Shown here: piece after piece, positions 1-64,000 of the stretch
Layout of the letters: the number at the start of each line of letters is the position of its first letter
Position numbering within the stretch: position 1 is the stretch's first letter
Origin: an uncultured Flavobacteriales bacterium
Lineage (GTDB): Bacteria; Bacteroidota; Bacteroidia; Flavobacteriales_G; Salibacteraceae
Reading direction: 5' to 3'
Length of the DNA stretch: 64,000 nt
Assembly: GCA_943788775.1 (NCBI GenBank)
Contig: CALSRO010000008.1
Location: forward strand, 1 to 64,000
Made by a program: the position numbers and the translations under genes
Notes under the pieces: generated by a model
What the model was told of the DNA's origin: nothing
The model's input: the letters and a program-made list of their open reading frames with translations, nothing else
Databases searched by the model: none

Positions 1-1338
1 AGCATTTTTGTAAATGACGATGATCCTCAGCTTAAAGAACAGGTTACCACACTTTATCGCTTGAGGAATGAATACAGTGAAATGATCGGGTCGGGAACCA
101 AGTCCAATCCCAAAATCGAATCAGTACTGGAAAAAATTAAAGGCTTAAAACGAGACATCTTGCAATATTTGGATGTTAGAAAAACTGCATTCAGCCTCAA
201 AAAAATAGACATAGCCCGAGAAATTGAGGACTACGAGTACCGAATAAGAGACATCCCAAAAACGCAGCGTCAAATGCTGAATATTGAACGTAGGTTGATG
301 GTGAATGAGGAGCTTTATTCATTCTTACTTTCAAAACGGGCGGAAACGGTAATAGCCAAGGCAGGTCTCGTACCCGAAACGAAAATTATAGAGAATGCAA
401 GGTCGATAGGAGTAGTTTATCCAGATAAATCAAAAATGAACTTGACGAATTTATTGATCGGATTTGTTGCTGCAATTGTCATTGTAGTTATCCGCGTACT
501 TTTCTTTCAGAAGATCAAAAGTTTGGGTGAATTACAATCAGCCACGAATATTTCCATCCTTGGAAGCATCCCAAAAAAGAAGAACTTTTCAAAGACGTAT
601 CGAATTTTGGACGGGGCAGATCGATCGGATGTGGTGCAAGCTTTCCGAAGTTTGAGAACCAATCTGCAATATTTTTCCCCGAAGACGAATTGCACCAAAG
701 TTTTGGTGACCTCACTCATGCCGGGTGAGGGAAAGACCTTTACTTCAGTCAATTTGGCTAGTGTAATGGCTATCGCTGAAAAACGAGTGTTGATCATCGA
801 TTTTGACTTGCATAAACCCAGGTTGGCCAAGGCGATGGAGCGCGAAAATGAGGTGGGAGTAAGTTCATTTTTAGTAGGTCATCTTCCCATTGAAGCGATT
901 ATTCAAAAAACAGAGTTGGCTACGTTGGACGTGATCACCTCTGGCCCCATACCTCCCAACGCATCCGAGTTGATCATGCGCAAGGAATTGAAAGCGATCT
1001 TCGAATATGGTGATGAGCATTACGATTATGTTTTCATAGATACCCCGCCCATCTCCTTGATTACGGATGGTTTGGTACTCATGAAAGAAGTGGATGTAAA
1101 ACTTTTTGTGCTGAATTCTAAATCAACCACAAAGACCTCCATTGATTATCTCGAAAGGCTCATTGCCGATAACAAAGCAGAAGGTTGTGCCCTTATTCTG
1201 AATGAAGAAAAACTTTCTCGAATCAACTACTACTACAGTCGATACGGATACGGGGGCTACGGCTATGGAGGTTATGGCTATGGTTATGGCTACGGCTACG
1301 GTCAGGGTTATGGAGATAATGCCACCAAAAAGGAATGA
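1..1338 (+). CDS. Wzc-type bacterial tyrosine kinase, 5'-truncated by window edge
   Basis: The reading frame is open from base 1, so the true start and most of the periplasmic Wzz/GNVR region lie outside the window. What remains is a coiled-coil-like stretch, a GNVR-type proline motif before one membrane segment (nt 450-510), and a cytoplasmic BY-kinase domain. The kinase shows Walker A (PGEGKT, nt 721-738), Walker A' (LIIDFDLHKPR) and Walker B (YVFIDTPP, about nt 1030). The tail is a Tyr/Gly-rich cluster, the usual autophosphorylation site of this family. Wzc-type kinases work with an outer-membrane Wza-type exporter to control polymerisation and export of capsule or exopolysaccharide, so this gene probably begins the export part of the locus. 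It is followed 42 bases later by an ABC flippase gene. The family call is firm; the exact substrate is unknown. Confidence 0.93.
   Translation, partial: SIFVNDDDPQLKEQVTTLYRLRNEYSEMIGSGTKSNPKIESVLEKIKGLKRDILQYLDVRKTAFSLKKIDIAREIEDYEYRIRDIPKTQRQMLNIERRLMVNEELYSFLLSKRAETVIAKAGLVPETKIIENARSIGVVYPDKSKMNLTNLLIGFVAAIVIVVIRVLFFQKIKSLGELQSATNISILGSIPKKKNFSKTYRILDGADRSDVVQAFRSLRTNLQYFSPKTNCTKVLVTSLMPGEGKTFTSVNLASVMAIAEKRVLIIDFDLHKPRLAKAMERENEVGVSSFLVGHLPIEAIIQKTELATLDVITSGPIPPNASELIMRKELKAIFEYGDEHYDYVFIDTPPISLITDGLVLMKEVDVKLFVLNSKSTTKTSIDYLERLIADNKAEGCALILNEEKLSRINYYYSRYGYGGYGYGGYGYGYGYGYGQGYGDNATKKE
1247..1318 (+). repeat. GGN-TAY codon repeat encoding the Tyr/Gly kinase tail
   Basis: An imperfect tandem repeat alternates glycine and tyrosine codons and encodes about ten Tyr residues in 25 codons. 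Tyr clusters at the C-terminus of BY-kinases are autophosphorylated in trans. The repetitive DNA could change length by slippage, which would alter the number of phospho-acceptor sites; this last point is inference. Confidence 0.75.
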
Positions 1339-1380
1339 GGATCGTTCTTGGAATGGTGTTGAGTAAACCGACGTTTGTGA

Positions 1381-2448
1381 ATGATTATATATCAGACACT
1401 GATCAGAGTGCTGAGGTTGTTGCCTGAGCGTTTCCGAGCGAGAGGTGCCATGGCTCTTGCGCTTCTGTTGCTCAATGCGGTCTTGGACGTGTTAGGGTTA
1501 GGGGCCATCATTCCGATTGTATTGGTGTTGGTTGAAGAAGGGGCCACCCAATCGAATGCATTTTTATCTGGTTTGTACACTCTTACTGGGGCCATGGATG
1601 AAAACCTTTTCATTTTACTTCTGTGCATTCTGCTTTTGTTGGTTTTGGTTTTCAAAAACATTATTACCGTTTTCATCACCTATTATCAAGCGAATTTTAC
1701 GTACCAATTACAGACTTATTTCTCTCAAAATTTATTTCGAGCGTTTTATCAAAGAGGACTTCCATACTTCAAGAAAATGAATTCTCAAAATGTCCTTCGT
1801 AATATAAATGGAGTGCCCTCCTCTTTTTCAACGGGTATCGTTTTGCCGTTATTAAATGTATTAACGGAGCTTTTCATTGTTTTATTCATCCTTGCGGGAT
1901 TACTGTATTTCGATTATAAAGTCGTTCTGTTGTTGGCTGCGCTTGTGTTCCCTACCTTTGGCTTGTTCTATCGTTTCGCAAAGAATAAGATAAAATATTT
2001 TCAAGAAGAACTCTACAGATTGTCCCCTGAAATGAGTAGGGTCTCATTTGAAGCCATCTATGGGTTTACTGATGTGAAAGTGACGGGTACAGAGGAGGAA
2101 TTTTTTAAGAAGCATAAACTACTTCAGGAAGAAATGATTGGCCATAATGTGCTATCCACTACCTACAAAGCCGTGCCTCCTAAGGTAATTGAATTTAGCA
2201 TGTTTTTAGGGATAACCGTGATTTTAGCCTACGGGGTTTTCGCGTTTGATAATCGATCAGACTTAATCACCGTGCTCGGTTTGTTTGCCCTTGCCGCCTA
2301 TCGCATTTTACCTTCCATCAATCGCTTTATGTTGTCTATCATGACCATTAAGTCATTTCAATACACCATTGAAGTGATGGAGCGCAAGGATGCCCAATTG
2401 GAAAACACACTGGATGCGCATATACCCTTTGGATGGGTTGGTATTTGA
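1381..2448 (+). CDS. ABC flippase, transmembrane-domain fragment (frameshifted gene, part 1)
   Basis: This fragment encodes the membrane domain of a PglK/MsbA-type lipid-linked oligosaccharide flippase. It has about six hydrophobic segments, with a GLGAIIPIVLVL-like first helix and an FLGITVILAYGVFAF helix near the end. Its reading frame ends at a TGA in the linker just before the ATPase domain, and the frame is picked up again at 2522. The two pieces add to about 590 residues, the normal length of a full half-transporter, so they are one gene broken by small indels in the linker. The family moves lipid-linked glycans across the inner membrane. This is the only flippase candidate in the window. 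Whether the break is real or a sequence error cannot be decided here. Confidence 0.8.
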   Translation: MIIYQTLIRVLRLLPERFRARGAMALALLLLNAVLDVLGLGAIIPIVLVLVEEGATQSNAFLSGLYTLTGAMDENLFILLLCILLLLVLVFKNIITVFITYYQANFTYQLQTYFSQNLFRAFYQRGLPYFKKMNSQNVLRNINGVPSSFSTGIVLPLLNVLTELFIVLFILAGLLYFDYKVVLLLAALVFPTFGLFYRFAKNKIKYFQEELYRLSPEMSRVSFEAIYGFTDVKVTGTEEEFFKKHKLLQEEMIGHNVLSTTYKAVPPKVIEFSMFLGITVILAYGVFAFDNRSDLITVLGLFALAAYRILPSINRFMLSIMTIKSFQYTIEVMERKDAQLENTLDAHIPFGWVGI

Positions 2449-2521
2449 GTCGTTAAACATCAGTAAACCTGTCGTTCTCCTATGAAAACCAAGTCAGTGC
2501 CGGTGCTGCGGGACGTCATCG
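2422..2521 (+). pseudogene. Frameshifted linker of the ABC flippase (four +1 steps)
   Basis: Reading the expected linker protein here requires moving through frames 1, 2, 3, 1 and 2 in turn. GLVFESLNIS is readable in frame 2 from about 2432, NLSFSYENQV in frame 3 from 2466, VPVLRDV in frame 1 from 2497, and SLEVKKGE in frame 2 from 2519. Each step is one extra base: one before 2432, one in the A-run near 2465, one A at 2496 and one A at 2518. The peptides between the steps match a normal flippase linker and the start of the nucleotide-binding domain. Confidence 0.78.
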
Positions 2522-3151
2522 TTGGAAGTGAAAAAGGGAGAGGTGATTGGCATTGTCGGAGAATCTGGTTCTGGGAAATCTACCTTGATGAATCTGATCT
2601 TGGGATTCTACCCTGTAGATCAAAATCAATTGCTTATTAACCAAAAGCCTCTGACTGCAGACCGGGTCGCAACTTGGCAAAAATCACTGGGATACGTTTC
2701 ACAAGATGTTTTCATGATGGATACTACCATTAAAGAGAACGTTGCGTTTGGTCAGGAGTTGGAACAAATAGATGCCGATTTAGTCTGGGAATGCCTCGAA
2801 AAGGCCAGCTTGGCGAAGCTGGTGGGTAGTTTTAAGCATGGTATTGATGCGATAGTGGGCGAACGTGGCGGACTGCTTTCTGGAGGTCAAAAGCAACGCA
2901 TTGGTATTGCCAGGTCACTGTACAGCGGTGCTCAGGTGTTACTCTTTGATGAAGCAACATCTGCGTTGGATACAGAAACAGAGAGAGAAATAACAGAATC
3001 TATTCAACGATTGAGAGAAGATAACTTTACGATGATCATGATTGCCCATAGGGTAACTTCATTGAAATTTTGTGATCGAATTATTGAATTGGCAGACGGC
3101 CGAATAAAAGGAGAGCATACTTATGAGTCACTCATTCAACAAACCATATAG
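2522..3151 (+). CDS. ABC flippase, nucleotide-binding-domain fragment (frameshifted gene, part 2)
   Basis: This is the ATPase half of the same transporter. It has Walker A (GESGSGKST), the Q-loop (YVSQDVF), the ABC signature (LSGGQKQRIGIARSLY), Walker B (VLLFDEATSALD) and the H-loop (IAHRVTS), all intact. The TTG at 2522 is only the first start-like codon in this frame and no ribosome site is seen, so this is not a separate gene. All catalytic motifs are conserved, so the domain was under selection until very recently, or the upstream shifts are sequence errors. It ends 480 bases before the next confident gene. Confidence 0.8.
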   Translation: MEVKKGEVIGIVGESGSGKSTLMNLILGFYPVDQNQLLINQKPLTADRVATWQKSLGYVSQDVFMMDTTIKENVAFGQELEQIDADLVWECLEKASLAKLVGSFKHGIDAIVGERGGLLSGGQKQRIGIARSLYSGAQVLLFDEATSALDTETEREITESIQRLREDNFTMIMIAHRVTSLKFCDRIIELADGRIKGEHTYESLIQQTI

Positions 3152-3637
3152 CGTAGATGCTGGCAAAAGTTTTTTTTGAAATATCCTGTCCTTAGAACAC
3201 TGACTCCTATATATCGTGGGGTGGTAAGGTCTAGAATGCAGCCCTCCTTTTGATTGTAGGTTTTCAGAAATAAAAGAAGAATGATCAGACGGTAACTTGC
3301 CTATCGCTTTTAGCGCATTTGCATGATCTATTAATGGTTAAATTAATTCAGTATAAGCTTGAGCTGATTAGTTCGGAGTGGGTTTCCTCCGAAAAAAGGA
3401 GTTACTTTCCAATCCAACTTTTGTGATTTTTTTTACGTTTAAATTCTCGACCTCGTCATTTCATAATTGGATTGTAAGGTTACACGTAACTTCGCTGACT
3501 TTTTGAAAGGAGCAATAGTCATTAATTCTATTTATGATGCATGCAATTTTCAATTCCAAACGTTTGAGAAAGAACCTTTTGATATTGAATATGGAGGAGA
3601 ATATCTCAAATTAAACCAATAGAATATTTAATTGCAG
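3152..3637 (+). other. 480-base intergenic stretch at the edge of the AT-rich block
   Basis: No complete gene is seen here. A 51-codon open frame runs from a TTG at 3467 to a TAG at 3620. Its last 40 or so codons read like protein (D-F-L-K-G-A-I-V-I-N-S-I-Y-D then an acidic tail ending E-Y-L-K-L-N-Q), so it may be the decayed 3' end of a lost gene. No family could be recognised. The stretch may also hold the promoter of the nonulosonate genes, but no convincing TAnnTTTG box was found. Confidence 0.35.
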
Positions 3638-5893
3638 ATGTACTTAGATCGAAATATTAGTCAATACGTAATCAACGAGGAGGCTTCATTACTTGAAGCA
3701 TTGGTGAAATTGGATGATCGCAAAGGACGCATATTGGTAGTTGTTCGCACTCAAAACATCGTCTCTGGTGTTATTACCAATGGAGATATATTAAGATGGC
3801 TAATTGCCAATAAAGAGCCGAATTTGAACACACCCCTAATGAGTGTTGCCAATTCGACATTTATTCAGGTTCACGCGGATGAATCAGATGAGGAAATCAG
3901 TCGTTTACTTAAAAAGGTAGCCTTTGTGCCTGTTATTGATAGTAAAGGACACCTCATTGCTGTAGCGAGACGTGATACACCTGCCGAGGGAATAAAGATT
4001 GGCGATCGTATCGTTGGAGATGATAGTTCTTGTTTTGTTATCGCAGAGATAGGCAATAATCACAATGGGGACATTGATTTGGCGAAGCACTTGGTTGATG
4101 AATGCGTGCGAGTTGGAGCTGATTGCGCCAAGTTTCAAATGCGTAATTTAGATGAGCTATACATCAACAAAGGGGATGCAAATGATATTTCAGAAAACCT
4201 AGGTTCGCAATATACACTGGATCTTCTATCGCGTTTTCAACTAACGAATGAGCAGTTGATTGAAGTATTCAATTATTGTAAATCAAAAGGAATTATTCCA
4301 CTTTGTACACCTTGGGATTTATCGAGTTTGGCTGTTTTAGAGGAGTATGGAATGTTGGCCTATAAGGTTGCTTCTGCTGATTTTACAAATCACGAATTGA
4401 TAGGCGCCATTGCAGCAACTGGTAAGCCGCTCATTTGCTCAACAGGTATGAGTAGTCAATTAGAAATTGAAAAGACAGTCGAGTATTTATCAAAACTCGG
4501 AGCTACATTTATTTTATTGCATTGCAACTCAACCTATCCGGCCCCTCTACAGGATATAAATTTGAAATATTTGAGCTTTATGAAAGAAAAGTTCAAGACC
4601 ATTGTAGGATACTCGGGGCACGAAAGAGGAATTAACGTGTCAATCGCTGCCGTTGCCCTTGGAGCTAAAGTAATAGAACGGCACATAACAGTAGATAGAT
4701 CAATGGAAGGAAATGACCACAAGGCGAGTTTATTGCCTGGTGAGTTCCATGAGATGATCAAAGGAATTAGAGAAGTAGAGGAGAGTCTAGGTTCAGGCGG
4801 TGAACGTGCCTTGAGCCAAGGTGAATTGATGAATCGTGTCAACTTGGCAAAGAGCATCGTGGCCAAGGTTCCAATTGCAAAAGGAATTCGAATATCCAAG
4901 GATATGGTTGAAATAAAAAGCCCAGGCAAAGGATTACAGCCTATTTATATGGACAAGTTAATCGGGACCGATGCGAAGAAAGACTTCACCGTGGGAGACT
5001 TTTTTTACCCATCGGATATTTCTGATGATCGAACCGAATCGCGTGAATATGAATTTAAACGACCTTGGGGTATCCCAGTTCGCTATCATGATTATGGTGA
5101 TTTAGTATCATCTACAAATCCAGATTTTGTTGAGTTTCATCTCAGTTATAAAGATCTTGAATTGGATATAAACCAGTTTTTTGATAAAAAACTGCCTTTT
5201 GGATTTGTAGTTCATTGCCCTGAGCTATTTGCAAACGATCACACTCTTGACTTAACTTCATTGGATACTGATTACCGAAATCGCTCCATCAAAGAATTAA
5301 GGAGGGTCATTGAAGTTACTAAGGCTCTAGGTCAATTCTTTGACCAAGAAAACAAGCCTATGATTGTTACTAACGTTGGAGGCTTCACTGACAATGGTTT
5401 TTTAAGTGCAGAAGAAAGACATCAACGATACGAAATCCTTGTTGATAGCTTCGCTAAAATTGATACTACCGGTGTTGAAATACTACCGCAAACGATGCCG
5501 CCATTTCCATGGCATTTTGGCGGACAACAATATCACAACCTGTTTGTGGATCCAGATGAAATTGCAGCGTTCTGTGAAAAGCATAATTATAGGATTTGCC
5601 TGGATACATCCCATTCAAAACTTGCCTGTGCACATTACGGATATTCATTTTATGAGTTCCTCGAAAAGACCGCAAAGTATTCTGCTCATAACCATATTGC
5701 TGATTCTGAGGGAACGGGCGGTGAAGGTCTGCAAATCGGCACTGGAGAGCTTGATTTCCCCATGATGGCAGATCAACTGAATACATATTCACCCGATTCT
5801 TGGTTTATACCTGAGATATGGCAAGGACATGAGAATAATGGTGAGGGATTTTGGATCGCTTTAGAGAAACTAGAAAAATACTTCAAATCTTGA
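3638..5893 (+). CDS. CBS - NeuB (nonulosonate synthase) - SAF - TIM-barrel fusion
   Basis: This 751-residue protein joins four domains. A pair of CBS motifs lies at about 1-115. A NeuB-type synthase lies at about 120-390 and shows IAEIGNNHNGD, FQMRN, STGMSS, HCNSTYPAP, GYSGHE and ERHITVD. An antifreeze/SAF domain lies at about 400-460. The C-terminus (470-751) is a xylose-isomerase-like TIM barrel with VHCPEL, CLDTSHSKL and HNHIAD. NeuB enzymes condense phosphoenolpyruvate with a 6-deoxy-hexosamine to make a nine-carbon nonulosonic acid such as sialic, pseudaminic or legionaminic acid. The CBS pair could sense nucleotides. The TIM barrel may handle a sugar or a sugar phosphate, but its job is unknown. 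The ATG at 3638 is preferred over the TTG at 3632. A second, stand-alone NeuB lies at 18681. Confidence 0.9.
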   Translation: MYLDRNISQYVINEEASLLEALVKLDDRKGRILVVVRTQNIVSGVITNGDILRWLIANKEPNLNTPLMSVANSTFIQVHADESDEEISRLLKKVAFVPVIDSKGHLIAVARRDTPAEGIKIGDRIVGDDSSCFVIAEIGNNHNGDIDLAKHLVDECVRVGADCAKFQMRNLDELYINKGDANDISENLGSQYTLDLLSRFQLTNEQLIEVFNYCKSKGIIPLCTPWDLSSLAVLEEYGMLAYKVASADFTNHELIGAIAATGKPLICSTGMSSQLEIEKTVEYLSKLGATFILLHCNSTYPAPLQDINLKYLSFMKEKFKTIVGYSGHERGINVSIAAVALGAKVIERHITVDRSMEGNDHKASLLPGEFHEMIKGIREVEESLGSGGERALSQGELMNRVNLAKSIVAKVPIAKGIRISKDMVEIKSPGKGLQPIYMDKLIGTDAKKDFTVGDFFYPSDISDDRTESREYEFKRPWGIPVRYHDYGDLVSSTNPDFVEFHLSYKDLELDINQFFDKKLPFGFVVHCPELFANDHTLDLTSLDTDYRNRSIKELRRVIEVTKALGQFFDQENKPMIVTNVGGFTDNGFLSAEERHQRYEILVDSFAKIDTTGVEILPQTMPPFPWHFGGQQYHNLFVDPDEIAAFCEKHNYRICLDTSHSKLACAHYGYSFYEFLEKTAKYSAHNHIADSEGTGGEGLQIGTGELDFPMMADQLNTYSPDSWFIPEIWQGHENNGEGFWIALEKLEKYFKS

Positions 5894-6066
5894 TTTCGCT
5901 AACATAGGTCGAAAATGTGCTTCGTTATCAATGAATATTTCAGACGAAACAATGTAACCCGTCAAGTTTGCGTGACATATAAAAAGATTATTTTCAGCCA
6001 ATAACCGATTGGGATAAATTGCCAAATTAGGCATCTTTAAATCTCGGTGTTGATTAAGGAGGTATC

Positions 6067-6180
6067 ATGGTCTTTGATTCCAATAAGATTAACGATCATT
6101 GCAAAAACACCTATTCAGAAGAAGTGGTTATGAACCAACTAAGTGCTTACCCTATAGAGAGTTTCGGTCTTGATTTCTAA
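6067..6180 (+). CDS. 37-residue ORF with strong ribosome site, overlapping the next gene
   Basis: An ATG at 6067 follows an AAGGAGGT ribosome site with four-base spacing, which is unusual for this locus. The 37-codon frame has no recognised domain and is rich in Asn, Ser and Tyr. Its stop overlaps the TTG at 6170 that may start the sulfotransferase, so it could be a leader peptide for translational coupling or the truncated start of a lost gene. No similarity is claimed. Confidence 0.35.
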   Translation: MVFDSNKINDHCKNTYSEEVVMNQLSAYPIESFGLDF

Positions 6181-6994
6181 GTTCCTTCTGAAAATACCGA
6201 ATCTCAGAAAGATAAAACCTTTGCTTCAATTTGAAGTGGATAGGCACATGGCACCTTCATTTTTCATTGTTGGTTTTCAGAAGTGTGGTACATCCTCCTT
6301 GTATGACCTTATTACATCGCACCCCAATGTGAAAAAAGGACTGGTTAAGGAGAATAACATCTTAGCAGAAAGATCAGATAGGATAGATGAATTTCGCTTG
6401 TGTTTTCCTATTAATCGTAAAGGAAAGATCACGGGTGACGCCAGTCATTTACACACTTGGATGCCATATGGATTAGAGCGAATTAAGGAACACTTCCCGA
6501 GCGCAAAAATTATTGTCATCATGCGCAATCCAATTGATCGTGCATTTTCACATTTTAATATGGATCAAAGAATAGGGTATTTACCCGAATCCCTGACTTT
6601 TGGTCAATTGATTGATATTGAATTAAGGCTTAGAGATGGCTTGACGATCGAATCATCTGCAGAAGACACGTACACATCACTTAGGTTGTACGGAAATAAA
6701 TATGGCTGGCCATTGTCTAGAGGCCTGTATCACGTTTATATTCAACGCTTAAATGATCTCGGTATGGATTTTCTTCCATTATTCATGGAAGATTTGGAAA
6801 GCGACTATGCGGATACAATGAACCGCGTATTTAACTATCTAGAAATTACTCCTTTAGAACTTTCACCCAAACAAAGTAATAAAGGAGTTTACAAGTCCAA
6901 CCTAGACCCGAAGATCAGAAAACAGTTGGAGGACTTTTACGAGCTACCGAATCAAAAACTCGCAGCGTTGCTTCAGCGAAGCTTACCTTGGTAG
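6170..6994 (+). CDS. PAPS-dependent sulfotransferase
   Basis: This is a 274-residue P-loop sulfotransferase. The 5'-phosphosulfate loop is GFQKCGTSSLY (residues 35-45) and the 3'-phosphate site is IVIMRNPIDRAFSHF. The family transfers sulfate from PAPS to hydroxyls or amines of sugars, so the polysaccharide made by this locus is probably sulfated. The TTG at 6170 overlaps the small upstream ORF. An ATG at 6248 (residue 27) is an alternative start and would still leave both motifs intact. The next gene, an asparagine synthetase, starts three bases after the stop. The sugar acceptor cannot be told from sequence. Confidence 0.85.
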   Translation: MISKFLLKIPNLRKIKPLLQFEVDRHMAPSFFIVGFQKCGTSSLYDLITSHPNVKKGLVKENNILAERSDRIDEFRLCFPINRKGKITGDASHLHTWMPYGLERIKEHFPSAKIIVIMRNPIDRAFSHFNMDQRIGYLPESLTFGQLIDIELRLRDGLTIESSAEDTYTSLRLYGNKYGWPLSRGLYHVYIQRLNDLGMDFLPLFMEDLESDYADTMNRVFNYLEITPLELSPKQSNKGVYKSNLDPKIRKQLEDFYELPNQKLAALLQRSLPW

Positions 6995-6997
6995 ATC

Positions 6998-8866
6998 ATG
7001 TGTGGGATTACAGGCATATGGCACCTTAGTGGCAATCCGGTCGAGAAAGACAAGATTCAACGTTTTAATGATAGCCTTAAACACCGAGGTCCAGACGGGT
7101 TTGGAACGAGTTTTCATTTGAACGGGGCATTGGCACTAGGCCACAGACGGCTTTCGATTTTAGACCTTAGCGATGCTGGAAAGCAACCCATGCCTTATGC
7201 TGACGGTCAACTGACTATAACATTTAATGGAGAAGTATTCAATTATGTTGAGTTAAGAAAGGAGTTGGTATCCTTTGGTTATACATTTAAATCATACACG
7301 GATACCGAGATAGTATTGGCAGCCTATCATAGATGGGGAAAGGAGTGTTTGAATAGATTCAATGGAATGTGGGCCTTCGCGATCTGGGACAATCGTAAAA
7401 GCGAACTTTTTTTGGCCAGAGATAGATTCGGTATAAAGCCACTTTACTACACATTTTTACCAAACAAGATGTTCGCGTTCGCAAGTGAAACATTTGCGTT
7501 TAAGTTTTTAGAAGGATATAGAAGACGAATAAATGAACGACATTATAGTCTTGCGTGTGAAGATCCTTTGTTGCTTGAAGGCGAAGGAGTGACTGTTTTT
7601 GACGGTGTCAATCAGGTTCTTCCTGGACATTCGTTAACATTGAGCTTACCACTACAAATAATTCAAAAAAGATGGTGGAGTATTGAAGATCACTTGACCG
7701 ATACACCCGTATTGGATGTCAAATGGCAATCTGAGTATATCAAGGATTTATTGGTTGATTCTTGCAAATTGAGATTGCAAAGTGATGTCAAAATTGGCAC
7801 AGCTTTAAGCGGAGGTTTGGATTCGAGCATTATTTTGAGTGTTGTAAACGATTTACTTAATGGCGGTTCGGTTGAACGAATTAATCAAAGCAATCAGGAA
7901 GCCTTTACCATCACATTTCCTGGTTTGGAAAACGATGAAAGGGAGTTCGCTCAAAAGGCGTTTACCTACACATCTAATGCAAAACATCATTTGATTGAAG
8001 CGAATACCGAATCACTACCTAGCCAAATTTTAAATGATGCTCGCATTTCAGATTATGTTGGTAAATGGCCACTCACTTCGGCTTCACTCGTATACAAAAC
8101 GATGAAGCAATCGGGTGTTTCTGTCTCACTGGACGGACATGGAGTGGATGAGATGATGTATGGATATAAAAACATGGTTTCGAGTTTATTTTATGATGCG
8201 TTATATGATCCTAAAAAGAAACCAGAGAGATATAAAGAAGCTTTAATCGGATTCAGTGGCGATTCGGAAAGTGCAAGACGCATTGATCGAATGTTGCTTG
8301 AAAAAGAAGAGAGGGAGGGGAGTTTGATCTTTAAGGGTAAAAACATCCTAAGGAAATTTGTGACCAAGAAATATGTTGGCAAGCTTGAATTAGATAGACC
8401 GATATGTCAATCGTATAATTTTGACAGTTATCCGTTCGAAGAAAGGATGTTATATGTGGAATTTTTCAAAACAAAACTTCCAACGTTACTTCGGAACTTT
8501 GATCGAGCTAGCATGATAAATAGTGTTGAGGTGAGGATGCCTTTCTTAGATTGGAGGTTGGTCTGTTCAATATTTTCCTTGCCTTTGTCTTTTAAAATAA
8601 ATGAGGGATACACGAAGTACATTTTAAGAGAGTCCATGAAGGGCTCTATGAACGAGGAAATCAGATTGAGGAAAAGTAAGGTGGGAATTGTTTCACCAAT
8701 TCACCATTGGATTAATTCGGATTTGAATGAATGGTTTGTTGAATTAGTGGACGATAAAGGGTTAAAGAATGAAATGGAGAAACAAATCCAGTTTAATCGT
8801 CCCTTTTCAGCGGATATTATTGAACGAGCTTGGAAAAATGTGAATAGAACTATACTTGAAGAATAA
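6998..8866 (+). CDS. asnB: Asparagine synthetase B-like amidotransferase
   Basis: This 622-residue protein has the two AsnB domains. The N-terminal class II glutaminase begins MCGITGIW, with the Cys2 nucleophile after Met removal, and includes LKHRGPDG and GHRRLSI. The synthetase domain carries the PP-loop SGGLDSS at about residue 271. The family moves ammonia from glutamine to an adenylated carboxylate. In polysaccharide clusters such enzymes are thought to amidate uronic acids or other sugar acids. It is tightly linked to a flavodoxin-like gene, an enolase-superfamily gene and an ATP-grasp gene, which hints at a dedicated pathway rather than free asparagine synthesis. A second AsnB with different sequence lies at 36808, so the two may act on different residues. 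Confidence 0.88.
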   Translation: MCGITGIWHLSGNPVEKDKIQRFNDSLKHRGPDGFGTSFHLNGALALGHRRLSILDLSDAGKQPMPYADGQLTITFNGEVFNYVELRKELVSFGYTFKSYTDTEIVLAAYHRWGKECLNRFNGMWAFAIWDNRKSELFLARDRFGIKPLYYTFLPNKMFAFASETFAFKFLEGYRRRINERHYSLACEDPLLLEGEGVTVFDGVNQVLPGHSLTLSLPLQIIQKRWWSIEDHLTDTPVLDVKWQSEYIKDLLVDSCKLRLQSDVKIGTALSGGLDSSIILSVVNDLLNGGSVERINQSNQEAFTITFPGLENDEREFAQKAFTYTSNAKHHLIEANTESLPSQILNDARISDYVGKWPLTSASLVYKTMKQSGVSVSLDGHGVDEMMYGYKNMVSSLFYDALYDPKKKPERYKEALIGFSGDSESARRIDRMLLEKEEREGSLIFKGKNILRKFVTKKYVGKLELDRPICQSYNFDSYPFEERMLYVEFFKTKLPTLLRNFDRASMINSVEVRMPFLDWRLVCSIFSLPLSFKINEGYTKYILRESMKGSMNEEIRLRKSKVGIVSPIHHWINSDLNEWFVELVDDKGLKNEMEKQIQFNRPFSADIIERAWKNVNRTILEE

Positions 8867-8874
8867 TTAGAATT

Positions 8875-10380
8875 ATGGGTAAACCGCTAATATTAGGAGT
8901 GTCAGCCAGTTTAAGAAATGCGAGACGAGGGCTCGGTAATATTTCGCTGATAGATGAGATTAAAAATCTAAAGTCAAAGGAGGACCTTATGATTTTTCTC
9001 AAGCAGGAGGCTGAAGTGCACCTTAAAAACTTTCAAGAGTCAGGTAGATCTGACAGTCTACCGTTTGATATAATGTATGCTAACCTTAAAAAGTTGAAAG
9101 GTAATAAAGGTTTGAGCAATTCAGAAGTTGCCTTATCGTCAGCGTTATGGTCTGCGCATAGTCTAGGTTGTGAAATTGATCATTTGTCACTAGCGGAATT
9201 CTATTCTGAATCAGGAGTACAAAACGAAGATCAAATTCTAGCAAAGCTTAAGAAAGCAGATGCATTATTAATCTCTACACCAGTGTATTTTGGTGATCGA
9301 AGTTCTCTCGGGCAAACATTCATTGAATCCATTCGCAAAAATCCAGATTGGAAAAAGGCTGTAGAAGGTAAACTATACGCTGGATTGGCAGTAGGTGCCA
9401 AAAGAAATGGTGGCCAAGAAACAACACTGATTTATCAGATTTTAGATATGTTAAATGTGGATATGTTATGTGTTGGTAATGATAGTGAAACCACATCCCA
9501 ATATGGAGGAACTGGATTAGCTGGAGATATTGGTGCCATGCCATCTGATGAGTATGGATTAGCTACAACAATGGGTACTGGGAGACGCATATCTCGGGTA
9601 GCACAAGCATTGAAAATAGGAGAAGGTTATGAACTTAAGGGCAAGTTAAAAGTCCAATTTTGGATACTACAGGATTCTGAAGGATTTGCTTTGAAAAAGA
9701 TTCAGAGCTTGATTGCTGGGAAAAACATCGATGCTGACATTGTTGATTTAACAACCAAAACAATACATAGGTGTCTAGCTTGCGATATATGCCCCACGCA
9801 CGTAAGCACTGATGATGAATATAGATGCATTATAAAAAGCAAGAAAGATGATTTAAAGGAAATTCATCCTTCATTCTTAGATGCAGATGGAGTGATCCCC
9901 GTGATTTACTCGAAAAAAGATGCACATTCAACTCAAAGCAATTATCAGAAGTTTTTAGAGCGCACCAGGTATCTCAGAAGAGGTGATTATTTACTTAGTA
10001 ATACGCTTTCAGCTCCAATTGTTTTTGAAGAAATTGGGGCTCATGAGAATATGCATATCCGAGCAGTAACTTCTATGATTCGGCATCATACCGTTTTGTC
10101 AAAACCATTAGTTGGAATTATTCAGAATGACCAATTATTAAATGAGGATGAAATAATTGATTGCTTTGACCTTTTATTACAGTCATGTGAAAGATTAATG
10201 AAAGGAAAGTTAGCCATGTATTCCCAAGACCAAGATCATTTGAAATACAAGCCAATAGGATATGTTTTAAGCACCGTTAAGGATAAGGAGGATGAGAAAC
10301 TATCTAGAAGGGAAGCAATGATGGAAGAACGATATCGAAGGAATGAAAAGAAGCTTTCTGAAAAAATTGAAAAAACATAA
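8875..10380 (+). CDS. Tandem flavodoxin-like / FMN-reductase protein with Cys cluster
   Basis: This 501-residue protein appears to contain two flavodoxin-fold domains. The first (1-240) starts with an FMN-loop-like ILGVSASLRNAR and has STPVYFGDRSSLG. The second starts near residue 255 and holds a C-x2-C-x2-C-x11-C cluster (CLACDICP to RC). That cluster resembles iron-sulfur flavoproteins such as Isf, although their last spacing is shorter. The family is the NADPH-dependent FMN reductase superfamily, soluble electron-transfer enzymes. A redox flavoprotein is unexpected inside a polysaccharide operon. It sits nine bases after asnB and nine bases before the enolase-superfamily gene, suggesting a shared pathway. 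The true redox partner and the presence of a cluster are inference. Confidence 0.72.
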   Translation: MGKPLILGVSASLRNARRGLGNISLIDEIKNLKSKEDLMIFLKQEAEVHLKNFQESGRSDSLPFDIMYANLKKLKGNKGLSNSEVALSSALWSAHSLGCEIDHLSLAEFYSESGVQNEDQILAKLKKADALLISTPVYFGDRSSLGQTFIESIRKNPDWKKAVEGKLYAGLAVGAKRNGGQETTLIYQILDMLNVDMLCVGNDSETTSQYGGTGLAGDIGAMPSDEYGLATTMGTGRRISRVAQALKIGEGYELKGKLKVQFWILQDSEGFALKKIQSLIAGKNIDADIVDLTTKTIHRCLACDICPTHVSTDDEYRCIIKSKKDDLKEIHPSFLDADGVIPVIYSKKDAHSTQSNYQKFLERTRYLRRGDYLLSNTLSAPIVFEEIGAHENMHIRAVTSMIRHHTVLSKPLVGIIQNDQLLNEDEIIDCFDLLLQSCERLMKGKLAMYSQDQDHLKYKPIGYVLSTVKDKEDEKLSRREAMMEERYRRNEKKLSEKIEKT

Positions 10381-10388
10381 CTCGATCT

Positions 10389-11354
10389 ATGAGTAATATC
10401 AGCTCGGTCACTGTCGATGAGCGTTCCTATCCTCTCAGTAAACCATATAAACTTTCTTTCGTTACCCTGCGCGAGTTTCAAACAATTCGGGTAACCATTT
10501 CATTAAAAAATGGTGAGTCGAGAGTAGCTGAAGTGGTTCCTCTTGAGGTATACTCGGATGAATCCTATGTGAACGTTCTTTCTAGATTAAAAGAACAGGC
10601 AAGAAATATAGTTGGTTTGAGTTTAGAAGTGGCGAGAAAAGAGACATTGTGCTCTTTCAAAGATAAACCGTTTTCAGCTACAGGAATTTTAACAGCGATT
10701 GATTTATTTAATTTTCAACCCATTGCAAAAATCGAGGCAGACAATCTTCACACATTAATCCCTTTTTCAACAAGTCAACTTTTGAGGAATGAAATAAAGC
10801 AAGATTGGTTCAGCCATGGCAAAACGTATAAATTAAAATTGTCAGGTGATTTGAGCGAAGATCAAAGATCCCTTGCGAAGCTTAATTTTCTCACTAATAT
10901 TGATTGTTCTATCCGTGTAGATGCGAATCAAGCATACAAATTTGACCAAGCGCGATTGCTTTTAGAGGATTTTCAAAAAAACATAGCGGGAACTAAAGTG
11001 GAATATCTTGAACAGCTCCTTGATTCAGATGATTGGGATGGACAAAAGGAATTGGTGTCTATTTTTCCAAAAACTGAATTCATGTTAGATGAGCCAATTG
11101 TCGATTTTGCTTCAATTGACAAGGCTAGGTCCATCGGTGTGAATTACGTGAAGTTAAAATTATATAAGCAAGGTGGAATTATTGAACTTATTGCACATGC
11201 TGAATATGCGAATCAAAATGGGCTGAAGGTGATATTGGGCAATGGGGTAGCCACATGGCCGAGTAACCAAGTAGAACTTTCCGTTTATGCAGAAAATAGA
11301 AGTTGGTTTAGTGGAGTCCATGAAGCAAATGGCTATAAAAAAGTTCTTGCGTGA
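10389..11354 (+). CDS. Enolase-superfamily enzyme, MLE / dipeptide-epimerase-like
   Basis: This 321-residue protein has the catalytic set of the muconate-lactonizing subgroup. There is a K-x-K pair at K148/K150, metal ligands D178 (RVDAN), E208 (EYLEQ) and D234 (MLDEP), and the opposing K257 (KLKLYKQGG). This two-lysine arrangement is used by dipeptide epimerases, o-succinylbenzoate synthase and N-acylamino-acid racemase to abstract a proton alpha to a carboxylate. No menaquinone genes are nearby, so an OSBS role is unlikely. The ATP-grasp ligase that follows overlaps it by four bases and the two are probably co-translated. An epimerase acting on an amino-acid or lactyl-type substituent destined for the glycan is a reasonable inference. 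Confidence 0.82.
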   Translation: MSNISSVTVDERSYPLSKPYKLSFVTLREFQTIRVTISLKNGESRVAEVVPLEVYSDESYVNVLSRLKEQARNIVGLSLEVARKETLCSFKDKPFSATGILTAIDLFNFQPIAKIEADNLHTLIPFSTSQLLRNEIKQDWFSHGKTYKLKLSGDLSEDQRSLAKLNFLTNIDCSIRVDANQAYKFDQARLLLEDFQKNIAGTKVEYLEQLLDSDDWDGQKELVSIFPKTEFMLDEPIVDFASIDKARSIGVNYVKLKLYKQGGIIELIAHAEYANQNGLKVILGNGVATWPSNQVELSVYAENRSWFSGVHEANGYKKVLA

Positions 11355-12547
11355 AGTCGGTTTTAATCCTTAATGGTTATACTAGAAACTCCTTAGCAAT
11401 TACGCGAAGCTTGGGAAAGCTGAATTTTAAAGTTGATCTTTTTTCGAAAAAAGAGTATTCATCCAAAGAGGATCGATTCAATCGAAAATTTGCGTCAAAA
11501 TTTGTGAATAATGTCTTTTTATTCGCCAAGGATAAAAAACTCGAGACACTCATTGATACCCTTCAAAAAGGAAATTATGATTACCTGTTTGCTGGAGGTA
11601 CTGCGGATTCTTTGTTTATTTCAGAGAATAAGGAACTTCTAGGAAAATATGTCAAGGTTGTTGCTGAAGACTTTGATAAAATGCTTCGTGTACATGATAA
11701 AACTATCTCGAATAGTGAATTAAGGTCGATCGGCATTCCAGTGCCAGAAACGTTTGAAGTTAAGTCACTGCAAAGTCTTAAAACGGAATTACCTCCATTC
11801 AATCCACCCTATATATTAAAGTTTTCAGATTCCTATGCCTCGAAAGGTCTTGAGGTTTTTGATGGACATAAAGCTGACTTGTATTCACATTTTTTGAATA
11901 ATTATCAAGAACAATACCTACCAATAATTCAGCAAAAAATTGAAGGGGATTTATTTGATTCAACCTGCTTTGCTGTCAATGGCGAACCAATGGGGATTCT
12001 TTGTCAAAAAAGAATTTTGACGGCTTGGATAAATGGGGGAGGTGGAATCATTAACCGAACCATTTCAAGTCCAGAAATAAGGAGGTATACGGAGCAGATT
12101 CTAAAACATTATAATTGGAATGGCCACCTTGAAATAGATTGGATACACAATAAAATGGAAAATACTTTTTATTTCTTGGAAATGAATCCGAAATATTGGG
12201 GTACGACACAACTCACTATCGATGCGGGATACAATTTTCCTTTTTGGTCAACCAAACTTCTTGATGGTTCGGATATAGAGAAGTGTGAAGAATATAAAAT
12301 TGGAATAACCTATCGTTGGGTAGATGATGAATTGGCGACACTTATTTGGAATAGGTATGGAGTAATAAAAGGTTTGAAATTTTGGACTTTGTTTTTTCTT
12401 CGATTTCTTAATCCGAAAATCCATACGAATATGTATCTGTTTAGCGATCCCAGACCATTTATTGGTCTTTTGACGAAAATGGCGATGCGAATTTTTAACG
12501 ACAAAAAGAAAAAAATAGCCCTACTGTTAAAAACGAAAAATGTATAG
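11351..12547 (+). CDS. ATP-grasp ligase
   Basis: This 398-residue protein is an ATP-grasp enzyme. The N-terminal fold starts VLILNGYTRNSLAITRSL. A lysine in PYILKFSDSYASKG and the segment QQKIEGDLFD fit the nucleotide-binding part. The metal-binding end motif is FLEMNPKYWGT. ATP-grasp ligases activate a carboxylate as acyl-phosphate and join it to an amine or thiol. Members near sugar-nucleotide genes are often unassigned carboxylate-amine ligases. The start GTG overlaps the enolase-superfamily gene by four bases and the end overlaps the deacetylase gene by eight, a clear sign of translational coupling. The substrate cannot be predicted; an amino acid added to an amino- or carboxy-sugar is one possibility. 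Confidence 0.85.
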   Translation: MKSVLILNGYTRNSLAITRSLGKLNFKVDLFSKKEYSSKEDRFNRKFASKFVNNVFLFAKDKKLETLIDTLQKGNYDYLFAGGTADSLFISENKELLGKYVKVVAEDFDKMLRVHDKTISNSELRSIGIPVPETFEVKSLQSLKTELPPFNPPYILKFSDSYASKGLEVFDGHKADLYSHFLNNYQEQYLPIIQQKIEGDLFDSTCFAVNGEPMGILCQKRILTAWINGGGGIINRTISSPEIRRYTEQILKHYNWNGHLEIDWIHNKMENTFYFLEMNPKYWGTTQLTIDAGYNFPFWSTKLLDGSDIEKCEEYKIGITYRWVDDELATLIWNRYGVIKGLKFWTLFFLRFLNPKIHTNMYLFSDPRPFIGLLTKMAMRIFNDKKKKIALLLKTKNV

Positions 12548-13601
12548 CAACGAGTTTTTATGGCAAGTATTTAGTCTTTCGGCTGAAATGGATCCGCTTT
12601 TCAGAGATAAACATGATCGCTTTCCAATCTCGCAAGCTATTCATAATGTGACGGAACCTATCGTAAGTGAAAGGCTTCTGGAATTAGGTTGGAGGCCCAC
12701 TTACCCGAATAACGCTCCTTATGCAGTCGTAATATCACATGATATTGATTTTATATATAAGCGAACAGAAGCTCAACAGCTCTCTGGGGCTCTGAAAGAT
12801 TTGTTAAAATTTACACTGAAAGGAAAGATTCCTACAATCTCGTCTTTTAGTTCAAGTCTTAAAAGCCAATGCGAGTTGAAATGGCCAGTTGAAACTGTTT
12901 TCGATTGTTTGAAAGCAAAAAACATTCCCTCAACCTATTATTTTATGTGCCTAGAGAAAGGGGATGAAGATTATAATTATAATTTTTCTGAATTATATAG
13001 CATTGTCAACAAACTAATCGAAAGTGGAAGCGAGGTTGGACTGCATGGTGGTCACACAGCATATAAATCTCTTGTAGCTATGCAATCTCAGCTTCATGAG
13101 CTTCAGCGAAATATTGGATTGAAAAGAGTTGGTTATAGAAATCATTTTTTAAAGTTTAATCTGAAATCCTTCGAATTGATGGAGTCTACCGGGTTTAGGA
13201 CTGACTCAACATTAGGATTTGCCGAGACAACAGGGTTTAGAAATGGGATGTCACATCCATTTAGGCCTTACAATCACCAAAATGATTCATACTTCAGATT
13301 GGTTGAAATTCCTTTGATCATGATGGATCAGACGTTGTATAAATACATGAATTTGTCTTCTGCAGAAACATTGGATGTGGCCAAGAAGATGATTGAAAAG
13401 GTGGCTAAGGTTTCTGGGGTGTTTACCCTGCTGTGGCACAACACAAATTTTAACGGAAGAAAACTAGAGGATTTTGAACAGATAGTGGATTCGATGAATT
13501 CTGATAAGGCATGGTTTTGCACCGCCAATGAGCTAGTAGATTGGTATGAAAAGAACGATTTTTTTAGGACGCAGACTGACTTATTGAACTCTTTGCGATG
13601 A
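12540..13601 (+). CDS. NodB-like polysaccharide deacetylase family protein
   Basis: This 353-residue protein shows the divergent NodB pattern. It has VVISHDIDF (motif 1 Asp pair), GSEVGLHGGHTAY (motif 2 metal His region), VGYRNHFLKF (motif 3 Arg) and FTLLWHNTNF near the C-terminus (motif 5 His). The family removes N-acetyl groups from polysaccharides or their precursors in a metal-dependent way. No signal peptide is seen, so it probably acts in the cytoplasm on a precursor. It overlaps the preceding ATP-grasp gene and the following glycosyltransferase gene. A free amine exposed by this enzyme could be the acceptor for the ATP-grasp ligase or the formyltransferase at 22345; that link is inference. 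Confidence 0.8.
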   Translation: MYSNEFLWQVFSLSAEMDPLFRDKHDRFPISQAIHNVTEPIVSERLLELGWRPTYPNNAPYAVVISHDIDFIYKRTEAQQLSGALKDLLKFTLKGKIPTISSFSSSLKSQCELKWPVETVFDCLKAKNIPSTYYFMCLEKGDEDYNYNFSELYSIVNKLIESGSEVGLHGGHTAYKSLVAMQSQLHELQRNIGLKRVGYRNHFLKFNLKSFELMESTGFRTDSTLGFAETTGFRNGMSHPFRPYNHQNDSYFRLVEIPLIMMDQTLYKYMNLSSAETLDVAKKMIEKVAKVSGVFTLLWHNTNFNGRKLEDFEQIVDSMNSDKAWFCTANELVDWYEKNDFFRTQTDLLNSLR

Positions 13602-14779
13602 AAGTTCTATTTATATATCCAGATGTTTCTAAATCTCTGGGTGTTCTTTCCAAGATTGAATCAAAGTTGAATGCAATTTTGGAGCAGCCATATACCATAC
13701 AAATCGAGGCAATCTTTTTTGGAAATAAGATTGATACAAAGGCCTATTCTGGTTTGAATTGTAGGGTTTCATTTGTTCGAATAGAAATAGGGTCATCTGA
13801 ATCTATGCTCTTGAATCAAAAAATATTCTGGTCTATAAAGTACGAGAATGAGCTTAGACGGAAATTTGATACACTGACTCATGCCATTGAGAAAATAGAC
13901 GCAGACTTTCTGATTATGCGCGATTTTGCGATGTCAAAATCTGGGGTTGCCTTTTTAAAAAGGTGTCGGTCGAAGTTTAAAGTAGTGCTGGAAAGTAACA
14001 CTAATATTTCTTCAGAATTGAAAATGAAGGCGAACAAGCATGGTGTTTGGTACATTATGGAAGCTCGAAAGGAGCTTCAATACCGAAGGAAGAGTTTAAA
14101 GTTTGTAAATGGCATCATCGCAGTTACTGTTGAGCTTGAAGATTTATATCTGGCATTGGGTTTTGATAAGCAGAAAATTCGCGTCATTACGAATGGAGTC
14201 AAAGTGAAAAAGATCACGGACCTGCGGGATAGGTGGAATCCAAACGAAGCCCTGCGATGCGTTTTTCTCGCGGGTACCTTCAGTGAATGGAACGGAATAG
14301 ATCGGTTAGAAAATAGCTTGAAAAGTTATCGTGGAAAAACTAAGCTAATAGTTGATGTTTATGGTATAAGTTCAGAAAGATTAGATGGTCCAAATTTTGA
14401 ATTAAACTTTATTGATCGCTTAAATCCACAAGACATTTCGACTAGATTATCTGACTATCACATAGGGATTTCAACTTTAGCGCTCTACAAAAAGAATATG
14501 GAAGAAGCATGCACACTGAAGGTGCGAGAATATTTGGCGAGTGGTTTACCCGTATTACTCGCATATAACGATACCGATCTTGAAGAAGAATCCTGTTTTA
14601 TATTCCGCGTGAAGAATAATGATAGTCGAATAGATTTTGAGAATGTTGTAGAATGGTACTGCAATTTGGCTGATACGGTCGCTATTCCCCAAATAACGAA
14701 TGAATTCGCATTGCGAAAACTAACGTATCAACAAAAATCTATGGAAATTTGCAAATTTCTATGCACAATTTCAGATTAG
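13598..14779 (+). CDS. Glycosyltransferase, GT-B fold (GT4-like)
   Basis: This 393-residue protein has the GT-B layout. The N-terminal Rossmann-like half starts MKVLFIYPDVS. The linker shows IRVITNGVKV. The C-terminal nucleotide-sugar half has FLAGTFSEWNGIDRL and a degenerate E-x7-E region around the segment CTLKVREYLASGLPVLL. The motif set is weaker than in its neighbours. The enzymes transfer sugars from nucleotide donors to the growing lipid-linked chain on the cytoplasmic side. The ATG overlaps the stop of the deacetylase gene. Donor and acceptor are unknown. Confidence 0.8.
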   Translation: MKVLFIYPDVSKSLGVLSKIESKLNAILEQPYTIQIEAIFFGNKIDTKAYSGLNCRVSFVRIEIGSSESMLLNQKIFWSIKYENELRRKFDTLTHAIEKIDADFLIMRDFAMSKSGVAFLKRCRSKFKVVLESNTNISSELKMKANKHGVWYIMEARKELQYRRKSLKFVNGIIAVTVELEDLYLALGFDKQKIRVITNGVKVKKITDLRDRWNPNEALRCVFLAGTFSEWNGIDRLENSLKSYRGKTKLIVDVYGISSERLDGPNFELNFIDRLNPQDISTRLSDYHIGISTLALYKKNMEEACTLKVREYLASGLPVLLAYNDTDLEEESCFIFRVKNNDSRIDFENVVEWYCNLADTVAIPQITNEFALRKLTYQQKSMEICKFLCTISD

Positions 14780-14846
14780 TATATGAGCTTCACCTAAACT
14801 CTACTCTGAAAACCAAAGATTTGGAAACATTTAAGATGACCTTCAT

Positions 14847-16067
14847 TTGAAATACCTCATTTTTACCTCACCAAAGCATACGGCCTTCGAGCAAAACGAG
14901 CGGGACTGGGCAAGAAAGGAACTGAAGGACGTTTTATTTGTCTCTGATTTTTCCGAACATGCATTAAAGGCGAATGCAGATTATGTTTCTATTAGAAGTT
15001 CCTTTTCGAGCATGGATCGCCTTCGGCATTTGGCGCGTTTCGGTTGGGAATTGAGCGTCTTGTTGGTGACAGAATTATGCTCAAAAAATACCAGTATTTC
15101 ATACCTGAGGCGTTGGCGTCAAATCTTTAGTATCTTGCTCAAAGTGTCCATGCAGGTAGAGTCGCTCAAGCCGCTGTTGATCCAAAACAATGCAAAGGCA
15201 TCTTACACCATGTGGGCAAATGACCGCGCCCTTTTGTTGGCCTTGGCGAAAAAGAGAGGGTATATAAAACGATGTTATTCCAGAGCCCACGGTCGGGATG
15301 TGATTGAGCATCGTGAGCCAATCACGGGCAAGCTACCCTTTCAAGCCTTTAAGTATAGGCACCTGAATGGTGTTTATTGCGTGAGCAAGTTTACGCAACG
15401 ATATATCCAGGAGCGTTATCCTGAATTTGCAAGAAAAATGGTGGTGGCATATTTAGGTACTGAGGACAGAGGATCAGGTCCTCTGCATCCTGAAAGTGAC
15501 GAATTCGTGGTGGTGAGCATTGGAAGGGTGCGAAACGTGAAGCGTTTTTACCTCATTGCTGAAATGTTAATGCATGCTCAAAAATCCATTCGATGGGTGC
15601 ATTTCGGTGACGTGAGTAGCCACGACCCAACAACCGCTCGCTATGAAGCTGGATTGACTGCTTTATCTTCCAAAACGAACGTAACTCTCCATCATTACGG
15701 CTATACTCCTAATAGTAAAATCCTCGATTTTTTTTCTGGTCATTATATCGATTGTTTGGTGAACTCGAGCGAGAATGAAGGCTTGCCCGTTTCGATTCAA
15801 GAAGCCATCAGTTTTGGCATTCCTTGCATGGCCTCTGACGTTGGGGGAACATCAGATATTATCACAGATCGCACAGGCGTTTTATTAAACAACGATTTTC
15901 ACCCGCCATCAACCATGAAGCACTTGGAGGAGTTTATCGCAACTAAATGCAGAGACACTCTATTTAGACAGCAAACACGTTTATTCTGGGAAGAGAATTT
16001 TAATGCGGCTAATAATTATCCTGGATTTTTCCAGATTCTGCAAACGCAAGGTACATTTGAAGCGTGA
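14847..16067 (+). CDS. Glycosyltransferase family 4
   Basis: This is a 406-residue GT-B enzyme with a clear GT4 C-terminal half. It has VVSIGRVRNVKRF, NSSENEGLPVSIQEAISFGIP with the E-x7-E donor-binding pair, and ASDVGGTSDII. The start is taken as the TTG at 14847; no ATG is available in frame nearby and there is a short gap of 67 bases after the previous gene. It probably adds one sugar to the repeat unit. This gene looks slightly richer in G+C than its neighbours on either side. Confidence 0.87.
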   Translation: MKYLIFTSPKHTAFEQNERDWARKELKDVLFVSDFSEHALKANADYVSIRSSFSSMDRLRHLARFGWELSVLLVTELCSKNTSISYLRRWRQIFSILLKVSMQVESLKPLLIQNNAKASYTMWANDRALLLALAKKRGYIKRCYSRAHGRDVIEHREPITGKLPFQAFKYRHLNGVYCVSKFTQRYIQERYPEFARKMVVAYLGTEDRGSGPLHPESDEFVVVSIGRVRNVKRFYLIAEMLMHAQKSIRWVHFGDVSSHDPTTARYEAGLTALSSKTNVTLHHYGYTPNSKILDFFSGHYIDCLVNSSENEGLPVSIQEAISFGIPCMASDVGGTSDIITDRTGVLLNNDFHPPSTMKHLEEFIATKCRDTLFRQQTRLFWEENFNAANNYPGFFQILQTQGTFEA

Positions 16068-16107
16068 AAGCAAAAGTCTATTTATCGGATGAGGTTGAAA
16101 TTTTAAT

Positions 16108-17064
16108 TTGTCAATTAACATAAGTAAGTCGATGCATTCTCTGCTGCAAAACCTCAGGTCTCATGTGAGCTATCTTTTATTCTTTTACGGTTTAAGGTCA
16201 AGAGTATATCAATATGAAAATTTAACCTTACTTGAAGACGATGAGTTGCTTATTGCCACTAAAAGAGGATTATATTTAGCTTGTAATAAGGCTTTGACAA
16301 CTCTCCTTTATGGTCAATATTATGGAGTGACAAAATTTGATGGCAATTGGATTGTTTTTGAAAACTACAATGGTCAAGGTAGAATTATAAGGTTTTCGTT
16401 AGAGAACAGAAAAATTAAAGATACTCCAGAAGTTATATTTACAAATCTGAGTTCAGGTTGTCATCAAATAGAAGCTATAGGATCGGTTCTGTATATCACA
16501 GATACCTATAACAACCGTATTTTGACTTTTGACTTAGTAGATATGTGCTTTTTAAATGAGTTTTACCCGACACAAAAATTAATTCATGGCAGAAAAGATT
16601 TGAATTACAACCATATCAATTCTATTTATATTGTTAGCAATAAGATTTATTTGATGGCTCATAATGAAACTCGTAAAACTGGTAAGAATAGCCAAATTCT
16701 CGAGTGTGATGCTTCATTTAAACTACATAGAATAATCCAAACCAAAGCTGTGAACGCGCATAATATAGTGGTTCTAGATGGTCGCATGTATTATTGTGAT
16801 TCTATGAATAATGCATTGTGCATAGATGAAGATAGAGTTCTTGAGGTCGACCATTTTACAAGAGGCTTGGCCATCTCTGATAAAAGAATCTATCTTGGCG
16901 GCTCTGAATATGGTAAAAGAGAGGTCAGAGATCAGTTGTCAGGGGCGCTATATATTCTGGATCGAGATGGAAATAAACTAATGACTCGAATTCCAATTCC
17001 AACAATGGTTCAAGAAGTAAGATTAATTAATAAAAAAGATCTAGGATTGTCTCAACATGGATAA
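16108..17064 (+). CDS. Beta-propeller-like protein (NHL / DUF4915-like)
   Basis: This 318-residue protein contains repeated short beta-strand motifs typical of a propeller, such as LYITDTYNNRILTFDL, IYLMAHNETRK, MYYCDSMNNALCI and IYLGGSEYGKRE. The pattern is close to NHL-type and DUF4915 propellers. No signal peptide is present. The start may be the TTG at 16108 or the ATG at 16132. Its stop overlaps the ATG of the CMP-sugar synthetase fusion by eight bases, so it is probably made together with the nonulosonate enzymes. Propellers of this type can be enzymes or scaffolds; no catalytic residues were recognised and the function is unknown. Confidence 0.6.
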   Translation: MSINISKSMHSLLQNLRSHVSYLLFFYGLRSRVYQYENLTLLEDDELLIATKRGLYLACNKALTTLLYGQYYGVTKFDGNWIVFENYNGQGRIIRFSLENRKIKDTPEVIFTNLSSGCHQIEAIGSVLYITDTYNNRILTFDLVDMCFLNEFYPTQKLIHGRKDLNYNHINSIYIVSNKIYLMAHNETRKTGKNSQILECDASFKLHRIIQTKAVNAHNIVVLDGRMYYCDSMNNALCIDEDRVLEVDHFTRGLAISDKRIYLGGSEYGKREVRDQLSGALYILDRDGNKLMTRIPIPTMVQEVRLINKKDLGLSQHG

Positions 17065-18679
17065 GACGATTGTAATAATTCCAGCGAGAGGTGGTTCGAA
17101 GGGTATTCCTAGAAAAAACATTCGTTCTTTAGGAGGTAAACCCTTGATATATTATTCTATTCAGAATGCTTTGAATGCCTTTAGAGATGCATACGTTGTA
17201 GTTAGTTCAGAAGATGATGAGATACTTAGCACCGCTCAGCTATTTGGTGCAAATGTTTTCAAGAGAAATTCTACTCTGTCAAAAGATGAAACTACACTAG
17301 ATCCAGTAATACACGAGACCCTTTTTAAAACCGAGGAAAAATTAGGGTATAAATTTGATTTCGTAATCACCATGCAGCCAACTTCTCCGTTGCTTAAGAT
17401 AGATTCTTTGAAGTCGGCTTTCAAGAAAATATCCAACTCGGATGCAGACACCATCATTTCAGCGACAGACGACACGCATCTTACGTGGACTAAAAATGGA
17501 GATAAGTTTTTACCGAATTATATCGAGCGATTAAATCGGCAACAGCTGCCGAAAGTGTTCAAAGAGTCAGGTGGTTTTTTGATGTCAAAAAGGGTATATG
17601 TAAAAGAAAATTCGCGAATTGGTGAACAAATTCAGCTCTTTGAATTAAACGATGAAGAGGGTATAGACATCGACACTTTTCTAGACTGGAATCTTTGTGA
17701 GTTTCTTTTGAATCAAAAGAATATATTATTCGTAGTAAGAGGTGATTCACAAATCGGGTTAGGTCACGTATACAACTGCCTTAATTTAGCAGATGATATT
17801 CTAAACCATAATATTCAGTTTTTAATCCCTAAAAACAATGAGTTAGCTTTTGATAGAATTCAAAAATCAAACTACAAAGTATTTCTGCAAAGGTCCGAGA
17901 GGATAATCGATGATATTGTACAGTTTTCACCTGATTTGATTGTTAATGATATACTAGACAGTGATCTGGATTACATATCCGCTTTGAAAGCAAATAATTA
18001 TCAGGTTGTTAACTTCGAAGATCTAGGACCAGGAGCAAAAAAAGCGGATGTTGTGATAAACGCCATGTATCCAGAACAAGAAGGCTTAAAGAATCATTAT
18101 TTTGGTCATAGGTATTTCAGTATAAAATCAGAGTTTTTACATCATGAACCGATTTGCTTTCAAAATGAAGTAAGTGAAATTGTGATTGCTTTCGGAGGAG
18201 TTGACCCGTGTAATTTAACTCGCAGAACTCTTGAGGAAATATACGATTGGACATTAGAGCAAAAAATAAGATTGAGGGTCATATTAGGACTAGGGTATGC
18301 AAAAAAAGATGAGATCCATCGTGAATTTGCGAAGGCTCTGATCCATGAAAATGTCCCGAATATGGCTTCTCTGTTATCCAAAGCACAGATTGGGATAACG
18401 TCCGCTGGAAGAACAACATTTGAGGTTGCAAGTCTTAATATACCTACTATAGTATTGTGCCAAAATGAGCGAGAAAAGACTCATTTGTTTGCTTCTGAGG
18501 AGAACGGTTTTATTAACCTAGGTTTAGGTTCAAGTTTACCATTGGGAAGTATTCTGGAGGAAGTTAATAACCTAACACTAAATAGAGCCAGAAGAGCAAA
18601 GTTGGCTGCGAATATGTCGAATTCAGAAATAAGGGAAGGCAAATCTAGGGTTCTTAAATTAATTAATGATTTATTGTAA
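17057..18679 (+). CDS. CMP-nonulosonate synthetase fused to a PseG-like domain
   Basis: Residues 1-225 form a NeuA-type cytidylyltransferase with IIPARGGSKGIPRKN (6-20), the CTP-binding loop, and TMQPTSPLL. Residues 225-540 form a PseG-like GT-B domain starting FVVRGDSQIGLGHVYNCL, with IAFGGVDPCN and ITSAGRTTFEVA. NeuA activates a nonulosonic acid with CTP. PseG and its relatives hydrolyse UDP from the UDP-sugar that feeds NeuB. One chain therefore carries the step before and the step after NeuB, and the NeuB gene follows directly (18681). Fusions of these two activities are known in several bacteria. Whether the product is pseudaminic, legionaminic or another acid cannot be told by eye. Confidence 0.9.
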   Translation: MDKTIVIIPARGGSKGIPRKNIRSLGGKPLIYYSIQNALNAFRDAYVVVSSEDDEILSTAQLFGANVFKRNSTLSKDETTLDPVIHETLFKTEEKLGYKFDFVITMQPTSPLLKIDSLKSAFKKISNSDADTIISATDDTHLTWTKNGDKFLPNYIERLNRQQLPKVFKESGGFLMSKRVYVKENSRIGEQIQLFELNDEEGIDIDTFLDWNLCEFLLNQKNILFVVRGDSQIGLGHVYNCLNLADDILNHNIQFLIPKNNELAFDRIQKSNYKVFLQRSERIIDDIVQFSPDLIVNDILDSDLDYISALKANNYQVVNFEDLGPGAKKADVVINAMYPEQEGLKNHYFGHRYFSIKSEFLHHEPICFQNEVSEIVIAFGGVDPCNLTRRTLEEIYDWTLEQKIRLRVILGLGYAKKDEIHREFAKALIHENVPNMASLLSKAQIGITSAGRTTFEVASLNIPTIVLCQNEREKTHLFASEENGFINLGLGSSLPLGSILEEVNNLTLNRARRAKLAANMSNSEIREGKSRVLKLINDLL

Positions 18680-18680
18680 T

Positions 18681-19730
18681 ATGCTGGATATTAGAGATTT
18701 TTTTAAAAGATCCACAGGTTTTCGTAAGCCGTATTTGATAGCAGAGGCTGGCGTAAATCATGAAGGGTCAATGGAACTAGCAAAACGTTTAATAAACGAA
18801 GCAAAAGAGGGAGGAGCGGATGCAATAAAGTTTCAAACTTATAAGGCGGATACAATAGCTTCTAAGAATAGTCCGGCATATTGGGATTTAAGTAAAGAGC
18901 CAACCACCTCTCAACACGAGCTATTTAGCAAATATGATAAGTTTTGGAAGGCTGAATACGAGCAATTGGCCCAATTGTGCAGAGATGTTGGAATTGAGTT
19001 TATGTCCACTCCGTTTGATATAGCTTCCGCAAAATTTCTTAACGAGTTAATGCCAGTGATTAAAATATCATCTTCAGATTTAAATAATTTACCGTTTATA
19101 GATTATTTGACATCCTTTGGTAAACCAATAATTCTATCTACAGGCGCATCATATATGTGGGAAATACAGCGGTCTGTTGAATTGATTCTAAGTAAGGATT
19201 TAGAATTTTCTTTATTGCATTGTATTTTAAACTATCCAACTATGGATTATAATGCAAATCTGGGGTTTATCACACAGCTACGATCAGCTTATCCTGATAT
19301 TGTTATCGGCTATAGCGATCATACTTTACCGAATGATATGAAGGTGCTCGAAGTAGCCACATTGCTAGGCTCTGAGATTATTGAAAAACACTTTACACAT
19401 GATAAATCTCTAGCTGGAAACGATCATTACCACGCTATGGATAAGGAGGATTTGAAAAGGTTTAATGAGATCGTTATAAGACTGGAAGAAATGATTGGAG
19501 ATTCGACAAAGGAACCACTGTCATCTGAAACACAATCGCGATTGCAAGCGAGGAGAAGTGTTGTAGCTGCTCGTAATATAACGAAGGGTCAAATTATTGA
19601 AGAAAGAGATTTAACATGCAAAAGACCAGGGAGTGGAATTTCGGTATCTGAGTTTTATTCTTTGATTGGTAAAAAAGCTGTTCAAAATATATCGGAGGAT
19701 ACCGTGGTGCATTACATAATGTTAGATTGA
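18681..19730 (+). CDS. neuB: NeuB-family nonulosonic acid synthase
   Basis: This NeuB homologue has YLIAEAGVNHEGSMELAK, IKFQTYKAD, FMSTPFD, KISSSDLNN, STGASY, GYSDHTL, EKHFTHDKSLAGNDH and a C-terminal SAF domain from about residue 285 (LQARRSVVA). These are the standard phosphoenolpyruvate and metal-binding segments. It condenses phosphoenolpyruvate with a hexosamine to make a nonulosonic acid in the cytoplasm. An ATG at 18666 is also in frame but overlaps the previous gene by 14 bases; the ATG at 18681 lies just after its stop and is preferred. It differs clearly from the NeuB in the fusion at 3638, so the locus may build two nonulosonates or use one synthase as a specialised form. Confidence 0.9.
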   Translation: MLDIRDFFKRSTGFRKPYLIAEAGVNHEGSMELAKRLINEAKEGGADAIKFQTYKADTIASKNSPAYWDLSKEPTTSQHELFSKYDKFWKAEYEQLAQLCRDVGIEFMSTPFDIASAKFLNELMPVIKISSSDLNNLPFIDYLTSFGKPIILSTGASYMWEIQRSVELILSKDLEFSLLHCILNYPTMDYNANLGFITQLRSAYPDIVIGYSDHTLPNDMKVLEVATLLGSEIIEKHFTHDKSLAGNDHYHAMDKEDLKRFNEIVIRLEEMIGDSTKEPLSSETQSRLQARRSVVAARNITKGQIIEERDLTCKRPGSGISVSEFYSLIGKKAVQNISEDTVVHYIMLD

Positions 19731-19845
19731 GGTGTTTTGGTAATGTTCATATATTCCATGGCAATGAAATCTATTTCCTCGTAGGTCGCACATTTGAAAC
19801 TGAATATTTCTACCGATTTAAAATTTTCAGAATCTATGGCTTAAT

Positions 19846-21189
19846 GTGAATGAATTAGTTAGAATGAACATATGTGGACTCTTCTTGCGTGGTTTTCTTG
19901 AGAATTATAACGATAGCCTTAATTCAGAACCAATTTTTAGTATTCTTTATGGGCGCACATTTCGTTTTCCAAAAACTACCAGTCTGTATAGGGTTTTAAA
20001 GGGATATTTCCGGGGTATATTTCGCATGATTATTGCACCCGTAAATGCTACTAAATCAAAGTTCAATAACGCACTTGTTCTAGACCAATTCAATAACAGA
20101 TGGGACCCAGCGATAAGAATTGAGTATGTAGAAAGCTTGGATAGGGAGAAGAATGAATTGGCTTTAGTGAATAAAATGGATCTACCGATTTTTGTTAGCT
20201 ATCCAAGAAGAATTTTTCTTTGTATCTCCCTGATTGCGGTATTTCCTCTTGTAATAATTTTGTTTATATACAAAAAGGGTCTCAAAGCAAATGCCGCCTT
20301 AATTCCCGTAATAACTTATGAATACGTTGGATTAAGTAGGATAATTAAGGATAATAATATTTCAAGACTGTATTATTTCAATAGTTACGAGTTTGATTCA
20401 AATTTAGTCGCAACTTTGCTTATGGATGATGGAGTTCACGTCATTAAAATTCCATCTCCAAACCCTCTCTCATATCATTATAAGAATATACTGTGCTCTG
20501 AACTCGTTCTTTCCAGTCGTTATCAATTAGAGGAATTGGAAACAGGAAACTTATCAACGAATGGAAGTATTAAATTCTGGGTGCCCGAGAACTCGAGCCT
20601 TTACCTCTCCAAATATTTGATAACCAGAAAAACAAAAAAGGTTATTGGATATTATTCCAGTGCGAATTGGTTGAGGGTTAAGTTAGGCCATTCAGAAATT
20701 TTGCCGAGAATGCGTAATGATGAGGAATTGTTGATGAAACTCGGAGAAACTGTAAATATAACAGGTTCCAAGCTCAGAGTTTTCTTGCATCCTAGAGAGA
20801 AGATTCATGCGCAGAAGGATGAAGTAAAAGATTACTATTCAAGGTTGCTTTCTGATAGTGCTTATGATATAGACTCGTTTTCATTGGATGATGTGTCGGC
20901 ATGTAAGTTAAATGAGGTAGATGTGGCAATCACACCTTTAACCACTCTTTTTTTTGAAAGGGTCTTCTGTGGTTTTAAGAGTTTTATGATTTTAGATAGT
21001 GCTGATGTTTTTCCGCTCAAATCATCACCTTTGGCTAATATATGCTTGACGAACATGAATGATCTCGAAAAACGAATAGAAGAAAGTTTAGAGATCTCCA
21101 ATGATGAGTTTTTCAAAAAACATAATCTAAATGATTATTACCTAAATGGGATTGACTCCAAAAAGCTTCAAACTATATTCAATTTATGA
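19846..21189 (+). CDS. Unrecognised protein with one membrane segment (possible GT-B enzyme)
   Basis: I do not recognise this 447-residue protein. It has one strong hydrophobic segment at about 124-148 (LCISLIAVFPLVIILFIY). After it comes a soluble domain with alternating strands and helices, including a segment ITGSKLRVFLHPREK and a late DVAITPLTTLFFERV that resembles the donor-binding part of GT-B glycosyltransferases. Position supports this: it follows neuB and overlaps the next gene by four bases. It could be the transferase for the nonulosonic acid, since no other sialyltransferase-like gene is obvious, but this is only inference. The GTG/ATG start region is uncertain; the ATG at 19864 is an alternative. 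Confidence 0.55.
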   Translation: MNELVRMNICGLFLRGFLENYNDSLNSEPIFSILYGRTFRFPKTTSLYRVLKGYFRGIFRMIIAPVNATKSKFNNALVLDQFNNRWDPAIRIEYVESLDREKNELALVNKMDLPIFVSYPRRIFLCISLIAVFPLVIILFIYKKGLKANAALIPVITYEYVGLSRIIKDNNISRLYYFNSYEFDSNLVATLLMDDGVHVIKIPSPNPLSYHYKNILCSELVLSSRYQLEELETGNLSTNGSIKFWVPENSSLYLSKYLITRKTKKVIGYYSSANWLRVKLGHSEILPRMRNDEELLMKLGETVNITGSKLRVFLHPREKIHAQKDEVKDYYSRLLSDSAYDIDSFSLDDVSACKLNEVDVAITPLTTLFFERVFCGFKSFMILDSADVFPLKSSPLANICLTNMNDLEKRIEESLEISNDEFFKKHNLNDYYLNGIDSKKLQTIFNL

Positions 21190-22355
21190 ACTTGCGATTA
21201 TTATATCCATCTATTTTTAAGAATGTTGCTGCCGACTATTTTGGTTTGACTGGCCGGCTTGTTCAGCATGAGGAATCTTTGGACCAAACGATGGCTTGGA
21301 TTCGAGATTCATTTAAAGCAACTAATGATGGTGGAAGCAGTGCCTACTATCATTTATTTAATGGTTGGCAAAGCTCATATCCTGAAACAACTGGATATAT
21401 TATTCCCACGTTGTTAGAATATGCAGAGTACAAAAATGACAGCTATTGGAATGAGTTAGCAATAACAGCTGGTGATTGGCTTTTGGAAATACAGTTTGAA
21501 AACGGTGCTTGGCAAGGTGGGCAAATTGGGAATTTGAATGAACCTCGCGTATTCAATACCGCAATGATTCTTGATGGGTTATGCGCTCTATTTGAGTTTA
21601 CCGGAGACCAGAAGTATTTAAATGCTGCGAAACGCGCCTATGATTGGCTTATCGAAGTTTTAAGTACGAAGGGGCTATGGGAAAAATTCAATGTTTCGAA
21701 TGGAGGAAGTTTCGACCTTCTTTCTGTGGCTTGCATGTATCGTGTAGGGCAGTACTACGGTGAGCCAGATATTCTATTGCAAAAGATAGTAGATGCTCAC
21801 CTTAATTTCCAAGATGATAACGGATGGTGGTCGAATTGTAATTTCAAAGCAAGTTTCGAGAACACAGCCTTGACACATCATTTAGGCTACACTTTGGATG
21901 GTCTATTAATAATTGATGAAATAAGAGATAATCATGAAAATTTACGGATAGTTAAAAAAACTGCGCTTAAGTTGATGAGTCTTTTTGAAGTCAACTTGAG
22001 ATTGCCCGCTTTTGTAACACCCGATTTTCTGCCATTCTATGATTTGAATAAGCAAAAAAAAACATTTAGTTCATGTTTAACAGGCAACAGTCAAATCGCC
22101 ATTGTTTTCTTGAAATTATCATTGATTTTGAATGATTTACGATTTGCCAATACGGCTTACAAATTGATTGATTTTAATGTTTCCGTTTCTAATCGTAAAT
22201 ACTCAGTAACTGGTATGGATCATGGTCTGGCAGGTAGCTATCCTATATATGGAAATTATCAGAAATTCCAATATGTAAACTGGGCCGCAAAATATCATGC
22301 TGAAAGCATATTAATTGCTATTGATAAATCAAAAAAACGCAAACGTGCCGAATAG
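21186..22355 (+). CDS. Alpha/alpha-toroid protein (VpsJ-like)
   Basis: This 389-residue protein has repeated Trp- and Gly-rich helical hairpins (GDWLLEIQFENGAW, AYDWLIEVLSTKGLW, HLNFQDDNGWW) and FENTALTHHLGYTLDGL. These point to an alpha/alpha six- or seven-hairpin toroid like those of six-hairpin glycosidases and of VpsJ-type polysaccharide proteins. It lacks a signal peptide. Catalytic acids could not be assigned. It overlaps the unknown gene before it by four bases and the formyltransferase after it, so it belongs to the same transcript. A role as a cytoplasmic sugar epimerase or lyase-like enzyme acting on precursors is possible but unproven. Confidence 0.6.
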   Translation: MNLRLLYPSIFKNVAADYFGLTGRLVQHEESLDQTMAWIRDSFKATNDGGSSAYYHLFNGWQSSYPETTGYIIPTLLEYAEYKNDSYWNELAITAGDWLLEIQFENGAWQGGQIGNLNEPRVFNTAMILDGLCALFEFTGDQKYLNAAKRAYDWLIEVLSTKGLWEKFNVSNGGSFDLLSVACMYRVGQYYGEPDILLQKIVDAHLNFQDDNGWWSNCNFKASFENTALTHHLGYTLDGLLIIDEIRDNHENLRIVKKTALKLMSLFEVNLRLPAFVTPDFLPFYDLNKQKKTFSSCLTGNSQIAIVFLKLSLILNDLRFANTAYKLIDFNVSVSNRKYSVTGMDHGLAGSYPIYGNYQKFQYVNWAAKYHAESILIAIDKSKKRKRAE

Positions 22356-23139
22356 GATATACATTTTGACCGGAAGTCTGCACGAGAAAAAATTAATTAA
22401 GCTATTAGAATATATAGGCGATAATAAATCAAAGATTTCTGGTATTTTAATTGGATCAAAGAACAATCAAAGTATCTTCAAGAAAGTGTCTTTCCGATTG
22501 ACTTCTTTTTTTGACAAAGTTTTTTTTGCATCACTTATGGGAAGGTTATTTGATCTTATTCCAATTAAGAATGTACAGAATTCTTGGGGACAAAAAGGAA
22601 TGAATTCATGGGATTTATTAGAGACTCAATTTAATCATGTGAGCCATTTCCATGGAGTTAATATTATTCATGATTTCAGCATAAGTGCCGCTGGATTTAG
22701 AAGCCTTGGTGATATTGATGATAAAGTTTATGTCGTGGCTTTTACAGGCGGATTTTTTGATGATGAAATTCTTTCAATAGATAATTTAGTGCTGCTAAAC
22801 GCTCATATGGGCAAGATGCCAACTTATCGTGGTATGGCTGTGATTGAATGGGCCGTGTTAAACGGTGAAACACCATACGCAACTGCGATGAAAATAGCAC
22901 CTGTTATTGATGGCGGTGACGTTTTTCTTGAGAAAGCAATAGATATTAAAGAAGTTGATTCTCATTCTGAGCTAAGGAAAGTTGGATATGAGGCTTGCTT
23001 GAAATTAATGGCAGAACTATTAATTCTCATATCTCAAAATTCTCAAATATCTAGAATTCAAGAAGGTAAAGGAAAGTATTATTACAGAATGCATAGTAAG
23101 CTTTTGTCTCAGGTATCAGGTAGGTTTCAGAAAAAATAG
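22345..23139 (+). CDS. Formyltransferase-family protein
   Basis: From the GTG at 22345 this is a 264-residue protein. Its core matches the formyl-transferase fold of methionyl-tRNA formyltransferase and sugar N-formyltransferases. The catalytic triad appears as N152 and H154 in LLNAHMGKMPTYRG and D189 in APVIDGGDVF. The family moves a formyl group from N10-formyltetrahydrofolate to an amine. In a polysaccharide locus with nonulosonate and amino-sugar genes it most likely formylates an amino-sugar. The earlier TTG at 22315 would overlap the previous gene by 41 bases, so the GTG, which overlaps by 11, is preferred. The N-terminal 100 residues are divergent and could set substrate choice. Confidence 0.78.
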   Translation: MPNRIYILTGSLHEKKLIKLLEYIGDNKSKISGILIGSKNNQSIFKKVSFRLTSFFDKVFFASLMGRLFDLIPIKNVQNSWGQKGMNSWDLLETQFNHVSHFHGVNIIHDFSISAAGFRSLGDIDDKVYVVAFTGGFFDDEILSIDNLVLLNAHMGKMPTYRGMAVIEWAVLNGETPYATAMKIAPVIDGGDVFLEKAIDIKEVDSHSELRKVGYEACLKLMAELLILISQNSQISRIQEGKGKYYYRMHSKLLSQVSGRFQKK

Positions 23140-23220
23140 AAGGTTCGTATTCAATGATTAAAATCGGTTGCGTAAGAAAATTTGAAAAGCGGTTAATTTT
23201 AGTTCCAATATGTGACCTGA

Positions 23221-24471
23221 TTGTTTCCATCATTGATTAAGTTACTGATAATAAATTATTCATTTCCTCCCAATTCTGGGATTGGTGGAAGGCGCTGGTC
23301 TAAATTCACCAACGAGTTTGACAAGCTTAATGTACAATACGAAGTTATTGCGTCTAAAGATGAAATAGATTGCATCGGAGATTTGAACAAGACATTACAT
23401 CTAATTCCGTCTGGATATCCAAGACTTATTTCGAAAGGCCCTCGCTCCGTAGCACAAAAAATGCTTTATAGAATCTATCTTATTTATTTAAAACTAAGGC
23501 TGCGAGGAAATTACTATGACCGTTCTGTGTTTTGGTATAAAAGTTTGATTCCATTATTAAGGATTAAACTATCTGAAGGTTTTACGCACCTTATTGCCTC
23601 GGGCGGCCCATTCGCCTATTTGAGCGATGTTGCGGAGCTGAAAGACCAATTTCCAGATGTAAAGTTTATTGTTGACTTTAGAGATCCTTGGGTAAATAAT
23701 CAAACTTCATTTGGGTATTCAGAATTGCCGAAAAAAAGGATTCAATTTGAATCAAAAGCTGAGAAGAAAGTCATTGAGAAATTTGACGCAGCAGTGAGTG
23801 TTGCAAAGCCGATGACCGATTATTTCATTTCGAGATACATTTTCGCCACCAGAGGCAAGTTTTACACCATTCCAAACGGGTATGACCTAGATGATAAATT
23901 AACTTTTTCGAAAAAAATATTTTCTAACGATAGGGTCAATATAGTTTTCACTGGTTCCTTGTATGATAAGCTTTTACCAAAAGTCAATTTACTAATTGAA
24001 GTTTTGAAAAATGAGATCGATTTAGACGTTCAATTTCATTTTCTCGGAGAAATGAATCAAAGCCTTAGTGCGGTTTTATCCACATCTGAAAATGTCAAGA
24101 TTTATGGTAATTTGTCGAAAAGAGAGGCATTGCATGCATTATATTCTTGTGATATTGCCTTACTTATGTTAACAGACGATTTAACCTATTCATTCAGCAC
24201 GAAGTTTTGTGAATATATACAGGCCCGAAAACCCATTTGGATCATTTCCAATGCAGGTTCCACACCTGATTTTGTTGGCGAAAATGGCATTGGCTTCCAT
24301 AGCCTTCCCACACCGGATTCGATTAAGCAAGGTTTGGAAAATATACGGATAAGCTTGGACACCATCAGTTACGAAGGTTTTGATGATAGCTCGTTCAATT
24401 TAGAAAGTATTTCAAAGCAGTACCTAGAAAGGTTAGTTCACTTAGTAAAACATGATAATTCTCTGAAATGA
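23221..24471 (+). CDS. Glycosyltransferase, GT-B fold (GT4-like)
   Basis: This 416-residue enzyme starts with LLIINYSFPPNSGIGGRRWSKF style, a common opening of GT4-like EPS transferases. It has VDFRDPWVNN, FYTIPNGYD, VFTGSLYDKLLP, LLMLTDDLTYSFSTKFCEYI and a DFVGENGIG donor-site segment. It acts in the cytoplasm on the lipid-linked glycan. The TTG at 23221 is the first start-like codon; another TTG lies at 23233. It is separated from the formyltransferase by 81 bases and is the last gene of the AT-rich block before the composition changes near 24.5 kb. Confidence 0.82.
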   Translation: MFPSLIKLLIINYSFPPNSGIGGRRWSKFTNEFDKLNVQYEVIASKDEIDCIGDLNKTLHLIPSGYPRLISKGPRSVAQKMLYRIYLIYLKLRLRGNYYDRSVFWYKSLIPLLRIKLSEGFTHLIASGGPFAYLSDVAELKDQFPDVKFIVDFRDPWVNNQTSFGYSELPKKRIQFESKAEKKVIEKFDAAVSVAKPMTDYFISRYIFATRGKFYTIPNGYDLDDKLTFSKKIFSNDRVNIVFTGSLYDKLLPKVNLLIEVLKNEIDLDVQFHFLGEMNQSLSAVLSTSENVKIYGNLSKREALHALYSCDIALLMLTDDLTYSFSTKFCEYIQARKPIWIISNAGSTPDFVGENGIGFHSLPTPDSIKQGLENIRISLDTISYEGFDDSSFNLESISKQYLERLVHLVKHDNSLK

Positions 24472-24491
24472 AATTCGCGGGCTCATAGCTT

Positions 24492-24499
24492 TACCTTTG
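24492..24499 (+). promoter_or_regulatory. Bacteroidota -7 promoter box (TACCTTTG)
   Basis: TACCTTTG matches the TAnnTTTG consensus of Bacteroidota housekeeping promoters exactly and lies 21 bases before the ATG at 24521. No -33 TTTG was seen at the expected distance. It sits where the AT-rich gene block ends, so it may start a separate transcript for the genes downstream. Confidence 0.5.
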
Positions 24500-24520
24500 C
24501 CGAAATTTCGATTGAATCTG

Positions 24521-25495
24521 ATGTTCGAACCACTAAAAAATCACCCCCTCGTATCTCGGATAATCCAATTCTCTCATACCCTCGATGATCGAATGGAATT
24601 TCATGAAAAAAGTCATGAAGTGATGCGATCTATGGGAGAACTTGAATTTTTGTCCACCGTTTTTGAGACAAACTTAAAGGATGAAGGGTTTTTGAAACGA
24701 TCTTGGAGCAACTATGAAATTCCGTTCTTGTATGTGTTCGAAAACAATCACTTCTACCTCAAATTCCACATTTTTCCTCCCGTGAAATCCGGTGATACTC
24801 AAAAGGCTGCGAATATCATTCACCATCACAATAATTACATCTTAAGCTCCTATACCTCGTTTGGCCCTGGATACCATACTTGTCATTTTGGGAAGGAGAT
24901 TATTGAACACGAGGATGGCACTGCGGAGATGACACTAACCAAAGATTTTTTCCATGCCAAGGGACATATCAACGTGGTAGAAAGCTGGGAACCACACATC
25001 GTTTTTAATATGGCATCGACCACCACAACCCTTGTGTTATGGTCTCCCGATAAAAAGTTAGTAACCGATGGTTTGAGAAATCACCCGTTGGTTAAGCCAT
25101 TCAAAAGGATGATTTTGTTGGTGATTCATGCCTTAAATCTTCATAAATCAGTGGGAGTAGCGCCAAAGGATGTGAAACAGTATTATGTGCAAGATGGAAA
25201 GGTATTGAGTATCAAGGAGGCCGATTACTTTGGAACTTACAAAGAGCAAGTGGGAGATGAGGTCACGATGAACTATGTGCAGGCCATATGTCATTTTGTA
25301 CAACAGATGGGCTATAAAAACGATGCTTTCATTTCGGAAATGTTATCACGCGATGATTTACCAAAAGCGTGGAGAAATTGGCTTCCTTTTTTGATAAGTG
25401 ATGAGGAAATCCCAACGTTGTACGGTAAGGAAGAAATAAACATTCCTAAGAAGGAAATTAGAATCGAAGACCTTCGGAAAGCGTTTGCAAGTTAA
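24521..25495 (+). CDS. Unknown protein with His cluster (cupin-like?)
   Basis: This 324-residue protein (from ATG 24521) was not recognised. It has a His-rich stretch NIIHHHNNYILSS followed by GPGYHTCHFGKEI and an EHEDG segment, which resembles the metal site of a cupin or cysteine-dioxygenase-like barrel. It has no signal peptide or membrane helix. The TTG at 24497 overlaps the promoter box, so the ATG is preferred. It runs into a glycosyltransferase gene that starts immediately after. Function is unknown; a cytoplasmic metal-dependent enzyme acting on a sugar or thiol is one guess. Confidence 0.6.
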   Translation: MFEPLKNHPLVSRIIQFSHTLDDRMEFHEKSHEVMRSMGELEFLSTVFETNLKDEGFLKRSWSNYEIPFLYVFENNHFYLKFHIFPPVKSGDTQKAANIIHHHNNYILSSYTSFGPGYHTCHFGKEIIEHEDGTAEMTLTKDFFHAKGHINVVESWEPHIVFNMASTTTTLVLWSPDKKLVTDGLRNHPLVKPFKRMILLVIHALNLHKSVGVAPKDVKQYYVQDGKVLSIKEADYFGTYKEQVGDEVTMNYVQAICHFVQQMGYKNDAFISEMLSRDDLPKAWRNWLPFLISDEEIPTLYGKEEINIPKKEIRIEDLRKAFAS

Positions 25496-25504
25496 TTGAA
25501 GACC

Positions 25505-26707
25505 ATGCGTATCATTTATTTTTCCCCGCACTCCACGCATGATATCGTAAGTGATGTTGGTTACAGCACCCACCAACGCGAAATGATCTTCGCACTCCGT
25601 GAGTTAGGTCATGATGTGATCCCTGTGATCATTGGGGGTGCGACCGAGGATGAGTTGCCTGTGGCTACGAAAATTCAAAGACCCAAAAAAGCAGTAACGG
25701 CCATAAAAAGTTGGGTTCCAGGAATGGTATGGCGCACATTAAAGGACGCTCGCTTAATGCGTCATGACAAAACCATAGCAGGACCAAGGTTGCGCAAAGC
25801 ACTTGAAAATAACAAGGTAGATTTGGTGTACGAACGATCTGAGTATTTCCTCGGCCAAGGGTCTGCTATAGCGGCAGAGTGGGGGGTGAACCATATCTAT
25901 GAAGTGAATGCACCATGTGTGGAGGAATGGCTGCAATTTGAGGGACGTTCCTTTCTTACCCATAAAGCAGAAAAGGTGGAACGGCAAAAAATGACGAACT
26001 CCACTGGGTTTTGTCCGGTTTCCTCACCCTTGGGTGAATACCTAAAGGATAGATATTCCATTGATGCAGATCGCATTATGGTGATACCCAACGCCATCAA
26101 CTTACAAACAGTGAACCGCGACCTGGATCGATCAGCCATACGATCAAATCTCGGCTATGAAAAGCATGAAATCGTCCTTGGATTTATTGGTGCCATGTTG
26201 CCGTATCATGGCGTAGAACTGCTGCTTGAGGCTTTTATTCAAGCGTTCGATCAAAATAAAAACTTGAGGCTTTTAGTGGTTGGCGATGGTGACCTACTGG
26301 ATAGATTGAAAATGAGGACGGCACAAGTAGGACTAGAGCCCATGGTGCGATTTACTGGAAGGGTGAAGCATGAAAAAGTATGGGAATACATGGCGGCTAT
26401 GGATATTTGTGTCAACCCGAAGCATTCGTGGTATGGTTCGCCAATAAAAACGTTCGAATATGGTGCAATGGGCTGCGCTATTATTGCCCCAAACGAGGGC
26501 AATATGCGGGATGTATTGACACACGATAAAACGGGATGGCTCTATGATGGCGCGGAATCGGGCCTGTGCGATGCTATTCTTAATCTTGCCAGCAATTCGG
26601 AGCTTCGGGCCAGACTGGGACAAGCAATAGCGGAAAAGGTGAAGGTGCAGCATACCTGGAAGGCCAATGCGATTCGACTGGTTGAATTTGCAAATTCATT
26701 GAAATGA
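25505..26707 (+). CDS. Glycosyltransferase family 4
   Basis: This 400-residue GT-B enzyme starts MRIIYFSPHSTHDIVSDVGY. It shows CPVSSPLGEYLKDRY, VIPNAINLQTV, LGFIGAMLPYHGVELLL, LLVVGDGDLLDRL and NPKHSWYGSPIKTFEYGAMGC, where the E of the donor site is preserved. It acts on the inner face of the membrane to extend the repeat unit. The G+C content is visibly higher than in the genes before 24.4 kb. The stop overlaps the start of the membrane protein that follows by four bases. Donor sugar unknown. Confidence 0.88.
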   Translation: MRIIYFSPHSTHDIVSDVGYSTHQREMIFALRELGHDVIPVIIGGATEDELPVATKIQRPKKAVTAIKSWVPGMVWRTLKDARLMRHDKTIAGPRLRKALENNKVDLVYERSEYFLGQGSAIAAEWGVNHIYEVNAPCVEEWLQFEGRSFLTHKAEKVERQKMTNSTGFCPVSSPLGEYLKDRYSIDADRIMVIPNAINLQTVNRDLDRSAIRSNLGYEKHEIVLGFIGAMLPYHGVELLLEAFIQAFDQNKNLRLLVVGDGDLLDRLKMRTAQVGLEPMVRFTGRVKHEKVWEYMAAMDICVNPKHSWYGSPIKTFEYGAMGCAIIAPNEGNMRDVLTHDKTGWLYDGAESGLCDAILNLASNSELRARLGQAIAEKVKVQHTWKANAIRLVEFANSLK

Positions 26708-28170
26708 GCGCAGGAGAAATCATACAACAAATGGGCGCATGGTTGAATAATAAGCGAGTGTTTATGATACTCATGACGATCAATACGCTCGCTTTTTTCA
26801 CGCTTTGGCTGCTCGAACTCAACTTTGGGTTTAGACCTACGGAGCGCATTGGGTGGTTTTTTTACGGTAACGATGCGCATTCGTATTTGGATCCAGTGGA
26901 AAACCTGATTTCTAAAGGAACCTACGCCATGAAGAGTGGGCCAACTGCTTTTCGGATGCCTGGATTTCTTCCGTTTTATGGCCCATTGTATCTGCTGTTT
27001 GGTCAAGCGGTTGGGTTGCATCTTTTTGCACTACTCAACCTCGGTTTTCAAATAGCTACAAGCTTCATTGTATTCAAACTCTCTAAAAAATTCACCACCA
27101 CCGCCTGGGCATTTTTTGTGGCCGCTGCTTTTTCAATGTATCCCAGGCTCATGAGTTATGGCTACATGGGTATGTCTGAGACCATAGCAGCTTTTTCGAT
27201 GATTGCTTGCCTCTATTTTTTTATTCAATGGTTGGAAACCTCGGCAAGGAAGTATGCGATTTGGATATCTGCTTTTTCTACCATTTTGGTCATGCTCAAA
27301 CCCATTGCCATTTTGTTTTTAGCCCTATTGGGTGTTTGGGTTTTATGGCTTTCCATCAGTACAAGGAAAGGATTCAAAGACATACTGCTGGTATTGGTGT
27401 TTTTCTTCGCGATCCCCACCATTTCGCTCTCCACCTGGACCATTCGCAATTACTACGCTTTTGAAAAATTTATTCCGCTCACACCGACTCTGTCATCCAA
27501 GGGTGCCGATCAGGCATTTCGATCCTTTTGCCGAAGAACCGGGCAACAGTTTCAATCTTGGCAGGGCAAAGACGCGCGGGTTTGGTTTGTTCCACCTGAC
27601 AATTATATGTATGATGAGGAACACGCAAAATCAGACCCTTTTCCTTCCTACTTATATACATCTCAATTCAATATTGATTCGCTGAGAAATTTACGCTCAG
27701 ATTGGCATCAAATGCTGAGCGGGACAATGTCCACAGAAGACTCCTTAAAAATGGACCGTGAGATTGAGGCCAAGTTTTGGAAATATGCGCAATCTTTCAT
27801 CGATGAGCATCCCTTTCATTTTTACGTAACCATCCGATTCACTTTCTTGAAAGACTTTATTCTCATTAAAGATTCTTTTGCTCCATTCAAGCACAATAGT
27901 TTGTTTTTTAAAGCGGTTCGAGCGTATTATTTTCTGACTTATTATGCCTTGGTCATTGCTTTTGCGATGGGATGCATAGGACTATTTTGGTACGCTAGAA
28001 GAGAAGCTCGAATTATATTGGGAGTGGCTCTAATATTTATCCTGTTTCATGTTGGAATGGGTAGGATAGAAAATAGATATTTACTACCCGTTGTGCCACT
28101 TTTCGCAGTGGGTTTAGCCATATTTATTGGCTCGTTGCAGCGAGATTTTAAAGTTGACCAGAAAAACTAG
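26704..28170 (+). CDS. Polytopic membrane glycosyltransferase-like protein (GT-C type)
   Basis: This 488-residue protein has about nine hydrophobic segments, starting with VFMILMTINTLAFFTLWLL. The first large loop carries DAHSYLDPVENLISKGTY and a RMPGFLPFYGPLY segment. An acidic pair near the first loop followed by R-x-P-G is typical of ArnT/PMT-like GT-C enzymes, which use polyprenyl-phosphate sugars in the periplasm. It may work with the ArnC-like transferase at 30480 that would make such a donor. It overlaps its upstream glycosyltransferase by four bases and the MBOAT gene by one base. Whether it transfers a sugar or has another role is inference. Confidence 0.75.
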   Translation: MSAGEIIQQMGAWLNNKRVFMILMTINTLAFFTLWLLELNFGFRPTERIGWFFYGNDAHSYLDPVENLISKGTYAMKSGPTAFRMPGFLPFYGPLYLLFGQAVGLHLFALLNLGFQIATSFIVFKLSKKFTTTAWAFFVAAAFSMYPRLMSYGYMGMSETIAAFSMIACLYFFIQWLETSARKYAIWISAFSTILVMLKPIAILFLALLGVWVLWLSISTRKGFKDILLVLVFFFAIPTISLSTWTIRNYYAFEKFIPLTPTLSSKGADQAFRSFCRRTGQQFQSWQGKDARVWFVPPDNYMYDEEHAKSDPFPSYLYTSQFNIDSLRNLRSDWHQMLSGTMSTEDSLKMDREIEAKFWKYAQSFIDEHPFHFYVTIRFTFLKDFILIKDSFAPFKHNSLFFKAVRAYYFLTYYALVIAFAMGCIGLFWYARREARIILGVALIFILFHVGMGRIENRYLLPVVPLFAVGLAIFIGSLQRDFKVDQKN

Positions 28171-29573
28171 TGGTTTTTTCATCTCCGATATATGCAGTTT
28201 TTTTACTGATGGCTTTCGTAGGTTATTGGTCTCTTCAGAAAGTCCATCTTAAATGGCAAAACCTATTCGTCCTAATTGCTAGCTATGTTTTTTACGGTTG
28301 GTGGGATTGGCGATTTCTTTCGCTAATTGCTCTTTCTACCATTGTTGATTTTGTTGTTGCACAAAAAATATTCGCAACTGAAAACCAAAAAAGGCAAAAG
28401 CAATGGTTGTGGCTAAGTCTATGTTTTAATCTGGGAATGCTCGGAGTTTTCAAGTATTTCAATTTTTTCGTGTCCGAGTTGCAGGAATTCTTGGCCCTAT
28501 TCGGAATCCATACCGATCCGTGGACATTGTCCATTGTATTGCCTGTTGGCATCAGCTTTTACACGTTTCAAACCTTGTCCTACACCTTGGATGTCTACAA
28601 GGGTAAAATGGAGCCATCAGAGAGTCTTTTGGAGTTTGCGGCTTATGTCAGCTTCTTTCCACAACTAGTGGCAGGACCGATTGAACGCGCTACGCATTTG
28701 CTGCCACAATTCGCTAAAAGGCGGATGTTCGATTTTAATCTGGCTAAGGCCGGCATTAGGCTCATTGTATGGGGATTATTCAAAAAGATTGTAATAGCGG
28801 ATAGTCTTGCGCCAATCGTAAATGAAATTTTTAATGGGTACGAAGATGCCTCAGGAGCTACGCTCATGGTGGGTGCGGTTTTATTCGCGTTTCAGATTTA
28901 CGGAGACTTTTCAGGCTATAGTGACATTGCCATCGGAACTGCCCGATTATTAGGGTTTGACCTAATGTCGAATTTTAAGTTTCCGTATTTCTCGCGAAAC
29001 ATCGGAGAATTTTGGAGAAGGTGGCATATCAGTTTGTCAACTTGGTTTCGAGACTACATTTACATTCCGTTGGGAGGATCGCGAGGCTCCAAAGTCAAGC
29101 AAATTAGAAACATATTCATCATTTTTTTAGTCAGCGGTTTCTGGCATGGAGCGAATTGGACATTTATTGCGTGGGGTGCACTCCATGCATTATTGTTTCT
29201 TCCCTTGTTTCTACTTGGATCTAATCGTAAGCATCTTCCAAATTCCGATAATGAAGGCTACGGGTTTCGTGAGTGGATATCAGTAGTTATTACATTTTGT
29301 TTTGTATGTATTGGTTGGATTTTCTTTCGAGCCGAGAGTATCGCACATGCTACCCATTACATTGCCTCATTATTCAACTCAGGTGATGTCGAATTTGCAA
29401 TTTATCTGCTATTTCCATTTGTGTTGGTTTTACTCGAATGGCAGTTGAGACTTGACGAACGACTCGAAAAATTGAAATTGGGCCGGTTTGAGCTTCCCCT
29501 TCTCGGCCTGTTTATGGCTCTCGTGTTTATATTCCGAGACAACGCAACAGAATTCATTTACTTTCAGTTTTAG
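28170..29573 (+). CDS. MBOAT O-acyltransferase (AlgI/DltB-like)
   Basis: This 467-residue membrane protein has the MBOAT pattern. It has many helices, VLPVGISFYTFQTLSYTLDVYKG, FFPQLVAGPIERA, FKFPYFSRNIGEFWRRWHISLSTWFRDY, and the catalytic His in SGFWHGANWTF. AlgI-type proteins bring an acyl group, usually acetyl, across the membrane for O-acylation of a polysaccharide. A single-pass SGNH-like protein follows with a one-base overlap and likely receives the acyl group outside, as AlgI works with AlgJ/AlgX. The start is GTG at 28170. Confidence 0.93.
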   Translation: MVFSSPIYAVFLLMAFVGYWSLQKVHLKWQNLFVLIASYVFYGWWDWRFLSLIALSTIVDFVVAQKIFATENQKRQKQWLWLSLCFNLGMLGVFKYFNFFVSELQEFLALFGIHTDPWTLSIVLPVGISFYTFQTLSYTLDVYKGKMEPSESLLEFAAYVSFFPQLVAGPIERATHLLPQFAKRRMFDFNLAKAGIRLIVWGLFKKIVIADSLAPIVNEIFNGYEDASGATLMVGAVLFAFQIYGDFSGYSDIAIGTARLLGFDLMSNFKFPYFSRNIGEFWRRWHISLSTWFRDYIYIPLGGSRGSKVKQIRNIFIIFLVSGFWHGANWTFIAWGALHALLFLPLFLLGSNRKHLPNSDNEGYGFREWISVVITFCFVCIGWIFFRAESIAHATHYIASLFNSGDVEFAIYLLFPFVLVLLEWQLRLDERLEKLKLGRFELPLLGLFMALVFIFRDNATEFIYFQF

Positions 29574-30463
29574 TGAGAAGGTTCATTATCCATATTGTCT
29601 GGGCTGCGGTGTATTTCGCTCTTTTCATAGTTATTTGGCACCTATTTTTCATGAACTATTGGTCCATCCTTGAATCAATTGAGAAAAGAACATGGATTTG
29701 GGGAGATTCACAAATGGTTCAAGGACTTGATCCGAAATGGCTTGAATTGGATAGAGAACCTTTTAGTTTTTCGAGGCATGGAAACGGATACTATGATCTT
29801 GTTTCCTTTTCACATCGTGTTCCAAATAATTCAAATACGATTGTCGGTTTTGGGCCATTGTTTTATCGCTACAGAAATGATAGGTCTCAAGCGGGGTTTC
29901 AAATAGAGGCGATGGAAGCACTAGCCGAGGTGTATAAATCGAATGCATTTGATGTCAATTTGATGCAAATCATTAGAAACAATGTATTTCATGAATTCTC
30001 GACTAAAAATTTTGAATCTGATGGTCATGGACGATATTCAAACCAAGCGGATTCAATCAAGCGGCTTGAATACATTGACAACATTTTGAATGTGATTGAT
30101 AAGCATGATTTCGATGCTCTATTTGAGTTGAAGGATAAATGGTTTTTACATTCTATTTCTGAAATGACCGCGAAATCCAATCAGCTAGCCATTATCTCTT
30201 GGCCCGTTTGTGACCAACTTTTGGATACTGAATTCAATTTGATTCAAAATCATTACGATCAGGTTTTAACTGCTGTTTCAAAAGAGTTTGAAATGCCTTT
30301 AGATACATTGCAAATTGAAGTTGAAATTGACCCTTTTCATGATGCCACTCATTTTTCAGATCAGGCAGTAAATAAAGTAACGGATCGAATGCGAGAGGAG
30401 TTAAAGAATCAATCTGGCAATCGAATTTTTGTTATTCGTTTTAACCACACCCCAGAATCATAG
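29573..30463 (+). CDS. SGNH-like acyltransferase partner of the MBOAT protein
   Basis: This 296-residue protein has an N-terminal membrane anchor (IIHIVWAAVYFALFIVIW). The outside domain carries SGNH-hydrolase marks: a GDS block with D45 and S46 in IWGDSQM, and a D-x-x-H block at D257-H260 in FHDATHFSD. These give a Ser-Asp-His set as in AlgJ, AlgX and DltD-like partners. It starts on GTG, overlapping the MBOAT stop by one base, so the two are co-translated. The likely role is to transfer the acyl group from the MBOAT protein to the glycan on the outer face of the membrane. The domain is too divergent for a named family. Confidence 0.72.
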   Translation: MRRFIIHIVWAAVYFALFIVIWHLFFMNYWSILESIEKRTWIWGDSQMVQGLDPKWLELDREPFSFSRHGNGYYDLVSFSHRVPNNSNTIVGFGPLFYRYRNDRSQAGFQIEAMEALAEVYKSNAFDVNLMQIIRNNVFHEFSTKNFESDGHGRYSNQADSIKRLEYIDNILNVIDKHDFDALFELKDKWFLHSISEMTAKSNQLAIISWPVCDQLLDTEFNLIQNHYDQVLTAVSKEFEMPLDTLQIEVEIDPFHDATHFSDQAVNKVTDRMREELKNQSGNRIFVIRFNHTPES

Positions 30464-30479
30464 ATTTGTACCGATAAGG

Positions 30480-31409
30480 ATGGAAATGAAACCCGTATAT
30501 TCAATAGTAATTCCAGTTTACAGAAGCGAACAGATTATTGCTAAGACCATTCAGCGCATCATGGACGTATCTGAAAACGAGGGTTTCGCCATAGAATTGG
30601 TTTTAGTAAATGATGGTAGTCCAGACAATAGCTGGAGTATCCTAGAACAAGCCGCAAAGCGGGATCAGAGAATCAAGTCGATTAATCTGCTTAAAAATTA
30701 CGGCCAGCATACCGCTGTCTATTGCGGTATTAAGGAAAGCACGGGTGATTTTATCATTACCATTGATGATGATTTGCAAAATCCACCAGAAGAACTTCAT
30801 CATTTGATTTCTAAAATCAATGAAGGCTATGACTTAGTTTTCGCTGAGTTCAATCAAAAAATGCACGCTGGTTTCCGTAAGCTAGGAACACGCATTGTCG
30901 GCTATCTCAATAATAAAATATTCGGTAAGCCCAAGGACTTGAAGTTGACGAACTTCAGGATTTTCACACGTGCAACCGCCAATCGACTAATTGCCTATCG
31001 TACCAATTATCCATACATACCAGGATTGCTATTGATGAGCGCTTCGAAAATGGCGAATGTGCAAACCGAGCATCACAGCCGGGAAATAGGAAATTCAAAC
31101 TATACCTTAGTGAGGATTTTAACCCTTGTCGCTCGATTGTTATTCAACTACTCTTCATATCCGTTGAAGATTGTGAGTGGAGCAGGGATAATCATCAGTC
31201 TGCTCAGCTTTTTAGCGGGAGTATTTTTTATCATAAAATCCATGGTTTTGGGGGTAGAAGTGCAGGGTTGGACAACAATTGTGGCTCTCGTATCCTTTTT
31301 ATGTGGATTTATACTCATCATGCTTGGGATCATGGGCGAATACCTGTCGAGAATCATGAATCAACTCGCCTCCAGTGAGCCATACCAAATCAGGGAAATA
31401 ATTGGCTAG
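30480..31409 (+). CDS. Polyprenyl-phosphate glycosyltransferase, GT2 (ArnC/DPM1-like)
   Basis: This protein of about 309 residues has a GT2 catalytic domain: YSIVIPVYRSE, LVNDGSPDNSW, the metal-binding ITIDDDLQNPPEE and the acceptor motif NFRIFTR. Two membrane helices follow (IVSGAGIIISLLSFLAGVFF and a second near the end). This is the layout of ArnC, GtrB and dolichyl-phosphate mannose synthases, which load a sugar on a polyprenyl phosphate for later transfer in the periplasm. The GT-C-like protein at 26704 is a natural user of such a donor. The start is taken as the ATG at 30480 rather than the TTG at 30429; the ATG at 30486 is also possible. Confidence 0.9.
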   Translation: MEMKPVYSIVIPVYRSEQIIAKTIQRIMDVSENEGFAIELVLVNDGSPDNSWSILEQAAKRDQRIKSINLLKNYGQHTAVYCGIKESTGDFIITIDDDLQNPPEELHHLISKINEGYDLVFAEFNQKMHAGFRKLGTRIVGYLNNKIFGKPKDLKLTNFRIFTRATANRLIAYRTNYPYIPGLLLMSASKMANVQTEHHSREIGNSNYTLVRILTLVARLLFNYSSYPLKIVSGAGIIISLLSFLAGVFFIIKSMVLGVEVQGWTTIVALVSFLCGFILIMLGIMGEYLSRIMNQLASSEPYQIREIIG

Positions 31410-32133
31410 TTACAAGCACTTTGTTATCATCGGGGCACAACGATCGGGTTCCACCATGCTCTATGGGATATTGGATCAACACCCCAGCATTCATATGGCG
31501 AAACCAGTGCGGCCAGAACCGAAATACTTTCTCCATCAAACAGGTCCCTATTTGGATTATAAAGACAAGTTATTTCATCCGCCAATGGATGCGATTTGGC
31601 TGGGAGAAAAAAGCACAAGCTATTATGAAACACCATATGTAGCGGAAAGAATTAAGAACCTCATGCCCGATGCTCGAATTGTGTTTATTATGAGGAATCC
31701 GGTGGATCGGGCGTTGTCGAACTATTGGTTCAGCAAGGAAAATGGGTTTGAAACAAGAACGCTGGAGGAAGTATTCCTACAACCTACGAATCCTATACTA
31801 AAGGCGCAGAAAGAAGTATCTGTCAATCCATTTGACTACTTGGGAAGAGGGAGTTATTCAAAGTACATACAACCATATCTCGATTTATTCGGACCAGAAC
31901 AGTTTTTACCCTTGATATTCGAAGAGGTTGTCTCTGATGTAAAGTTGTTGAAGGTTTGGGATTTTCTTGACATAGAACCCATTGAATTTGTAAGGCAAAA
32001 TGAGTTTAAAAATGGCAGTCAACCTTTGTCGATGAATGAGGAGGTAAGATTGAAACTAGCCGATCATTTTGCACCTTTAAATCAAGAATTGTCTCAAACC
32101 CTCCATTTGGATTTAAGTATTTGGAATAGCTGA
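31402..32133 (+). CDS. PAPS-dependent sulfotransferase
   Basis: This 243-residue P-loop sulfotransferase has the 5'-phosphosulfate motif IIGAQRSGSTML near the N-terminus and the 3'-phosphate motif IVFIMRNPVDRALSNYW, with the segment GRGSYSKYIQPYL typical of carbohydrate sulfotransferases. It uses PAPS to sulfate a sugar. It is unlike the sulfotransferase at 6170 apart from the motifs, so two positions of the glycan are probably sulfated. The start TTG overlaps the end of the ArnC-like gene by eight bases and the stop overlaps the wecE start by one base. Confidence 0.88.
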   Translation: MASYKHFVIIGAQRSGSTMLYGILDQHPSIHMAKPVRPEPKYFLHQTGPYLDYKDKLFHPPMDAIWLGEKSTSYYETPYVAERIKNLMPDARIVFIMRNPVDRALSNYWFSKENGFETRTLEEVFLQPTNPILKAQKEVSVNPFDYLGRGSYSKYIQPYLDLFGPEQFLPLIFEEVVSDVKLLKVWDFLDIEPIEFVRQNEFKNGSQPLSMNEEVRLKLADHFAPLNQELSQTLHLDLSIWNS

Positions 32134-33263
32134 TGATAAGATTTAATATGCCATACCTCTTTGGAGAGGAATTGGAAAATGTGAAAAAGGCGGTGCTTGA
32201 TGGGCGTCTTGCGGGAAATGGTGATTTCACAAAAGCATGTCATGAATTTTTCCAGAATCGCTATGGTTTTGAAAAAGTTCTTTTGACCACTTCGTGTACT
32301 GACGCTCTGGAGATGAGTGCCTTGCTGCTCAATATCAAGGAGGGGGACGAGGTGATCATTCCAAGCTACACCTTTGTTTCTACTGCAAATGCCTTTGCTC
32401 TTCGCGGTGCCAAGATTGTCTTTGCAGATTCAAACCATGATCATCCGAATATTTCCATGGAGTCCATCAGGCAATGTATTTCGCCAAAAACAAAAGCCAT
32501 TGTAGCCGTGCATTACGGGGGAGCAGCTTGTGATATGGACGAACTGCAAAGCATCTGTAAGGAGCATTCCATCTATCTGGTGGAAGATGCGGCACAGGCC
32601 ATAGAATCTTTTTATAAGGATAAGCCGCTCGGATCATTTGGTGATTGTGCCACTTTTTCATTTCACGAAACGAAGAATGTGGTTTCGGGTGAGGGAGGAT
32701 TATTGGTGGTAAACAATGATAAACTAACGGCAAGAGCAGAAATTATCTGGGAAAAGGGAACGAACCGAACAGCCTTTTTTCGAGGTGAAATCGACAAGTA
32801 CGGCTGGGTGGATCTCGGTTCATCCTTTTTGCCCTCCGAACTCATCGCAGCTTATTTGTATGGTCAACTACTTAATATAGATACCATTCAAAATGGTCGA
32901 ATCTCTCGTTGGAATAGATACTTTGAACGGCTGCAAACACTTTCGAGTCGAGGGCTGATCGAGTTGCCAGATATTCCTGCCTATGCTAACAATAATGCGC
33001 ATGTTTTTTATTTGGTGTGTAAATCGGCTGATGAGCGAAATAGACTTATTGATCATCTCAAGTTGAAGGGTATTGGAGCTGTTTTTCATTATTTAAGCTT
33101 GCATAAAAGCTCGTTTTTTGAATCAAAACATGATGGACGAGAATTACCACATGCTGATCGTTTCAGCGATTGTTTGGTGAGAATACCCTTGCACCTTCAC
33201 CTCTCTGACTCGGAAATTGATCACATCTGTGCCGAGATTATAGATTTCTACCGAATGTCATGA
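32133..33263 (+). CDS. wecE: dTDP-4-amino-4,6-dideoxygalactose transaminase
   Basis: This 376-residue PLP enzyme of the DegT/DnrJ family matches WecE/RffA through most of its length. It has FNMPYLFGEELENV, LTTSCTDALEMSALLL, DEVIIPSYTFVSTANAF, VHYGGAACDMD, VEDAAQAI and FHETKNVVSGEGG with the PLP lysine at K181. WecE converts dTDP-4-keto-6-deoxyglucose with glutamate to dTDP-Fuc4N, a building block of enterobacterial common antigen and some O-antigens. The dTDP-glucose genes rmlA and rmlB are not in the window and must lie elsewhere. Fuc4N or a derivative is therefore probably part of the glycan. Confidence 0.92.
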   Translation: MIRFNMPYLFGEELENVKKAVLDGRLAGNGDFTKACHEFFQNRYGFEKVLLTTSCTDALEMSALLLNIKEGDEVIIPSYTFVSTANAFALRGAKIVFADSNHDHPNISMESIRQCISPKTKAIVAVHYGGAACDMDELQSICKEHSIYLVEDAAQAIESFYKDKPLGSFGDCATFSFHETKNVVSGEGGLLVVNNDKLTARAEIIWEKGTNRTAFFRGEIDKYGWVDLGSSFLPSELIAAYLYGQLLNIDTIQNGRISRWNRYFERLQTLSSRGLIELPDIPAYANNNAHVFYLVCKSADERNRLIDHLKLKGIGAVFHYLSLHKSSFFESKHDGRELPHADRFSDCLVRIPLHLHLSDSEIDHICAEIIDFYRMS

Positions 33264-34417
33264 AAGTGTTAATGCTCACAGACGGAATAACTCCTTACGT
33301 AATGGGCGGAATGCAAAAACATTCGTTTTTGTTTAGCGAGCAGATAGCAGCAAGGGGGCATGATGTTACCCTTTTTCATTGCGCACCAGATATGATTGAA
33401 GAAGATGAGGTGTTGTCTCAATATACACCGGGTGCTCGACCTAATTTGAAGGTGTATTCATTTGTGTATAGCGAAATTGATTCACTGCCGGGTCACTACT
33501 TAAGGTCCCAGAAAAGCATTTCCAAACGCTACTTCGAAAAACTGAATTCATTACAACCCTTTGACTTCATTTTTACCAAGGGATTTATGGGGTGGTATCT
33601 GCTTGAGAATCGCCATTTATTAAGATACAATACCTGCATTGGGGTTAAGTTTCATGGCATGAATATGTTTCAAAGGCAAGCGGATCTAAAGGGTGAGATT
33701 CAGAAATACATGTTGCGGTATCCAGTGCGAAGGATCATGTACAAAGCAGACCTGGTTTTCTCCTATGGTGGTTGCATTACCTCGATTATTGAACGAGAAC
33801 TGAAGAAGGGGGATAAGATAGTCGAACTCCCCACTGCTATTGATCAATCATGGGTCATAAATGACGATGAGATATGGGAATCGAATGATGATAGGGTAAA
33901 TTTCTTATTCATTGGAAGATACGATAGAGTAAAGGGCTTGCCAGAATTATATAAAGCATTAGAACAATTGAAATCAAAGTCCGAGAATTGGACATTTCAT
34001 TTCGTAGGCCCTATTCCGGATAACAAGCGACTCGAATATCCAAGGTGCATATATCATGGTGCCATTCAAGATGAAAACCAACTAAAAGGAATTATTGATC
34101 AATGTGATGTACTCGTGAATACAAGTATTTCTGAAGGTATGCCGAATGTTATACTAGAGGCTATGGCAAGAGGTTTAGCCGTTTTAGCAACAAATGTTGG
34201 GGCAACATCCATGCTGATTGATAAAAATGGCATCTTGATCGAAAGAAATTCACCGAACTTGATACTGAATGGATTATTGCGGTTTTTGAAGCTGACTAAA
34301 CAGGAACTGTATAAAATGCAGCTCGATTCACTTCATCACGTACGCCAATTCAACTGGGATAATATCATAAGTGATTTTGAGCGGATTGTATCTTCGGAAA
34401 TTGCCTTGAAAAACTAG
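33260..34417 (+). CDS. Glycosyltransferase family 4
   Basis: This 385-residue GT-B enzyme starts MKVLMLTDGITPYVMGGMQKHSF. It shows VELPTAIDQSW, LFIGRYDRVKGLPELYKAL, HFVGPIPDNKRL and NTSISEGMPNVILEAMARGLAVLATNVG. The E-x7-E donor pair and the GGMQ donor-site loop are both present. It acts on the inner face of the membrane. It overlaps wecE by four bases and lies just ahead of the O-antigen-ligase-like gene; one possible role is adding the Fuc4N-type sugar, which is inference from position. Confidence 0.9.
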   Translation: MKVLMLTDGITPYVMGGMQKHSFLFSEQIAARGHDVTLFHCAPDMIEEDEVLSQYTPGARPNLKVYSFVYSEIDSLPGHYLRSQKSISKRYFEKLNSLQPFDFIFTKGFMGWYLLENRHLLRYNTCIGVKFHGMNMFQRQADLKGEIQKYMLRYPVRRIMYKADLVFSYGGCITSIIERELKKGDKIVELPTAIDQSWVINDDEIWESNDDRVNFLFIGRYDRVKGLPELYKALEQLKSKSENWTFHFVGPIPDNKRLEYPRCIYHGAIQDENQLKGIIDQCDVLVNTSISEGMPNVILEAMARGLAVLATNVGATSMLIDKNGILIERNSPNLILNGLLRFLKLTKQELYKMQLDSLHHVRQFNWDNIISDFERIVSSEIALKN

Positions 34418-34422
34418 TTGAA

Positions 34423-35763
34423 TTGTATTTAAAACAGCACCTTCAAACTCATAAGGATCTCTATTTAATATTGATATCCTGGCCAATTGTAGGAGCTATT
34501 TTACCTGTTCCTGCGGCTATAGGTTGGGCCGTTATTACATTTTTGTTGTTGCTTCGAACAGGGGCTTATTCGAAAATACTGTTGGCTCTGCTGACGATTT
34601 TACTTTTTTCGGATAGTTACTTAAAGCCTTTAAGCTTTGCATCAACAGCGAAGATTGCGGTAGTTGTATTACTGTTCCTTCACATTGTCACCAATTTTCA
34701 AAAGTTTAAAAAGTATAGTAACGCACCATTTATTTCGTTTGCCCCTTTTTTGGTCTATATATTACTAACTAATTTTTGGGCTCAAGACTTTTTTACAGCG
34801 GTGCAAAAGACCGTTTCTTATGGGATCATGTTCTTTTTGGCACCGCTTATTTACTTAAAGGCGCATGACGATTCTAAAACATGTTGGAAAGACATTATCA
34901 TGTTTTATAGTGTGTTTTTAGCTGCTGGATTAATCTTGTATTTTATTTCCCCCGAAGCAGGAACTCTTGCAGATCGATTCCGAGGCCTGATGGGTAACCC
35001 AAATGGCATGGGGACTCTATTAACCTTGGTCGCTGTATTGTTTTTTATTTTTTACCAGCGTCATAAAACCTTCTTTCTCGATCGCCCAAGTGTGATATTC
35101 TTTGTTGTAGTATTTGTAATTAGCTTGTTACTATGCGGAAGCCGGACGGCCTTGTTTGCCATATTGATTTTCCTCGGTTTTACGCGAATTAGATACTTCT
35201 CGAATTTTGTGACTCTCGGTGTTTTTGTTATCCTCATGTTTAGTTATAACTACATCATGACCATGGTGCCGGAAATAGCAGCATCCTTAGGATTATCCGA
35301 ATATTTGAGGGTAGAAACTTTAGATGAAGGATCGGGCCGTGTTGTGGCTTGGGCATTTGCTTGGGAGCAAGTTCAAAATGTGTTTTTTACTGGCGGTGGT
35401 TTTGGTTACACAGAATTTCTCTATAAAAAGTACTATACCTATTTAAGTGTTTTAGGACACGAGGGAAATGCGCACAACTCTTACCTTACCTTATGGTTGG
35501 ACACAGGACTTCTAGGGATTCTGCTGTTTGCGGCAGGATTGATCAGAATAATTTTGAGAGTAGTTAAGACATCTGCTTATGCGCTCCCAGTCTTTTATTC
35601 ATTTTTATTCTCGGCAAATTTCGAATCCTGGTTAGCGGCTTCACTAAATCCCTTTACAAGCTTACTTTTGGTGAGTCTAACGCTTCTATCGCAAGGAGAT
35701 GTCATCCCATTGGACAGCGCAACTTCAGAGCAACCAGCTGAGATTAAACCCGAGATTCAATAA
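34423..35763 (+). CDS. O-antigen ligase/polymerase family protein (Wzy/WaaL-like)
   Basis: This 446-residue protein has about eleven hydrophobic segments and a large periplasmic loop. The Wzy_C/WaaL region shows RFRGLMGNPNGMGTL, LLLCGSRTALFAIL and GHEGNAHNSYLTLWLDTGLLG, the His-containing signature of O-antigen ligases and polymerases. In a locus with a Wzc-type kinase it is most simply the Wzy polymerase that joins repeat units in the periplasm. It could instead be a ligase. The start is the TTG at 34423 or nearby; no ATG with a ribosome site is seen. Confidence 0.88.
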   Translation: MYLKQHLQTHKDLYLILISWPIVGAILPVPAAIGWAVITFLLLLRTGAYSKILLALLTILLFSDSYLKPLSFASTAKIAVVVLLFLHIVTNFQKFKKYSNAPFISFAPFLVYILLTNFWAQDFFTAVQKTVSYGIMFFLAPLIYLKAHDDSKTCWKDIIMFYSVFLAAGLILYFISPEAGTLADRFRGLMGNPNGMGTLLTLVAVLFFIFYQRHKTFFLDRPSVIFFVVVFVISLLLCGSRTALFAILIFLGFTRIRYFSNFVTLGVFVILMFSYNYIMTMVPEIAASLGLSEYLRVETLDEGSGRVVAWAFAWEQVQNVFFTGGGFGYTEFLYKKYYTYLSVLGHEGNAHNSYLTLWLDTGLLGILLFAAGLIRIILRVVKTSAYALPVFYSFLFSANFESWLAASLNPFTSLLLVSLTLLSQGDVIPLDSATSEQPAEIKPEIQ

Positions 35764-36806
35764 TGCGGATAGCAATTCTATATTCTGAGTTGGCTGAATA
35801 CTCCTTGGCGTGCTTTAAAGCTTTGACGGACAAAAATGTGAGCCTATTGCTAATTCATTGGCCGATTAATCCGGAGGCACCATTTAAGTTTGATTTATCC
35901 TTTTGTCAGTCATATTCGAAGGATTCTTTAGACAAGCAAGAATTAGTAAATCTAGTTGCCAAATTTTCGCCAGACCTGATTCTTACTAGCGGCTGGATGG
36001 ATAAGGATTATGTGGGTATTTGTAAAAAATATTTTGGAAAGATTCCCACGGTATTAACACTGGATAATCATTGGACCGGAAGCATCAAACAACGAATAGC
36101 ATGCGCTATTTCACCTTTTACTCTGTTAAGAACCTTTTCGAATGCTTTTGTGCCTGGCATGGTTCAAGTGAATTACGCTTTAAAGCTTGGCTTTCATGCT
36201 GATCAAATTCAGACTGGGTTTTATTGCGCTGATACGGATAAGTTTAGCAAGTATTATCATATCATTCAAAGCGAAAGGAAATCCATGCCTAAAAGATTTC
36301 TATACGTTGGTCGATATGTTGAACATAAAGGGATTTTTGATTTATGGCAAGCCTTTGAAAGGTTCAGGGTGGAAAATCCGGATTGGGAACTTTGGTGTGT
36401 TGGCACCGGAGATCAATTTGATCAGCGCATGGAATCCAATGGAATTAAACATTTTGGCTTTGTTCAACCTTCGGATCTTATGCCAATAATGAGTCAATGT
36501 TCCATCTATATATTACCAAGCCATTTTGAACCTTGGGGAGTGAGCGCCCATGAAATGGCCGTTGCAGGTTTTCCAATGATTCTAAGTGATGCAATTGGTT
36601 CGAAAGAGGCATTTTTAAGAAATGGGAAAAATGGATTCGAGTTTAAATCAGGCAGTGTTGAGCAATTGATAGAAAGAATGCAACATATGGCGAATCTTGA
36701 ATCGGAAGTGATGGTGGAAATGAGTTCCAATAGCGTGAAACTGGGTCTCAGCAATACCCCGAATTTGTGGGTCCAAAGATTGTTAAACTTTTTACCGGGC
36801 CAATAA
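35763..36806 (+). CDS. Glycosyltransferase family 4
   Basis: This is a 347-residue GT-B enzyme. It starts MRIAILYSELAEYSLACF and has RFLYVGRYVEHKGIFDLWQAF, LWCVGTGDQFDQ, HFGFVQPSDLMPIMSQC and LPSHFEPWGVSAHEMAVAGFP, where E in FEPWG and E in HEMA form the donor-binding pair. The segment VLTLDNHWTGSIKQR is the acceptor-side loop. It overlaps the polymerase gene by one base and is followed one base later by the second asnB. Confidence 0.9.
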   Translation: MRIAILYSELAEYSLACFKALTDKNVSLLLIHWPINPEAPFKFDLSFCQSYSKDSLDKQELVNLVAKFSPDLILTSGWMDKDYVGICKKYFGKIPTVLTLDNHWTGSIKQRIACAISPFTLLRTFSNAFVPGMVQVNYALKLGFHADQIQTGFYCADTDKFSKYYHIIQSERKSMPKRFLYVGRYVEHKGIFDLWQAFERFRVENPDWELWCVGTGDQFDQRMESNGIKHFGFVQPSDLMPIMSQCSIYILPSHFEPWGVSAHEMAVAGFPMILSDAIGSKEAFLRNGKNGFEFKSGSVEQLIERMQHMANLESEVMVEMSSNSVKLGLSNTPNLWVQRLLNFLPGQ

Positions 36807-36807
36807 T

Positions 36808-38673
36808 ATGTGTGGAATTGCAGGCATATATGGTACCGAGAAAATGGTTGATTCCAATGCGATCATTGCTGCAATGACTGATTCGATGAATCATCGAGGA
36901 CCAGATGCAGAAGGACACTTTACTGATGAAAACCTTGTACTTGGACATAGACGTCTATCCATAATTGATTTAAACGAAAAATCAAATCAGCCATTTCATT
37001 CTAACAATGGTCGTTACACTCTGGTTTTCAACGGAGAAATTTATAACTATCGAGAACTTAAGGAGTCCTTGACTGATTATTCATTTACAACCGACTCGGA
37101 CACCGAGGTGTTTGTGGCGGCCTTCGAGAAGTGGGGCACCAAAGCCTTCCAACTCTTCAATGGAATGTTTGCCGCAGCTATTTGGGATAGATTGGACCGG
37201 AATTTATATCTGGTCAGAGACAGGGTGGGTATTAAACCCTTGTATTATTATCAATCAGAAACTTCCATATTCTTCGCCTCCGAGCTTAGATCGCTTTTAG
37301 CAAGTGGAATGGTGCCACGTAAACTCAATATTTCCTCACTACCAGAATACTTCCAATACCAGTGCGTGCATGCTCCTAGAACGATGGTACGTGATGTTCG
37401 ACAACTAGAAACTGGATCATATCTGAAAATCGGTGACAATACGATGGCTAAAGTCGAGTATTGGAAGCCATGGCAAAACAAACACGATGATCGTGATATG
37501 ATCGTGATTCAGAAGAATATTCGAGAACGATTAACTAAGGCTGTAGAACGAAGACTGATAGCTGATGTGCCTGTAGGTGCTTTTTTATCTGGCGGGATTG
37601 ATTCAAGCCTTATTGTGGGTATCGTAGCTGAGCGTTTAAATAAAAAACTAGATACGTTTAATGTTGCCTTTGACGATAGTGAATTTAGCGAGGCTCAATA
37701 TGCCAATCTAGTTGCGAAACGCTTTGGCTCTAATCACCATGAAATACTACTGAATCCATTGGACTTTTTGGCTTCGCTGCCATCTGCGTTGAAATCAATG
37801 GATCATCCATCCGGTGATGGTCCTAACTCTTGGATCGTGTCGCGTGAAACAAAAAATCAGGGAATCACTGTAGCGTTGTCAGGTTTAGGTGGAGATGAAG
37901 TTTTTGCCGGTTATGATGTGTTTAGTCAAATCCCCAAAATATCGGAAAGGGGCTGGCTACTGAGCTTTCCAAAGTTTCTACGATCCTTGATGGGGACAGG
38001 ACTTTTGGCTAAAAGCCCTGGAATGAAAAGCGCTAAAACGAAGGAAGTCTTAATCTCTGATTATTTCGATTTAGAACACTTATATCCGATTTTTCGAAAA
38101 GTACTTCTGGATAATCAGATTAAAAACCTGTTGCCAAATGCAATGTATGGTAATTCTGTCCAAGGCATTATTCATGATCTAGATCAGTATGTTGAGTTCC
38201 AGAGACTACCCGTGTTAAGCCGAATAGGCATTGCCGAAATGTCAACTTATATGCAAAATGTATTGCTAAGGGATACTGACCAAATGTCGATGGCGCATTC
38301 ATTAGAAGTAAGAGTCCCCTTTTTAGACCATGAATTGATCGAATATGCCATGCATATTCCCGATTATGTCAAATTTCCTCATTCCCCGAAGAAATTACTG
38401 GTTGAAAGCTTCAAGGATCTCATTCCAACTGAGGTTTCCGATAGAAAGAAAATGGGTTTTGTTCTGCCATGGGAAAAATGGATGCGAGCAGATTTGAAGC
38501 AGTTCTGTGAAGAACGACTTACAATAGTTAAGGCCATGCCTAATATGAATGAGAAGTATTTGGACCAAATGTGGGAGGCCTTTCTAAAGGAAGATCCAAT
38601 GTTTACCTGGTCTAGGATTTGGCCAATAGTAGTTCTTGGTGATTGGATAATTGAAAACGAAATTGAGGCCTAA
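36808..38673 (+). CDS. asnB: Asparagine synthetase B-like amidotransferase (second copy)
   Basis: This 621-residue AsnB-family enzyme starts MCGIAGIYG and carries MNHRGPDAEG, GHRRLSIIDL, the PP-loop SGGIDSS at about residue 261, and VALSGLGGDEVFAGYD. It is closer to the canonical exopolysaccharide AsnB than the copy at 6998, whose middle region differs. The family transfers glutamine-derived ammonia to an activated carboxylate; in polysaccharide loci the likely target is a uronic or nonulosonic acid carboxylate. The start follows the glycosyltransferase stop by one base and the end overlaps the next gene by 23 bases. Confidence 0.92.
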   Translation: MCGIAGIYGTEKMVDSNAIIAAMTDSMNHRGPDAEGHFTDENLVLGHRRLSIIDLNEKSNQPFHSNNGRYTLVFNGEIYNYRELKESLTDYSFTTDSDTEVFVAAFEKWGTKAFQLFNGMFAAAIWDRLDRNLYLVRDRVGIKPLYYYQSETSIFFASELRSLLASGMVPRKLNISSLPEYFQYQCVHAPRTMVRDVRQLETGSYLKIGDNTMAKVEYWKPWQNKHDDRDMIVIQKNIRERLTKAVERRLIADVPVGAFLSGGIDSSLIVGIVAERLNKKLDTFNVAFDDSEFSEAQYANLVAKRFGSNHHEILLNPLDFLASLPSALKSMDHPSGDGPNSWIVSRETKNQGITVALSGLGGDEVFAGYDVFSQIPKISERGWLLSFPKFLRSLMGTGLLAKSPGMKSAKTKEVLISDYFDLEHLYPIFRKVLLDNQIKNLLPNAMYGNSVQGIIHDLDQYVEFQRLPVLSRIGIAEMSTYMQNVLLRDTDQMSMAHSLEVRVPFLDHELIEYAMHIPDYVKFPHSPKKLLVESFKDLIPTEVSDRKKMGFVLPWEKWMRADLKQFCEERLTIVKAMPNMNEKYLDQMWEAFLKEDPMFTWSRIWPIVVLGDWIIENEIEA

Positions 38674-39784
38674 GGTTTTAATACTAACCGACTGGTATGT
38701 ACCTGGCTACAAGGCAGGTGGGCCGATTCAATCCATTAAAAATTTGGTGGAGCACATGTCTGATGTTATTGATTTTTCAATAGTCACCGGAGATCGTGAT
38801 TTATTGGATATCAAGCCTTACGAAGTTGAGATGTTTGATGCATTCATTTCACACTCGAATCATCGCATTTGTTATACGACTAAATCGAATCGACAGGCAA
38901 TCATTAAGCGAGAAATACTCAGTTCAGATTATTCGCAGGTTTATTTGAATAGCATGTTTTCAGTTGACTTTTCCTTAAGACCATTGGGTGAGTTATTGCG
39001 CAAGGGTGGCCTCAATAAAGTGGTTTTGGCTCCTAGAGGAATGTTAGGTGCTGGAGCGATTGCAATTAAGCCAATAAAGAAAAAGCTATTCCTGCTCGCC
39101 TTTAAGTCATTAAGAATTCATACGAAAATCCGAATTCACTCAACGGATAATTCTGAGACAATTGATATTCAGAAAATTCTTGGACCAAAAGCTGAGATTG
39201 TTGAGATTTTCAATTTACCTGCGAAACTCTCTCCCAGACAACCTGTTGAGCTTACAGACATTCCTAAGTTCATTTTTGCCTCGCGAGTATCACCCAAAAA
39301 GAATTTAGACTTCGCTATTCGTATGCTGGCAAAACTAAATATGCCTTGCCAATTAGAGGTTTATGGAGCCATTGACGATCATGATTACGCTGAGCGATGC
39401 AAGAGCATAAAAAGAAATTTATTAAAGATTGAATTCCACGATCCAATCAAGCACGAAACACTCATGAATGAGGTGGCACAATGTCATTTCTTCATTCTTC
39501 CCACGAAAAATGAAAACTTTGGACACTCGATCATAGAAGCCATGTCACTTGGAGTGCCAGTAATCATTAGTGATCAAACCCCGTGGACAGAAATTGAAAG
39601 TTCAAAGGCTGGCCGATCATTGTCTCTTGATTCAGAAGATGAATGGGTAAATGCGCTAATGGGGTGCATGAATATGTCTAATGATGAATATCGGGAGATG
39701 TGTAGGAAAAGTGTGGAATATGTTCAGCAGAAGCTTTCCATTAACGAGATTTGCGAACAATACCTAAATCTATTTCGTGGTTAA
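38651..39784 (+). CDS. Glycosyltransferase family 4
   Basis: This 377-residue GT-B enzyme starts KVLILTDWYVPGYKAGGPIQSI, the classic donor-loop opening of EPS GT4 enzymes. It shows VVLAPRGMLGAGAI, FIFASRVSPKKNLDFAI, VYGAIDDHDYAE, FFILPTKNENFGHSIIEAMSLGVP and ISDQTPW. The E-x7-E pair is present. The start codon is uncertain: TTG at 38651 overlaps asnB by 23 bases and TTG at 38663 is another option. It lies directly before a WcaF-like acetyltransferase. Confidence 0.9.
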   Translation: MKTKLRPKVLILTDWYVPGYKAGGPIQSIKNLVEHMSDVIDFSIVTGDRDLLDIKPYEVEMFDAFISHSNHRICYTTKSNRQAIIKREILSSDYSQVYLNSMFSVDFSLRPLGELLRKGGLNKVVLAPRGMLGAGAIAIKPIKKKLFLLAFKSLRIHTKIRIHSTDNSETIDIQKILGPKAEIVEIFNLPAKLSPRQPVELTDIPKFIFASRVSPKKNLDFAIRMLAKLNMPCQLEVYGAIDDHDYAERCKSIKRNLLKIEFHDPIKHETLMNEVAQCHFFILPTKNENFGHSIIEAMSLGVPVIISDQTPWTEIESSKAGRSLSLDSEDEWVNALMGCMNMSNDEYREMCRKSVEYVQQKLSINEICEQYLNLFRG

Positions 39785-40331
39785 AACTGATCTTTCTAGA
39801 TACAATAATTCGTGGTTTAGGCCGATGGCAGGAAGTGTTAAGCGCCTTTTATGGTACTTAGTGAATGCTGCCATATTTAATTCAAATGCACTGTTGCCGT
39901 ATTCAATTAAGTGCAGAATACTCAGAATATTTGGTGCTAAAATCGGAAAGAATGTAGTAATCAAACCTCGAGTGAATATTAAGTATCCATGGAAACTTGT
40001 GATTGGCGATTACACATGGATTGGCGAGGGAGTGTGGATAGATAATCTGGATTTTGTGCGAATTGAGAGTAGTGTATGTTTATCGCAGGGGGCCATGTTG
40101 CTTTCGGGAAATCATGATTTTAGTAAATCTACATTCGATTTAATTGTTCAACCCATAGAAATTAAGGAGGGTGCTTGGATAGGGGCTAAGTCTATTGTGA
40201 CCCAAGGCGTTACGGTTGGTAGTCATGCCATTTTGGCCGTGAACTCGGTTGCATCCAATGACTTGAATGAATATGCAATTTATAGAGGAAACCCTTGTGT
40301 GAAAATCAAAGACAGGGTAATTACGGAATGA
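39777..40331 (+). CDS. wcaF: WcaF-like hexapeptide acetyltransferase
   Basis: This 184-residue protein has a left-handed beta-helix of hexapeptide repeats (IGKNVVIKPRVNI, IGDYTWIGEGVWI, IKEGAWIGAKSIV) after an N-terminal helical stretch. It has the YNNSWFRPMAGSVKRLLW start and the SGNHDF active-site segment seen in the WcaF family of colanic-acid acetyltransferases. It would O-acetylate a sugar in the cytoplasm using acetyl-CoA. The start GTG at 39777 overlaps the previous gene by eight bases. With the MBOAT pair it gives the locus two separate acylation routes. Confidence 0.9.
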   Translation: MVKTDLSRYNNSWFRPMAGSVKRLLWYLVNAAIFNSNALLPYSIKCRILRIFGAKIGKNVVIKPRVNIKYPWKLVIGDYTWIGEGVWIDNLDFVRIESSVCLSQGAMLLSGNHDFSKSTFDLIVQPIEIKEGAWIGAKSIVTQGVTVGSHAILAVNSVASNDLNEYAIYRGNPCVKIKDRVITE

Positions 40332-41074
40332 AAATCTCAATTATTACGGCTACCTATAAAAGCGAAGGAACTATTGCTGATACAATTGCATCGATTCGAT
40401 CACAAGATTATAAGGACATTGAATATATCATTGTTGATGGCGGGTCGAATGATAATACTATGGACATCATAGCTAAGGCAGAAGGTGTTGTGACATTAAG
40501 TATATCGGAGCCTGACAATGGAATCTACGATGCCCTTAATAAAGGATTGGCTCTGGCTACTGGTGATGTAGTAGGTATACTTCACTCAGATGATGTGTTT
40601 GCCTCAGAAAACGCAATTTCATCAGTCGCAGCAAAGTTTATTGAAAAGAAAGTAGACGCTGTTTATAGTGACTTGCAGTATGTCGATCAGAATGATTTGA
40701 ATAAAGTGATTCGATATTGGAAGAGTTGTGATTATAATCCCAAACTATTTTACAAAGGATGGATGCCAGCGCATCCAACGTTTTTTTTATCGAAACGGTG
40801 TTTCGATGAATACGGCTGTTATGATCTAAGCTTTTTTACCTCAGCAGATTATGAGTTGATGCTCAGGATGTTTGTAAGGCATAAAGTGAAATCAGCATAC
40901 ATACCCAAAACCTTAGTTAAAATGAGGGTAGGTGGACAAAGTAATGTTACATGGAAAAACAGATGGATCGCTAATCAAGAGGACGCTAGGGCTTGGAAGG
41001 TGAATGGTTTGAAAGCTAGGTTTTATACCCGTTGGATGAAACCACTTTCGAAGATCAGGCAGTTCGTTGAATAG
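40328..41074 (+). CDS. Glycosyltransferase family 2 (WcaE-like)
   Basis: This is a 248-residue GT-A enzyme from the ATG at 40328. It has SIITATYKSEGTIADTI, YIIVDGGSNDNT, SEPDNGIYDALNKGL, IGVLHSDD-like VGILHSDDVF as the metal site, and HPTFFLSKRCFDEYG followed by SADYELMLRM. The pattern is that of WcaE and WcaA-like transferases, which often add the first or a branch sugar in colanic-type polymers. It is the last gene of the polysaccharide operon. It meets the convergent gene at 41079 after four bases, and no terminator hairpin lies between them. Confidence 0.92.
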   Translation: MKISIITATYKSEGTIADTIASIRSQDYKDIEYIIVDGGSNDNTMDIIAKAEGVVTLSISEPDNGIYDALNKGLALATGDVVGILHSDDVFASENAISSVAAKFIEKKVDAVYSDLQYVDQNDLNKVIRYWKSCDYNPKLFYKGWMPAHPTFFLSKRCFDEYGCYDLSFFTSADYELMLRMFVRHKVKSAYIPKTLVKMRVGGQSNVTWKNRWIANQEDARAWKVNGLKARFYTRWMKPLSKIRQFVE

Positions 41075-41078
41075 ATCT

Positions 41079-41600
41079 TTATTTCCAAAGAATCTCGGTT
41101 ACTACGATTTCAAAGGACATAGGATTTCCATCATCTGTCAATCCAATTTCAAAAGAGGTGTGTTTTCCCATGTCATCGATGTTATCCGCAGGAAATTCGA
41201 TGACCTGTTTTTGGTAGCCAACGTATTTCATGTCGGTGCGATTATTTTTTTCTAATCCGAATTCTGCAGTGGCCTCCAACATCAAAGCGGAAATCTCATT
41301 GAGCTTTGCCTTGGGATCGCGAACATTCTTCATAGAATAGTGGGCCACAAATTTGTAGTTGTGCTCGCTATCCTCGCTTATAAACACCGTTTTAGCCTCG
41401 TTGAGGGTTAATGTGGTTTTGTAAAGCTTATTTCCGTTTTCTTCTGCATAAGATTCCCCTTCTTTAAAGGATTTGAAGGACTTCATACCCGCATTGTATA
41501 ATTCAATAATGTCGGTTTTAAACTGGTCTGAATCCATAGATTGACTCAGAGAAATATTTGAAAACGCCAAGGCAACTGCGAGAATGAAAAATGATCTCAT
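41079..41600 (-). CDS. Small secreted protein of unknown function
   Basis: This 173-residue protein begins with a signal peptide (MRSFFILAVALAFSNISLSQ) ending in the S-Q pattern common in Bacteroidota. The mature part is acidic and soluble, with SMKNVRDPKAKLNEI and EFPADNIDDMGKH. No family was recognised. It lies downstream of, and is probably co-transcribed with, the barrel gene at 41637. A periplasmic or outer-membrane-associated role is inferred from the signal peptide only. Confidence 0.75.
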   Translation of the reverse strand: MRSFFILAVALAFSNISLSQSMDSDQFKTDIIELYNAGMKSFKSFKEGESYAEENGNKLYKTTLTLNEAKTVFISEDSEHNYKFVAHYSMKNVRDPKAKLNEISALMLEATAEFGLEKNNRTDMKYVGYQKQVIEFPADNIDDMGKHTSFEIGLTDDGNPMSFEIVVTEILWK

Positions 41601-41636
41601 AAAAATGAATTAAAGAAAATTGGTTCAGCTAAAATA

Positions 41637-42557
41637 CTAGAAACGTGCTCTACCGGCTTTACCTCTTTTACGACCGTATAGGTAATTCTTTCGCTTTCCG
41701 AAAGATTTCGTACTACCTCGAATTACGTAAGAGTAATTAAAAGACATCAGTAAATACGAATCATTTGCGTCTGGATTACCGCGGACTCCACCAGGAACAT
41801 AAGACTCAGCAATGTCAGCTGCTAAAGGATGATTCTCAACCTCATTAGTCCTGTTCGATAGGTCAATGGCTTCTTGACTTGATAAGTCAGCAGGATCAGG
41901 ATACGCCCCACTCACATCATCAATGTAGTCCGTAAAAGTGTACCTATATCCGATTGACCATCCAAATCGATGAAGTCGTGAAAAGGTGTAGAAAAAACCT
42001 ACCCCCATTGGAATTGCAAATTGAAGACGACTGTAGGCCTCATCTTGGCCCTCGGTCATTAATGGTTGTAAGGCAACCCATTTTCCTTGATATTGTGCCT
42101 TTGGATTATTGTAGAATACCGCAGCTCCAGCAAAAACATAAGCTTTGAAATCTAATAAATTACGCCCTGTCCTGCCAACATCGGGTTGGCTAAAAAAGTA
42201 GTATTCACCAACAGCTGCGAGTTCGAAGACGTCATTTCTGAAATGAAGATTTCGAGTAAATCTATTTGGATTTTCAGTGAGACTGTCAGCTCCTTGAATT
42301 CTAAAATAGTTCAGAGACATGTTAACGCCAATGTTGTAATCAGCTCTATATCTAACAAAAACTCCTGGATTCCAGCGAGTTTGATTTAGTTTCATATCCA
42401 GCACCCAATCTCTTGCTTCGCTAGCACCACCACCAATTTCCCCCAAATAATTGGAGAAACCTAGATTCCCACCAATATCCCAAGCGTATTGTGAAACTGC
42501 AAACTGCGTAGAGAACGAGCAAAGAAGAACTAAAATAAATCTATTTAATCGTAGCAT
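41637..42557 (-). CDS. Outer-membrane beta-barrel protein, PorG / DUF6089-like
   Basis: This 306-residue protein has a signal peptide (LVLLCSFSTQFAVSQ) and a start of the mature chain (WDIGGNLGFSNYLGEIGG) typical of DUF6089 proteins, the group that contains PorG of the type IX secretion system. Alternating amphipathic strands and GWSIGYRYTFTDYIDDVSG fit a barrel. PorG helps assemble the PorK/PorN ring or the translocon at the outer membrane. T9SS cargo proteins are encoded nearby (42680, 55317 and 59757), which fits. Several DUF6089 proteins exist per genome, so the exact identity is uncertain. Confidence 0.7.
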   Translation of the reverse strand: MLRLNRFILVLLCSFSTQFAVSQYAWDIGGNLGFSNYLGEIGGGASEARDWVLDMKLNQTRWNPGVFVRYRADYNIGVNMSLNYFRIQGADSLTENPNRFTRNLHFRNDVFELAAVGEYYFFSQPDVGRTGRNLLDFKAYVFAGAAVFYNNPKAQYQGKWVALQPLMTEGQDEAYSRLQFAIPMGVGFFYTFSRLHRFGWSIGYRYTFTDYIDDVSGAYPDPADLSSQEAIDLSNRTNEVENHPLAADIAESYVPGGVRGNPDANDSYLLMSFNYSYVIRGSTKSFGKRKNYLYGRKRGKAGRARF

Positions 42558-42663
42558 ATAGAGGGCGTAAATTTATAAAAACTACTTCCTGTTGAAACAT
42601 AAAAAATACCTTCAGCATTTTATCGTTATCTATTAGATTCTTCTAACGTCTAATTGACGATTG

Positions 42664-42671
42664 TAATATTG
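42664..42671 (+). promoter_or_regulatory. Possible -7 promoter box (TAATATTG)
   Basis: TAATATTG matches TAnnTTTG at all but one position and lies eight bases before the ATG of the T9SS cargo gene at 42680. It would give an almost leaderless message. Weak evidence. Confidence 0.25.
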
Positions 42672-42679
42672 CAACTGAA

Positions 42680-44749
42680 ATGTACGAAGTGTTTAAATAC
42701 GTGGCTTTTGTCCTAATGGTTTCGCTATTGGCCGGAAATAGTTATGCCTTAGATCCTCCGAAAATTACATGTGTCTCTTTGGATAGTAATAATAATTTAA
42801 TACTGAACTGGAATCCACCACTTGATACTAACTCTGAGTTTACAAACTATGTAATCTATTATCAAGATGGAAATGGAAATCCGTTTAATCAAATTGCTAC
42901 AGTAACCAGTTATGGACAAACACAAGAGGTAATAATTGGGAATTTCGCAGACGATGTGGCTTTCTATATGGTGACTGTTTCTGACGGAGGATTAACCACC
43001 AGTTTATCATCAGACACTGTCAGTCCTTTATTAATATCTCTAGATGTTGAAGAAAAGGAAGTTGAAATCACTTGGACTGATTTAGCTTTATACAGCTCTG
43101 ATTCCATTTATCGAGTCTATCGTTCAGTAAATGATGATTCGTGGAACTTTCGCGGCAGCGTTGATTTCGGTGTAGAAGAATTCATTGATTTCGTTGAGTT
43201 GTGCAGTGCAGAAGTTAAGTATCGGATAGAAATTCGTGGTAGAGGAGGTTGTCTGAGTGTGTCTAACATTGCCACTGAGAGCATTGATGATAATATCGCT
43301 CCAAACCAAACAAATTTATTCTGTGCCAGTGTGGACACTTTAGATGGCTCGGTTAACCTTGCGTGGGAACGCACAAATTCTGGCGATGGATTTGGATACT
43401 TGGTTAGTCACATCAAAGACATTCTTGGCTTCGACACTGTTTACGGTCGGAATAATTTGACCTACAATTACAATCAATCTGGAATAAACGCGCTTTTACA
43501 GCCTGAAACCTTGTCTGTAGCGCCATTTGATAGTTGCTTTGATTCGGTGGTGAATTGGTACAACCAGGCCGCGGATAGTTTAAGGTTTCAGACACTTTTT
43601 GTTGATTCAATATTTTATGATAGATGTGAGGGAAAGATTGGACTTCAGTGGAATATGCCTAAACTAGGTTTTCCAGTTGGAGTTAGATTTCCGTCAGAAT
43701 ACCAAATTTTCAGAAGAGAAAATAATGGACCTGCCGAGCTTCGTGGAACGGTGACGCCTGAGGATAGTATCTTTCTAGATTCAGGTCTAGTGAAAGGAAG
43801 TACTTATAAATACACCGTTGCCGTATTGGATGGAGTGCACTTAAAGCGAGCCATTAGCAGCACCTTTGAAATTACAGTTAAACCTCCAAACGCTCCGGAT
43901 TATTTATATATCTCGTCCATACAGAACAATCACGAGACGGAGGAAAATGTAGTCCATGTATTTACTGATACAACATCTGAAACGACCAAGTATGGATTGT
44001 TAAGATCACTCTATTTCGGTGATCAATTTCAATTGGTAAATACGACTAACAAAACATCAAATAGTCAGTTTTCTATTACTGATCCTACAGGTACGGCAGG
44101 GCAGTCTAGCTTTTTGTACAAAGTGGTGGCCTATGATTATTGTGAGGATTCAATATATGCCTCAGCCGAATCAAAAAGCATTTGGATTGGGGGTTATTCC
44201 AATGATCAGAGCTTTATTAATGATCTTGAATGGTCAGAATATTTAGGTTTTGAGAATGCGCAGTCTAGTGTTGGATCTCAACAACTTGTGCGTGTTACAA
44301 GCAGTATAGTTTATGATACAATACACACCTTTCGAAGTGAATTTTCGGTTCTGGATACCGTTTACACGTTAAGTTATATTGGTGGAGAAGTGTGCTATTT
44401 TATTGAAGCCATAGAAATGGATACCAATATTTTTGGTTTGAAAGAGACTTCAATTTCTAATATGGCTTGTCTTACCTATGAACCAAAAGTATTTGTTCCA
44501 AATGCCTTTACTCCAGACGATGATGGGATTAATGAAGTTTTTCTGCCTGATGTGAATTTCATAGAACCAACAGGATACACCCTTTCAATTTATGATAGGG
44601 CTGGTCACCTAATATACATTACCATAGACCCTACTGAAGGGTGGTCCGGAGCGGGTAGCCCAGTGGGTGTTTATGCCTATTTCTTAGAGTTAAAAAATGC
44701 CCGAGATGAGTCGGTCAATCTTAGAGGTAAGGTGAGTTTGATTCGTTAG
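42680..44749 (+). CDS. T9SS type-B secreted protein with FN3-like domains
   Basis: This 689-residue protein has a signal peptide (VFKYVAFVLMVSLLAGNSYA). A long middle part of Ig/fibronectin-III-like beta domains shows recurrent patterns such as NLILNWNPP, EVEITWTDL, VNLAWERTN and IGLQWNMP. The last 90 residues are the gliding-motility-associated type-B sorting domain: VPNAFTPDDDGINEVFLPD, LSIYDRAGHLIY, GWSG and GVYAYFLEL. Such domains send proteins through the T9SS to the cell surface or medium. The binding target is unknown. Confidence 0.92.
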   Translation: MYEVFKYVAFVLMVSLLAGNSYALDPPKITCVSLDSNNNLILNWNPPLDTNSEFTNYVIYYQDGNGNPFNQIATVTSYGQTQEVIIGNFADDVAFYMVTVSDGGLTTSLSSDTVSPLLISLDVEEKEVEITWTDLALYSSDSIYRVYRSVNDDSWNFRGSVDFGVEEFIDFVELCSAEVKYRIEIRGRGGCLSVSNIATESIDDNIAPNQTNLFCASVDTLDGSVNLAWERTNSGDGFGYLVSHIKDILGFDTVYGRNNLTYNYNQSGINALLQPETLSVAPFDSCFDSVVNWYNQAADSLRFQTLFVDSIFYDRCEGKIGLQWNMPKLGFPVGVRFPSEYQIFRRENNGPAELRGTVTPEDSIFLDSGLVKGSTYKYTVAVLDGVHLKRAISSTFEITVKPPNAPDYLYISSIQNNHETEENVVHVFTDTTSETTKYGLLRSLYFGDQFQLVNTTNKTSNSQFSITDPTGTAGQSSFLYKVVAYDYCEDSIYASAESKSIWIGGYSNDQSFINDLEWSEYLGFENAQSSVGSQQLVRVTSSIVYDTIHTFRSEFSVLDTVYTLSYIGGEVCYFIEAIEMDTNIFGLKETSISNMACLTYEPKVFVPNAFTPDDDGINEVFLPDVNFIEPTGYTLSIYDRAGHLIYITIDPTEGWSGAGSPVGVYAYFLELKNARDESVNLRGKVSLIR

Positions 44750-44807
44750 ATGTTGTTGTCTTAACAATACCTAAGAAATACATGTCTTAATTCCCCATTT
44801 GATAAGC

Positions 44808-44815
44808 TATTTTTG
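44808..44815 (+). promoter_or_regulatory. Bacteroidota -7 promoter box before guaB (TATTTTTG)
   Basis: TATTTTTG matches TAnnTTTG exactly and lies 24 bases before the guaB ATG at 44840. A -33 TTTG at the normal spacing was not found. Confidence 0.5.
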
Positions 44816-44839
44816 CGCAATTTTTTAAGCGCCTTTAGC

Positions 44840-46315
44840 ATGCATCAAAACACCATAAAAATTCGAGAAGGACTGACGTTTGACGATGTCTTACTTGTAC
44901 CCGCATATTCAGAAGTGTTGCCAAGACACGTTGAAATTACATCAAAGTTTTCTCAAAATATCCAGTTAAGAACTCCAATCGTTTCTGCCGCGATGGACAC
45001 CGTAACTGAGTCAGGTTTAGCTATCGCAATCGCCCAAGAAGGAGGAATTGGCGTTTTGCACAAGAATATGTCCATTGATGAGCAAGCTGCTGAAGTCAGG
45101 AAGGTAAAACGTTCTGAAAGTGGTATGATACAAGATCCAGTGACTATTGATGCAAACGGATCTGTTGGAGACGCCCTTGCGTTAATGAAGGAGCACAAAA
45201 TTGGAGGAATTCCTGTTGTTGATGATTCCATGATCTTATTGGGAATAGTTACGAATAGAGATTTACGATTTGAAAAGAGTTTGTCCAGACCACTAAAGGA
45301 GGTCATGACAGCTGAAGGAATCGTGACTACACATGATGGGGGTGATTTGATGAAGGCAGAGGAAATGCTTCAAGAGCATAAAATTGAAAAGTTGCCCGTT
45401 GTTGATGATAATAACAAGCTAATTGGCTTGATTACATTCAAAGACATTGTGAAATCTAAGATTCGACCTAATGCTTGTAAAGATGATTTTGGAAGGCTGA
45501 GAGTGGCAGCTGCTGTAGGTGTAACTGCGGATACATTTGATAGAATGGACGCTTTAATTGCGGCAGGTGTCGATGCTATTGTAATTGATACTGCTCATGG
45601 ACATTCTGCAGGTGTAATTCAAATTTTGAAGGATGCAAAACAGAAGTATGCTGAGAATAAAGTGGATCTCATCGTTGGAAATATAGCAACTGCCAGTGCG
45701 GCAATAGCTTTGAAAGAAGCTGGAGCAGATGGAATTAAAGTAGGCATTGGGCCAGGTTCAATTTGTACCACTAGAGTGATCGCAGGTGTGGGCGTACCTC
45801 AACTTTCAGCAATCATGGATGTTGCGGATGCGTTGAAGGGAACTGGAATCCCAGTTATTGCCGATGGAGGGATCAGGTTTAGTGGTGATATAGTTAAGGC
45901 TTTGGCTGCTGGGGCTTCATGCATTATGGCAGGTTCAATGTTTGCTGGAGTGGAAGAGTCTCCAGGTGAAACCATCATATACGAAGGCAGACGTTTCAAA
46001 GCATATCGTGGCATGGGGAGCATCGAAGCCATGCAGAAAGGTTCAAAGGATCGCTATTTTCAGGATGTCGAAGATGATATTAAAAAACTGGTACCTGAAG
46101 GTATCTCTGGAAGAGTTCCATTTAAAGGGAAACTTAGTGAAATTCTCTATCAAATGATTGGAGGAATAAGAGCTGGAATGGGATATTGTGGTGCTGCAGA
46201 TATTGAATCATTGCAGAAAGCTGAGTTCATTCGAATTACAGCTGCTGGTGTGCGAGAGAGTCATCCTCACGATGTCACCATCACTAGAGAAGCACCGAAC
46301 TATACAAGTAGATAA
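44840..46315 (+). CDS. guaB: Inosine-5'-monophosphate dehydrogenase
   Basis: This 491-residue enzyme (from ATG 44840) oxidises IMP to XMP with NAD, the committed step of GMP synthesis in the cytoplasm. It shows [18 protein letters not shown] at the start, a CBS pair at about 90-215 ([18 protein letters not shown]), the IMP and potassium loop [17 protein letters not shown] with catalytic Cys309, and a flap region with [16 protein letters not shown]. The first start-like codon in the frame is a TTG at 44813, but that lies inside the promoter box, so the ATG is preferred. A foldase gene follows after 16 bases. Confidence 0.97.
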
Positions 46316-46331
46316 ATTAATTAGTTGAAAT

Positions 46332-48308
46332 ATGTTGAAGAAGGTAATAGTTGCAATTGGACTCTTCACGGCATTCACTGCCGGAGCTCAAGATCAACGC
46401 GTGTTGATGAACATAGGAGACCAAACCATCAAAGTGGATGAGTTTTTAGGCATTTACAATAAGAACAATACGAATAATGTGGTGGATAAAAAAACCATGG
46501 AAGAGTATGTAGATCTCTTTGTGAATTTCAAGTTGAAGGTAATTGAAGCGGAGTCGCTTGGAATGGATACAATTCCGAAGTTTATTAGAGAACTTTCTGG
46601 GTATAGGAATCAGCTTGCCCAGCCATATTTAATTGACAGACAGGTAAACGAAGATTTGATCAATGAGGCTTATGAAAGGTTGAAGGAAGATGTGGCTGCA
46701 TATCACATTCTTGTGAAGGTAGCTCCAGATGCGCCAGCAGGAGATACTCTCAAGGCAATGAAAAAATTACAATCGTATACCAAGTCCATCAAGTCTGAGG
46801 ACGATATGAAAGCCGCCATTGCGAGGATAAAAGGAACCAAGGATGAACAGGTTATTGCAGAAGATTTAGGCTATTTCACAGCATTTTCGATGGTTTATCC
46901 TTTTGAAAGCGCAGCTTATAACACGGAAGTTGGTAAACTGTCTAAACCTGTAAGAACAAGATTTGGATATCATGCCATTTTCGTTCGGGATAGAAGACCG
47001 GCAAGAGGTGAAATTCGTGTTTCACACATTTTCATTCGGACAAATCCAGACAACACAGAAGATCAAAAACAAGCGGCAAAGAATCGAATAAATGAAATTC
47101 ATAAGAGGATATTGATTGGGGAGGATTTTAGAGAATTGGTAAAGCAGTTTTCTGAGGATAAAACGAGTGTAAAGGATAATGGAATGTTACCGTGGTTTGG
47201 AACGGGTGGAACAGCATCGGTTTTTGAAGATGCTGCATTTTCTTTAGAAAACAATGGAGATATAAGCGACCCTATTCAAAGCGCCTATGGATGGCACATT
47301 ATCAGGAGAGAGGATAGACGAGATGTTGCTGAGTTTGAAGCGATAAAATCGAATTTGAAACGTAAAATAGAAAAAGATGCTAGAGCACTCAAAGGTCGCA
47401 CTTCGCTACTTCGAACCTTAAAAGAGGATTATGCTTTGACATTTAACTACCCTAACCGAGATCGAGCATCCAAGTTAGTGACTGAAGAGTATTTAAGTGG
47501 AAAATGGAAAATGCCAAAGGAACTTCCAAATCCGATGGACAAGCCGGTACTGACCATTTCAGATAATAAACTAAGCAAGACTTCAAAGGTCTATACTCAG
47601 CTCAATTATTTGAATTTTATCCAGAAAAATCAAAAGAAGCGAAAAGAAGGGGAGATGGTCAGTGCAGTTTTAGCTGATGAGTGGAAGAGCTTCGTGAATG
47701 AAATGCTCATTGATTTTGAAAATGGGTTATTGGAAATTAAATATCCTGAATTCAAGGCACTAATGCAGGAGTATCATGATGGTATTTTGCTTTTTGACCT
47801 TATGGATCAAAAAGTCTGGTCAAAAGCCGTGAAGGATAGCGCAGGGTTAGAAGATTTTTATAAAAGACATAAGTCTGACTATATGTGGCCTGAAAGAGTG
47901 GATGCGTCAATTTATGAATGTGCAAATGAACAAGTGGCTAAAAAGGTTGAAAAACTCACTAAGAAACGTGTCAAGAAAGGCTATACCGATGCGTATATCA
48001 TGCAGGAGATAAATGAAGACAATGCTTTGAACTTGAATATTAGGTCGGGTTTATTTGCAAAGTCTGACGATGCCATTATAGATAAGACGCCTTGGGTTCC
48101 TGGTACTTATACAATACAAGATTCTGGAAAACCAACACTAGTTCAAGTTTATGATGTAAAACAGCCGCAACCTAAAGCCCTAAATGAGGCTCGAGGATTA
48201 ATAACCTCGGCTTATCAGTCTCACTTGGAAGAAATGTGGATTCAAGAGTTGAGAAGCAAATATCCGGTGCAAGTTGATCAAAAGGTATTTGAATCGATTA
48301 ATAAATAA
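46332..48308 (+). CDS. Periplasmic peptidyl-prolyl isomerase with two parvulin domains
   Basis: This 658-residue protein has a signal peptide (KKVIVAIGLFTAFTAGAQ) and a SurA-like N-terminal chaperone part. It has two PpiC-type rotamase domains, at about 120-225 (AAYHILVKV to RFGYHAIFV) and 230-330 (IRVSHIFIRT to AYGWHIIRRED). A long C-terminal helical region is of unknown role. It should help fold outer-membrane proteins in the periplasm. It is the first of three adjacent foldase-like genes after guaB, a gene order seen in other Bacteroidota from general knowledge. Confidence 0.9.
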   Translation: MLKKVIVAIGLFTAFTAGAQDQRVLMNIGDQTIKVDEFLGIYNKNNTNNVVDKKTMEEYVDLFVNFKLKVIEAESLGMDTIPKFIRELSGYRNQLAQPYLIDRQVNEDLINEAYERLKEDVAAYHILVKVAPDAPAGDTLKAMKKLQSYTKSIKSEDDMKAAIARIKGTKDEQVIAEDLGYFTAFSMVYPFESAAYNTEVGKLSKPVRTRFGYHAIFVRDRRPARGEIRVSHIFIRTNPDNTEDQKQAAKNRINEIHKRILIGEDFRELVKQFSEDKTSVKDNGMLPWFGTGGTASVFEDAAFSLENNGDISDPIQSAYGWHIIRREDRRDVAEFEAIKSNLKRKIEKDARALKGRTSLLRTLKEDYALTFNYPNRDRASKLVTEEYLSGKWKMPKELPNPMDKPVLTISDNKLSKTSKVYTQLNYLNFIQKNQKKRKEGEMVSAVLADEWKSFVNEMLIDFENGLLEIKYPEFKALMQEYHDGILLFDLMDQKVWSKAVKDSAGLEDFYKRHKSDYMWPERVDASIYECANEQVAKKVEKLTKKRVKKGYTDAYIMQEINEDNALNLNIRSGLFAKSDDAIIDKTPWVPGTYTIQDSGKPTLVQVYDVKQPQPKALNEARGLITSAYQSHLEEMWIQELRSKYPVQVDQKVFESINK

Positions 48309-48314
48309 GATAAG

Positions 48315-49169
48315 TTGAAGCGCCTATTATATGTAACCATTGTGCTCCTCTTTGCGTCATGCGTGACAGAAGAAGAAAGGGAAGCCATAGTGGCAAGGGT
48401 AGGTGATCAATACTTGACATATAGCGAACTATGTGAGCTCATTCCAAATGATCTGAGTTTGGAGGATAGCACGGAATTAGCCACCAATATCATTCAGAAT
48501 TGGATGAATGAAGAGTTGATGTTTGGCAAAGCGCAGTACAATTTGCTAACCGAACAATTGGAAATTGAGGCGCAAGTAGAAAAGTATCGCAAGGAGCTGT
48601 TCATTTTTGAATATGAAAAGGAAGTAATCAACCAAAAGCTGGATACTGGGATTAGCGCAGAGGAGATTTCAAAATTCTACGATGAAAACCAAGATATTTT
48701 TCAGCTGAAGGATTACATACTAAAAGTCAGATATACCAAGCTACTTCCTAATAGTCCTGATCAAGACAAAGTCGTGAAATGGATGAAAATGGATGATGAC
48801 GAATCGCGTGAAAACCTCCTTGACTATTGTCACAGATATGCGGTAAGTTGCTATAATGATTCTAATTGGGTGTTTTTCAATCAGTTGTTGAGACAATTAC
48901 CTATCGAAGTTTATAACAAGGAGTCATTTTTAAGAAAAGGAAAATTCGTACAGTTTACAGATGCAGAACATTTGTATTACTTGTATGTAATTGATATTCA
49001 GTCAAAAAACACCTTATCACCCCTAGAGCTTGAGGTGGATAGAATAAAAGGATTAATACTAAACTCAAGAAAGATTGAGTTACTGAATACGATTCGAACC
49101 AGTGTATACAGAGAAGCCATTCGAAAAGGAAATGCCGAAAAATATGATGAGCCAAAGATTAAAGAATAG
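48315..49169 (+). CDS. SurA-N-like periplasmic lipoprotein
   Basis: This 284-residue protein starts on TTG at 48315 and has a lipoprotein signal (LLYVTIVLLFAS then C). The first part, VARVGDQYLTYSELCELIP with NWMNEELMFGKAQ, resembles the SurA N-terminal chaperone domain. A rotamase domain was not recognised: the region that should hold it (DYILKVRYTKLL) is divergent. It is probably a membrane-anchored chaperone partner of the flanking PpiC and SurA proteins. It overlaps the start of surA by 26 bases. Confidence 0.8.
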   Translation: MKRLLYVTIVLLFASCVTEEEREAIVARVGDQYLTYSELCELIPNDLSLEDSTELATNIIQNWMNEELMFGKAQYNLLTEQLEIEAQVEKYRKELFIFEYEKEVINQKLDTGISAEEISKFYDENQDIFQLKDYILKVRYTKLLPNSPDQDKVVKWMKMDDDESRENLLDYCHRYAVSCYNDSNWVFFNQLLRQLPIEVYNKESFLRKGKFVQFTDAEHLYYLYVIDIQSKNTLSPLELEVDRIKGLILNSRKIELLNTIRTSVYREAIRKGNAEKYDEPKIKE

Positions 49170-50514
49170 CCTTGTTTTGTTTTTTGGGCTTTCGAGTTTG
49201 GTTGCGATGAGTCAAAAACCTCAAGTAATCGATAAAGTGATCGCAGTTGTAGGTGAAAACATCGTTTTGCACTCTGACATTGAGGAACAGGTTGATCAGA
49301 TGACCATGTCAGACATGGCGGTGACCGAGAATACCCGTTGCGAGCTGCTGGAAGACTTGATGTATCAGAAGCTATTCGTGAACCAAGCCAAACTAGACAG
49401 TGTAGAAGTCACAGAAGAACAAGTCCAACAAGAATTGAATCGCAGGTTGCGATATTTCATTTCACAAATTGGAAGTGAAGAGGAATTGGTAAAGTTCTAT
49501 GGTAAGACTATTGACCAAATCAAGGAAGACTTTAAGGATGAGGTTGAAGAGATTTTATTGATACAATCGATGCAACAGCAGGTGATTGGTTCAGTTCGCG
49601 TCTCCCCAGCAGATGTTAGAGAGTTTTATGCCAGCATCCCAAAGGATAGTTTACCCTACATCAATTCGCAAGCAAGAGTGGCTCAAATTGTAAGTTTACC
49701 ACCAATTAGTCGGGAGGAAGAGGATCGTATCAAAGGGAAATTGCGTGAGTTTAAACAACGAGTTAATGACGGTGAGGATTTCGGAACCCTAGCCTATTTG
49801 TATTCAGCTGACCCGGGTTCAGCAGAACAAAATGGAGAGTTGGGTATGATGGATAAAGCTGATTTGGTCTCTGAATTTGCTAATGCGGCAACGGGACTCC
49901 AACCCGGAGAAATGTCAGACGTGGTCAAGTCTAAATTTGGATATCATCTCATCCAAATGATAGAGCGAAAAGGGGATAGGATAAATGTTCGACACATTCT
50001 GCTTATTCCACAGGTTTCGCCCAAAGATTTGCAAAAATCGAAGTCATACCTCGATAGCCTTAAAGTTCAAATTGAGACTATTGATTCCTTGACATTCGCC
50101 AAGGCCGCAATAAAGCACAGTACCGATAATGAGACAAGGATGAATGGCGGAGAAATGATTAATCCAATTGATGGGACAAATATGTTTGAGTTGGAAACAT
50201 TGGGACAGATTGATCGGTCGTTGTTATTTACCATCCAGAAGTTGGAAGAAGGAGAAATTAGCGATGCTGAGCTGTTTCAAACTATGGACGGAAAGCGAGC
50301 TTACAGATTGGTTCAACTGATTGAAGTGACCAAACCACACATTGCCAATTTGAATGATGATTACAATAGATTGCAAGAAACTACGAAGAGAAAGAAGGAG
50401 AATGATCGGTTAGAAGAATGGATAGAACAGTATAAGAGCTCTGCTTATATCTGGATTGATCCAGCTTATGCGACCTGCCCGTTTCAGACTAAGTGGGACA
50501 TTGCTATTCGTTAG
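49144..50514 (+). CDS. surA: SurA-like periplasmic chaperone/isomerase
   Basis: This is a 456-residue protein from the ATG at 49144, which starts the signal peptide (LKNSLVLFFGLSSLVAMSQ). The SurA N-terminal domain begins VIDKVIAVVGENIVLHSDIEEQ. Two parvulin domains follow, at about 175-275 (ARVAQIV to KFGYHLIQMIE) and 280-385 (NVRHILLIP to a divergent end). SurA delivers barrel proteins to the BAM complex. An upstream in-frame start at 49102 lies deep in the previous gene and is less likely. The stop overlaps the stop of the convergent adaptor gene by four bases. Confidence 0.92.
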   Translation: MMSQRLKNSLVLFFGLSSLVAMSQKPQVIDKVIAVVGENIVLHSDIEEQVDQMTMSDMAVTENTRCELLEDLMYQKLFVNQAKLDSVEVTEEQVQQELNRRLRYFISQIGSEEELVKFYGKTIDQIKEDFKDEVEEILLIQSMQQQVIGSVRVSPADVREFYASIPKDSLPYINSQARVAQIVSLPPISREEEDRIKGKLREFKQRVNDGEDFGTLAYLYSADPGSAEQNGELGMMDKADLVSEFANAATGLQPGEMSDVVKSKFGYHLIQMIERKGDRINVRHILLIPQVSPKDLQKSKSYLDSLKVQIETIDSLTFAKAAIKHSTDNETRMNGGEMINPIDGTNMFELETLGQIDRSLLFTIQKLEEGEISDAELFQTMDGKRAYRLVQLIEVTKPHIANLNDDYNRLQETTKRKKENDRLEEWIEQYKSSAYIWIDPAYATCPFQTKWDIAIR

Positions 50515-51593
50515 TCTTTAAGCTTCTTTATTTTATCTTCTGATGTGATTCCAGATAAAACTTCAACAAAGATTCCATCGGACAAACCAAGCTCAACTTT
50601 ACGTTTCTCGAATACTTGTTCGGCAGTCTCGACTTCAACGAAGGTTCCTTCATCCTCGTAGCTGACTAAACCTTCGTCAATGGAAAGCACTCCATCCCTA
50701 CGATCTAAGACAACATTGGCATTGGCGGAATATCCTGCTCGGATGAAGGCGTTAGAATCGAGTTTCACCGCGGCTTCTATCTCAAATTTTATTGCTCCTT
50801 CTTCTTGAATTCCCTTGGGTGATATATACTCCAGAATAGCCGTAAACTCATTGTTTTCAATGGCACCAATATTCAAAATTAACTTCATGCCTAGTTTTAA
50901 TTTTTCCACTTCTGATTCATCGACCTGCCCTTGGAATATTAGGTTTTCCATATCGGCTACACTGGCTATAGTGGTTCCATCGTTAAAATTGTTGGCCTCA
51001 ATGACATTAAAGCCTTCTTCCACAGGCACATCTAGGATCATTCCACTAACTGTTGATTTGATCAGAGTATTGGAGCTGTTGCCTGTCTTTTTTGAAACTC
51101 CGTCTTTCACAATAGCCAGTGCATCCTCCGCAGCGTTCAGCTCTTCCAATGCTTGTTTTTTACTCAATTCAAAAGGTTGGAATTCAGCTTCCGATATCAC
51201 TTGCTTTTTTAGCAGCTCCAAATTTCTGGTGTAATCTACCGTGGCATTTTCTAAACTGATTTTTGCCCGATTAACGCGATTCTCTGCATTGTTCAAGGAA
51301 ACCATATTTGGAATAACCTTCACTTTAGCTATTAGGTCACCAGATTTGATGAGGTCTCCGGGTTTAACGTAGATGGTCTGTATGATACCTGATATTTGCG
51401 GTTTAATGAAGATTTCATTGCGAGGCACTACCGACCCAGTGGCAACGCTCTTTTTAATGATGTCACGCTGCTCTGCCTGAACCGTCTCAAATACTTCCGG
51501 TGGTTGTTGGTCCTTTTGATATAAAAACCAAAGAGTCCATCCAAAAATTCCGAGGATAACTGTAAGAATGAGTATTCTAAAAAATGATTTCAT
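50511..51593 (-). CDS. MacA/HlyD-type membrane-fusion adaptor
   Basis: This 360-residue protein has an N-terminal membrane anchor (ILILTVILGIFGWTLWFL) and the two halves of a lipoyl-like domain: FIKPQISGIIQTIYVKPGDLI, and later SGMILDVPVEEGFNV. A coiled-coil hairpin (ENRVNRAKISLENATVDY) and beta-barrel regions follow. It links inner-membrane MacB-type permeases to an outer-membrane TolC-like channel, which is not in the window. It is the last gene of a four-gene operon on this strand. Confidence 0.9.
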   Translation of the reverse strand: MKSFFRILILTVILGIFGWTLWFLYQKDQQPPEVFETVQAEQRDIIKKSVATGSVVPRNEIFIKPQISGIIQTIYVKPGDLIKSGDLIAKVKVIPNMVSLNNAENRVNRAKISLENATVDYTRNLELLKKQVISEAEFQPFELSKKQALEELNAAEDALAIVKDGVSKKTGNSSNTLIKSTVSGMILDVPVEEGFNVIEANNFNDGTTIASVADMENLIFQGQVDESEVEKLKLGMKLILNIGAIENNEFTAILEYISPKGIQEEGAIKFEIEAAVKLDSNAFIRAGYSANANVVLDRRDGVLSIDEGLVSYEDEGTFVEVETAEQVFEKRKVELGLSDGIFVEVLSGITSEDKIKKLKD

Positions 51594-51599
51594 GATATT

Positions 51600-52856
51600 T
51601 TATTCTGATCGTAATGCGATGATTGGATTCACTCCAGCAGCTTTTGTTGCCGGTATTATGCCAGCTAAGGCTCCTGAAAAAACTATGATAGTTAAGAAAA
51701 CAAGTGCGGTGGATAGGTCAATCCCTGGTTGCTTGAACATACCTCCAGAATTGCCCAACATACCGTCCACAAGGTCTAATAAAGCAACACCTGATGACAT
51801 GCCTAAGTATCCCGCCAGTCCAGTTAAAATGATAGCCTCTAAAATGATTTGAGAAACAATCGTAAAAGGAGTTGCACCTATAGCTTTTCTTATTCCTATT
51901 TCTTTTGTGCGTTCTTTTACTACAATCAACATGATATTGCTTACACCAATAATGCCCGCCAATAGTGTTCCAATGCCCACAATCCAAACCAATATGTTTA
52001 TGGCGATGAATAGCCCAGAAATCTTCTGAAATTCTTTATCCGCATTCCAACCACCAATTGCCCTGGGATCATCAGGATGGATGTTATGAACGCGTTTTAA
52101 AATTTCACGTGCCTCCAATTCTACATCGCTGGCCAAGTAACCTGGTTTTGCCATTATAGAATACCAACCAACTCGGTCTCCTTGATTAAATGCTTGCTGG
52201 AATGTGCTTAAAGGGGTAAGAATACTTTCTAAATCTCGGTCATTGTGTCCTGATGTAAACTCCAAGTCGTGCACGCCTACCACCATAAAATAGATGCCAT
52301 TGATATTAATCCATTCTCCAATGGGATTTTCCGAAGGATCAAATAGGACATCACGCACTCTCGCACCGATTACGGCAACCTTACGCTTTTCCTCAATATC
52401 ACGATCATTGAGCCAACGACCAGCCACAATCTTTTTGGGTGATATATCAATGATCTCTGGCACATCACCAGAAACACCAAAGCTGCTTCCAGACTTATTG
52501 CCTCGCGTGACATAACTAGAGGAACGATATCCCCCTAACTGCCGTTTTGGTGCCACCACCGCTGCACTCGTCAATTCTCGTTTCAGCGTCTCAGTATCGT
52601 CATTGGTAAATGATACACCACGACCTTTCTGAAAACCTTTGTAAGGCATGCTGGTGCTGCCACCCCACATAAAAAAGCTGTTCGTAGCGAAACTTCCAAA
52701 ACTGGATAATACACCAGTTCTCAAACCATTTCCTGAGCCCATTAGAATAACAAGCATGAACATCCCCCAAAACACACCAAAGGCGGTTAAGAGGGTTCTA
52801 AGTACATTTTTACTTAGTACATGATATATTTCTTGCCAGCGATCCGAATCGAACAT
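51600..52856 (-). CDS. MacB/FtsX-type ABC permease
   Basis: This 418-residue permease has one N-terminal helix (LRTLLTAFGVFWGMFMLVILMG), a MacB-type periplasmic domain, and three C-terminal helices that begin at GLFIAINILVWIVGIGTLLAG. It carries the FtsX signature NIMLIVVKERTKEIGIRKAIGA. There is no fused ATPase; the separate ATPase at 54082 serves the operon. It sits directly after its paralogue at 52857 with no gap, so the two probably form a heterodimer. The cargo is unknown. Confidence 0.92.
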   Translation of the reverse strand: MFDSDRWQEIYHVLSKNVLRTLLTAFGVFWGMFMLVILMGSGNGLRTGVLSSFGSFATNSFFMWGGSTSMPYKGFQKGRGVSFTNDDTETLKRELTSAAVVAPKRQLGGYRSSSYVTRGNKSGSSFGVSGDVPEIIDISPKKIVAGRWLNDRDIEEKRKVAVIGARVRDVLFDPSENPIGEWININGIYFMVVGVHDLEFTSGHNDRDLESILTPLSTFQQAFNQGDRVGWYSIMAKPGYLASDVELEAREILKRVHNIHPDDPRAIGGWNADKEFQKISGLFIAINILVWIVGIGTLLAGIIGVSNIMLIVVKERTKEIGIRKAIGATPFTIVSQIILEAIILTGLAGYLGMSSGVALLDLVDGMLGNSGGMFKQPGIDLSTALVFLTIIVFSGALAGIIPATKAAGVNPIIALRSE

Positions 52857-54089
52857 TTATTCCTCTCTTAAAGCGTTAACAGGTTGAATACGAGATGCCC
52901 TCAAAGCAGGAAAGAATCCAGCCAAACTACCTGTGAAAATTAAAAGTAAAGTGGCGTTGATTGCTACTTGGATATCCACTTCGGGATTCGAAAAGTAGTC
53001 GCTTCCGCTAATGAAATTGCCTGACCATTCAAGAATGAGCACCCCCAATGTTAATCCAATATAGCCAGCAATGGTGGTTATGAAAATAGACTCTTGCATT
53101 ATTAAGGCAATGATGCTCGATGATGAAGCTCCAAGCGCTTTTCGAATCCCAATTTCTTTGGTCCGTTCCCTGACTACAATCATCATAATATTGCTCACTC
53201 CGACAATACCAGCGCAAATGGTGCCAAATCCTATAAACCAAATGAACATTCGAATTCCAGCGAATAGACTGGCGAATTTTTGATAGAACTCAGCCCGATT
53301 TCTAATAAATACTGCCTTCTCGTCTGTTGGGTCAAAGTCAAGGCGCTTGGCTAATCGTTCTCTAATTTGTGTCACAATTACATTAGCCTCATCGATTGTT
53401 GCATCTCCTGTAGTCATCGCAAGTCGATCGACATTATTCGGGTTTCCAAATACTGCCTGATGCGTGCTGAGTGGAATCCAAGTTCTTCGTACATCTCTAT
53501 CACCACCTTCATCCATATAATAACCGACAACTAAAAATGAAATTCCATTTATGTTAATGTATTCCCCCATTGGATCGCTATCACCGAACAATTCAATTTT
53601 CATATCGCGTCCCAGGCAAGCTACCTTTCGCCTTTCCATAACATCAACCTTATTGATGAATCGTCCAGCCAAAATTTCAATTTGTTCTGCTTCCTTTTCG
53701 TCAGGCAAGCATCCTAATACTCCAAAACTCCCTGTTTTGTCTTTGTAACTGACCCGCGTAATTCCGTTTAAATATTTACGGGCGCTTAAATTTTCAATGC
53801 CACGAATATTCTTTTTGATATCATCAAAATCTGAATTATGCAGCTTTATTTCCCGATCGGCATTGTAGCCAGCAAATGGAATGGAAGTTTTACCAGGTAT
53901 TACCCAAACGGAGTTTAGAGCATCACCTTTGAATTGATTTTCGGTGCCATGCTGAAGTCCTTCTCCCGCGCCTAGAAGTATAATCAACATAAGAATTCCC
54001 CAAGCTACACTAAACCCTGTGAGGAATGTTCGCAGCTTATTCTTTCGAATAGTGCTAAAGATTTCTTGCCACTTATCTAAATCAAACAT
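52857..54089 (-). CDS. MacB/FtsX-type ABC permease (paralogue)
   Basis: This 410-residue permease, from the ATG at 54089, resembles its neighbour. The first helix is LRTFLTGFSVAWGILMLIILLG, then a periplasmic domain, then helices from MFIWFIGFGTICAGIVG, with NIMMIVVRERTKEIGIRKALGA. The longer frame to 54131 would overlap the ATPase gene by 50 bases and lacks support; MFDLDKWQEIF is the natural start and matches MFDSDRWQEIY of the partner. The two permeases likely arose by duplication and work as a pair. Confidence 0.92.
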   Translation of the reverse strand: MFDLDKWQEIFSTIRKNKLRTFLTGFSVAWGILMLIILLGAGEGLQHGTENQFKGDALNSVWVIPGKTSIPFAGYNADREIKLHNSDFDDIKKNIRGIENLSARKYLNGITRVSYKDKTGSFGVLGCLPDEKEAEQIEILAGRFINKVDVMERRKVACLGRDMKIELFGDSDPMGEYININGISFLVVGYYMDEGGDRDVRRTWIPLSTHQAVFGNPNNVDRLAMTTGDATIDEANVIVTQIRERLAKRLDFDPTDEKAVFIRNRAEFYQKFASLFAGIRMFIWFIGFGTICAGIVGVSNIMMIVVRERTKEIGIRKALGASSSSIIALIMQESIFITTIAGYIGLTLGVLILEWSGNFISGSDYFSNPEVDIQVAINATLLLIFTGSLAGFFPALRASRIQPVNALREE

Positions 54090-54762
54090 GGGCGTTTTTT
54101 GATTCGGTGATACGGCCATCGACAAGTACAATTTGTCGATCGGTCATGTCTGCAATGTCTTGCTCATGCGTTACAATAAGCACGGTAATCCCAAGTTTAT
54201 TGACGTCTCTGAAAATGTCCATCACTTTTTTCGAAGTCACAGAGTCCAAGGCTCCGGTTGGCTCATCTGCCAAAATCAATTTTGGTTGCGATATGAGTGC
54301 GCGTGCAATTGAAACACGCTGCTGTTGACCACCAGATAATTCATTGGGCATATGTTCAGCCCAGTCTAATAATCCCACCTTTTCTAAATATTCGAGCGCA
54401 ATTTTATTGCGCTTTTTTCTTGGTATTCCCCTGTAATAGAGCGGGAGGGCCACATTTTCCATGGCGTTCTTATAGCTGAGTAGGTGAAAGGATTGAAATA
54501 TGAATCCAATAAATTCATTTCGATACTTGGCAGCTTGTTTTTCAGAAAGGGATTTGATTAGAGTTTCATCGAGCCAATATTCACCGCTGTTATATTCATC
54601 TAGAATCCCCATTATATTCAGTAGCGTAGATTTCCCTGATCCTGAAGAACCCATAATAGAAACCAGTTCACCACTTTCGATTTCAAGATTTACATCTTTC
54701 AAAACATGCAACTCGTGGTTTGCCGTTTTATAGTATTTATTGATGTTCTTAAGGGAAATCAT
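54082..54762 (-). CDS. ABC transporter ATPase, MacB/LolD type
   Basis: This 226-residue ATPase has Walker A (GSSGSGKST), Q-loop FIFQSFHLL, signature LSGGQQQRVSIARAL, Walker B LILADEPTGALD and H-loop VTHEQDIA. It belongs to the MacB/LolD/FtsE-like group that powers mechanotransmission rather than substrate passage. It is the first gene of the operon and overlaps the first permease by eight bases. A possible promoter box TAnnTTT(A) lies very close to the start. With two permeases and an adaptor it forms a MacAB-type efflux or secretion system. Confidence 0.94.
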   Translation of the reverse strand: MISLKNINKYYKTANHELHVLKDVNLEIESGELVSIMGSSGSGKSTLLNIMGILDEYNSGEYWLDETLIKSLSEKQAAKYRNEFIGFIFQSFHLLSYKNAMENVALPLYYRGIPRKKRNKIALEYLEKVGLLDWAEHMPNELSGGQQQRVSIARALISQPKLILADEPTGALDSVTSKKVMDIFRDVNKLGITVLIVTHEQDIADMTDRQIVLVDGRITESKNAHV

Positions 54763-54856
54763 GGGCTAAAGGTATACGCAAGTTTAATGTCAACGCGATT
54801 CATTCGTTAGAGATAACCGGGGAAATGATGGTTGGTTCAAAACGGATGTGAATGGA

Positions 54857-54889
54857 CAAAAAAAAAGCGGCATATGCCGCTTTTTTTGA
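54857..54889 (-). terminator. Rho-independent terminator (bidirectional)
   Basis: The perfect palindrome GCGGCATATGCCGC (54867-54880) is flanked by an A-run and a T-run on both sides. It ends the lipoprotein gene on the - strand and could also stop transcription from the + strand. Confidence 0.85.
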
Positions 54890-54900
54890 GTTTTGTCTTT

Positions 54901-55221
54901 TTACTCTTCGCATGTACAATCGTACGTAATAGAGATAGACCATTCTTCGCCCTTATAAGTATTTGTTTCGCTGAAGGAGCTGCTCTGCGCTTCCCAGTCG
55001 CTTACCTCACCATCAAAATCTCCACTTTTAGCACACACCTCTTCAGATTGTTCATTGAAGTTAGAAACGTATGCTGCTTCCAGAAGGTCTTGATCTTCTT
55101 GCGGCATAGTCGAAGGAAAATCAAAGAAACTACTCTCGGTGCATTTGCAATCGGTGCATTTTTCACATGATGATAAACCAATGATTAGAACGGAAGCGAA
55201 TAAAAAATAAATGCGTTTCAT
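54901..55221 (-). CDS. Small Cys-rich lipoprotein
   Basis: This 106-residue protein has a lipoprotein signal peptide ending LSS then C19. Six further cysteines lie at C22, C25, C27, about C62, C102 and C104. The closely spaced C-x2-C-x-C group and the C-terminal C-x-C suggest disulfides or metal binding. The chain is acidic. No family was recognised. It is flanked by terminators on both sides, so it is probably a single-gene transcript. Confidence 0.75.
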   Translation of the reverse strand: MKRIYFLFASVLIIGLSSCEKCTDCKCTESSFFDFPSTMPQEDQDLLEAAYVSNFNEQSEEVCAKSGDFDGEVSDWEAQSSSFSETNTYKGEEWSISITYDCTCEE

Positions 55222-55266
55222 GTTTGTTGTTTTTACAAAGGAATGAAATAAATGATTTGGAAATAA

Positions 55267-55294
55267 AAAGGGCGACCCATTTGGGTCGCCCTTT
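55267..55294 (-). terminator. Rho-independent terminator of the first beta-helix protein gene
   Basis: A 12-bp stem (AAAGGGCGACCC paired with GGGTCGCCCTTT) with a four-base loop lies just after the stop of the gene, and a T-run follows on the - strand. The same hairpin occurs after the sister gene at 59702. Confidence 0.85.
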
Positions 55295-57323
55295 AAGAGC
55301 TAGTATGAATATTAGTTTACTGCTTGATAAGCGTGTTCACAGAAGTGTTTCCGTCAACAGATACTCTTAACAAGGTAAGATCCAGAGGCTAAGTTCAGAC
55401 ACGTTCACCTCACCAGTCAATTGACCAGCAGCGATGATTTGTGAAGAAAGCGTTCTTCCAGCTAAATCCAATACTTGAACAGTTCCTTGAGCTGAAGCAG
55501 CTGAACCAAGGATGAAGTTCACATTGTCAGTAGCAGGATTTGGATAAAGACCAAATGATCCTTCAGCAATTGCATCAATTCCAAGTGGGTCTGGAGTGAT
55601 ATCCATTTGATCCACATCTGTTCCACAACCGTTGTCTATTGAAAGAGTCACAGTGTATGTAGTAGGTGCACTAGGATCGCTCCATGGATAAACTACCTGA
55701 GCCGTTGGAGTAGTAGCTGTTTGTCCATTGTATCCAAAGTCCCACGCATATGTGGTGTTTTGAGAAATATACAATGAGCTAGTTCCATCGAAGAAATAAG
55801 CATTCGCTGAGTGAGTTTGCGTGATAGCAGCCGTAGGCTCTTCCAATACTGTCAAACCGAAGTCATCAGAAGAAGAACAGCCATAGCTATCAGTAGCAGT
55901 CACAGAGTAAGTGCCTGCATCGGTGAAATCGTTGCTAGCCGTATTGATGCTAGAACCACCAGACCAAGCATAAGAAGTTCCATTCATGATAGAAGCATCT
56001 ATTGAGATTGGAAGGTCAGCGGCACATGCGTCTAGATCAGCGATCTCCACACCTTGCAGATTGAGTTACTACAACTGTAGCATCACTTTCACAACCATCT
56101 TCCATCTTGTTCACAGAGTAAGTACCCGCTTCGCTCACAGTGATCGATGAAGTTGTTGCACCTGTCGACCAGTTGTAAGTTGCAGCAGAACCAGCCACCT
56201 GGCTCCAAGATCCAAGAGTTTCATCAGCACACATGTGAGCTGCAGAATCCAAAGTAGCGTTTGGTACCAAACGAATCACCGCGTTATCAGAAGCGCTACC
56301 ACAGTACTCAGTAGTAATGCTTACAGATACGTTGTAAGTAACAGGCTCAGTTGTTGCAGTAAGAGTTACTGAACCTTGAGTAGAAGTTTGATTGTTAACG
56401 TTCCAAGTCACAGACTGAGCAGGACCCGCTTCAACAATTACTTCGCTACCACAAACTGTATCGTCTCCACCTAGTGTAAAAGAAGCAGGAGAAACAAATT
56501 CTACCGGCCCGATATCTGGGTTTTGAACACTTCTTGCATTACCTTGAATGTCATCGGTAAGCGTGGCTAGAACTTGACCAGCATTGCTCATAGTATCATT
56601 ACAGGTCACACAGTTCATGAACTCTTCCCAATTTGGATCTGTGTTAACTGAATTCATATCATTTCCAGTTGCATTTTGATAATCCTGTAATGAGCTATAC
56701 TGAGAAGTTCCAAAGTATACTAATCCACCGCCTGGGTTATAGAAGTTGTTATGATCACTTTCAGTTACTGTGAATCCACCATAAACATAAAGTGCATAGT
56801 TACTAGCATAGTTAGTGAAGCTGTTGTTCTTCATTCGGATAGCACCACCGTTATATAGATATGCAGTGTATGTGCTTGTACTTGCAGCGTGCGTGAATGA
56901 GTTGTTGTAAAGATCAAGTACTCCAGAATTACTCATATACAATGTATAATAAGCATTTTGATAGTTCTCATTACCAGTAGTAATACAGTTGTTCGCAATC
57001 TGACTTCTAGGGTTTGAGCGACCAATACAATTGATCATGTACATACCATAATACCAACCTTGACCAGCAGTAGCGCCTACATAGTTGCTAGTAATGTTGA
57101 AGTTGTTAACATAATTCATATAACCCATTGGGAAATATGCATATGTAGAAGCGAATGCAGAGTCATTTCTGAACTCATTTCGATTCATTTCTAAACCATC
57201 GATATAGTATAGGTAACCATATCCGTAAGCCTGATCCTTCATGTAGTTGTCTTCAATCACAAAGTTTTCTTTGAAACTAGAAGTTGAACCAGAGTTTGAA
57301 TAGAACCAAGAAGATCCTTTTTC
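55267..57323 (-). repeat. Direct repeat copy A shared by the twin beta-helix genes
   Basis: This segment matches 59708-61757 closely. The part at 56386-57323 appears identical to 60820-61757 over about 938 bases by eye. The part at 56090-56385 differs at many third-codon positions, and 55267-56090 is near-identical except for single-base insertions. Identity includes the terminator hairpin. Confidence 0.88.
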
Positions 57324-59495
57324 AAATTTACTGTTGATCATAGTTAAATCATTACCTGTTCCAGCTTGATAAACAATAGAGTAGGAAGGGTTACTTGTTG
57401 TGTGAACACCAAGCATCCAACAATGATCGATTGTTACGTGATCAGACTGACCAGGGATTTGAACAACGTTACCCGAAGTAGTAGTCATCTTCATATCCTT
57501 GAAAGTGATCCAATCCACTCCGTTGAAAGAAACAGTAGGAGAAGATGTTCCTGCTAGAAGCACGTCACCCCAGTTGCCAGTAGCACTTTGGAAAGTTATC
57601 GTTGCGTTTTCGCTAGTACCGTCCACATCATCAAAAGCTACTGATTCACTATAAGTACCTGTAGCTACGTTGAACACAACATGACCGCAAACACCTTTAA
57701 GGTTGAGGTCAGTAGCCGCGTCAGAGAATGTAGCGTAATCACCAGGAATAGCAAATGTTCCAGAAAGTCCGTTGTAAAGAGTAACACCTACAGTGTCATT
57801 GTTTGCAGAACTATCTGTAACACCATTTGGCATTGAAGTCCATACTTTAAGATCAGTACCCGTAGCGAAAGTTATGCTCGATTCTACCACAGCCATTGTA
57901 TCAGCCTGTGGAGCAAGATTACCTGTCCATTGGATAGATACTGGTGTGCCACCATTGATTGAGTAATTCAAAGAACATGTAGTCAGAGCAACCAAACCTG
58001 AATTGACTAGGGTAATCGAAATTGTAGTATCGTCAGAACAAAGTGGCGCATCAGGAGTGATTAACTCACCTGGTTGAGCATTGTTTGTTGGAACACTAAA
58101 CTCAATCGCACCTGGGTCAGGAGTAGAAGTGCTTCTGGTATATCCATAAATATCTGTTGTAATTCCTTCTGGGTCACAAATGTTGTTCAAGTTCATAGAA
58201 CCTGGAGTCAAATCGTTTGCTGAAGAAAACAATGGATCTTCCGCTACAGAACCAACATCACTTGAAGATGCAGTTTGCCATGCAGTAAGTGTGTTGTATG
58301 TGCCGTTTGAGGCAGAGTATAATCTCATTTCGTTTGATCCGCCTGCATAGTATGCATTGTTCTCAAAATCTAAATACGTCCCTGCTCCATAGGTGTAAAC
58401 CGTATATGGAGTTGTACTCGGAGTATAAACGATGTTATTTTTAAACTCATTACCTTGATTAGCATATGTCATATAAGCATATAAACCGTAGCTACTGCCA
58501 TAGTTGTTGCTAATCTTCATTGTATTGTGATACACCTTGTAATGGTAACCGTATCCAATTCTCAACCCATACTGACTATAACTTGCGTTAGCGTTAGTAC
58601 TGTTGATGATGTTATTATGGATTCGAATCGGCTGCGAAGCAGTTCCTTGACCGTAATAAGCTAAAACACCATAAGTATAATTAGTGCCGAAAAGTTCAAA
58701 GTTATTTCCTGAAATCTCTGAACCAGCTCCCATGTAATATCCATACATTCCGTAAGGATTGTTTGAAGAATTTGAACTTTGAACCAGGTTGTTGGTAATC
58801 GTCAACTTTGGATATGCTATGTAACCATATACGTAAAGTCCCGCATAGTTAAAACCAGTGATTTCACAATCATTCAGAGTTAACTCACAATTCTGTTGGT
58901 TATAATATGGATAGAAATAAACACCATAATAACCACCAGTAATTTCACAACCATCAAACGTAAAGTCTGTAGCTGAACCAAAATAATAAGGGTAGAGGTA
59001 AACTGGACAATAGCTAGAACTTGATGTTCCCGCTTCAATAGCACAATCCTCAAACAAGATATTGATGTTTGGATAGGCTGTTGAATAGTAATTATACAAA
59101 TACACAGTTCTTGAAGAAGTAGATATCATATCCAAGTCCTTGAATGTGATGTTGTTCAAGTTTGTATTGTAGAAATACAAAACATATCCACTGTTTGAAA
59201 GAACAGGATTATTAGTATTGGAAGCATCACCTTGAAACGTTACGGTATTTGTAGTGGATGTTCCTGAAATAGAAGATGGCATAGACACTTGTCCAGTGTA
59301 TGTTCCTTCAATTACATTAAATGTACAGGGGCCGTTAACACCTTGACTTCCTAATGCTGACATAGCAGCTGGAAAAGTCTGATAGTTAGTACCACCTGTT
59401 GCCTGAGCGATATTGATCGTGTAAGTTCCGCTTAATTGCGCAAAACTTGCCATGCCGATCAAAGCACTCGAAAGGGAGAGTAAAACTTTTTTCAT
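55317..59495 (-). pseudogene. T9SS beta-helix surface protein, copy 1, frameshifted at its 3' end
   Basis: From the ATG at 59495 the frame gives 1152 residues and stops at 56037. It has a signal peptide (LLSLSSALIGMASFAQ), two beta-helix modules rich in Tyr, Asn and Gly, and a CARDB-like linker (APLCSDDTTISI). The rest of the gene (PKD-like domain and type-A sorting domain) is readable at 55367-56050 and 55317-55366 but in other frames. Against the sister at 59757, copy 1 has extra single bases at 55366, 55397, 56057, 56193, 56209 and 56216. The last three cancel each other, and the first three break the sorting domain. The original stop at 55317 is back in frame, so the net change is a multiple of three. 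If real, this protein cannot be secreted by the T9SS. Confidence 0.85.
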
Positions 59496-59756
59496 GTATT
59501 TATAATTTTAAATGAACGACCAAAGTATCTATTCGGATTGCAGAAAACCGCTGTTTGTCTATCCAAACAGTTCCAATATCAGATCAATTTTGGCATCTCA
59601 ACGAGTGAATGAAATTCCCTGTCGATTAAAATAAAAGTTTGAGCGATCTGAAATATTATACTGACGATCGAAAAAAAATTGAACCTTTTGAATCCTACGG
59701 CAAAAAAAAAGGCGACCCATTTGGGTCGCCCTTTAAGAGCTAGTATGAATATTAGT
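59496..59756. other. Spacer between the twin genes
   Basis: No gene was seen in these 261 bases. They hold the copy 2 terminator and must include the promoter of copy 1, but no box matching TAnnTTTG was found on the - strand. Confidence 0.4.
59702..59734 (-). terminator. Rho-independent terminator of the second beta-helix protein gene
   Basis: A GGCGACCC / GGGTCGCC stem is followed on the - strand by nine T residues. It is the duplicate of the hairpin at 55267. Confidence 0.87.
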
Positions 59757-61757
59757 TTACTGCTTGATAAGCGTGTTCACAGAAGTGTTTCCGTCAACAG
59801 ATACTTTAACAAGGTAAGATCCAGAGGCTAAGTTCGACACGTTTACCTCACCAGTCAATTGACCAGCAGCGATGATTTGTGAAGAAAGCGTTCTTCCAGC
59901 TAAATCCAATACTTGAACAGTTCCTTGAGCTGAAGCAGCTGAACCAAGGATGAAGTTCACATTGTCAGTAGCAGGATTTGGATAAAGACCAAATGATCCT
60001 TCAGCAATGGCATCAATTCCAAGTGGGTCTGGAGTGATATCCATTTGATCCACATCTGTTCCACAACCGTTGTCTATTGAAAGAGTCACAGTGTATGTAG
60101 TAGGTGCACTAGGATCGCTCCATGGATAAACTACCTGAGCCGTTGGAGTAGTAGCTGTTTGTCCATTGTATCCAAAGTCCCACGCATATGTGGTGTTTTG
60201 AGAAATATACAATGAGCTAGTTCCATCGAAGAAATAAGCATTCGCTGAGTGAGTTTGCGTGATAGCAGCCGTAGGCTCTTCCAATACTGTCAAACCGAAG
60301 TCATCAGAAGAAGAACAGCCATAGCTATCAGTAGCAGTCACAGAGTAAGTGCCTGCATCGGTGAAATCGTTGCTAGCCGTATTGATGCTAGAACCACCAG
60401 ACCAAGCATAAGAAGTTCCATTCATGATAGAAGCATCTATTGAGATTGGAAGGTCAGCGGCACATGCGTCTAGATCAGCGATCTCCACACCTTGAGATTG
60501 AGTTACTACAACTGTAGCATCACTTTCACAACCATCTTCCATCTTGTTCACAGAGTAAGTACCCGCTTCGCTCACAGTGATCGATGAAGTTGTTTCACCA
60601 TTCGACCAGTTGTAAGTTGCAGCAGAACCGCCACCTGGCTCCAAATCCAAAGTTTCATCAGCACACATATGAGCTGCAGAATCCAAAGTAGCGTTAGGTA
60701 CAAGACGAATAACCGCGTTATCAGATGCGCTACCACAGTACTCTGTAGTAATGCTCACAGAAACGTTGTAAGTGACAGGCTCATTGGTTGCAGTAAGAGT
60801 TACTGAACCTTGAGTGGATGTTTGATTGTTAACGTTCCAAGTCACAGACTGAGCAGGACCCGCTTCAACAATTACTTCGCTACCACAAACTGTATCGTCT
60901 CCACCTAGTGTAAAAGAAGCAGGAGAAACAAATTCTACCGGCCCGATATCTGGGTTTTGAACACTTCTTGCATTACCTTGAATGTCATCGGTAAGCGTGG
61001 CTAGAACTTGACCAGCATTGCTCATAGTATCATTACAGGTCACACAGTTCATGAACTCTTCCCAATTTGGATCTGTGTTAACTGAATTCATATCATTTCC
61101 AGTTGCATTTTGATAATCCTGTAATGAGCTATACTGAGAAGTTCCAAAGTATACTAATCCACCGCCTGGGTTATAGAAGTTGTTATGATCACTTTCAGTT
61201 ACTGTGAATCCACCATAAACATAAAGTGCATAGTTACTAGCATAGTTAGTGAAGCTGTTGTTCTTCATTCGGATAGCACCACCGTTATATAGATATGCAG
61301 TGTATGTGCTTGTACTTGCAGCGTGCGTGAATGAGTTGTTGTAAAGATCAAGTACTCCAGAATTACTCATATACAATGTATAATAAGCATTTTGATAGTT
61401 CTCATTACCAGTAGTAATACAGTTGTTCGCAATCTGACTTCTAGGGTTTGAGCGACCAATACAATTGATCATGTACATACCATAATACCAACCTTGACCA
61501 GCAGTAGCGCCTACATAGTTGCTAGTAATGTTGAAGTTGTTAACATAATTCATATAACCCATTGGGAAATATGCATATGTAGAAGCGAATGCAGAGTCAT
61601 TTCTGAACTCATTTCGATTCATTTCTAAACCATCGATATAGTATAGGTAACCATATCCGTAAGCCTGATCCTTCATGTAGTTGTCTTCAATCACAAAGTT
61701 TTCTTTGAAACTAGAAGTTGAACCAGAGTTTGAATAGAACCAAGAAGATCCTTTTTC
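59708..61757 (-). repeat. Direct repeat copy B shared by the twin beta-helix genes
   Basis: Partner of the repeat at 55267-57323. Beyond base 61757 the two genes still encode very similar protein but differ at many synonymous sites, so the edge of DNA identity is sharp. Confidence 0.88.
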
Positions 61758-63932
61758 GAACTTGCTATCAATCATAGTCAAATCATTTCCAGTTCCAGCT
61801 TGATAAACAATAGAGTATGTAGGGTTACTAGTGCTATGAACACCAAGCATCCAACAATGATCAATTGTAACATGATCCGATTGACCAGGAATTTGAACAA
61901 CGTTACCAGAGGTTGTCGTCATTTTCATATCCTTGAATGTAATCCAATCAACACCGTTAAATGCAACAGTAGGAGAAGAACTACCCGCAAGAAGTACATC
62001 ACCCCAATTGCCAGAAGCGCTTTGGAAAGTAATAGTAGCATCTTCACTCGTTCCATCCACATCATCGAATGTTACAGATTCGTTATAAGTGCCAGTCGCA
62101 ACATTGAAAACAACGTGTCCACAAACACCCTTAAGGTTCAAATCTGCCGCTGCTGCGCTGAATGTAGCATAGTCAGCTGGGATTGCATAAGTGCCAGTAA
62201 GACCATTGTAAAGATCAACCCCAACGGTGTCATTGGTCGCAGCACTGTCAGTAACTCCATTTGGCATCGAAGTCCAAACTTTTAACTGATCACCATTATT
62301 AAATGTAATGTTTGATTCAACAACTGCCATCGTATCGGCTTGGGGTGCAAGATTTCCAGTCCATTGCATAGATACTGGAGTTCCACCGTTAATGGAATAG
62401 TTTAATGAACAAGTTGTTAGAGCAACCAATCCTGGGTTTAATAGGATAATGCTTATAGTAGTATCATCAGAACAAAGCGGTGCGTCTGGAGTAATTAAAT
62501 CGCCAGGCTGAGCATTGTTAGTAGGAACAGAATATTCATCAGCTCCAATGTCAGGAGTAGAAGCATTTCTAGTTTCACCATCGATGTCAACGGTAATTCC
62601 AAGAGGTGATCCAGCATTGTTCATTTCTACTGACAATGAGTGAAGATCTGTTGGGCTTTGAAATTGTGGATTTGCTACTACAGAGTTTGCGTCAGCTCCA
62701 CAGGCAGTTTGCCAAGCTGATATTGAAGTCCCTGAAGATCCTGTATATGTATCATAGTTATTAATTTCAGTAGCCGAACCGCCATAATGATATGCGTTAT
62801 TCTGGAAATTCACCAAACTAGCCCATGCTCCATAATAAGAATAACCGTAAAGCGTATAACCATTACCACTCATATTAGCGAGTAAATTATTTGAGAATGA
62901 TGAGGTAGTATAGTTACCGTAGATGTATCCAGTATATCCGGTGCCATTAGTATAAGTTGCAATAGAGTTGTTTATTACATCCGTGTATTGAGTGTAATAC
63001 ATCATTAATCCATATTGTGTGCCACCGTTGGCATTAGAACATGAAATCATGTTGTTGTTAAACTTGATTCGGTCAGATGCAGTACCCTGTGCATAATACA
63101 AATAGAAACCATATGTAGTTCCTGAGTTATCGAGCTCTAGTGTATTACCTGATATTTCTGATCCAGGACCAGCATAATAGGTATACATTCCATAGCATGT
63201 ATTTGATGCATTTGAATTATGGATGTAATTGTCTTTAATGGTCAATTTTGGATAAGCACCATAACCATAAATATATGCACTCATGTAGTTGAAGTCAGTT
63301 ATCTCACTATTTGTGATCGATACTTCAGAGTTTGAATTTGCTTGATATAAGTATCCATAAATACCATAATATCCCCCCTCAATGCTACATTCATCAAAAG
63401 AGAATTTTTGTTCTCCGCCATAGTATGCGTACAGGTAAACAGGGTAAGTTCCACCAGAATAGGCTGGAACTTGGATAAGGCATCCTTCAAAGTTGATATC
63501 TCTGTATGAATACGCGCTGTTATTGTATGCGTAGATGTAGATACAATATGAGCTTGTTCCTATAAGATCAAGATCTCTGAAAGTGATGTTGTTCAAAGCT
63601 CCATAGCCCATGTTGATTACATAACTGCTGCTTGTAATTACTGGGTTACTTGTGTTACCAGATGCACTTTGAAAAGTGATGGTATTAGTAGAGGACGAGC
63701 CAGAAATGCTCGTTGGGAATGTAACGGTCTCGGAATATGTACCTTGCGTTACATTAAACATACAGGCGCCATTAACACCTTGGCTTCCTAGAGCAGAGAC
63801 TGCTGCAGAGAACGTTTGGTAGTTGGTGCCTCCGGTTGCCGAGCCACCATTGATCGTGTAATTTCCGCTCAATTGAGCAAAACCTCCAAATGCGATCAAA
63901 GCACTCGTAATGGAGAGTAGAACTTTTTTCAT
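59757..63932 (-). CDS. T9SS type-A secreted beta-helix surface protein, copy 2 (intact)
   Basis: This 1391-residue protein begins with a signal peptide (LLSITSALIAFGGFAQ). A first beta-helix module follows at about 20-460. A CARDB-like linker lies at about 470-570. A second beta-helix module lies at about 580-960 and opens with the same header as the first (G-T-Y-x-I, TFSAA, F-N-V-x-x-G-T-Y). Then come Ig/PKD-like domains (VTWNVNNQTSTQG, FTDAGTYSVTATDSYGCSS, TTYAWDFGYNG). The last 80 residues are a type-A sorting domain with LYPNPATDNVNF, QVLDLAGRTL and ASGSYLVKV. It should be exported by the T9SS and fixed on the cell surface. The target is unknown; carbohydrate binding or adhesion is usual for such repeats. 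Confidence 0.93.
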   Translation of the reverse strand: MKKVLLSITSALIAFGGFAQLSGNYTINGGSATGGTNYQTFSAAVSALGSQGVNGACMFNVTQGTYSETVTFPTSISGSSSTNTITFQSASGNTSNPVITSSSYVINMGYGALNNITFRDLDLIGTSSYCIYIYAYNNSAYSYRDINFEGCLIQVPAYSGGTYPVYLYAYYGGEQKFSFDECSIEGGYYGIYGYLYQANSNSEVSITNSEITDFNYMSAYIYGYGAYPKLTIKDNYIHNSNASNTCYGMYTYYAGPGSEISGNTLELDNSGTTYGFYLYYAQGTASDRIKFNNNMISCSNANGGTQYGLMMYYTQYTDVINNSIATYTNGTGYTGYIYGNYTTSSFSNNLLANMSGNGYTLYGYSYYGAWASLVNFQNNAYHYGGSATEINNYDTYTGSSGTSISAWQTACGADANSVVANPQFQSPTDLHSLSVEMNNAGSPLGITVDIDGETRNASTPDIGADEYSVPTNNAQPGDLITPDAPLCSDDTTISIILLNPGLVALTTCSLNYSINGGTPVSMQWTGNLAPQADTMAVVESNITFNNGDQLKVWTSMPNGVTDSAATNDTVGVDLYNGLTGTYAIPADYATFSAAAADLNLKGVCGHVVFNVATGTYNESVTFDDVDGTSEDATITFQSASGNWGDVLLAGSSSPTVAFNGVDWITFKDMKMTTTSGNVVQIPGQSDHVTIDHCWMLGVHSTSNPTYSIVYQAGTGNDLTMIDSKFEKGSSWFYSNSGSTSSFKENFVIEDNYMKDQAYGYGYLYYIDGLEMNRNEFRNDSAFASTYAYFPMGYMNYVNNFNITSNYVGATAGQGWYYGMYMINCIGRSNPRSQIANNCITTGNENYQNAYYTLYMSNSGVLDLYNNSFTHAASTSTYTAYLYNGGAIRMKNNSFTNYASNYALYVYGGFTVTESDHNNFYNPGGGLVYFGTSQYSSLQDYQNATGNDMNSVNTDPNWEEFMNCVTCNDTMSNAGQVLATLTDDIQGNARSVQNPDIGPVEFVSPASFTLGGDDTVCGSEVIVEAGPAQSVTWNVNNQTSTQGSVTLTATNEPVTYNVSVSITTEYCGSASDNAVIRLVPNATLDSAAHMCADETLDLEPGGGSAATYNWSNGETTSSITVSEAGTYSVNKMEDGCESDATVVVTQSQGVEIADLDACAADLPISIDASIMNGTSYAWSGGSSINTASNDFTDAGTYSVTATDSYGCSSSDDFGLTVLEEPTAAITQTHSANAYFFDGTSSLYISQNTTYAWDFGYNGQTATTPTAQVVYPWSDPSAPTTYTVTLSIDNGCGTDVDQMDITPDPLGIDAIAEGSFGLYPNPATDNVNFILGSAASAQGTVQVLDLAGRTLSSQIIAAGQLTGEVNVSNLASGSYLVKVSVDGNTSVNTLIKQ

Positions 63933-64000
63933 GTTATTATAATTTAAATTAGAGAGGAAAAGTAGAGAGGTTTGCTCATCCTATTTAAACCAATTGATTG

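Follow-up and report, generated by a model that had tools for sequence, protein, structure and literature searches.

A conserved flavoprotein, enolase, ATP-grasp ligase, and deacetylase gene core in bacterial glycan loci, a possible N-acyl exchange cassette

Introduction

Unusual N-acyl groups help decide how surface glycans are recognized by phages, hosts, and predators, and the enzymes involved are largely unassigned. In Porphyromonas gingivalis, the Wbp/Vim pathway makes a 2-N-seryl, 3-N-acetylglucuronamide linking sugar; VimE is the proposed deacetylase, VimA (FemAB/GNAT-like) adds serine or glycine, and WbpS (AsnB-like) forms the uronamide (PMC7468200). A designed penicillin route relies on both an ATP-grasp ligase and an enolase-family epimerase (PMC13338154). 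By analogy, the Wbp/Vim linking-sugar pathway appears to be the closest known logic to the locus analyzed here, with which it would share a deacetylase, the re-acylation of a freed amine, and AsnB-type amidation of a uronic acid. The locus differs in that an ATP-grasp candidate replaces VimA and in that an enolase-superfamily enzyme and a tandem flavoprotein are added. A literature search for this gene combination found no described pathway. The initial annotation of the locus, made from the sequence alone, had likewise stated that it knew of no named pathway for these genes, thereby overlooking the Wbp/Vim pathway with its AsnB-like amidotransferase, deacetylase, and amine-acylating enzyme (PMC7468200).

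Gene content of the locus

The window, which is the whole stretch of 64,000 nucleotides that was analyzed, is part of a 3.1-Mb Bacteroidota genome. All five ORFs at positions 6998 to 13601 are real and intact, and they are separated by 8, 8, -4, and -8 bases, which bears out the short gaps and overlaps reported initially; the gap of nine bases given there is the offset from the last base of one gene to the first base of the next. The run is longer than five genes, extending from 6170 to 14779, and comprises the following:

6170..6994, + strand, sulfotransferase (Sulfotransfer_1, E 1.6e-13), 3 bases upstream of the AsnB gene
6998..8866, + strand, AsnB-type glutamine amidotransferase (Pfam Asn_synthase, E 4.2e-53; GATase_7)
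8875..10380, + strand, tandem flavoprotein (FMN_red, E 9.1e-14)
10389..11354, + strand, enolase-superfamily (muconate lactonizing subgroup) isomerase/epimerase of a distinct subfamily (MR_MLE_C, E 2.6e-13)
11351..12547, + strand, ATP-grasp carboxylate-amine ligase (ATP-grasp_3, E 1e-5; ATPgrasp_Ter, E 1.3e-6)
12540..13601, + strand, VimE-like (CE4-type) N-deacetylase (NCBIfam NF053580 VimE, E 4.6e-25, below cut-off)
13598..14779, + strand, glycosyltransferase (Glyco_transf_4, E 8.9e-6, just under cut-off), overlapping the deacetylase gene by 4 bases

The family assignments made at the outset hold for AsnB, the FMN_red domain, the enolase superfamily, ATP-grasp, and the VimE-like deacetylase, with "dipeptide epimerase" being too specific. 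Comparison with locus L014, from a metagenome-assembled genome (MAG) labeled "uncultured Flavobacteriales," shows saturated synonymous sites (pS, 0.77 to 0.83) in the five genes and nonsynonymous differences of 0.11 to 0.33, with the flavoprotein having the lowest value. The intact catalytic motifs, together with nonsynonymous divergence far below the saturated synonymous divergence, indicate that the five genes are functional.

Conservation of a four-gene core

Among 42 genomes of the order, including the genome of the window, the flavoprotein, enolase, and ATP-grasp subfamilies are found together in the four genomes that have complete loci (the window, L014, L020, and L021). The subfamilies are sharply delimited in this sample, with scores of 502 to 588 bits in core carriers versus 90 bits for the next match for the enolase and 680 to 706 bits versus 81 bits for the ATP-grasp enzyme. 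The flavoprotein occurs in five of the 42 genomes, one of which (G402) is cut by a contig end, the end of its flavoprotein lying at the contig edge with a deacetylase close by. In all four complete loci, the three co-occurring genes are adjacent and a VimE-like deacetylase is present. The window and L014 share the order sulfotransferase, AsnB, flavoprotein, enolase, ATP-grasp, deacetylase, and glycosyltransferase. In L020, the order is ATP-grasp, enolase, flavoprotein, FemAB-like protein, deacetylase, and PIG-L, and in L021, it is sulfotransferase, ATP-grasp, enolase, flavoprotein, deacetylase, and glycosyltransferase. The core loci are set among glycosyltransferase, flippase, and deacetylase genes. 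The sulfotransferase, next to the cassette in L014 and L021 as well, is a frequent partner, and a homolog of the glycosyltransferase occupies the same place in L014.

The conserved core consists of the flavoprotein, the enolase, the ATP-grasp ligase, and the deacetylase, and its physical linkage and co-occurrence can be taken as established. The recurrence of the core in four loci with rearranged gene order carries the original five-gene observation beyond chance. Furthermore, the set stays together despite the reversed order and despite identities between the pairs that fall to 26 to 29% for the enolase and 37 to 39% for the ATP-grasp enzyme, which strongly indicates a shared pathway. The five genes were initially said to act together, a view that scattering of the genes in related loci was to overturn. 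For the four-gene core, found together in four of the 42 genomes and adjacent in every complete locus, this view stands; it does not extend to AsnB, which is missing beside the core in L020 and L021.

The ATP-grasp ligase and the proposed cassette

In the ATP-grasp enzyme, K157 and E277-x-N279 are invariant in the core, corresponding to the ATP-binding lysine and the Glu/Asn metal site. A sequence search of the PDB gave no match, and a search with its profile gave weak matches only. In the phylogenetic tree, the core forms a clade (support, 100/100) among deacetylase-linked relatives, and the best relatives elsewhere in the phylum lie beside a VimE-like deacetylase in glycan loci L086, L087, L088, L091, and L092. 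A PHP phosphoesterase gene adjoins the ATP-grasp gene in L086, L087, L088, and L091, which come from four genomes of different genera, and a HAD phosphatase gene adjoins it in L092, with another one near L139. The core, these five loci, and four more rows make up a 13-row tree group with moderate support (83/90), and a polysaccharide deacetylase of the VimE-like or DUF3473 kind lies close to the ATP-grasp gene in all 13 rows. In a separate clade (100/100), the ATP-grasp gene follows those for ComA (E-values of 2.5e-74, 5.7e-78, and 3.2e-74 in L126, L132, and L145, respectively) and a histidine phosphatase:

L126:5276-10594, ComA, histidine phosphatase, and ATP-grasp cassette
L132:6885-10647, ComA, histidine phosphatase, and ATP-grasp cassette
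L145:7264-9736, ComA, histidine phosphatase, and ATP-grasp cassette

These loci resemble that of the window in placing a related ATP-grasp gene in a glycan locus, two of the three also having a VimE-like deacetylase, but they carry supplier genes that would make sulfolactate and neither the enolase nor the flavoprotein. ComA is phosphosulfolactate synthase, which makes phosphosulfolactate. The acid ligated in the ComA loci would thus be sulfolactate after dephosphorylation, which predicts sulfolactyl amides on sugars, and in the PHP loci, it is possibly glycerate or another dephosphorylated acid.

The four-gene core may therefore act as a cassette for N-acyl exchange on a surface glycan, a reading to which we assign a probability of roughly 50%. 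All of its reactions, their order, and the nature of the sugar and the acid are those that we infer. The VimE-like deacetylase would remove the N-acetyl group from an amino sugar to leave a free amine, and the ATP-grasp enzyme would activate a carboxylic acid with ATP and couple it to this amine through an amide bond. The acid would be made or tailored by the enolase, through proton abstraction next to the carboxylate (epimerization, dehydration, or cycloisomerization), and by the FMN/Fe-S tandem flavoprotein, through a two-electron reduction or oxidation; these roles are suggested because the two enzymes occupy the slot held by candidate small-acid suppliers beside the ligase in the loci of the relatives. 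Where present (the window and L014), AsnB may amidate a uronic acid within that glycan, and the sulfotransferase may often add sulfate. The initial proposal of an amide-linked substituent on an amino sugar of the glycan fits this comparative evidence, in which ATP-grasp relatives lie beside deacetylases and acid-supplying enzymes. Against the N-acyl exchange reading, the link between ATP-grasp and acid suppliers was seen on inspection of neighborhoods, without a formal background rate; several relatives have no recognized supplier, and some more distant ones have no deacetylase neighbor. In addition, a FemAB/VimA-like gene in L020 could perform the acyl transfer, and a metal-binding histidine is absent from several deacetylase homologs, as described below.

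On a broader and more tentative reading, the core would install an undescribed amide-linked acyl group via a new enolase subfamily and a Cys-cluster tandem flavoprotein, as one instance of a Bacteroidota plug-in design in which a deacetylase and an ATP-grasp ligase are combined with an exchangeable acid module (PHP, HAD, ComA-phosphatase, or enolase-flavoprotein). If the cassette reading is true, both an uncharacterized enolase subfamily and an unusual flavoprotein gain a role, and the combination of deacetylase, ATP-grasp, and supplier genes becomes a simple rule by which amide substituents, among them the sulfolactyl amides of the ComA loci, can be predicted from sequence.

The tandem flavoprotein

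The first domain of the flavoprotein (residues about 1 to 250) is WrbA-like and of the FMN type. The second half contains C300-x2-C303-x2-C306-x11-C318, which confirms the cluster noted initially, and its cysteines are invariant in four homologs; the homologs in L014, L020, and L021 are 83, 57, and 57% identical, respectively. Of the tandem flavodoxin described in the initial annotation, the FMN_red domain is confirmed, and the second flavodoxin-like domain, which Pfam does not detect, rests on the sequence pattern and a low-confidence model (pLDDT, 57.7). A Foldseek search with this poor model returned WrbA, ArsH, SsuE, and flavodoxins among chance matches, which is merely consistent with flavodoxin-like domains. 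The Cys motif probably forms an Fe-S cluster. The protein shares an FMN_red domain and a Cys cluster with the WrbA/iron-sulfur flavoprotein (Isf) group but differs in having two fused domains and a last Cys spacing of 11, which falls outside the Isf pattern, C-x2-C-x2-C-x(4-7)-C. The flavoprotein family is rare; besides the genome of the window, the 396 phylum genomes and the 395 class genomes searched yielded at most weak WrbA-type matches, and no true relative was found outside the order among these genomes, plasmids, and viral contigs. A search of genome contigs matched one MAG, through the same contig as in G421.

The enolase subfamily

The enolase residues K148-x-K150, D178, E208, D234, and K257 are invariant in the four core sequences, which thus contain the K-x-K motif, the Asp/Glu/Asp metal ligands, and the second catalytic lysine of dipeptide epimerases. 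The model (pLDDT, 86) has its best fold match in the l-Ala-d/l-Glu epimerase 1jpm (TMq, 0.83), and the top profile match is 2p88. The fold and these residues are common to the dipeptide epimerases 1jpm, 3jva, and 3q45, whereas the core enolases have a short C-terminus, near which E-x-N-G is present in all four, compared with a D-x-D-G type in 18 comparators from the phylum. The C-terminal Asp-x-Asp of dipeptide epimerases binds the dipeptide ammonium group. In the tree, the core forms its own clade (100/99), apart from the D-x-D clade and a MenC-like clade, with long joining branches that make the depth uncertain. The two-lysine set described initially is confirmed, with both lysines and the metal ligands invariant; the dipeptide epimerase label attached to it was rejected as a firm assignment because the D-x-D motif is missing and the clade is separate. 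The o-succinylbenzoate synthase MenC and the N-succinyl-Arg/Lys racemase 2p88 belong to the same subgroup and have the same catalytic set as the core enolase, but the core is a separate clade. MenC was also rejected, since the core lies outside the MenC-like clade and the genome of the window has a separate MenC-like gene that adjoins one resembling MenE (L153). Given the E-x-N-G motif, the clade of its own, and the separate MenC-like gene, the core enolase probably acts neither on a standard dipeptide nor on the substrate of MenC.

These features bear on a dipeptide route, in which the ATP-grasp enzyme would join one amino acid to another or to a different acid, the enolase would epimerize the product, and the peptide would decorate the glycan. 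The closest fold being that of 1jpm and the presence of both catalytic lysines favor such a route, and an ATP-grasp ligase and an enolase-family epimerase work together in the designed penicillin route (PMC13338154). It is nevertheless unlikely, as the E-x-N motif and the separate clade set the core apart from the 18 dipeptide-epimerase-like comparators and the route leaves the flavoprotein unexplained.

The deacetylase and the Wbp/Vim pathway

The deacetylase scores 88 bits against the VimE model NF053580 (cut-off, 440 bits) and has no match in Pfam or in a PDB profile search. Its HD-x-D, GLH, RNH, and WHN motifs are conserved in the core; with respect to the CE4 motifs, HD-x-D and the first histidine of motif 2 are invariant, and the second, metal-binding histidine of motif 2 is absent in several homologs. 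The VimA (FemAB)-like gene of L020 (L020:9545-10492; TIGR03019, E 9.5e-8) lies between the flavoprotein and deacetylase genes, and no such gene was seen beside the core in the window, L014, or L021. Another, separately placed VimE homolog is present in all five carrier genomes; in L129, L130, and L131, its neighbor is a VimA-like gene, near what we take, from the sequence, to be radC. The separate homolog of the window's own genome (L131:7973-9240) is split over three ORFs, reflecting a pseudogene or an assembly error.

The module could instead belong to the Wbp/Vim pathway as a branch producing the sugar through which type IX secretion cargo is attached to the cell surface. The VimE-like deacetylase, an AsnB-like enzyme comparable to WbpS, the FemAB/VimA-like gene of L020, and type IX sorting domains encoded in or near the core loci are in line with this explanation. 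It is quite improbable, however, and a type IX linking-sugar locus was disfavored because all five genomes have a second VimE homolog, placed beside a VimA-like gene in three loci; moreover, the module is confined to four of the 42 genomes, and no wbp genes (wbpA/B/D/E) were recognized among the core-locus neighbors scanned.

AsnB and neighboring glycan genes

AsnB has the MCGI start and the SGGLDS motif and scores 319 bits against TIGR03108 (eps_aminotran_1; cut-off, 817 bits). The L014 copy is 72% identical, and in the distant locus L086, an AsnB gene (304 bits) adjoins the deacetylase gene. The AsnB of the window is likely a uronic-acid-amidating enzyme that forms a uronamide. It was rejected as a core member and is an accessory, since of the four loci, the window and L014 have it, whereas L020 and L021 lack it beside the core. 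A second AsnB gene in the window (36808-38673) scores 431 bits against eps_aminotran_1, compared with 319 bits for the copy at 6998-8866.

A small diffusible metabolite in place of a glycan substituent, for instance an osmolyte of the amidated acyl dipeptide kind such as N-acetylglutaminylglutamine amide (NAGGN), would accord with the presence of an ATP-grasp enzyme and with a sub-cut-off AsnB score of 271 bits against TIGR03104, the model for the NAGGN amidotransferase (cut-off, 570 bits). Such a product is highly improbable, as AsnB does not accompany the core throughout and the loci are surrounded by genes for glycosyltransferases, flippases, and deacetylases. It is just as improbable that unrelated genes travel together only through transfer of a variable glycan locus, which the mosaic nature of glycan loci and the patchy presence of the set would allow but which was already disfavored by a core that stays adjacent despite reversed order between pairs and enolase identities of 26 to 29%.

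The window carries further glycan genes. A 753-amino-acid protein (window:3632-5893) fuses CBS, NeuB, SAF, and sugar-isomerase-like TIM barrel domains, and a PseF-PseG-like fusion is followed by a second NeuB-like synthase (window:17057-19730). The presence of nonulosonic acid genes near the cassette is a possible hint at the target sugar. A DltB-like membrane O-acyltransferase is also encoded among the glycan genes (window:28170-29573).
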